Positions 1 to 24,847 of a stretch of 24,847 nt of DNA are shown piece after piece (the stretch's first letter is position 1; every line of letters begins with the position of its first letter). The position numbers were made by a program, and so were the translations under genes. The notes beneath the pieces are model-generated. The model was not told where the DNA came from and did not search any database. It was given only the letters and a program-made list of their open reading frames with translations. Source of the DNA: a virus; the IMG/VR virus record IMGVR_UViG_3300031772_000267, positions 1 through 24,847 of that record; one strand, given 5' to 3'.

Positions 1-271
1 AATCACCGGCGGTTTTCGGCCTGCCGATAGCGGTAAAGAAGGCGTCCCTCTCGGCGTCGCTGGCGTTGGGGCCGGGCACTACCACTTTGTCCTTGCCGAT
101 CATCTTTTGGGCGTTGATGTGTTGGCGAACAAGTCCGGGAAAGTCGGTTACGACCTTCAGGGATTCGTCGCCTCGAATATCTTCGGGCAGGCTATCTCGC
201 CAAGTCTCGCTGAATTTCCCGGACGAATCGACGATTGCCACTGGTGCTGGTGTTCCTTCTGGTTCTGGCAT
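1..271 (-). CDS. Scaffold-like phage head protein, N-terminal part
   Basis: This gene is cut by the left edge; its first 90 codons are visible, starting at the ATG at 271-269. An AGGAG lies 6 nt upstream, inside the end of the preceding gene, and only 2 nt separate the two genes. The product starts MPEPEGTPAPVAIV and continues with FSETWRDSLPEDIRGDESL and an acidic stretch containing VVVPGPNASDAER. That arrangement is typical of scaffolding or capsid-assembly proteins encoded just after the portal in podovirus-like phages. The position, sixth gene after terL on the same strand, agrees. The function is inferred from motif and order; the C-terminus is not visible. Confidence 0.72.
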   Translation of the reverse strand, partial: MPEPEGTPAPVAIVDSSGKFSETWRDSLPEDIRGDESLKVVTDFPGLVRQHINAQKMIGKDKVVVPGPNASDAERDAFFTAIGRPKTAGD

Positions 272-273
272 TG

Positions 274-522
274 TTACTCTCCTGTACCTGTAGTTGTGCT
301 TGAGGTTTTCGTTGTGGTGCTCTCAACCTTAACGGTCGGCGGAGCGACTTTTGGTTCTTTTGGTTTTGGAATATGATCCTCGCGCACGTAGGCGGGGCGC
401 TTGGAATGAAATTCACCGCAAGTAATCTCCTCTTTACTGACGCGCGATCTGCTCTTGCCGCCGTAGGGCGGGAATCGGTAACAGGTCCCTTCGAGGTAGT
501 ATTTGCATTGTCCACAGTTCAT
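274..522 (-). CDS. Small cysteine-rich phage protein with Thr/Ser tail
   Basis: An 82-residue protein. The N-terminal half carries MNCGQCKYY, GTCYRFPP and ITCGEF, giving four cysteines in C-x2-C...C...C order that could bind one zinc. The C-terminal third is Lys/Pro-rich and then almost only Ser and Thr. The ATG overlaps the stop of the Bbp19-like gene (ATGA) and follows an AGGAGGG site. Small cysteine proteins with this opening occur in the head regions of many phages, but I know no assigned function. The Ser/Thr tail echoes the longer one in the protein at 5071-5925. Confidence 0.75.
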   Translation of the reverse strand: MNCGQCKYYLEGTCYRFPPYGGKSRSRVSKEEITCGEFHSKRPAYVREDHIPKPKEPKVAPPTVKVESTTTKTSSTTTGTGE

Positions 523-782
523 ACAATTCCCTCCTCGTTGATAGCGTGGCTTGCCTTTTCGGCGTAGGGATCGGTGTTCAGCATTTTGTAGATGTACAGC
601 AAGACGCTTCTTTGCCCGGCCTGGTACATTTCAGTATTGACATCGAGTTTCGGGTTTACCTGGAGCGATGACCTATCGAAGGCCGGGCATTTCACCCTCA
701 AATCGGCAAGGACTCTCTTGCCGTGCTCGCTATGGAACACGAGACTGAAATCGGTAATCAGTTGTCGGCCACGTTTAAGCAT
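519..782 (-). CDS. Bbp19-like phage protein
   Basis: An 87-residue protein starting MLKRGRQL. The pattern VFHSEHGKRVLADL, then VNPKL, then a hydrophobic helix containing QAGQRSVLLYIYKML matches the Bbp19-like family of small podovirus proteins found next to the portal. The start was chosen because this ATG overlaps the stop of the 59-aa gene before it (ATGCTTAA); a longer reading frame from 842 would run antiparallel through nothing but that neighbour's coding sequence. The next gene overlaps its stop. The role of the family is unknown; the location suggests virion assembly. Confidence 0.72.
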   Translation of the reverse strand: MLKRGRQLITDFSLVFHSEHGKRVLADLRVKCPAFDRSSLQVNPKLDVNTEMYQAGQRSVLLYIYKMLNTDPYAEKASHAINEEGIV

Positions 783-954
783 TTTTCTTTCGTCTCTTTC
801 GCTTGAGGGCCCGGGCGTACTTCTTCTTGTTCGGATGCACACCCGTTATCGTGCCTTTGTTTGCGGATGCGTAGAAGACCTGTTCGCCCTTCTTGCCGCC
901 GTACTGTTTCTTCATGGCCGCCAGTATCTTAGAGCCTTTGGATGTAAGTGGCAT
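775..954 (-). CDS. 59-aa basic phage protein after the portal gene
   Basis: A short gene encoding MPLTSKGSKILAAMKKQYG followed by GEQVFYASANKGTITGV and a very basic end (KRKRRKKNA). Its ATG lies 1 nt after the portal stop, with a GGAG inside the end of the portal gene, and its last 8 nt overlap the Bbp19-like gene. Proteins with the opening MPLTSKG and the FYASANKGTI segment are common in phages directly downstream of the portal. The function is unknown; the basic tail could contact DNA (inference). Confidence 0.75.
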   Translation of the reverse strand: MPLTSKGSKILAAMKKQYGGKKGEQVFYASANKGTITGVHPNKKKYARALKRKRRKKNA

Positions 955-955
955 A

Positions 956-2602
956 TTATTTTGCTCCCGTTAGGGCAGTCTGCGCTTCTTGAGCGGGGCT
1001 GCCCTCCTCGGCGGCGGCGGAAGTGTCTTTATATCCTTTCGCCGCCTGCTCCATCATCTGCATTTGCATCTGCGCCTGTTGTAGTTGCTGTCTCTGTTGG
1101 CGAATCTCGTCCCGTTCTCGAATTGGGCGGATATGGTCGGTCTTAACTCCGAGCGATTCACCAAGGTCCCTTGCCGCCTTGTCGTGGTCAACATTATCCT
1201 TCACTCCGGGGAAGATCAGTTCCATCTGGCCCAGGGCGCTCACCCAGTATTGGAGTCCCTTGCTCTGTTGGTCGCGCAGGGCCAGGGCAAGGGGGTTGTT
1301 ATATTCAATCTTGAATCCCTGTTGCGCTACTTCCGCGGGCAATGGAGGCAAAATGCCGTTGCGAATCAACAATAAAAAGGATCGGGTGATTACTGGGTCG
1401 AATAGTTCTGTAAATAGCCGACCTATCGGCTTACTCATCTTCTTCATCCCCTCTTTGAGACGCTCGATAATCTCCACGGTCGTTCTGCGGTCCCCCGTCA
1501 GCATCGCAAGTTGCTCGAATACGTTCTTGAAGAATATCTCCTGAAGCCTCTGCGTGCGGTATTCGATCCAGTCTTTGCCTATCGGGAACGCACCCAACGC
1601 ATTTCGCTCTATCGCTTTGATAGAATTGAGTTGGGTAACGAAGTTCTGAGCGCCGGGGGTAACGTCAACATCGCCGTCGAAGGTATCCAGGACTTCGAGG
1701 GGCGGGTTCACCCACTTATCAGCTGATTCGTCGAAGTCCTTGACGGCCCTATTGAGTGTTCGGGCCGCTCTCAGGGCTATTGAACCCTGCCCGCGTCCAT
1801 AGACCTCGCCGTATATGATTCGATAGCGGGGTACGGCGAACGGGAACTCCTCGTACCCGCCTTCCTGGATCGTATGCTCGTCTTTTTCGTTCACATAGAC
1901 CGACTCAAAGGGCATGTTCATATTGTCGATCATTGTCTCATCGCGTTCCGCACGCGGGCGCACGATGTGGATGATATTGAAAACGTCGTTTCGCGTCTCA
2001 GGTTTGTCGTATGCCTTGACGATACTCTCCCCTACGTTTTCGGCCTTCCAATCCTGAACGCATTGCCGGGCCGTCATCGGGACCGTCATCATCAGGGTGT
2101 CGATAATCCCCTTACTGTTTTCGAGGCACTGATACATTCCGATCCCGTAGTCGCGGAAGTTTAGTCCCGTCTTAACCGTCCAATCGGAATAATGACAAGC
2201 CGTCCCGAACATCAACCACATCAGCAACGTCATATCGACCTGGGCCACGAAATTACTGTTGGCAAGTTGTTCATGCAACACTTCCGTTCCTTGCGAGAAC
2301 TGTCTGCGAATCATCTGTGATTGACGTAAACGTTTGTCCGCGGGATGAATAGAGAAGAACTGCTGGCCTGCAGGCATGAGATTGTTCGATAGCCCGGACG
2401 CCATATTCTCCGACTCCTCCATCATCGTCACGTCGTAGATGTGGGTCATCAATTCCTGCCCGGGCGCGTAAGTGTCCGTGATGGGGTGTATGAAGGGACA
2501 TCCTATATCGGATATTTCCTGCCAGAGCGACCGGAAGTTGGCCTGCTTCGCCTTCTCTCGGTTCCTCAAATCGACTATCTCTTTTGCTTTTTGGTTAGCC
2601 AT
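956..2602 (-). CDS. Head-to-tail connector (portal) protein, podovirus type
   Basis: A 548-residue protein resembling the head-to-tail connecting protein family of podoviruses (T7 gp8-like). In virions this protein forms the ring at one capsid vertex through which the terminase pumps DNA and to which the tail attaches. Typical segments include SLWQEISDIGCPF near the N-terminus, ASGLSNNLMPAGQQFFSI around residue 68-85, YGRGQGSIALRAARTLNRA around 270-290 and a Gln/Met-rich C-terminal helix. The length is normal for the family. The ATG overlaps the preceding stop by one base (TAATG). It is the main marker that the particle is podovirus-like. Confidence 0.9.
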   Translation of the reverse strand: MANQKAKEIVDLRNREKAKQANFRSLWQEISDIGCPFIHPITDTYAPGQELMTHIYDVTMMEESENMASGLSNNLMPAGQQFFSIHPADKRLRQSQMIRRQFSQGTEVLHEQLANSNFVAQVDMTLLMWLMFGTACHYSDWTVKTGLNFRDYGIGMYQCLENSKGIIDTLMMTVPMTARQCVQDWKAENVGESIVKAYDKPETRNDVFNIIHIVRPRAERDETMIDNMNMPFESVYVNEKDEHTIQEGGYEEFPFAVPRYRIIYGEVYGRGQGSIALRAARTLNRAVKDFDESADKWVNPPLEVLDTFDGDVDVTPGAQNFVTQLNSIKAIERNALGAFPIGKDWIEYRTQRLQEIFFKNVFEQLAMLTGDRRTTVEIIERLKEGMKKMSKPIGRLFTELFDPVITRSFLLLIRNGILPPLPAEVAQQGFKIEYNNPLALALRDQQSKGLQYWVSALGQMELIFPGVKDNVDHDKAARDLGESLGVKTDHIRPIRERDEIRQQRQQLQQAQMQMQMMEQAAKGYKDTSAAAEEGSPAQEAQTALTGAK

Positions 2603-2790
2603 TACCCACCCAATAGAGTTCTCTGTCCAACATCGGGCGGAACCAAGTCGCCCGTCAATATCGTTTGAGACCTTCCTTTTCGCTTTCGCATTGTCTGTGC
2701 GACCGCCTCATCCTCGATCTCTGGAATAGGAACGGGGTCCGGCACGGGCGGCGGGTCAGGGACGCTTGGCTTGCTGAACATCGAACCCAT
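2602..2790 (-). CDS. Small proline-rich phage protein before the portal
   Basis: A 62-residue protein starting MGSMFSKPSVPDPPPVPDP and ending with a basic segment, MRKRKGRSQTILTG. A Pro-rich start followed by an arginine/lysine patch and a TILTG-like end is common in the tiny gene immediately upstream of podovirus portals. GGAG sits 8 nt before the ATG. Its stop overlaps the portal start, so the two are probably translationally coupled. No function is established. Confidence 0.72.
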   Translation of the reverse strand: MGSMFSKPSVPDPPPVPDPVPIPEIEDEAVAQTMRKRKGRSQTILTGDLVPPDVGQRTLLGG

Positions 2791-2792
2791 AT

Positions 2793-3245
2793 CTACAACT
2801 CCGTAATGTAAGATGTCTCAAATAACTGCATGTGCAACCGTTCGTAGAGATCGCATAGATGCTTGTGCATATCCGACGCCATTGCCGACGCGCTGAGTAT
2901 CAGGTGCGAAGCGCCTTTTGCCTTCGCCCATCGTTTCGCTTCGTTCATCATAAGTATCGCCCCGATTCGGAACTCAGGTATTACATACCAGTATTTTTCA
3001 AAGGCGATGGGACGCAGGCCCAGGAACTTCGGCACACAGAACAGACTCATAAAGCCCACATACCCTTCCTTTTCATCGACCAGGCCGATAACGCACCCTG
3101 CTTCCGTTGCCAACCATTCCTTCGCGTCGGCGATAATGCTCTCGGCGGTGACGTCGAAGCCGAACTCCTTGCCCCGGTGCTCGGCCATCCAGTGCATCCC
3201 GACTTCGTATAGAACATCAATGTCTTCAACGTATTCGACTCTCAT
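2793..3245 (-). CDS. GNAT-family acetyltransferase-like protein
   Basis: A 150-residue protein with the GNAT layout: a variable N-terminal helix, the strand pair GCVIGLVDEKEGYVGFM, a central strand with the motif around YWYVIPEFRIGAILMMNEAKRWAKAKG, and a C-terminal ASHLILSASA strand. The segment PEFRIGAILM takes the place of the acetyl-CoA-binding R/Q-x2-G-x-G/A loop (loop I), though the second glycine is alanine. GNAT genes are common between terminase and portal in podovirus-like phages, where the substrate is unknown. The ATG overlaps the preceding stop (ATGA). Catalytic activity is not proven. Confidence 0.7.
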   Translation of the reverse strand: MRVEYVEDIDVLYEVGMHWMAEHRGKEFGFDVTAESIIADAKEWLATEAGCVIGLVDEKEGYVGFMSLFCVPKFLGLRPIAFEKYWYVIPEFRIGAILMMNEAKRWAKAKGASHLILSASAMASDMHKHLCDLYERLHMQLFETSYITEL

Positions 3246-3451
3246 TGGTGCCCGAAAATCCTAACGTAGTTCTCATCGAACTTCTTCTTGTCGATATGTC
3301 GGAACCGGTCGCCCTTGCCGGCGACTCCTCGTTTCGCTCTCGGTAGTGTCACGCCGTCCCGGTCGCAGACGCCCCGCTCGCGGGCCTCGACGATCTTCGC
3401 CTTGATAATTTCCTCGTTCTTGAATGTTCTTTCAGCAACGTACATAGTCAT
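3242..3451 (-). CDS. Small basic phage protein after terL
   Basis: A 69-residue protein whose end, GDRFRHIDKKKFDENYVRIFG, is a recurring pattern in tiny phage genes between the large terminase and portal. Its start region lies inside the last 20 nt of terL in another frame. Two in-frame ATGs (3451 and 3445) are possible and neither has a clear ribosome site, so coupling to terL translation is likely. Its stop overlaps the GNAT start. The function is unknown. Confidence 0.68.
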   Translation of the reverse strand: MTMYVAERTFKNEEIIKAKIVEARERGVCDRDGVTLPRAKRGVAGKGDRFRHIDKKKFDENYVRIFGHQ

Positions 3452-5063
3452 TCTTCGCGTGGCTTGACCGCGGCCGAGTCCACTCCCGCGCCATCGGCGC
3501 CGTTATTCTCGATGCCGCCAATAAAAAAAAGTTGATTGCATTACGGTAATGGTCATTCGTGCCCCGATAGCGCCGAATCAGTCCCCCTTGTCTCTTGTCT
3601 CGCTCTTCAATACACACGGGGTCAGTCACCTGTCTTACGAATTCGGAAATCTCCGGCGATTTTCTCGGTATTAGGATACGATTCTCAGAGAAGAGTTTCC
3701 CGCTCGCATCGAAAATCTCCGTCCGGTTCACTTTAACCAAACCCGTTTTATCATTGAACATCACGCCCACGGGACTCGATTCGCTATATTCGAGTAGATG
3801 AATCTTGTACTTCTCGTCTCTCTGAAAATCCCTGGCGGCATCCGCGTTGGGGCGCAAATCCACCACGGCCAACTTCACATTAAACCGTCTGGCCAGGTCG
3901 TGAATCTCTTCCCACTTTGAGACATGCGCCACCCTAAGAATCTTGAATGTTTCCTCTTTTCCTTCACGACCTCCCTTACGCCCCGTCTTAATGCCGATGA
4001 CAAGGTGTTTTATGTCCCCCTGGTCAACACCCATAATGCACGGGCCCTCGCTGGAATCCTCCTGGTTGTAGTCCCCACAGCAAGACAAAACCTGCATGTG
4101 AGTCAACTGGTCTTCTGAGGAAATATACGGCATACCCAAATTGATTCGGCACACATCGCCTATATTATCCTGGGGGGGATAACGATACTTCTGAAGAATC
4201 TTTGCTGGATCGCTGTATGGAATAATCAACTGTGACCATCGCCAACCGTGCATCGTATTGCTGTTCGCTGGAACATCTGGCTTCCAGGTTCCTGTCTGAT
4301 TGGTTATTTGGGCCCCGCACCGCCGACAACCTAAATACCCCGTCCCATCCGGTCGAATTCTAATGAACGACGGATTATCAAAGAACTCTTTTTCCGCACA
4401 AGTCTCCGTCCCACATTTGACGCATGTCATCCACCAGTGCCTCTGGTCGGATTCCTGGAAAAAAGCGTCTATGCCTTTGCGGGGAACCCCTGGATTGCCA
4501 ATGTATATCTCATCTTTAATCTCCGAAGCATCCATTCGCCCTATCGCCTTTGCAATAGTGTCCGAATCCATCAAATCAACTTCGTCGAAGACGGTTGCAT
4601 CCACGCTGATAGCCTTCAACTGCGTCGATTCCTGGTATCCAACATCCAACTTCTCGCTCAAGTTGCCGCCGCGAAGGTATAAATTCCCGCCATTCACCTT
4701 CTTCAAACCGGCGGTGTTTGTGTCTTCTATGTACCGCCCTATCGCGCTGGGATTATCCTGAATCAAGGGCGAAAATCGACTTTTGGAATACTCCTGAACC
4801 GATGCCGTCGTTGGAAATAAATATAACACCCCCTGCGGGTAACGCTTGAAAATCATCCCGTGAAGCATTATCAGCATTACGATTAAACTCGCCCCGCCCT
4901 GCGTCCCCTTCATCATACACTTACGCGAAAACCTATCCTGCATCGGTTCGAGTAGGTACTCTCGACCCTTAAACGTGAAGACCCCCTTCTGCAACTTGAT
5001 CTGGCGAAGGTTCGCCCAGTACGCCGCGTCAACACTCGCTATGTCCTCTACCCCTATTACCAT
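3432..5063 (-). CDS. terL: Terminase large subunit (GpA-like packaging motor)
   Basis: A 543-residue ATPase/nuclease that pumps DNA into the procapsid and cuts it. Visible parts: an atypical Walker A KGTQGGAS (about 52-59), Walker B VFDEVD (about 159-163), a zinc ribbon with CVKC (about 214-217) and CRRC (about 246-249), then an RNase-H-type nuclease beginning IMGVDQGD with its first Asp near 347. These features fit the GpA-like terminase class. I use the ATG at 5063, preceded by AAGGG: the longer open frame upstream is only an out-of-frame reading of the Ser/Thr repeat gene. Only 7 nt separate it from that gene. Confidence 0.9.
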   Translation of the reverse strand: MVIGVEDIASVDAAYWANLRQIKLQKGVFTFKGREYLLEPMQDRFSRKCMMKGTQGGASLIVMLIMLHGMIFKRYPQGVLYLFPTTASVQEYSKSRFSPLIQDNPSAIGRYIEDTNTAGLKKVNGGNLYLRGGNLSEKLDVGYQESTQLKAISVDATVFDEVDLMDSDTIAKAIGRMDASEIKDEIYIGNPGVPRKGIDAFFQESDQRHWWMTCVKCGTETCAEKEFFDNPSFIRIRPDGTGYLGCRRCGAQITNQTGTWKPDVPANSNTMHGWRWSQLIIPYSDPAKILQKYRYPPQDNIGDVCRINLGMPYISSEDQLTHMQVLSCCGDYNQEDSSEGPCIMGVDQGDIKHLVIGIKTGRKGGREGKEETFKILRVAHVSKWEEIHDLARRFNVKLAVVDLRPNADAARDFQRDEKYKIHLLEYSESSPVGVMFNDKTGLVKVNRTEIFDASGKLFSENRILIPRKSPEISEFVRQVTDPVCIEERDKRQGGLIRRYRGTNDHYRNAINFFLLAASRITAPMAREWTRPRSSHAKNDYVRC

Positions 5064-5070
5064 AAGACCC

Positions 5071-5925
5071 TTAATCCGTTGTCGTGCTTGAACTCGAACT
5101 CGTCGAAGATGAAGAACTACTCGTCGAACTACTGCTGCTCGTCGATGAGGTTGATGTACTGGAACTCGTAGAGCTTGATGTGCTCGTGCTGCTGCTCGTC
5201 GACGTGCTCGATGAGGTACTTGTAGAACTTGAGGTCGAGGAAGATGTGCTCGAAGAAGAACTCGTGCTGCTGCTTGAGCTTGTCGATGTGCTACTACTCG
5301 TCGAACTTGAACTGCTGCTCGTACTGCTCGACGAGGAACTGCTCGATGATGTACTGGACGAAGAACTCGTACTGCTACTCGTACTGCTACTACTCGAACT
5401 CGTCGTGCTCGTCCGAATATCCCCACAGTAAACGCAAGCATTCCGAACTATCGGTACGTACTGTATGTACAACGTACCCTTCCCACTCGAAAGATCATCA
5501 TTGCTGAACGCCACGTCTATCGACCCCTCCGGTACTATGATCCCACGACCCGTCGCCAAACCCCGCCCTACCGCACATACCGGCAACAACGTACCCGTCG
5601 CCGCCGCTATTATCGCCGTCCCATCGCACTCCGACCAAAACCAATCCCCTATCGCCGCCGCCTGAATGTTAACACCATCCCCTATCACCGTGTGCAAACC
5701 CAACATCGGACTCGCTACAAAAAACATGTTGCACGCACTGTCACTCACCGCCTCCGTTATCTGCATAAACAGACCCGTCACGCATATCGGACCCCCTACC
5801 ACCTCAAATACGTCACTTACACGACCGTTCTGCAATACTATCCCCGCCCTGTACGTCATGCTCTCCCTAAACTCCGTCCGCAACGCACTCGTTACATGAA
5901 CCCCTGAATAACTTTCCCGTGACAT
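5071..5925 (-). CDS. Predicted virion protein with 113-residue Ser/Thr-only tail
   Basis: A 284-residue protein between the terminase subunits. Residues 1-171 form an ordinary folded-looking part: MSRESYSGVH, many beta-forming stretches such as GRVSDVFEVVGGPICVTGLF, and a cysteine pair CVYC just before the tail. Residues about 172-284 are almost solely Ser and Thr, ending TTTD. All six serine codons are used, so the composition appears to be held at the protein level rather than by a fresh DNA repeat. I do not recognise the folded part. It could be a capsid decoration or fibre-like protein with a disordered, possibly glycosylated or adhesive, extension (inference). Confidence 0.75.
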   Translation of the reverse strand: MSRESYSGVHVTSALRTEFRESMTYRAGIVLQNGRVSDVFEVVGGPICVTGLFMQITEAVSDSACNMFFVASPMLGLHTVIGDGVNIQAAAIGDWFWSECDGTAIIAAATGTLLPVCAVGRGLATGRGIIVPEGSIDVAFSNDDLSSGKGTLYIQYVPIVRNACVYCGDIRTSTTSSSSSSTSSSTSSSSSTSSSSSSSSSTSSSSSSTSSSTSTSSSSSTSSSSSTSSSTSSSTSTSSSTSTSSSTSTSSSTSSSTSTSSTSSSSSTSSSSSSTSSSSSTTTD

Positions 5926-5981
5926 CTCGTCTATCCCCTTATATCTGGAGTACCTTTGTCCTATTTACCAAAACCTATATT

Positions 5982-6689
5982 CTAACCGGTGAGAGGAGGG
6001 GAACGGTGCGCCGAGCCATCATTGGGGGGTATGCCCTCCCCCGGCGCGCTCGGCGTCGTGCCTGTCTCTGTACTGTTGTCGCTGCTGCTCGTGCTGCTGT
6101 CCCCCTCGTTTACAGGCGGATTACAGCCGGGATCATCTATCTCTGGCGCTGTCCGACTCACACTATCATCACCTAATGTCACTATATCAGCCTCTTGTGT
6201 AAACTGTGGGTAAACCGCAGGCAAGGCCACGCACAGCCCTGGGGCGGGCAATGCACGCAATCGGAGCTTTGCCAGTAGCATAGCTTCGATGCGCTCTTGC
6301 CCGTCGAGTTCGCGTTGACGTGTCACCTCCTCGATTACGCGCTTCTCGGAATACACGCCGAGAATCTTACATTTAATATCGAGACAACGTATCCGATTAG
6401 CCGCCGTTGTGCGTTCGTTGTCGATGATTTCATCGAGTTTTCGTTGAATCAATTCTATCTTATCCCCGCTTGTGGCTTCCAATTCCCTTCGTTTGTCGAT
6501 GAGCCGCTGACAGTAGATGCTGTCTTTTTTGATTTGCTTGGCAAGATTGCATTTTGCGTAGACAGGACTGTAACCGGCGGCTATTCCGGCTTGCATGATA
6601 GACCAGCCGTGCTGAGGTAGCAGGTCAAGCAATCTCTCTCGTAATTGGCCATTGCGTAAGTGCCATTTTGTTGTGCTTTTTTTCTTCAT
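5982..6689 (-). CDS. terS: Terminase small subunit-like protein
   Basis: A 235-residue protein. The N-terminal part contains a helix-turn-helix-like segment, SIMQAGIAAGYSPVYAKCNL, followed by LIDKRRELEATS and a predicted coiled-coil region. This is the layout of small terminase subunits that recognise the packaging site and recruit TerL. The C-terminal 60 residues are acidic, Ser/Thr/Pro-rich and probably disordered (STSSSDNSTETGTTP). It is the first gene of the leftward head block, and terL follows after one gene. The start has only a weak AAGAAG upstream. The assignment rests on order and fold pattern. Confidence 0.72.
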   Translation of the reverse strand: MKKKSTTKWHLRNGQLRERLLDLLPQHGWSIMQAGIAAGYSPVYAKCNLAKQIKKDSIYCQRLIDKRRELEATSGDKIELIQRKLDEIIDNERTTAANRIRCLDIKCKILGVYSEKRVIEEVTRQRELDGQERIEAMLLAKLRLRALPAPGLCVALPAVYPQFTQEADIVTLGDDSVSRTAPEIDDPGCNPPVNEGDSSTSSSDNSTETGTTPSAPGEGIPPNDGSAHRSPPLTG

Positions 6690-7048
6690 TGCTTCTTAAA
6701 ATTACAGTTCGGTTAGTGAATGTCAAGAACCATCTGTGACGTTTGTAACGAATAGAGGGTTTGTAGTATATATGCTAACTATAACACATATACTATGTAT
6801 CTATAGGTTAATATATAACCTGCGTGCGCGCGCACGCGAGGGGTGGGGGCTGATAATTATTTTCAACGGGCGTTTATTTTAATCAACGTGGGCGGTTATT
6901 GGTGATAAGTGGTGTGTGGTGCGGGTTTTAAGTTCAGGTTGTGCTTATTTGGTGTTGATATTAAGCAACGCGTCGCTACAGATAGACCTTGCTTGATATT
7001 GCTATAAGTACAGCGTTTACAAGTGGTTAAGATTATTATTTGGAATGT
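6690..7048. other. Divergent control region with three stacked dyads
   Basis: No gene is visible in these roughly 360 nt between the leftward head block and the rightward accessory genes. A very AT-rich part (about 6760-6820) contains the dyads ACATA-TAC-TATGT (6786-6798) and AGGTTA-ATATA-TAACCT (6805-6821). The second dyad directly abuts a perfect 16-bp alternating purine-pyrimidine palindrome, GCGTGCGCGCGCACGC (6822-6837), and a G-rich run follows. Such stacking next to divergent transcription fits repressor operators or a replication origin. Neither role is demonstrated. Confidence 0.5.
6699..6726 (-). promoter_or_regulatory. Possible sigma-70 promoter for the leftward head block
   Basis: Read on the minus strand, TTGACA (6726-6721) is followed after 16 nt by TAATTT (6704-6699). 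The -35 is consensus; the -10 is poor. Transcription would begin about 3 nt before the small terminase ATG, giving an almost leaderless message, so the call is tentative. Confidence 0.35.
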
Positions 7049-7064
7049 TGGCACGGGCCTTGCA
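7049..7064 (+). promoter_or_regulatory. Sigma-54 (RpoN) -24/-12 promoter
   Basis: TGGCACG-GGCC-TTGCA matches the RpoN consensus TGGCACG-N4-TTGCW at every position, with the invariant GG and GC separated by exactly 10 nt. Transcription would start near 7075-7077 and run right into the small-gene cluster, leaving a leader of about 115 nt before the first strong ribosome site at 7178. Sigma-54 needs an activator ATPase, so expression would depend on a host or phage enhancer-binding protein. None is encoded in this window. Confidence 0.72.
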
Positions 7065-7189
7065 CTATATTAGGCATGATGAACTTGGCAATTCAAGACG
7101 AACAAGACACACGGCGGCCCTTGCTTCCGGCTCCATATCCTGCCAAGTTTATCGCCGGGGCCGGGGCCGCAAATTTTAGGAGCTTGAAG

Positions 7190-7378
7190 ATGATCGACTG
7201 GCAAGTAAAACCCGAAGTATTAAGCGACAGTTCTATTGCCTACAACGTAGAAGGGCCGCTTGACGTAAACGAATTGGAAGATATTCCGCATAATTTGCGC
7301 ATCGGTTGTTGTACGAAGCGCGCCGCCGACGCCTTAGCCCGGCAGTTGAATGCCGCCAGTTTTGTTATGCCTTATTGA
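7190..7378 (+). CDS. 62-aa unrecognised protein, first gene after the RpoN promoter
   Basis: Starts MIDWQVKPEVLSDSS at an ATG preceded by TTTTAGGAG; the frame is open further upstream to 7077, but that stretch has no ribosome site and reads as a leader. It ends NAASFVMPY. It contains an internal CC pair and the stretch KRAADALARQLNAA, which could form an amphipathic helix. I do not recognise a family. It is the promoter-proximal member of a run of small rightward genes. Confidence 0.6.
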   Translation: MIDWQVKPEVLSDSSIAYNVEGPLDVNELEDIPHNLRIGCCTKRAADALARQLNAASFVMPY

Positions 7379-7410
7379 CAGACAGACGGATGGCAGGCCG
7401 AGGCCGTGTG

Positions 7411-7437
7411 CTGTTGAATATCAACGGTTTTTAGGAG
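7411..7437 (+). promoter_or_regulatory. Hairpin plus U-run directly against a ribosome site
   Basis: CTGTTGA (7411-7417) pairs with TCAACGG (7421-7427) around the loop ATA, followed by five T residues and immediately AGGAG (7433-7437), 8 nt before the ATG at 7446. The shape is that of an intrinsic terminator whose U-run touches the next gene's ribosome site, so it could attenuate readthrough or protect RNA ends. Confidence 0.45.
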
Positions 7438-7445
7438 TATTGAAG

Positions 7446-7667
7446 ATGATTGCAGAAATGTATGAGTTACGCGACCGCATCCGGCCAGTAATGCGGGCCA
7501 AATACCCGCGCGGTTCAAGTGTGCGGAATCGGTTCGCCAATCAAACGGCTTGCCTAAACAATGTAAAGGAGGATGGCTATATCGGCGGCGAAGCGGGTAT
7601 AACGCCGGAGCACTTAGCGCGTGAATACGCCTGGTTGCAGGCATTGGCCGTCGAATTAGGCGTCTAA
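7446..7667 (+). CDS. 73-aa unrecognised phage accessory protein
   Basis: Starts MIAEMYELRDRIRPVM after AGGAG with 8-nt spacing. The frame extends upstream to 7350, but that part overlaps the previous gene and lacks a ribosome site. The product is mildly basic in the middle (RAKYPRGSSVRNRF) and ends in a helical segment, EHLAREYAWLQALAVELGV. No family is recognised. A small DNA- or protein-binding inhibitor would be typical for its place, but that is only a guess. Confidence 0.62.
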   Translation: MIAEMYELRDRIRPVMRAKYPRGSSVRNRFANQTACLNNVKEDGYIGGEAGITPEHLAREYAWLQALAVELGV

Positions 7668-7721
7668 CAACCAACAGACGGATCGTCAACCGGGCAAGGA
7701 GGCCCATTTTAGGAGCGTATT

Positions 7722-8003
7722 ATGAAAAATCCATTAAAGACTTGCCACGTCGAAGAGCCCGAGGGTGAGATCATCGTCAAAGTGGCAACCTATCCTTATC
7801 GGACTTACAAGTCGGCGCAGTCGAGAGCAGACCGCTACATAAAGAACCTGTTGGCGCGTTGCCGCAATCCGATAGATTCTTTTGGTTTTTGCGGCGACGA
7901 AGACGGGACGGACAACCCAAGAGACCCGATTTACTATTGTTACCGATACAAAATTGTAGCAGTCAAGGATCGCGCCAAACAAACAGGAACGATGACACTT
8001 TAG
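7722..8003 (+). CDS. 93-aa unrecognised phage accessory protein
   Basis: Starts MKNPLKTCHVEEPEGE after TTTTAGGAG with 6-nt spacing. A short GGGC/GCCC hairpin (7692-7705) precedes the T-run. The product has an aromatic, basic central part (YPYRTYKSAQSRADRYIKN) and a Cys/Asp-rich segment, CGDEDGTDNP, then YYCYRYKIVAVKDRAK. I recognise no domain. It is followed after 12 nt by the next gene, so the two are probably co-transcribed. Confidence 0.62.
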   Translation: MKNPLKTCHVEEPEGEIIVKVATYPYRTYKSAQSRADRYIKNLLARCRNPIDSFGFCGDEDGTDNPRDPIYYCYRYKIVAVKDRAKQTGTMTL

Positions 8004-8015
8004 GAGATTATTACA

Positions 8016-8372
8016 ATGGCAACACAACAAGAGCAACTCAAAGAAGCAAAACGAGCCTATATTGTGCCGCTCAATGCGAATTGGACACGATTTCAAGTGT
8101 ATCTCGACAACGCCAACGGCGCGGCGTTGCAGGTTCTTTGGCCGGGCGATTCTCAGTTAGGCAAGAAAACAAAGGAACTTATTGGCAACCAGCTTTATAG
8201 TATCCGCAAAGGATACCCGGCCTTTCACTGGTGGCTAACCGGATGGGGGTATAGCAAGGAATTGAAGGTCGCTATTGCCCTTTGCCACGTAAACCCGAAA
8301 CTCGAAGTCTATTCCGGCTTCGGCTACGGTGGCCAGCTAAAACCGGAACATTTACAAGGACAGACACTTTAG
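8016..8372 (+). CDS. 118-aa unrecognised phage accessory protein
   Basis: Starts MATQQEQLKEAKRAY at an ATG with AGGAG 9 nt upstream. The central part is rich in aromatic residues, for example PAFHWWLTGWGYSKELKVAIAL, and the end has SGFGYGGQLKPEHLQG. The sequence looks like a small globular alpha/beta protein without cysteine clusters, signal peptide or membrane helix. I cannot assign a family. It lies inside the small-gene run downstream of the sigma-54 promoter. Confidence 0.65.
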   Translation: MATQQEQLKEAKRAYIVPLNANWTRFQVYLDNANGAALQVLWPGDSQLGKKTKELIGNQLYSIRKGYPAFHWWLTGWGYSKELKVAIALCHVNPKLEVYSGFGYGGQLKPEHLQGQTL

Positions 8373-8385
8373 GCCCGCGAAAGCC

Positions 8386-8469
8386 GCCCCGCCCGGTATA
8401 GCCGTAGCTGCAAAAGCAGGCGGGGCCTTGATATAACCGACTCGGCTTGTCGCTGAGTCTTTTTAGGAG
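8386..8469 (+). terminator. Two hairpins, the second ending in a U-run and ribosome site
   Basis: The 105-nt gap holds GCCCCGCC (8386-8393) pairing with GGCGGGGC (8419-8426). A second hairpin follows: GACTCGGC (8439-8446) with GCTGAGTC (8452-8459; one G-U pair), then five T residues and AGGAG (8465-8469). The second is a standard intrinsic-terminator shape that directly abuts the ribosome site of the next gene, as at 7411-7437. Confidence 0.55.
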
Positions 8470-8477
8470 TATGAACT

Positions 8478-8723
8478 ATGAGCAAGTGCAAACACAAACG
8501 GTTAGTTTTAGCGACAGCGAATTTAGTTGAGTTTGAGCCGGACCAAGAACCTTTTGTATCCGGCAAGATTGAATGTGCTGGGATAAGTAGAATCACTGTC
8601 AGCGGCATAAACATCCATTACTGTCCACTATGTCAGATGGTCCATGATATTGCAGTTGAATCGGCTTATGACGTTGACGAAACTTTTTGCACGAGTGACG
8701 ACTCTTGCAATGGCCATGATTAA
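8478..8723 (+). CDS. 81-aa cysteine/histidine protein, possible zinc finger
   Basis: Starts MSKCKHKRLVLATAN after AGGAG with 8-nt spacing. Candidate metal ligands are CKH near the N-terminus, IHYCPLCQMVH in the middle and further cysteines near the end (FCTSDDSC). A treble-clef or rubredoxin-like knuckle around CPLC is plausible. The family is not recognised. A leader dyad (CCGCC near 8724, GGCGG near 8750) lies between it and the next gene. Confidence 0.62.
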   Translation: MSKCKHKRLVLATANLVEFEPDQEPFVSGKIECAGISRITVSGINIHYCPLCQMVHDIAVESAYDVDETFCTSDDSCNGHD

Positions 8724-8775
8724 CCGCCCGGCCTCTGGTTTAAGAGACGGCGGAGCCGAAGAAAGAGGTGAAAGA

Positions 8776-9045
8776 ATGAATATCGAGGAACGTAAAGGAA
8801 AGGCCAAAATCATATCGACCCTGCTCGAAGAAGATATTCTCGCACACGTCGATCATGTTGGGTATCTGCGCATCGTGCGTCAATTCATAGAGAATCAACG
8901 CGACAAGACTGGGCATCCGATGTTCCTTATCGCCGCCAACGCGCTATCCCGGCTGATTCTTGAGATTGACCTGCATACGCTTATGGGCGGTTCGATATTT
9001 CGCAACATCCCGAACGAAAACGAACAGAACTTACAGGAGAATTGA
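8776..9045 (+). CDS. 89-aa helical protein upstream of the recombinase
   Basis: Starts MNIEERKGKAKIISTLL after an AGAGGTG site; the frame is open to 8644 but that part overlaps the previous gene. The product is predicted mostly helical (LLEEDILAHVDHVGYLRIVRQFIENQRDK) and has no cysteine, membrane segment or signal peptide. It ends 2 nt before the recombinase ATG, so the pair is likely translated from one message. It could be a partner or directionality factor of the recombinase, but nothing in the sequence proves this. Confidence 0.6.
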   Translation: MNIEERKGKAKIISTLLEEDILAHVDHVGYLRIVRQFIENQRDKTGHPMFLIAANALSRLILEIDLHTLMGGSIFRNIPNENEQNLQEN

Positions 9046-9047
9046 CA

Positions 9048-9734
9048 ATGACTAAGCAAGCGATTCTCTATGCTCGGTTCAGCCCGCGACCTAATGCCCA
9101 GGAGTGCGATGGCATCGAGCGCCAATTCGAGCTATGCCGCAAACATTGCGAAATCCACAACCTGACGGTCGCCGGTGCGTACTCGGACGCTGGCATATCA
9201 GGCAAGACCATCAAGGATAGGCCGGGACTCCAGGCGGCGATTGAGCACGTCTGCAAAGTCAAGGGTGTGCTCGTCGCCTACAGTCTGAGCCGGATTGCCC
9301 GGTCAATTCAGGATGCGATCCGCATATCGCTGGAGCTTCGCAAGCAGAAGGCCGACTTGTGCATCATTCAGGCCAATTTGGACACTTCGACGCCGGGGGG
9401 CCGGGTGGTCTATCATATCTTCGCTGCTCTGGCCGAATTTGAGCGGGAAATGATTTCGGAGCGCACGAAAGTGGCGATGTTGGAGTACCAGGCCAACGGC
9501 AAGCGGGTGTCTAATTTGCCGCCTTATGGCTGGCAGATAGACCCCCAGGACTCCAAAAGGCTTGTAAAACAACACGATGAGCAACTGATAATCGAATTGA
9601 TACTTGCATGGCGGTCGGAAGGCTTAGGATACCGCAAAATTGCAAGACGGCTTCAGGATCAAGGCTTGAAGCCGCGAACAGGGGTATCTTGGCATCACGC
9701 TCAAATTCGGCGGATTATTGCAAGGGCAAAATGA
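9048..9734 (+). CDS. Small serine recombinase (resolvase/invertase family)
   Basis: A 228-residue protein. The catalytic N-terminal domain begins AILYARFSPR, with the nucleophile Ser in the Y-A-R-F-S motif. It contains GISGKTIKDRPGLQAA, the arginine motif YSLSRIARS and the helix EFEREMISERTKVAM, as in resolvases. The C-terminal part, about residues 150-228, has a helix-turn-helix segment, YRKIARRLQDQG, and WHHAQIRRII. It lacks the long zinc and coiled-coil parts of large integrases. I use the ATG at 9048, 8 nt after AGGAG, not the TTG 6 nt earlier. Likely roles are multimer resolution, DNA inversion or integration; no crossover site was identified. Confidence 0.85.
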   Translation: MTKQAILYARFSPRPNAQECDGIERQFELCRKHCEIHNLTVAGAYSDAGISGKTIKDRPGLQAAIEHVCKVKGVLVAYSLSRIARSIQDAIRISLELRKQKADLCIIQANLDTSTPGGRVVYHIFAALAEFEREMISERTKVAMLEYQANGKRVSNLPPYGWQIDPQDSKRLVKQHDEQLIIELILAWRSEGLGYRKIARRLQDQGLKPRTGVSWHHAQIRRIIARAK

Positions 9735-9754
9735 AAAATTGCATTGGTTTGTTT

Positions 9755-10043
9755 TGCCACTGCTCTGCGGTGCTATGCGCCGCCCTTGCCGTGCCGGGCG
9801 TCGCATCGCCTTTGCCCTGCCTGGCGGCACTTAGCCTTTGCTCCGCAAAGATAGGCTGTGCTATGCCTTTGCCGCGCCTCGCAGCGCCTTTGCCGCGCCA
9901 TACCATGCAGTGCCAAGTGCCGCAGTGCCGCAGCGCCGAGCAACGCATCGCCTTTGCCGCGCGCTGCCGGGCAGCGCCTTTGCCGTGCCATACCACGCAG
10001 CGCCGAGCAACGCGTCGCCATTGCCGCGCCCCGCCATGCCCTG
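9755..10043. repeat. GCC-rich repeat with 5-nt period
   Basis: This 290-nt stretch between the recombinase and the leftward gene at 10044 is made mostly of 5-mers NNGCC (read on minus, GGCNN), with occasional slips to 6 or 7 nt. Larger near-copies also occur: a block around 9931-9963 recurs around 9997-10029 with two differences. The low complexity leaves several long open frames on both strands, which I regard as by-products. It sits directly after the stop of the 192-aa protein. Its role is unknown; no terminator is evident. Confidence 0.7.
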
Positions 10044-10622
10044 CTATTGCACCTCATAACTGAATCGGCCATAAGAGGCATTTCTCCACTGGCCCAAACC
10101 GCGCAAAGCGCCGTAATCCAGCCATTGAACTATTGGCTTTTCAAGCTTCGGGTCGAGGAGAATTATCTCAAACTCGATGTTGCTGCCTGGGGCTATCATT
10201 TCGGAACGGGACAAGGCTATTCGCTCGCCCTGGGCCGTCTGTGCCCGTAGTGGCCGCTCAAGAATCTCCATTTTGCCGATGACGAAAATCGGTATTTGGC
10301 GCGGCTTAATGAATATCAAGCCGTCCACGACCTTTTTGTATGCCTTCAACTGGGCTGACTTAGGCATAACGCGATTCAGCATAGAGCAGGCGTCCTTGAA
10401 AAACCCTTTAATCTGGTAGTCCCAGAGATGCGGCTTGCCGTCTGGAGTTTTGGCAAAAATAGTGCTCTGTTTTTCAAGGGCCTCTTCGTTAGTGGCGAGG
10501 GTTGCGTTTTCGTCCTCGGCAATTCCGTCTGGCCGATTCGATAAGACGAACTCGGTCGCAACCTCTTTGTTTCCTGGGCACGTGCCCAACAATGGCTCTG
10601 TGAATGTCAATTTTACTTTCAT
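10044..10622 (-). CDS. Conserved phage protein with RAMP-like glycine loop
   Basis: A 192-residue protein starting MKVKLTFTEPLLGTCPGN, with AGGAG 7 nt upstream. Segments LWDYQIKGFFKDACSML, KAYKKVVDGLIFIKPR and RPLRAQTAQGERIALSRSE are typical of a protein widespread in phages of many hosts, near recombination genes, with no proven role. The end, LDYGALRGLGQWRNASYGRF, resembles the glycine-rich loop of RAMP-fold (ferredoxin-like) RNA-binding proteins of CRISPR effectors. That resemblance is my inference. A 14-bp palindrome lies near the start codon (10575-10588). Downstream is the GCC repeat. Confidence 0.75.
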   Translation of the reverse strand: MKVKLTFTEPLLGTCPGNKEVATEFVLSNRPDGIAEDENATLATNEEALEKQSTIFAKTPDGKPHLWDYQIKGFFKDACSMLNRVMPKSAQLKAYKKVVDGLIFIKPRQIPIFVIGKMEILERPLRAQTAQGERIALSRSEMIAPGSNIEFEIILLDPKLEKPIVQWLDYGALRGLGQWRNASYGRFSYEVQ

Positions 10623-10657
10623 GTGCTACTCTCCTTGTGGTTTGTCGTAATGCTTGT

Positions 10658-10969
10658 CTAACCGTTCTGTTTTGCCAGAGGAAGTCCCGGGCTGGTGTTG
10701 GGTTCGGGTTCGGCCTCTTTCTCGCAAACGGCGACGTTTGGAGGGCCAGCGTGGGCGGCCGCGCTCCTTCTGTACGGTCTCACGGCCCATAATGGGCAAG
10801 CTAAATCGGTGCATAATGCAACTTCGTCGCGCTGAGAGGCACAACAATCCAAACATTGCGCATTGATACAGGCGCGTAAACTCTTGCCTTTAATAGCCTT
10901 ACGATAAATTCCCCGATATAGTGGGCTAAATGCCAACATACGCGCGTCAATTTGTTCTTCTCTGGTCAT
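10658..10969 (-). CDS. Small CLDCC cysteine protein, putative zinc binder
   Basis: A 103-residue protein starting MTREEQIDARMLAF, with GGAGG 7 nt upstream; a TTG 6 nt earlier is less likely. The core KSLRACINAQCLDCCASQRDEVALCT-type arrangement places cysteines at C-x4-C-x2-C-C and later C and ACPLWAVRPYRR. This C-LDCC...C...CPLW-x-YRPYR pattern recurs in small phage and bacterial proteins and suggests a metal site. The C-terminal 40 residues are low in order. The ATG overlaps the stop of the preceding exported-protein gene, implying coupling. The function is not known. Confidence 0.72.
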   Translation of the reverse strand: MTREEQIDARMLAFSPLYRGIYRKAIKGKSLRACINAQCLDCCASQRDEVALCTDLACPLWAVRPYRRSAAAHAGPPNVAVCEKEAEPEPNTSPGLPLAKQNG

Positions 10970-11391
10970 CGGCAACCTCCAAACACCGGCGGCTGATTCG
11001 CCTTGCGGATGATGAATACCAGAGTGCCCCGGTCCGACAGGCTTTCGGTGGGGTCCCCGGGCGCATCGTAAACCTCAATATCAATGTACCAAAGGCCCCG
11101 CTCCGCAATCCAGCACAGAGCGGCTTCGTTTGCATCCTGGGTCAGTTGCATCCCGTCCGGCCCCTGCAAGATGCGATAATCCATGAGATTGCCGTCGGGA
11201 TCGCACGCCGAGAGGGTTACGCAGAGGCTCTGCCCCTCGACCGACCGCTTGACACAGAGCAATTTGAAGTGTACTTGATTTGGTTCAATATCTGTTGGGG
11301 TTGGGGAAATATCTGTGGGCGGGCAATCTATTGCAAGGCTGGCCCACGCGAAGAACGCCGCCAATATAAAGAAAAACATCCAGACTTTCAT
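10966..11391 (-). CDS. Exported protein with an Ig/cadherin-like domain
   Basis: A 141-residue protein. Residues 1-20 (MKVWMFFFILAAFFAWASLA) are a clear signal peptide. The mature part contains CDPDGNLMDYRILQGPDGM, then ALCWIAERGLWYIDIEVYDAPGD and a closing strand LVFIIRKANQPPVF. The D-P-D-G...Y...P-x-G-M...G-x-Y-x-I-x-V-x-D spacing is that of cadherin-like or He_PIG beta-sandwich domains, which often mediate carbohydrate or surface contacts. Several cysteines could form disulphides outside the cytoplasm. The leader carries the conserved 31-nt element. A lysogen-conversion role is possible (inference). Confidence 0.7.
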   Translation of the reverse strand: MKVWMFFFILAAFFAWASLAIDCPPTDISPTPTDIEPNQVHFKLLCVKRSVEGQSLCVTLSACDPDGNLMDYRILQGPDGMQLTQDANEAALCWIAERGLWYIDIEVYDAPGDPTESLSDRGTLVFIIRKANQPPVFGGCR

Positions 11392-11392
11392 C

Positions 11393-11423
11393 TTTATTCT
11401 CCTTTCAAAAAGGCCCGGCGGGT
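11393..11423 (-). repeat. 31-nt leader repeat, copy A
   Basis: On the minus strand this is ACCCGCCGGG followed by CCTTTTTGAAAGGAGAATAAA, ending 1 nt before the ATG at 11391. It is identical over 31 nt to the copy at 20371-20401 on the plus strand. The GC block can pair with CCCGGCGG just upstream (near 11445), making a stem, U-run and ribosome site. Confidence 0.75.
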
Positions 11424-11484
11424 CGGTCTATTCGGCTTTCGCCGCCGCCGGGTTGATTCAATACGTTAGGAAAAACCAAATCTT

Positions 11485-11730
11485 TCATAGTTCGTACCAC
11501 AGACTCAAAATCAGCAATCCTGCTATCGCAAGACCCGCCAGCACAAATACCACCTTCTGCCACAATGGAGTTTTCATCTCAACCACCTTTCCCTTGCAAC
11601 CTGGATCGGCCAGAGGCAAATTCGGGTGCGCACGCTTATAACCCGGCGGCGGGTAGTGGTAAACCACTTCCCGGTCGAATCTCCGACCACAACTCAAACA
11701 TTGCCGACGCTCTTTTTTTGATTTTTGCAT
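11485..11730 (-). CDS. Zinc-ribbon protein with C-terminal membrane helix
   Basis: An 81-residue protein. The N-terminal half has CLSCGRRFDREVVYHYPPPG and a later PGCKGKVV, a possible knuckle-type metal site. The last 25 residues (VVFVLAGLAIAGLLILSLW) form one membrane helix. The start lies in an A-rich tract without a proper ribosome site. An internal ATG at 11577 preceded by AAGGTGG could produce a 30-residue membrane peptide on its own. Neither family nor function is recognised. Confidence 0.55.
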   Translation of the reverse strand: MQKSKKERRQCLSCGRRFDREVVYHYPPPGYKRAHPNLPLADPGCKGKVVEMKTPLWQKVVFVLAGLAIAGLLILSLWYEL

Positions 11731-11813
11731 TTTTTTTGTTTTTTTTCTTCTTTTTCTTCTTTCTCTCTCTAGTACTAGAGAAACCTCTCATTCCCTCCCT
11801 TCTTTTGTAATTG
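11708..11813. other. Polypyrimidine tract with 16-bp palindrome
   Basis: The plus strand is almost only C and T over about 100 nt, with T-runs of 8 (11730-11737 and 11739-11746). It is broken by a perfect palindrome TCTCTAGTACTAGAGA (11766-11781). On minus RNA it is a purine leader for the zinc-ribbon gene. Confidence 0.55.
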
Positions 11814-12011
11814 AAATTCTAAGCGCAAACCAACCCCATCAGGTTGGTCTGCGCTCAGCGCAATCCATATCGAGCGTTTCACTATTTTTGGCAGTTGTTT
11901 TTTAATGTGGACAACCGGTAGCCCCGATCTCCGTCCGAATGTGTTGTGACAACCGCTTTTGGCGGCTTCTTCGGGATGCGCCGGGTTGGGGAGGCGCACC
12001 TGTAACCACAA
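11775..12011 (-). CDS. Doubtful 78-aa open frame
   Basis: An open frame with a TTG start and no ribosome site. The C-terminal part (PKIVKRSIWIALSADQPDG, then RLEFQLQKKG) has a protein-like mix of residues, while the N-terminal part is equally open in other frames. It contains a 14-bp hairpin (11821-11854) that pairs fully only in minus-strand RNA because one pair is G-U. If real, it would be the first gene of the leftward cluster. I recognise no family; it may be a remnant or a non-coding leader. Confidence 0.3.
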   Translation of the reverse strand: MWLQVRLPNPAHPEEAAKSGCHNTFGRRSGLPVVHIKKQLPKIVKRSIWIALSADQPDGVGLRLEFQLQKKGGNERFL

Positions 12012-12027
12012 AACTATGCTCTTCTCT

Positions 12028-12285
12028 TAATCCTCAGAGTTCGGATACGTCGATGCCCTGGCAAAAGCCGGACGGTCGGCGCGCCGCCATAACAAGTTGT
12101 ATATCTTGCCGAGTTGCCCGAAGGCTTACGGTCTGAGAACAAACTGGAGAGGGTCGTCGCAGAATTAGGGACGACTTGGAGGAGTGTCTGGCTGCGACGA
12201 CCCTTGCGGATGAAAACTTGCGCGTAAAAGAAGCCGGCCCGCTGTTGATTTCAGCCAACGGCGAGCCGGTCATCTGATAAGCAAA
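12028..12285 (+). pseudogene. Frameshifted remnant, possibly a P27-type small terminase
   Basis: Three plus-strand frames join into one plausible protein: KLYILPSCPKAYG (up to about 12131), then SENKLERVVAELG (12132-12170), then RDDLEECLAATTLADENL and KEAGPLLISANGEPVI before TGA at 12283-12285. Each join is a shift of one base. The order P-x-C-P...W/L-x-R-V-V-A-E-L...D-L...A...KEAGP-x-x-x-x-x-x-G resembles P27-family phage small terminase subunits lacking their start and end. A perfect 12-bp inverted repeat (12151-12162 with 12192-12203) lies inside. The reading is my inference from pattern; base-calling errors could also explain the shifts. Confidence 0.35.
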
Positions 12286-12337
12286 TTGTATATTAGCTGA
12301 AACCATGTTGAGCAGAATACCAAGTTGCCTCATATCC

Positions 12338-12367
12338 CTGCAAGCAATTTCTGAAAATTTTTTGCAG
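12338..12367. promoter_or_regulatory. 30-nt dyad, possible operator
   Basis: CTGCAA (12338-12343) and TTGCAG (12362-12367) flank an inner pair AATTT and AAATT around CTGA, symmetric throughout. It ends 17 nt before the -35 box at 12385, where a regulator could act on the RNA promoter. Confidence 0.45.
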
Positions 12368-12384
12368 ATTTGTGAAGATTTCTG

Positions 12385-12413
12385 TTGACTGTGCGTTTTT
12401 CCCCGTGTATATT
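12385..12413 (+). promoter_or_regulatory. Strong sigma-70 promoter for the structured RNA
   Basis: TTGACT (12385-12390) and TATATT (12408-12413) are separated by exactly 17 nt; each differs from consensus at one position. Transcription would begin near 12420-12422. No ribosome site or sensible reading frame follows, but RNA hairpins and a terminator do. Confidence 0.75.
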
Positions 12414-12419
12414 GGCCTT

Positions 12420-12612
12420 TTAGTATGAAACACTTACCAGAAAAAATTAGGTCATCGGGTCGATCTCGCCGAGTTTCCCCTTGTTTTTGGCAAACGCCAG
12501 TCCGCTTCAATCCTGATGACCCTGGTAAGTTCAATCCGTGCGAAGCTGACTGTGTGGATAGGGGTCCGAGTTCTGATTATTTCGATTCTCCGGCTCGGAC
12601 CCCGCTTTTTTG
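12420..12612 (+). ncRNA. Candidate structured small RNA of about 190 nt
   Basis: A promoter-to-terminator unit without a credible gene. Near the 5' end ACTTACCAG (12432-12440) pairs perfectly with CTGGTAAGT (12522-12530). After a one-sided bulge of nine nt, AAAAAATTA, a second helix pairs GGTCATCGGG (12450-12459) with CCTGATGACC (12512-12521, one G-U). The helices stack without a gap on the 3' side. Inside is a smaller hairpin, TGGC-AAAC-GCCA (12488-12499). A 30-nt linker leads to the terminator. I find no match to 6S RNA, tmRNA or tRNA layouts. It may be a trans-acting regulator or a leader; it ends well before the next gene (12827). Confidence 0.62.
12561..12611 (+). terminator. Intrinsic terminator of the structured RNA
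   Basis: GGGGTCCGAG (12561-12570) pairs perfectly with CTCGGACCCC (12594-12603) around a 23-nt loop; GC and six T residues follow (12606-12611). It is one of the strongest terminator shapes in the window. Confidence 0.75.
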
Positions 12613-12625
12613 AAAGGGTAGTAGG

Positions 12626-12714
12626 GTTGGGGGCCAACCGTGAACCCTCCGGTACAATTTTAGTTGTTCGCATGGAAAGCCGAACGACGAAGGTAAACCG
12701 GCCCCCAACTTTTT
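12626..12714 (+). ncRNA. Branched RNA fold ending in a U-run
   Basis: GTTGGGGGCC (12626-12635) pairs perfectly with GGCCCCCAAC (12700-12709), followed by five T residues (12710-12714). Enclosed are a short ACCG/CGGT arm (about 12637-12653) and an 8-bp arm GTTGTTCG (12664-12671) with CGAACGAC (12680-12687, one G-U). Together they make a three-way junction with unpaired purine-rich segments. The shape suits a riboswitch-like leader, a processed RNA or a large terminator. It starts 15 nt after the previous terminator and precedes the lipoprotein gene by about 110 nt. Confidence 0.5.
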
Positions 12715-12826
12715 AGAATAGTTGACTCTTATCACTGTGTTCGGGGTGGGTGGCGGATATATGGATGTGTGACACCGCCGGCAAGGACGCCTTTAGCCCG
12801 CCCCTTTGAATTGAAAGGATGATGAA

Positions 12827-12985
12827 ATGAAAATGATTATTTTGGTTGTCGTATTTTTGTGCCTGTTGGCAGGACTTGGTGGATGTGGCGGACAACTGAG
12901 GACGCCGCCCTGGTCTGATGATGAGGTAGAACAAATGGCCTTTGAAAAACAGGCTGGCGTGCCTTTGGCGACGTATAGGTTTTAA
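12827..12985 (+). CDS. Small lipoprotein, 52 aa
   Basis: Starts MKMIILVVVFLCLLAGLGGC: a signal peptide with a lipobox (LGGC, Cys at residue 20), so the mature product would be a lipid-anchored peptide of 33 residues with the sequence GGQLRTPPWSDDEVEQ near its start. GAAAGGA lies 7 nt upstream. Small phage lipoproteins of this size include outer-membrane spanins, but no partner inner-membrane spanin is seen and there is no Pro-rich body typical of Rz1. It might also be an exclusion lipoprotein. The function is open. Confidence 0.62.
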   Translation: MKMIILVVVFLCLLAGLGGCGGQLRTPPWSDDEVEQMAFEKQAGVPLATYRF

Positions 12986-13043
12986 CAAGTCTGGCGGTTG
13001 TGGTGTTGCCGAGCCACAGCAGCAATGGTTCCGGCTGAACCGA

Positions 13044-13065
13044 GCCGCCGGGCTTTTTGAAGGAG
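13044..13065 (+). repeat. Leader element, diverged copy
   Basis: GCCGCCGGGCTTTTTGAAGG plus AG, 4 nt before the ATG at 13070. It shares the GC block, T-run and GAA(A)GGAG order of the 31-nt repeats. CCGGC near 13031 can pair with GCCGG in the block. Confidence 0.55.
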
Positions 13066-13069
13066 CCTT

Positions 13070-13294
13070 ATGAGCGAAGAACCAAAACCATTTCTGCTCG
13101 TCCGGCTTGAGCGGTTGAAAACTCTGGTCGCCGAGCCGACTCGCAAGGGACAACTACCGGAGGCCAGGGTAATCGTCGAGGACTTGATCAAGCGATACAC
13201 TCTTATTTTCGGCATCCGAAAAGAACTGGCGCTGCTGTACGAAACCCAGCATCCAGGAAAGGAGAATGACAATGAAGTTACAGAACTTCATTGA
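13070..13294 (+). CDS. 74-aa helical protein, unrecognised
   Basis: Starts MSEEPKPFLLVRLERLK after the leader element with AAGGAG. The product looks almost fully helical (LKTLVAEPTRKG, then ARVIVEDLIKRYTLIFGIRKELALLYE), a pattern compatible with a small dimeric bundle. There are no cysteines and no membrane segment. Its 3' end overlaps the next gene by 23 nt, with that gene's ribosome site inside it. No family is recognised. Confidence 0.6.
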   Translation: MSEEPKPFLLVRLERLKTLVAEPTRKGQLPEARVIVEDLIKRYTLIFGIRKELALLYETQHPGKENDNEVTELH

Positions 13295-13625
13295 AGCTAA
13301 TCGAGGGCAAGACCTTCACAATGGCCATTATCAATATGACCAAGTGATTATCAATACTCGACAACTCTTCGCAACTGAACCGCATATTATCGAAGTCTGT
13401 CTGTCTATACCTCAATATGACCAAGTGATTATCAATACTCGACAACTCTTCGCAACTGAACCGCATATTATCGAAGTCTGTCTGTCTATACCTGGTTGGT
13501 CTTTTAGACCACGCTTGGATGCTCGCTACTTGGATAATACCGATGGTGAAAACGTCGCCTTCTTTCGTTGGCTTCAGAAGGTCTTTCTACCAGAATTTCA
13601 AACAGCATTGCACAAAGGAGGATAA
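13272..13625 (+). CDS. 117-aa protein with perfect 27-residue tandem duplication
   Basis: Starts MKLQNFIEANRGQ at the ATG 7 nt after AGGAG; an ATG 6 nt earlier is too close to the site. The segment beginning QYDQVIINTRQLFATEP and ending CLSIP occurs twice in a row with no difference, then GWSFRPRLDARYLDN follows. Without one copy the protein would be 90 residues. I do not recognise a family. The identity at DNA level points to a very recent duplication that kept the frame. Confidence 0.6.
   Translation: MKLQNFIEANRGQDLHNGHYQYDQVIINTRQLFATEPHIIEVCLSIPQYDQVIINTRQLFATEPHIIEVCLSIPGWSFRPRLDARYLDNTDGENVAFFRWLQKVFLPEFQTALHKGG
13331..13492 (+). repeat. 81-bp perfect tandem duplication
   Basis: Copy 1 is 13331-13411 and copy 2 is 13412-13492; every base agrees and one further T is shared. 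The flanks differ immediately (A against C before, C against G after). The length is a multiple of three, so the gene stays open. Confidence 0.95.
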
Positions 13626-13627
13626 CG

Positions 13628-14014
13628 ATGATTCACCTAATACCATGTAGAGACAAAAAGTCGTTACGATATTATTCCCACCTTGAGGACAATGTTGCCA
13701 TATTCTATGGACTGTTTTATCGTTCGACTCAATTACACAACACATCGCTTGTAAAAGTGCAGATTTACGGATTTTACATACACGATCCGCCCTATTTGGT
13801 TGTACATGCGACTTTCACGGACAGTACAGGGAAAGGCAGATATTGGACAATGCCATTTTCCATAAACGCCGTCGCCGATTTTGAAGCGAACGCGAAAATA
13901 GCGAATGATAGGCTTATGGAATATCTAAAAATACACCTAAGCCCCAGCGACATGGCCAGTTTAGCAAAGGAGAACAACATTGAAGAAACCGTCTTTAATA
14001 AAAAAGAAGGCTAA
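13628..14014 (+). CDS. 128-aa unrecognised protein
   Basis: Starts MIHLIPCRDKKSLRYY, with AGGAGG 6 nt upstream; the longer frame to 13568 overlaps the previous gene. The product mixes beta-forming stretches (VKVQIYGFYIHDPPYLVVHATFT) with a helical C-terminal half (FEANAKIANDRLMEYLKIHL). It looks globular and cytoplasmic. No domain is recognised. The next gene starts inside its last 35 nt. Confidence 0.62.
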   Translation: MIHLIPCRDKKSLRYYSHLEDNVAIFYGLFYRSTQLHNTSLVKVQIYGFYIHDPPYLVVHATFTDSTGKGRYWTMPFSINAVADFEANAKIANDRLMEYLKIHLSPSDMASLAKENNIEETVFNKKEG

Positions 14015-14300
14015 ATTTTTGTGCGGGGATATTATCCAAAGCCGAGAGACATTCGCTTGTTATATGGTAACGAGTGTGCAATATACAGATTATCCGACGG
14101 GCGGAGAGCAACTTGATCATAAAGTATGGGACTATGAAATACAGTTGATTGGCGGGGGGGACGGCACGCCCTTATACTTTGATTCTGAGTGTAAAAAAGA
14201 GGATTATAGGCGGCATGACGACGCATTGACCGAAGATAATTTGGTTTTAGTTTTACGCACCCGCGTTTCAGAACGAAGGTTAAAGAACGTGACTTTTTAG
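13980..14300 (+). CDS. 106-aa unrecognised protein with TTG start
   Basis: AAAGGAG lies 8 nt before a TTG at 13980, giving MKKPSLIKKKAKFLCGD; no ATG with a ribosome site is available. The product has the opening of a small beta-barrel-like protein, GDIIQSRETFACYMVTSV, and later YEIQLIGGGDGTPLYF. Such D-x-I/V...V-x-x-V...D-Y-x-I-x-L patterns occur in SH3-like phage proteins, though I cannot assign a family. It ends TFL-free at a TAG that forms part of the next TTTTTAGGAG site. Confidence 0.6.
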   Translation: MKKPSLIKKKAKFLCGDIIQSRETFACYMVTSVQYTDYPTGGEQLDHKVWDYEIQLIGGGDGTPLYFDSECKKEDYRRHDDALTEDNLVLVLRTRVSERRLKNVTF

Positions 14301-14312
14301 GAGAAAAGAAAA

Positions 14313-15350
14313 ATGATCAGTGTGATAATTCCTGCATACCATAAAGAAAGGTCATATCTTAATCGGACGATTGAGAATATCTTCGATACCGCGACCGGGG
14401 ATGTTGAGGTAATCGTGGCCCTGAATGGGTACGATCAAGAGATAGACACGCGAGCGAAAGTTGTTCAGTTTGCCGAGAACATGGGAGAACGATTTGCAAT
14501 GAACGCGGCGGCCAAAATGGCAATGGGGGAGTTCCTGTTTCGGATTGACGCCCACTGCGATTTCAGTCCGAAGGGATGGGACATGATGTTGGCGGAAGTC
14601 ACCGGGCCGAAGACGATTACCGTTGCGATCTTGACGGCGCTGGACAAGAAATGGAATCACATCAAGGGGCACTGGTACGGGATGTGCCGACTTCTGCCGA
14701 ACATGGAAGCCAAGTGGATCAAGCCGAACCGCGACCACAACGCCTATAAGACCGTCGAGCCGAATATGGCTTTCACCGGATGCGGCTGGCTCATACCGAC
14801 GGCGTTCTATTGGGAACTTGGCGGTGCGGATGAATCACTGCCGAAGATGGGAGCTATCGGAGAGGAGTTTGCAGTCAAGGCGTGGCTGGCCGGCGGCAAC
14901 GTGCAGAGCAGGACGGATGTTCTCGTGGGGCATATCTTCGGGACGGGCGGGTACGATACGATGGGCGTCGTCGAGGCCCAGAAGATGCTCGTAGAGAAGT
15001 ACGGTAGCCGGTATCAGGAGATCAGGGACAAGTTTCCCGATGTCGAGATCATACCCTTGCGGACGGCGGCGCACGTCCAGGAGAAGCGCACCGTGATCGT
15101 AAGCCGCGAAGATACTACCGAGACAAAAGACAAAGACGGCAAGGTCATTATGAGGAAGATCGAGCACTTTCGTTTTGTCTGGATCGACGACGACTTAGGA
15201 CTGACCGAAGACCAGGTTCGGGAAAAGTTCGCCCCGTTTGCACACAAGATAGGTGAGGAAATGTGGTTGGCCGACGATAAGGGAGAGCTCGTGAAAATAG
15301 AAGAACCGGAAATCAGATATACAAAGGAGACTCACAATGCCGATCACTGA
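14313..15350 (+). CDS. Family 2 glycosyltransferase (GT-A fold)
   Basis: A 345-residue enzyme expected to move a sugar from a nucleotide-sugar donor. The GT2 start MISVIIPAYHKERSYLNRTI is followed by VEVIVALNGYDQE. The metal site appears as RIDAHCDFSPKGWD (a D-x-H/D-like motif near residue 78), and the acceptor region as GCGWLIPTAFYWELGGADESL with GAIGEEFAVKAW. The C-terminal 100 residues are an uncharacterised extension (KTDHIR-free, acidic, ending THNADH). AGGAG sits 11 nt upstream. Phage GT2 enzymes may decorate virions, host surface or DNA bases; which one is not visible. It overlaps the exonuclease gene by 14 nt. Confidence 0.82.
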   Translation: MISVIIPAYHKERSYLNRTIENIFDTATGDVEVIVALNGYDQEIDTRAKVVQFAENMGERFAMNAAAKMAMGEFLFRIDAHCDFSPKGWDMMLAEVTGPKTITVAILTALDKKWNHIKGHWYGMCRLLPNMEAKWIKPNRDHNAYKTVEPNMAFTGCGWLIPTAFYWELGGADESLPKMGAIGEEFAVKAWLAGGNVQSRTDVLVGHIFGTGGYDTMGVVEAQKMLVEKYGSRYQEIRDKFPDVEIIPLRTAAHVQEKRTVIVSREDTTETKDKDGKVIMRKIEHFRFVWIDDDLGLTEDQVREKFAPFAHKIGEEMWLADDKGELVKIEEPEIRYTKETHNADH

Positions 15351-16350
15351 AAAGCAAAGACAGAAGCGCCCCGCGTACTTAGGTTCGAGCGACCTGCCGG
15401 TAATTCTCGGTGTGTCCCCGTTCAAAGTGACGCCGGGTGATATTTATTGGGCCAAGAAGAATCCGATTTTTCTGATAGGGCCCGAAGAACAAACCGACTT
15501 TATGACTGTTGGCACTTATCTTGAAGATGCCTTGCTCCAGTATTTTCGTGACGAAACCGGCGACAAAATCATACGAAATCAATTTCGGGTGGCGTTCGCG
15601 GGCAGCGGTAAGGGAATCTTTGGTTGTAACTGCGACGCGATAGTCCAGGACAAACCGGAGATCGTGGAGGCCAAGTACGCCAACGCGGAAAATGCCAAAG
15701 AATACGGAGAGCAAGGCAGCGACCAAGTGCCCGTCCACGTTGTCGTTCAGGTCCACCATCAGATGTATTGCACCGGGGCGGAGCGGGCCTGGGTAGTGAC
15801 TGGCCTGGCCGGGTTCGCTTTTACGATGCGGATATACTGCGTGCATCGGTCCGAGAGTTTGATAAAGACGATTGTTGGTAAGGGAATGGACTGGTGGGAA
15901 AAGCACGTTGTGGCCGGCGTCCCGCCGGAAGGGGCCGAGACGCCGCCGATAGACTTTCTGTCTCATATCGAGCGCAAACCCGGCTCGGTAATTGACCTGA
16001 CGGCGGATGTTCAGGTTGTGGCCGAGGAGTTTGAGAAGGCAAAAGACCTTGAAAAAGAGTGGGACAATAAGGCGACTGGTCTGCGGACGAAACTCATACA
16101 ATCGCTCGGCAAGGCGGAGGTAGGGCGATTCCCCGATGGCCGAACCCTTGAGTTCCAGGCGAGAACGACAAGCCGATTCGATAAGAGAATGTTCACGGCA
16201 GATCATCCCGACCTGGCGGCTCAATACACAGAAGAAAGTGGGTATCGAACCCTCATAATCAAAAAAGCAAAAATACAAGGAGTAGCAACCGATGGCAAAG
16301 AAACAACCCAAACAACCGGAGCAAACACCGGAGCAACCGCAGCCGCATGA
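15337..16350 (+). CDS. YqaJ-family exonuclease
   Basis: A 337-residue nuclease of the lambda-exonuclease-like PD-(D/E)XK fold, which resects double-strand ends for single-strand annealing. Motifs in order: YLGSSDLPVILGVSPF (about 13-28), GTYLEDALLQYF with the early Glu, GCNCDAIV with the catalytic Asp, EIVEAKYAN with E-x-K, and the QVHHQMYCTG helix. The C-terminal third contains a coiled-coil segment and a Thr/Ala-rich end. It overlaps the annealing-protein gene by 59 nt, the usual exonuclease-recombinase pairing. GGAG lies 8 nt before the ATG. Confidence 0.88.
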   Translation: MPITEKQRQKRPAYLGSSDLPVILGVSPFKVTPGDIYWAKKNPIFLIGPEEQTDFMTVGTYLEDALLQYFRDETGDKIIRNQFRVAFAGSGKGIFGCNCDAIVQDKPEIVEAKYANAENAKEYGEQGSDQVPVHVVVQVHHQMYCTGAERAWVVTGLAGFAFTMRIYCVHRSESLIKTIVGKGMDWWEKHVVAGVPPEGAETPPIDFLSHIERKPGSVIDLTADVQVVAEEFEKAKDLEKEWDNKATGLRTKLIQSLGKAEVGRFPDGRTLEFQARTTSRFDKRMFTADHPDLAAQYTEESGYRTLIIKKAKIQGVATDGKETTQTTGANTGATAAA

Positions 16351-17275
16351 GCAATTGCCCGCTATTGCAGGGCCGAGACTGCCATACCACCCCGCAATCG
16401 AGGAAAGATTCGGTATTGACCGTAGCGCCTGGAAGGCGTTGGTCGAGGCGATATTCCCAGTCGCCCAAACTTCCGAGTCCGTGATTCTCGCCCTGAGCTA
16501 TTGCAAGGCCCGCAAACTCGATCCGTTCAAACGCAACGTGCATATCGTTCCAATTTGGGACAAGGCGAAGGGGCGGTACACCGACACGATTTGGCCGGGG
16601 ATCGGGGAATTAAGAACAACGGCATTTAGAACCCAAAGTTACGCCGGGCGCGACGCAACGATATTCGGCCTGGACAAAACTATGCAGTGGGGCGGCGTTC
16701 AACTGACATTCCCTGAATGGGCCAGAGTAACCGTCTATCGGATTGTGCAATCGGGTCACGCATTGAGAGTAGCCTTCACCGGCCCCCCTGTCTATTGGCT
16801 GGAAGCCTTTGCCAGCACGAAAGACGGTTCGCCGAACTCGATGTGGCAGAAAAGGCCGCGCGGGCAGTTAGATAAGTGTGCTGAGGCGGCGGCTTTGCGA
16901 GCGGCCTTCCCGGAAGAGCTTGGCGACGACCTGACCAGCGACGAGGGGCCGATGATATATCAACATGGGCAGGAAGGGTTTGGCGGGCCGGGCAATGGCA
17001 TAAAAAGTGGCGTCGAAAAGGCAAAGGCCCTACTTGCCCCCGAAGAATCCGAAAAAGCCCCTGAAGCCGAAGTGCCGGTGGAACCGGAATCCTCAACCGA
17101 AGAAATCGAATCACCACAAGAGGAACCCATAGAAGAACCAACCGAGACCGCCGAAACACAAGAGGCGCGAACGCCTAAATATCATTGCACGCGATGTAAA
17201 CCCCCAAGAGAGTTCGTGGTGAAACCGGCGAACGGAAGATGTTCGGTCTGCTTGGGGGTTTGCGAGGAAATCTGA
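16292..17275 (+). CDS. bet: Bet/RecT single-strand annealing protein with zinc-ribbon tail
   Basis: A 327-residue protein. After a Gln/Pro-rich start, residues about 45-215 match phage Bet: LALSYCKARKLDPFKRNVHI, then GIGELRTTAFRTQSYAG and KRPRGQLDKCAEAAALRAAF. Bet anneals complementary single strands made by the partner exonuclease. The C-terminal part is unusual: an acidic Glu/Pro-rich linker of about 60 residues and then a four-cysteine unit, YHCTRCKPP and GRCSVCLGVC, likely to bind zinc. AAGGAG sits 10 nt before the ATG, inside the exonuclease gene. Confidence 0.87.
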   Translation: MAKKQPKQPEQTPEQPQPHEQLPAIAGPRLPYHPAIEERFGIDRSAWKALVEAIFPVAQTSESVILALSYCKARKLDPFKRNVHIVPIWDKAKGRYTDTIWPGIGELRTTAFRTQSYAGRDATIFGLDKTMQWGGVQLTFPEWARVTVYRIVQSGHALRVAFTGPPVYWLEAFASTKDGSPNSMWQKRPRGQLDKCAEAAALRAAFPEELGDDLTSDEGPMIYQHGQEGFGGPGNGIKSGVEKAKALLAPEESEKAPEAEVPVEPESSTEEIESPQEEPIEEPTETAETQEARTPKYHCTRCKPPREFVVKPANGRCSVCLGVCEEI

Positions 17276-17293
17276 GATGAAGAGGGACAAACG

Positions 17294-17572
17294 ATGCCAG
17301 TTAAAACAATAGAAGAATTGGAGACCCTATTTCTGGAGTTTGAGACGGCACATCAGATATATCCCGGCGTCAAGCGTGGTGTGGTGACGGAATTCAAGCA
17401 ACTGCAAAAGAAACATAAAGACTGGGAAGAAATCGTGCCGGTTTTGAAAATGGCGATAGAGCTTCAAGCAATTGCCAGAAAGAAACTCGCCAAGAAAAAG
17501 GAATTCGTTCCTGGCGTCAAGCACTTTCAGACATATATCAACAACCGTAGTTGGGAATCGCAAATTGGATAG
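17294..17572 (+). CDS. 92-aa replication-region protein
   Basis: Starts MPVKTIEELETLFLEFE after GAGGG. The helical product ends in VPGVKHFQTYINNRSWE, a W-bearing motif that recurs at the end of phage replication-initiation and helicase-loader domains (a stretch like 'F-x-x-Y-I-x-N-R-x-W'). It overlaps the next frame by 8 nt, and the two may be halves of one replication function. A loader or organiser role is an inference from this motif and the position beside Bet. Confidence 0.62.
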   Translation: MPVKTIEELETLFLEFETAHQIYPGVKRGVVTEFKQLQKKHKDWEEIVPVLKMAIELQAIARKKLAKKKEFVPGVKHFQTYINNRSWESQIG

Positions 17573-18221
17573 CAGCGAAACGAAACAGTTCATTCAAGAG
17601 GTCGTCAAGGAGCTCTGGCCGAAATGGGCTCCGAGTAATGCCGAGATTCAGATTTGGCAGCAGAGCCTGAATGAGCATTCCTGGGCGGATGCCCAGGCGA
17701 AGGTGCAAGCCCACTATCAGGCCGGCGGGTCGAAGCGGACTAAACCTCATCTCTCGGACATTATGTCCAGCGATACGCGCCAGCCTCGAACCCGTTGGGA
17801 GATTCAGACCGACGTTTATTGCGAGTGTAGCGAACATCCGGGTAAGCCAAATCTGGTAGGGGTGCGAATTGGGATATTTTGCAGAATTGGGACCGATCCC
17901 GAATTCAAGATGCGAGCGGCTGAACGGATGCGCACGGAGTTGGCATCTCGTCGCGGCGGTCGGTGGATTGTAACGCGGGGCCGAAAAGAAGGAATCCCCG
18001 ACGATGGTTTGAGAGGGCGGACGGCACAAAAAAGAGCCGAGGAAATAATTGAGCAAGATGACGAAGATAGTCCTGGCCAGAGATTTCTTCGACGCGGGCG
18101 AAGGAAGCCAACGGATGTATTGGCGGCGCAGGGCGTCTTGAAAACCGTTGACGAGGCCCTGGCGGCCCCGATAAAAGAATGGGAGCCGCCCGATTTCCCG
18201 GATGACGATATTCCATTTTGA
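17565..18221 (+). CDS. Replication-region protein, 218 aa
   Basis: I take the TTG at 17565 as start (MDSSETKQFIQEVVKE), overlapping the previous stop by 8 nt; the frame is open to 17472 but there it covers the neighbour. The N-terminal part, LWPKWAPSNAEIQIWQQSL followed by HSWADAQAKVQAHYQ, looks like the small domain preceding phage replication initiators. A possible metal site is YCECSEHPG. The rest is basic and Arg-rich (RRGRRKP) with an acidic end, DFPDDDIPF, like those that bind single-strand proteins. The function is uncertain. Confidence 0.6.
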   Translation: MDSSETKQFIQEVVKELWPKWAPSNAEIQIWQQSLNEHSWADAQAKVQAHYQAGGSKRTKPHLSDIMSSDTRQPRTRWEIQTDVYCECSEHPGKPNLVGVRIGIFCRIGTDPEFKMRAAERMRTELASRRGGRWIVTRGRKEGIPDDGLRGRTAQKRAEEIIEQDDEDSPGQRFLRRGRRKPTDVLAAQGVLKTVDEALAAPIKEWEPPDFPDDDIPF

Positions 18222-18230
18222 GGATAAACA

Positions 18231-18725
18231 ATGAGACCAACGACCAAAAGAATGCACATCATAGCCATAGACCCTGGATCGGAAAAGTCGGCGTATGTCC
18301 GACTGGTAAATGGCGAATTGACTTCTCATTATATTCTGCCCAACGAGGATGTCTTGAAGGTGCTGGGATGCCCGACGATGGATGCCGATGTTCTGGTAAT
18401 TGAAATGGTCGCCAACTACGGAATGTCCGTCGGGAAAAGCGTCTTTGAAACCTGCGTGTGGATAGGCCGGTTCATGCAAGTCAGTCGATGCCGAACCGAG
18501 CGAATGTATCGTATGGCCGTCAAGATGCACTTGTGCCACGACAGTCGGGCGAAGGATGGCAATATCCGCCAGGCAATAATCGACCGCTACCCGGCGACGG
18601 GCGGCGGTGCCATACCTCAGATAGGAACAAAGAAACGACCAGGACCTCTACATGGCGTCTCGAAAGACGTCTGGAGCGCCCTGGCCCTTGCAATCACTTT
18701 TCAAGACACTCATAAGGAGACGTAA
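18231..18725 (+). CDS. RuvC-like Holliday-junction resolvase
   Basis: A 164-residue protein with an RNase-H-type fold that should cut four-way junctions. The first acidic residue lies in IIAIDPGSEKSAY (about residue 14), the second in VLVIEMVANYG (about 58), and a late acidic residue precedes the final helix in SKDVWSALALAI (about 150). The segment DGNIRQAIIDRYP and GTKKRPGPLHGVSKD is usual for phage members. GAGGAT lies 6 nt before the ATG. With the exonuclease and Bet it completes a recombination set. Confidence 0.8.
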   Translation: MRPTTKRMHIIAIDPGSEKSAYVRLVNGELTSHYILPNEDVLKVLGCPTMDADVLVIEMVANYGMSVGKSVFETCVWIGRFMQVSRCRTERMYRMAVKMHLCHDSRAKDGNIRQAIIDRYPATGGGAIPQIGTKKRPGPLHGVSKDVWSALALAITFQDTHKET

Positions 18726-18727
18726 CA

Positions 18728-19033
18728 ATGGCAAAGAAAAGAACCAAGAAGAACAGATATGTTATCGTAAGAACGTATTCTGCTGGCGTGTTTGCTGGCG
18801 AGTTGGTCAGTCGTAAAGGCAAAGAAACCGTCTTACACAATGCGAGGCGAATTTGGTATTGGGATGGAGCAGCAACGCTTTCCCAACTCGCTATGGAGGG
18901 AACCCAGTCGCCGGACACTTGCAAATTCCCTTGTGCGGTGGATTATGTAACTCTGCTCGAAACGATTGAGGTTCTCAATACTACCCCAAAGGCTCGAATC
19001 TCGATTGAAGGAGTCCCTGTATGGAAAAAATAA
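18728..19033 (+). CDS. Conserved phage protein (DUF6948-like)
   Basis: A 101-residue protein: MAKKRTKKNRYVIVRTYSAG, then FAGELVSRKGKETVLHNARR, IWYWDGAATLSQLAMEG and CKFPCAVDYVTLLETIE. This succession is highly conserved in a small domain of unknown function in phages, and the match by eye is strong. The gene shares an identical 29-nt start region with the gene at 19297. The ribosome site AAGGAG of the next gene lies inside its 3' end, and the two overlap by 13 nt. Confidence 0.78.
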   Translation: MAKKRTKKNRYVIVRTYSAGVFAGELVSRKGKETVLHNARRIWYWDGAATLSQLAMEGTQSPDTCKFPCAVDYVTLLETIEVLNTTPKARISIEGVPVWKK

Positions 19034-19263
19034 CTGATGGCTATGGCGATGGCTCTGGCTATGGCTCTGGCTATGGCCATGGCTCTGGCTATGGCGATGG
19101 CTCTGGCCATGGCGATGGCTATGGCCATGGCTCTGGCTCTGGCTATGGCTATGGCGATGGCGATGGCGACGGCTCTGGCTCTGGCGATGCCTATGCCGAT
19201 GGCGATGGCTCTGGCTCTGGCTCTGGCTATGGCTATGGCGATGGCGATGGCTCTGGCTCTTAA
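19021..19263 (+). CDS. Gly-X repeat protein (GYGDGSG), 80 aa
   Basis: AAGGAG lies 7 nt before the ATG, inside the previous gene. After MEKITDG, every second residue is Gly, alternating with Tyr, Asp, Ser or His. At DNA level this is GGC followed by TAT, GAT, TCT or CAT, a period of 6 nt. Nearly all glycines use GGC, so DNA slippage and protein repetition go together. Such Gly/Tyr/Ser chains are flexible and can be adhesive or phase-separating; no function is known. Because the start is well placed, I regard it as translated. Confidence 0.6.
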   Translation: MEKITDGYGDGSGYGSGYGHGSGYGDGSGHGDGYGHGSGSGYGYGDGDGDGSGSGDAYADGDGSGSGSGYGYGDGDGSGS

Positions 19264-19296
19264 TGAAACCCAAACAAATCATAAGGAGACGTAACA

Positions 19297-19590
19297 ATGG
19301 CAAAGAAGAAAACCAAACCCGCCGAACAAATGGACCTGATTGATGTTCAGCCGCAGAACGTCAAAGCGATTGTAGCAGCAGCACGGCTCTACAAGAAATT
19401 CCAAGTGGCTCGAATAGCGGCTTTGGAAAAAGAAATTGCTCAGAAGCAGGAAATTCTCGCGTTGGTAAAAGAGGCAAAACTGCAACCGTTGGAAGGGGGC
19501 GTGATTAGGTTTGCGTGCGACGGCATGACGATCTCTATCACGCCGCGGGATGAGCTTGTGAAAGTTAAAGAGGAATCCTCAGAAGAATAA
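19297..19590 (+). CDS. 97-aa conserved phage protein, coiled-coil
   Basis: Starts MAKKKTKPAEQMDLIDVQP after AAGGAG with 8-nt spacing. The middle is a helix, KFQVARIAALEKEIAQKQEI, likely to form a coiled coil, followed by a small beta part, GGVIRFACDGMTISITPRDE. Similar proteins appear near annealing-protein genes in phages, with unknown role. The leader and first codons repeat those of the gene at 18728. Confidence 0.68.
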   Translation: MAKKKTKPAEQMDLIDVQPQNVKAIVAAARLYKKFQVARIAALEKEIAQKQEILALVKEAKLQPLEGGVIRFACDGMTISITPRDELVKVKEESSEE

Positions 19591-19621
19591 TAACCTGAGT
19601 TTTTGATTGAAAGGATGCAAA

Positions 19622-20257
19622 ATGGTAAGGACAAGAATGTGTTTGATTGTGTTGATGCTCCCCGTGTTGTTCGCCGGTTGCGACAGCACGAGCAGGGAAC
19701 GGCTGGACTTGCTTGAGGGCGTTGTGGCGAAGGCCAGCGAAACCTCGACCGCGATGACGGTGGAATTGACGACGTTGCGGCAAGGGATGGTCGAAATGCA
19801 AGCGGTATTGGCCGATCCGAATCTTGCCGTGCCTGAACGCGAGAAGATTCAAGCCCTGCTCAGCGCTGCGATAGCTCAGGTTACGGTTGTGGCCGAGAAG
19901 AAGGCACAGATCGATGCAATGGTGGCTATATGGCAGGCCAAGCTCATTGAACTCAAAGGCAAGGACGTAACCTACGCCGACGAATTGATCCTGTATGGCG
20001 AGGCGGCTTCCCAGCTTGGGCCCTTGATACCGGCCCCCGTCGGCCCCATTTTGACACTGGCCGGCATCCTTGCTGGGACGATAGGGACCGTCTTAGCCAA
20101 GAAACAGAAGAAAATATCGACCGGGGTAGTGCGGTCGGTCAATACGCTGCTTACCAGTGCTCTTGTAACCGATGCGGCGGCGGCTAAGGTGATCCTCCAG
20201 GATTCCCAAGAGAAGTCCGGCATCAGGGAAGGTGTACGCAGCATCTTGAAGGCGTAG
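19622..20257 (+). CDS. Phage lipoprotein with coiled coil and hydrophobic segment
   Basis: A 211-residue protein starting MVRTRMCLIVLMLPVLFAGC: a lipoprotein signal with lipobox LFAGC (Cys 20). GAAAGGA lies 7 nt upstream; the upstream TTG overlaps that site. Residues about 25-110 are helical and charged. A Gly/Pro-rich hydrophobic stretch, LIPAPVGPILTLAGILAG, lies near 135-160, followed by a basic end. It could span from the outer-membrane lipid anchor to the inner membrane as a unimolecular spanin does, but the spacing was not tested; other envelope roles are possible. Confidence 0.68.
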   Translation: MVRTRMCLIVLMLPVLFAGCDSTSRERLDLLEGVVAKASETSTAMTVELTTLRQGMVEMQAVLADPNLAVPEREKIQALLSAAIAQVTVVAEKKAQIDAMVAIWQAKLIELKGKDVTYADELILYGEAASQLGPLIPAPVGPILTLAGILAGTIGTVLAKKQKKISTGVVRSVNTLLTSALVTDAAAAKVILQDSQEKSGIREGVRSILKA

Positions 20258-20370
20258 GTTGTGGCTTGCACTCAGGGGCGGATCAGTTACAAGAAGCAGG
20301 CGGCGGCGAGACCGGAAAATCGCCGATGGATTGCAGACCTGCCAATGAAGCATCAAAACGGTCGAATCCT

Positions 20371-20401
20371 ACCCGCCGGGCCTTTTTGAAAGGAGAATAA
20401 A
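20371..20401 (+). repeat. 31-nt leader repeat, copy B
   Basis: Identical over 31 nt to the minus-strand copy at 11393-11423. It ends directly before the ATG at 20402. GGCGGCGGCG at 20299-20308 could pair with the CCGCC in the block, giving a loop of about 60 nt. Confidence 0.75.
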
Positions 20402-20554
20402 ATGGTCTTTAACATACGCCGCAAAGTATTTGTGTGGATTAGGTGGAAGTGGCGATGGGGCTGTTTCAGGTGTCAGAATAGTGTTCAAAATAAAACGTGG
20501 ACGCATAGATGGTTTGGGCCATTTGCAATAGGATATGGACGGAAAAACAAATAA
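20402..20554 (+). CDS. 50-aa basic aromatic protein
   Basis: Starts MVFNIRRKVFVWIRWKWRWG right after the leader repeat, with AAAGGAG at 7-nt spacing. The product has eight Trp/Phe in the first half, many Arg/Lys and a CFRC pair that could hold a metal with other residues. The end is WFGPFAIGYGRKNK. It is too short for family recognition. The strong leader suggests it is expressed. Confidence 0.5.
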   Translation: MVFNIRRKVFVWIRWKWRWGCFRCQNSVQNKTWTHRWFGPFAIGYGRKNK

Positions 20555-20664
20555 CAGCCGGCGGCGGCGTGTCCGTACTTAAAAGGGCGGTGCAAGAAGA
20601 CGCGAGGCCGTAAGCGGTAATCGGGATAGTGATATCCAGGTATAAGTGGCGAAACATACGCCTG

Positions 20665-20688
20665 CCCGCCGGGCTGATTTGAAAGGAG
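20665..20688 (+). repeat. Leader element, third copy
   Basis: CCCGCCGGGC, a broken T-run (TGATTT) and GAAAGGAG, 7 nt before the ATG at 20696. CCGGCGGCGG at 20558-20567 can pair with the CCGCCGG block over 7 bp around a 96-nt loop. Confidence 0.6.
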
Positions 20689-20695
20689 AAACCAG

Positions 20696-20812
20696 ATGGC
20701 AAAGACGAAAATAGCCTGGGCGACCGAATCCTGGAATCCGGTCAGATACCTTGACGGTTGGATGTGCTCGAAGAGAAGCCCCGGCTGCTTGAACCATTAT
20801 AATAAATCTTGA
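20696..20812 (+). pseudogene. Truncated N-terminus of a second Gp37/Gp68-like gene
   Basis: A 38-codon frame with a good ribosome site reads MAKTKIAWATESWNPVRYLD, then GWMCSKRSPGCLNHYNKS and stop. It aligns with the first 36 residues of the full gene at 21353 (TKIAWCDVSWNPLRVGNGW, then HCTKVSSGCERCYAE), but the third conserved cysteine has become His and the rest is gone. The break coincides with the start of the HNH endonuclease unit: its -35 box overlaps this stop codon. It is best explained as a broken paralogue left by insertion or recombination. Confidence 0.65.
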
Positions 20813-20836
20813 CAATGACAAATATAGGATTACAAT
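20809..20836 (+). promoter_or_regulatory. Sigma-70 promoter for the HNH gene
   Basis: TTGACA (20809-20814) is followed after 16 nt by TACAAT (20831-20836), one mismatch from the consensus -10. It lies 93 nt before the HNH start codon. A private promoter is common for mobile endonuclease genes. Confidence 0.55.
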
Positions 20837-20928
20837 TATGTGCGGATAGGTTCGCAACCGAAAAGTTGGACATCCTGACCAATCTGCCGCACATTTTATT
20901 GTCAGGAACTATTACAGGAGATAGTCAA

Positions 20929-21363
20929 ATGAATCGCACGCGAGAATACAATAATAACTGGCGCGGAGGAAGAATACAAACAGCACATGGATACATTCTA
21001 ATACGAGTAGGACTCGGCCATCCATTAGCGGATTGCAGAGGCTATGCGTATGAGCATCGCCTTGTTGTCTCGCAAATACTTGGTAGGTGGATAAAACCAA
21101 ACGAGAAAGTTCATCATAAGGATACAAATAGACTTAATAACATAGCCGAAAATCTGCTTATAGTATCAAGCAATGCTGAGCATTATTACTATCATCGCAA
21201 AAATCAAAATCGTCGCAAACCCGGCGAAATGAATGTGGCGGTATTATGTAGATGTAATTGCGGTGGAACATTATCGACATACGATAAATGGGGCAGGCCT
21301 CGCAAATATATTTCCGGTCATAACCCGAAAAACAAGAAAGGATGTTACGTCAATGTCAAATAA
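20929..21363 (+). CDS. HNH homing-type endonuclease
   Basis: A 144-residue protein starting MNRTREYNNNWRGGR at an ATG 8 nt after AGGAG. The HNH core is YAYEHRLVVSQILGRWIKPN, then EKVHHKDTNRLNNIAENLLIV: two histidines, Asp and Asn in the usual H...H-H...N order. A second part, CRCNCGG with a lysine-rich end, may bind DNA. The gene is AT-richer than its neighbours and has its own promoter. It stands between a truncated and a complete copy of the same gene, as expected of a mobile endonuclease that moves by recombination. Its end overlaps the next gene by 11 nt. Confidence 0.82.
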   Translation: MNRTREYNNNWRGGRIQTAHGYILIRVGLGHPLADCRGYAYEHRLVVSQILGRWIKPNEKVHHKDTNRLNNIAENLLIVSSNAEHYYYHRKNQNRRKPGEMNVAVLCRCNCGGTLSTYDKWGRPRKYISGHNPKNKKGCYVNVK

Positions 21364-22123
21364 TACAAAAATTGCGTGGTGTGATGTAAGTTGGAATCCC
21401 TTGCGAGTGGGAAATGGTTGGCATTGCACGAAAGTATCAAGTGGTTGTGAACGATGTTATGCAGAAGCATTTAATAAGCGTTTTGGCAATGGACAGCCTT
21501 ATGATAATAGTAGTGTTGCGTTTCGCCTTGACGAGAAGGTTCTGAATCTACCTTTCCACTGGCGCAAGCCCCGCCGGGTCTTCGTGCAATCGATGGGGGA
21601 CTTGTTCCACGAGCAGATTTCAATAGCTTTTTTAACACATATTTTCGATACGATAGAAGAATGTCCCCAACACACTTTCCTAATATTGACAAAACGTCCC
21701 GAAAACATAAAGCGACTTTGGACGAATCAAAGCGATGATCCGGCCTGTTCTTGGCGCTATATGAGAGAAGGAACCATATTACCAAACGTCTGGCTCGGCG
21801 TCACCGTCGAATCGGAAAAGTATCTGCACCGCGTAAACGCCCTGAATGAAATCGCCGCCGCCGTGAAGTTCGTCAGTCTTGAGCCGCTTCTCGAAGAAAT
21901 TCATATCGAGAGCTATCTGAAGTATCTCAATCAAGTTATCGTCGGGCCCGAAACTGGCCCGCACCGCCGCCCCTGCAAGCCGGAATGGATAGAGAACATT
22001 ATCGAGCAGTGCGACGCGGCGAAAGTACCGGTCTTCGTCAAGGCATTTCCGTTTGGTAATCGAATATCGCACGACCCCGCCGAGTGGCCGGAGTGGGCGA
22101 GAAGAAGGGAGTATCCGAAATGA
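21353..22123 (+). CDS. Phage Gp37/Gp68 family protein (DUF5131)
   Basis: A 256-residue protein. Start MSNNTKIAWCDVSWNPLRVG; three cysteines in C-x7-C-x2-C order (WHCTKVSSGCERCYAE), then FHWRKPRRVFVQSMGDLFHE, TFLILTKRPENI, LPNVWLGVTVES, VKFVSLEPLLEEI and VIVGPETG. These are hallmark segments of DUF5131, thought to be a radical-SAM-like TIM barrel of unknown reaction, common in phages. I use the ATG at 21353, overlapping the HNH stop. Downstream genes overlap by ATGA, so it opens a coupled cluster running to the methyltransferase. Confidence 0.82.
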   Translation: MSNNTKIAWCDVSWNPLRVGNGWHCTKVSSGCERCYAEAFNKRFGNGQPYDNSSVAFRLDEKVLNLPFHWRKPRRVFVQSMGDLFHEQISIAFLTHIFDTIEECPQHTFLILTKRPENIKRLWTNQSDDPACSWRYMREGTILPNVWLGVTVESEKYLHRVNALNEIAAAVKFVSLEPLLEEIHIESYLKYLNQVIVGPETGPHRRPCKPEWIENIIEQCDAAKVPVFVKAFPFGNRISHDPAEWPEWARRREYPK

Positions 22124-22320
22124 AAACTCATACCTGGATTGTCGAACATCCTGGCCGTTGTCCTTTTTTTGACGAAGGCACTTGTGTCGTTGGCTGGGTG
22201 GATGAGAATGGATGCCGGACGATTTGCAACCAGCCAATAGACGAGCAAAACTTGGCGATTGCTGCCTTGCCCAAAACATGTCCTTTACGCGAAAATCAAG
22301 TAGTAGTGAGGTCGAAATGA
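22120..22320 (+). CDS. 66-aa cysteine-rich phage protein
   Basis: Starts MKTHTWIVEHPGRCPFFD at an ATG overlapping the preceding stop, with GGGAG upstream. Cysteines lie in RCPFFDEGTC, NGCRTICNQP and KTCPLRENQ, six in all, suggesting a zinc-binding fold. Short proteins with a C-P-F/C-x-C...C-P-L-R layout are frequent in phage early regions; their role is unknown. It overlaps the HTH regulator by 4 nt. Confidence 0.65.
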   Translation: MKTHTWIVEHPGRCPFFDEGTCVVGWVDENGCRTICNQPIDEQNLAIAALPKTCPLRENQVVVRSK

Positions 22321-22577
22321 CCATCGGCGGTAAAATTAAATGGGCGAGGGAGAAAAGGGACTGGACGGTAGAGCAGTTGACAACTGAGACGAATTTACCC
22401 AAACACAGAATATGGGATATAGAGAACGGTCTAAACATTCTGCCCTGGGATTACGAATTAGCCCGCATTGCAAAGGCACTCTATCGCGATGTTGGCTGGT
22501 TTCTGGACGGCAAAGAGCCGGACGATCCGGTATGTCTGCACTGCAAATTAAACGAAAATTCGGACATGTCTGAATGA
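22317..22577 (+). CDS. XRE-type HTH regulator, 86 aa
   Basis: Starts MTIGGKIKWAREKRDWTVEQ (ATG overlapping the previous stop). The Cro/C1-type helix-turn-helix is WTVEQLTTETNLPKHRIWDI, with the continuing ENGLNILPWDYELARIAKAL typical of XRE domains. The C-terminal part has GWFLDGKEPDDPVCLHC. As a small DNA-binding protein it may regulate the phage cluster or the methyltransferase gene that starts within its last bases (ATGA), like controller proteins of restriction-modification loci. That role is an inference. Confidence 0.78.
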   Translation: MTIGGKIKWAREKRDWTVEQLTTETNLPKHRIWDIENGLNILPWDYELARIAKALYRDVGWFLDGKEPDDPVCLHCKLNENSDMSE

Positions 22578-23827
22578 CCCCAAACGAAATCACCCCCGGC
22601 GACGCGATAACGGATACTTGGCAAGGATGCTACGATTTAAGTTATCGCGGAATCATAGTCGATGAGGCATTTTGCCACCCTGCAAAAATGTCCAGGGGCC
22701 TGCTTACGCGCATCCTGCGCCACGCCAAAGAGGAAGAATGGCTGTGGCCGGGGGCGGTTATTGTTGACCCGTTCGGCGGGATTTTCACCACCGGCCTGCT
22801 CGGCGCATACGAGGGCTACCAGGTAGTCGGCGTCGAGTTGGAGTCTGAGTTTTATCGTCTGGCGAACAGCTACGACTGCCCCGGCCTGACGAAGGCCGAG
22901 TGGGTTCGATGGTTCAATAGATACCGGCGGAATCCCGATATTTGCCCGGCCTGCCATAACAAGGCGCAGACCTGGTACGAGAAACACAGTGGCGTTATTC
23001 CTTCACAAGAGCCGCATCATTTCGTCGGCAATATCGAGCTTCACGCCAGGAAGCTGGCGGCCCTGGGCTGCCCGCAGCCGGTGATAATACAGGGCGATTC
23101 GAGACGGCTCTGCGAGTTACTGCAAGGGGCGGACTTGATTGTGTCGTCGCCGCCATTTTTGGGCGATGGCATCAATAAATCAAATACCTTCAGTGGCAAT
23201 AAAGTCAATCGCAACCAGCAATGCGTGAGTCGTGGACGACCCAAGCATATTGGCGGCGACCAACAAGCAAAGCAAATCTCTTACGGCACTACCCCCGGTC
23301 AGTTAGGAGCTATGAGGCCCGGCGATGTCAATTTGATTTGCTCATCCCCGCCGTATGAAGGAAATCCGCACGCGGGCGAATCAAAGAATGGTTTTGTTTA
23401 TACGGGAGAACATAACTACACAGGTAGCCGTTGTTCCATTAACCGATATGACACCAATAAATCCCAAGACAATCTCGGCAACTCGCAGGGCGACACCTTC
23501 TGGGCTGCAAGTCGCATTATTTTGGAGCAGTCCTACGCCATACTCCGCCCCGGCGGCGTAGCCATCTGGGTCGTCAAAGACTTCGTCCGCAACAAGAAGC
23601 GCGTGGACTTTACCGGCGACTGGCGGCGGCTCTGCGAATCCGTAGGCTTCAAGACCCTCCATGAGCACCACGCTATGCTCATTAAAGAGACCGAACATCA
23701 GACCTTCTTTGGGCCAGAGACGACAATTAAAGAAAAAAAGTCCTTTTTTAGACGCTTATGTGAATCTAAGGGCAGCCCCAAAATCGACTTTGAAACGATT
23801 TACTGTATGTGCAAACCTAAAGGCTGA
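22574..23827 (+). CDS. DNA methyltransferase with two SSPP motifs
   Basis: A 417-residue enzyme of the N6-adenine/N4-cytosine class. The AdoMet motif is VIVDPFGGIFTTGLLGAYEG followed by VVGVELES (about 62-92). The catalytic (S/D)PP(Y/F) motif appears twice: VSSPPF (about 190) and CSSPPYE (about 256). A CPAC pair with nearby His could be a metal site. Late motifs are LRPGGVAIWVVKDFVRN and DFTGDWRRLCE. Motif I before IV indicates the gamma-like order. No restriction gene is adjacent, so it probably protects or marks phage DNA. It starts within the HTH gene (ATGA). Confidence 0.83.
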   Translation: MTPNEITPGDAITDTWQGCYDLSYRGIIVDEAFCHPAKMSRGLLTRILRHAKEEEWLWPGAVIVDPFGGIFTTGLLGAYEGYQVVGVELESEFYRLANSYDCPGLTKAEWVRWFNRYRRNPDICPACHNKAQTWYEKHSGVIPSQEPHHFVGNIELHARKLAALGCPQPVIIQGDSRRLCELLQGADLIVSSPPFLGDGINKSNTFSGNKVNRNQQCVSRGRPKHIGGDQQAKQISYGTTPGQLGAMRPGDVNLICSSPPYEGNPHAGESKNGFVYTGEHNYTGSRCSINRYDTNKSQDNLGNSQGDTFWAASRIILEQSYAILRPGGVAIWVVKDFVRNKKRVDFTGDWRRLCESVGFKTLHEHHAMLIKETEHQTFFGPETTIKEKKSFFRRLCESKGSPKIDFETIYCMCKPKG

Positions 23828-23845
23828 GGCCAAAGGAGGCTTACT

Positions 23846-24364
23846 ATGACAGAAAAAAGCGCTGAAATAGTACCGTGTCTAAGATGTGGAACCCGATGCA
23901 AGGTTGCGGGGCCGGGCCGTGCGGACGCCCAGATGCTAAAACTATCACAAGGCAAGGGTCTGTGTATCAACTGTGCGACCCACGACTGGCTCAGAAATAC
24001 CTATCCGGTAAACATGATGTTGGCCGAGAAGGGGCCGGGTATGTTAGTACATCCGCACATACGCGACCAGTTTGCTGACATTATGCGTGTAGGCTGTGCC
24101 GATGCCCATCCCGACGAAATCAACTGGAACCTTATCAACGAAAATTGGGACTTGCCGTTCCCTACAAAAATCAAACGCAGCGGAACGAACCCTTGTTCTC
24201 AGGCTGACCTTAATGAGATAGAGGAGTTTGCAAGGAAGTCTCCGTTATTCCCGGACGATGTCAAGATGAGGATAGTTAAAGGGCCTCTTGTCATAACGCG
24301 CTTTGCAGAACTCGACCTGCTCGAACCTGGACTGGGACAGAAAATGAGAGAACTATTGAAATGA
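23846..24364 (+). CDS. Conserved phage zinc-ribbon protein, 172 aa
   Basis: Starts MTEKSAEIVPCLRCGTRC, with AAAGGAGG 8 nt upstream. A zinc ribbon is formed by CLRC and GLCINCATHDWL. A conserved helical part follows: NTYPVNMMLAEKGPGMLVHP, IRDQFADIMRVGCAD and DEINWNLINENWDLPFP. The P-V-x-M-x-x-E-x-x-G...F-A-x-I-M-x-V-G-x-A-D...E-I-x-W pattern recurs in phage proteins near replication and methyltransferase genes. No biochemical role is known. Confidence 0.72.
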   Translation: MTEKSAEIVPCLRCGTRCKVAGPGRADAQMLKLSQGKGLCINCATHDWLRNTYPVNMMLAEKGPGMLVHPHIRDQFADIMRVGCADAHPDEINWNLINENWDLPFPTKIKRSGTNPCSQADLNEIEEFARKSPLFPDDVKMRIVKGPLVITRFAELDLLEPGLGQKMRELLK

Positions 24365-24417
24365 AAAAGGCCACAGGATATTCGTCAAGATATTCTCTTC
24401 TGGCGACAAGTGTATGA
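24361..24417 (+). CDS. Possible 18-aa coupling peptide
   Basis: MKKATGYSSRYSLLATSV is encoded between the ATGA overlap with the upstream gene and the ATGA overlap with the next HTH frame. There is no ribosome site. It is plausible only as a link in translational coupling. Confidence 0.25.
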   Translation: MKKATGYSSRYSLLATSV

Positions 24418-24572
24418 AGGGGGCGGAGTTGATTCGTGTACGAGAAGCAACCGGGCTTACGCAAGAGCAGTTAGCGGCGAAAATGGTCAGATGGGGGAAC
24501 CGGAACCATAGGAGGCTTGTTATAAATAATGCCCGGCGCAGCCACAAGCCACGCCGAGCATTTGGAGAGTAA
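24414..24572 (+). CDS. Short HTH fragment, possibly decayed regulator
   Basis: A 52-codon frame, MKGAELIRVREATGLTQEQL followed by AAKMVRWGNRNHRRL. The first 24 residues match the start of XRE helix-turn-helix domains (R-x-x-x-G-L-T-Q-E-Q-L-A), but the recognition helix and the ENG turn do not follow. Instead the product turns Arg-rich and runs through a hairpin (24528-24562). It has no ribosome site and would need coupling to the tiny frame before it. It is either a truncated regulator or a regulator interrupted by a frameshift. Confidence 0.42.
   Translation: MKGAELIRVREATGLTQEQLAAKMVRWGNRNHRRLVINNARRSHKPRRAFGE
24528..24562. terminator. Hairpin between converging genes
   Basis: AATGCCCGGCG (24528-24538) pairs with CGCCGAGCATT (24552-24562); the single A-C mismatch on plus RNA becomes a G-U pair on minus RNA. 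A weak ATTTAT follows on the minus strand. It is probably a terminator for the leftward gene at 24604, perhaps for both directions. Confidence 0.45.
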
Positions 24573-24603
24573 TAACTGTCATCGGTTACAACTCTTTGTT
24601 ATC

Positions 24604-24846
24604 TCAGAAGAATCCCGCGGCCCACACCCAAGTCGCGTGGATCGCCTGCAGTAGAAATGCGCTGGCTATAAAGATAACGGTAGCAACGATTTTCCTGTGT
24701 GCGTTCTTGAGCGCCCGCACGTCATCGAGGACGCCCGGGTCGCCGTTCTTGCCCCGGAGAAGGCCGATAGTTTCGTGCTGCAACTCTTCCATCTTATCGA
24801 ACCTGTCCTTGCAGATCAGTTCGTACATCTTCTCGTCTTCGCTCAT
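24604..24846 (-). CDS. Holin-accessory-like membrane protein (XhlA type)
   Basis: An 80-residue protein starting MSEDEKMYELICKDRFDKME at the window's right edge; its ribosome site is outside. An N-terminal coiled coil (LQHETIGLLRG, VRALKNAHRKI) is followed by one membrane helix, IVATVIFIASAFLLQAIHA, and the short end WVWAAGFF. This layout, coiled coil plus a single C-terminal helix in about 80 residues, is that of XhlA-like holin-associated proteins and some small phage tethers. It converges on the rightward genes. A lysis role is likely but not proved. Confidence 0.6.
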   Translation of the reverse strand: MSEDEKMYELICKDRFDKMEELQHETIGLLRGKNGDPGVLDDVRALKNAHRKIVATVIFIASAFLLQAIHATWVWAAGFF

Positions 24847-24847
24847 C

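Follow-up and report, generated by a model that had tools for sequence, protein, structure and literature searches.

A predicted termination-control leader RNA ahead of the putative early operon of a phage with a probable planctomycete host

Leaders that control termination are well known in enterobacterial phages. The early and late leaders of phage lambda are promoter-leader-terminator units ahead of operons. The put RNAs of phage HK022, about 70 nt in length with two adjacent stem-loops, contact the zinc-binding domain of the RNA polymerase beta' subunit and suppress termination. To our knowledge, almost nothing is known about such leaders in planctomycete phages. In phage HK022, putL is a structured RNA that follows the early promoter PL and lies upstream of terminators (PMC9378689). 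IsrK of the Salmonella prophage Gifsy-1 is one RNA that is both a terminated sRNA and a leader that is read through into phage genes (PMC4825925).

The DNA analysed here (the window) is the linear IMG/VR virus record IMGVR_UViG_3300031772_000267 with 24,847 bases. Its left part carries the genes for a head-tail connector (956–2602) and the large terminase TerL (3432–5441), both on the minus strand. The rightward block on the plus strand starts with a predicted small lipoprotein of 52 aa without family match (12827–12985) and continues with a glycosyltransferase (from 14313), a RecE-like gene (from 15337) and RecT (from 16292). A Holliday-junction resolvase (from 18231), an HNH gene, a DUF5131 protein and a DNA methylase are present on the plus strand in the right part. 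We regard the source as a tailed phage, with the rightward block as its putative early, recombination operon. Among cellular sequences, TerL had its closest match (41% identity) in Sedimentisphaerales, which makes a planctomycete of this kind the probable host. None of the proteins of the window was recognised as an antitermination factor. Some peculiarities of the gene regions were also seen. A serine recombinase of 228 aa (9048–9734, plus strand) stops early inside its Recombinase domain and is possibly truncated, and gene 13266–13625 contains an exact 82-bp tandem duplication (13331–13493). An 80-aa (Gly-X)n frame built of GGCNNN repeats (19021–19263, plus strand) showed a fold z of -10; it is part of a stretch that the close relative L002 lacks and that has direct repeats of 38 bp on both sides (18710–18747 and 19279–19316).

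The leftward genes end near 11,730 and the rightward genes begin at 12,827. In the gene-free gap of about 1.1 kb between them, the list of open reading frames, Pfam and PHROGs revealed no credible gene. Positions 12420–12612 (plus strand) inside this gap are predicted to specify a non-coding leader RNA or sRNA of about 190 nt. Like the leaders of lambda and HK022, this locus combines a strong promoter, an untranslated RNA in the range of 70–200 nt and a candidate terminator before an operon. Unlike them, this predicted unit has no recognisable antitermination protein or site, and its sequence and fold are unrelated. As with put in HK022, the RNA comes directly behind an early promoter, and terminator-like hairpins follow it; its 99-nt single branched stem differs from put in size and shape, and the resemblance is in position only. 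With IsrK it would share the short, terminator-ended RNA and a read-through into downstream phage genes, whereas here the short RNA showed no complementarity to the leader sequence that follows it.

A near-consensus sigma-70 promoter with 17-nt spacing had been proposed by the sequence-only reading, and we found it to be present (TTGACT-N17-TATATT, 12385–12390 and 12408–12413, plus strand), with a start point expected near 12420. Its 14.5 bits were the highest score at any position of the window, on either strand, under a sigma-70 matrix from E. coli, here applied to a phage whose host is probably a planctomycete. After shuffling, the non-coding stretch 11735–12826 never reached this score (0 of 500), and the whole window did so in 16 of 200 cases. 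The promoter is above chance for its non-coding stretch, and such a match somewhere in 25 kb is not extraordinary. The second-best promoter of the window runs straight into an int-alpA RNA (Rfam RF02996), upstream of the HNH gene; promoter and RNA together span 20809–20907 on the plus strand, and the RNA itself (20839–20907) scored 49.3 bits. Like our candidate, int-alpA is structured, directly follows one of the two best promoters and precedes a phage gene. It differs in size and fold, and 12420–12612 had no family match. Upstream of the best promoter, a 30-nt imperfect dyad (12338–12367; 11 of 15 half-positions match) does exist, and only 0.3% of mononucleotide shuffles were equally good. 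It had been placed just upstream of the -35 box, but the real distance is 17 nt. The dyad is located between two divergent promoters, and its left arm contains the -35 box TTGCAG (12343–12338) of a weak leftward promoter candidate (TTGCAG-N18-TATTCT, 12314–12343, minus strand, 8.4 bits).

The predicted fold of the RNA agreed with what had been described from the letters, as a 9-bp and a 10-bp helix, the bulge, an inner hairpin and a linker were all recovered. The main stem (12432–12530) consists of helix A (12432–12440/12522–12530, exactly 9 bp), the A-rich 9-nt bulge AAAAAATTA (12441–12449), helix B (12450–12459/12512–12521, 10 bp including one G-U pair) and the inner hairpin (12488–12491/12496–12499, probability 0.83–0.89). 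Helices A and B had a pair probability of about 0.98, which was unchanged by adding downstream RNA. The core 12432–12530 was 4.3 standard deviations more stable than dinucleotide shuffles (z -4.3). For the full 192 nt, the fold z was -2.7 and none of 200 shuffles was as good. In a generic sliding scan with 110-nt windows, which cut the helices, the locus did not stand out. In the full RNA, the main stem and the terminator hairpin (pair probability 0.95) formed together without competition, and no switch between alternative folds was visible in the prediction. A candidate pseudoknot between the loop at about 12499–12508 (CAGTC-C-GCTTC) and the linker at about 12541–12551 (GAAGC-T-GACTG), with 10 of 11 positions paired, gave p values of 0.02–0.04 in one shuffling test and 0.07–0.20 in another; it is at most marginal and not established. 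We also asked whether the A-rich bulge pairs with the loop of the terminator hairpin and rejected this (p 0.010 and 0.144, not significant with one of the two shuffles). Apart from one direct repeat, the RNA showed no sequence likeness above chance to the minus-strand leader described below, to int-alpA or to other hairpins. The exception is a 17-nt repeat (12103–12119/12462–12478, 15 of 17 matching), for which 5 of 200 shuffles were as good and eight tests had been made. Further very stable hairpins were seen in the same non-coding stretch at 12149–12205 and 11819–11858, with stems of 14 bp and 18 bp; the latter hairpin folds better as minus-strand RNA.

The RNA ends in a terminator-like hairpin (12561–12611, plus strand). 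Its 12-bp stem (12561–12572/12592–12603; 10 Watson-Crick and 2 G-U pairs) is followed by GC and by T6 at 12606–12611. The claim of a 10-bp terminator with six U thus holds for the hairpin and the T tract, but the 19-nt loop and the 2-nt spacer make its shape atypical, and because of both features the hairpin may terminate poorly. Its d-score was +8.9 only when the 2-nt spacer was allowed, and -40 otherwise. Three large hairpins lie downstream of this one; in two of these, the stem runs directly into T5. A second terminator-like hairpin (12626–12709, with T5 extending to 12714) has a 10-bp closing stem, a large loop and a d-score of -6.8. A third hairpin (12744–12804, feature 12744–12813) immediately precedes the first rightward gene's ribosome-binding site. 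The same layout of hairpin (12989–13053), T5 and GAAGGAG recurs at 12989–13069 before gene 13070 (d-score +4.0). For hairpins H5–H8 of the series, the plus-strand RNA folds better than the minus-strand RNA. Hairpin-T5-GAAAGGAG modules also precede other genes of this phage (11452–11405 on the minus strand, 12989–13069 and 20368–20401). A repeated module consisting of the hairpin arm CCCGCCGGGC, TTTTTGAAAGGAG and a start codon was noticed at 11393–11426 (minus), 20368–20401 (plus) and 20661–20690 (plus), where it heads unrelated genes of both orientations.

The absence of a gene from the candidate region was borne out. A 62-codon frame (12425–12613) scored -0.25 bits per codon, compared to a coding mean of +0.20 and to -0.17 for shadow frames, and frames through 12420–12612 had no accepted match in Pfam or PHROGs. 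A hit to Ribosomal_L32e on the minus frame 12452–12673 was below threshold (E 0.077) and was dismissed as noise. The Rfam covariance models, including 6S, tmRNA, C4 and int-alpA, gave no match up to E = 10 in 11700–13100, and ARAGORN detected no tRNA or tmRNA, in line with the view that the RNA is none of 6S, tmRNA and tRNA. Homologues of the RNA were found neither in IMG/VR nor in phage records or about 790 genomes, which at the sensitivity used does not imply absence. The DNA-level search of the phage collection returned no usable homologue. Searching IMG/VR via RecE, the glycosyltransferase and TerL yielded only the close relatives L002 and L124, both of which end before the RNA, and the stem-pattern search in IMG/VR returned scattered matches with the partner arms missing. 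A single-sequence covariance model gave nothing usable on the fetched loci, on whole related records or on 397 Phycisphaerae-class genomes, and a DNA search of 392 genomes of the phylum gave two 36-base matches that were judged to be chance.

We consider 12420–12612 to be most likely an untranslated termination-control leader of the rightward early operon, with a probability of about 0.5. Host RNA polymerase would initiate near 12420, and the nascent RNA would form the 19-bp stem interrupted by the A-rich bulge. Many transcripts may stop at the T6 hairpin near 12611 and leave a stable RNA of about 190 nt, while the genes from 12827 on would be expressed by the fraction of polymerase that passes this and the following hairpins. 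The leader would then act as a termination control element, with read-through set by a factor, by its own fold or by incomplete termination. Position argues for this reading: the block of lipoprotein, glycosyltransferase, RecE and RecT begins about 410 nt after the start of the RNA, and the sigma-70 matrix scan detected no usable rightward promoter between 12413 and 12805. Two weaker rightward promoters at 12806–12840 overlap the start of the first gene. With no usable promoter and a series of hairpins, the early genes would need read-through, unless their promoters are of a kind not recognised here. The reading is further supported by the orientation of the best promoter of the window towards the RecE/RecT block, by the better folding of the serial terminator-like hairpins on the plus strand, by stems that persist at all context lengths and by the non-coding score of the frame. 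In addition, a large-loop terminator hairpin comes immediately behind a top-ranking promoter of the stretch in three TerL relatives (L196, L134 and L302), two of which (L196 and L134) have a ribosome-binding site and a gene directly after this hairpin, and the second-best promoter of our window also enters a structured RNA, int-alpA, before the HNH gene. We infer transcription, termination, read-through and any regulation from these sequence elements, from their order and from the lack of a gene and of a strong promoter between the terminator and the operon. Against the leader stand the lack of a homologue in the collections searched, the atypical terminator, the use of an E. coli promoter matrix and the fact that no antitermination protein was recognised.

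The main rival is a separate sRNA. The sequence-only reading had described a stand-alone promoter-RNA-terminator gene, and the unit is indeed complete and matches no Rfam family; a stand-alone status is not supported, however, as the unit is the first element behind the promoter of the rightward early block. A trans-acting sRNA of about 190 nt would pair with host or phage messages or bind a protein via the A-rich bulge. The strong promoter of its own, the stable fold, the U-tract terminator and long unpaired stretches would suit such a role, and the prophage RNA IsrK is a precedent for a terminated leader that is also active in trans (PMC4825925). Yet the longest complementarity to phage transcripts of both strands was 12–15 nt including G-U pairs, which is near chance, no conservation was found, and the downstream genes would be left without another promoter. 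We therefore regard an independent sRNA as doubtful; since IsrK does both, leader and sRNA roles are not mutually exclusive. An antisense or P4-type immunity RNA was rejected for lack of long complementarity: in contrast to the CI/seqA-type RNA of P4, there was no complementarity to its own leader, with no run of at least 12 to the rest of the leader.

It is rather unlikely that the region is a structured, largely passive 5' untranslated region, whose hairpins protect or space the mRNA with no dedicated regulatory role. The similar hairpin-T5-GAAAGGAG modules before other genes would fit such a function, but the 19-bp stem beats its shuffles and sits exactly after the best promoter. By analogy to HK022 put, the nascent RNA might itself bind RNA polymerase, which would then ignore later terminators. 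The setting resembles that of putL (PMC9378689), as a structured RNA directly follows an early promoter and precedes several terminator-like hairpins, in a window with no recognised antitermination protein. The 99-nt branched stem with its 9-nt bulge and subsequent terminator is unlike the two stem-loops of put, and no sequence or family link was found in Rfam, so that we judge such an RNA-only antiterminator to be quite improbable. A translated leader peptide has hardly any probability: the 62-codon frame has its ATG at 12425, six bases into the RNA, and its stop at the end of the U tract, and an ATG at the extreme 5' end also occurs in L196 and L134, but its codon score, like that of shadow frames, led us to reject translation, and it has neither a ribosome-binding site nor a family match.

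On the opposite strand, a divergent leader (12226–12307, minus strand) lies beside the 12385–12413 promoter. It shows a layout a-b-a'-b'-U, in which the RNA 5' end (a) complements sequence a' in the loop of a terminator hairpin (b/b'), and a U tract comes last. This layout was first noticed at the best promoters of terminase relatives. Here, a (12305–12292) pairs with a' (12259–12246) inside the loop of b/b' (12269–12261/12242–12234), and CTTCTTTT follows. The element scored 52, compared to 42.5 for the best result from four shuffled windows, and was the best of its kind in the window (complementarity p < 0.001); its promoter is weak (8.4 bits). No such element was found at the rightward promoter, and the RNA of about 190 nt does not show the layout. 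In L196 (minus strand, 7957–7845), a/a' and b/b' comprise 12 bp each, and the layout is clear in L134 (2024–2120) and L302 (minus strand); complementarity in these three had p values of about 0.014 or less. It is also clear in L128 (minus strand), L138 (5884–5980), L136, L048 and L194. Among 110 elements in the fetched loci, 12 had a promoter of at least 10 bits with a at +1 to +15, compared to 1.4% of random positions, a lead and not a survey, as the loci are not a random phage sample and the scan was designed after the first cases. The sequences of these leaders are unrelated among phages, and those scanned had no Rfam match. It is possible that such pseudoknot-terminator leaders are an undescribed RNA class; a recurring pairing of terminator loop and 5' end would give a concrete, testable one. 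Tentatively, 12226–12612 might be a two-sided RNA switch, in which the pseudoknot of the minus-strand leader and the bulged stem and possible pseudoknot of the plus strand control termination and in this way set leftward relative to rightward expression. The pseudoknot-terminator leader would then be an undescribed class, present again and again at strong promoters across many environmental phages. We hold this to be an unlikely combination. If leader and divergent partner do control termination, RNA-based early control would be extended to a new phage group. By eye, two similar pseudoknot-like elements, whose a/a' arms differ together, flank a Cas7-like gene in L151 (about 950–1100 and 2335–2430).

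The leftward block of the window also encodes a Cas7/Csm3-like (RAMP) protein of 192 aa (10044–10622, minus strand), and IMG/VR contigs contain 56 relatives of this protein. The structure predicted for it (pLDDT 88) matched Cas7/Csm3 over the full length (Foldseek E 1.6e-7) and type VII Cas7 with a Z of 13.3. Beside the gene, a non-coding spacer (9735–10043, minus strand) showed a 5-nt periodicity with z values of 8.1, 4.6 and 3.3 at lags 5, 10 and 15, and 5-nt-periodic stretches were present at 47 of the 56 loci of the relatives but at none of 96 control viral loci. VIPR, described in a 2026 preprint, comprises a phage-encoded RAMP protein and vrRNAs of alternating GGY/NN (PMC13142463). The Cas7-like gene and its periodic spacer are likely a new member of this published system and not a new kind. 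Our candidate shares with vrRNA that it is non-coding, about 100 nt or longer and encoded in the same phage genome; unlike vrRNA, it has no 5-nt periodicity (lag-5 z 0.2) and lacks YNNGG pentanucleotide repeats, and was rejected as a vrRNA on the lag-5 value. In L138, a pseudoknot-terminator leader is located directly before the Cas7-like gene; the minus-strand leader of the window precedes this gene by about 1.6 kb. In L002 (1700–3200), a second GLG...GRF protein is encoded between RecE and RecT and has 5-nt-periodic spacers of the GACCCGAACCGAACGCAA type on both sides; this may be one more VIPR-like locus.
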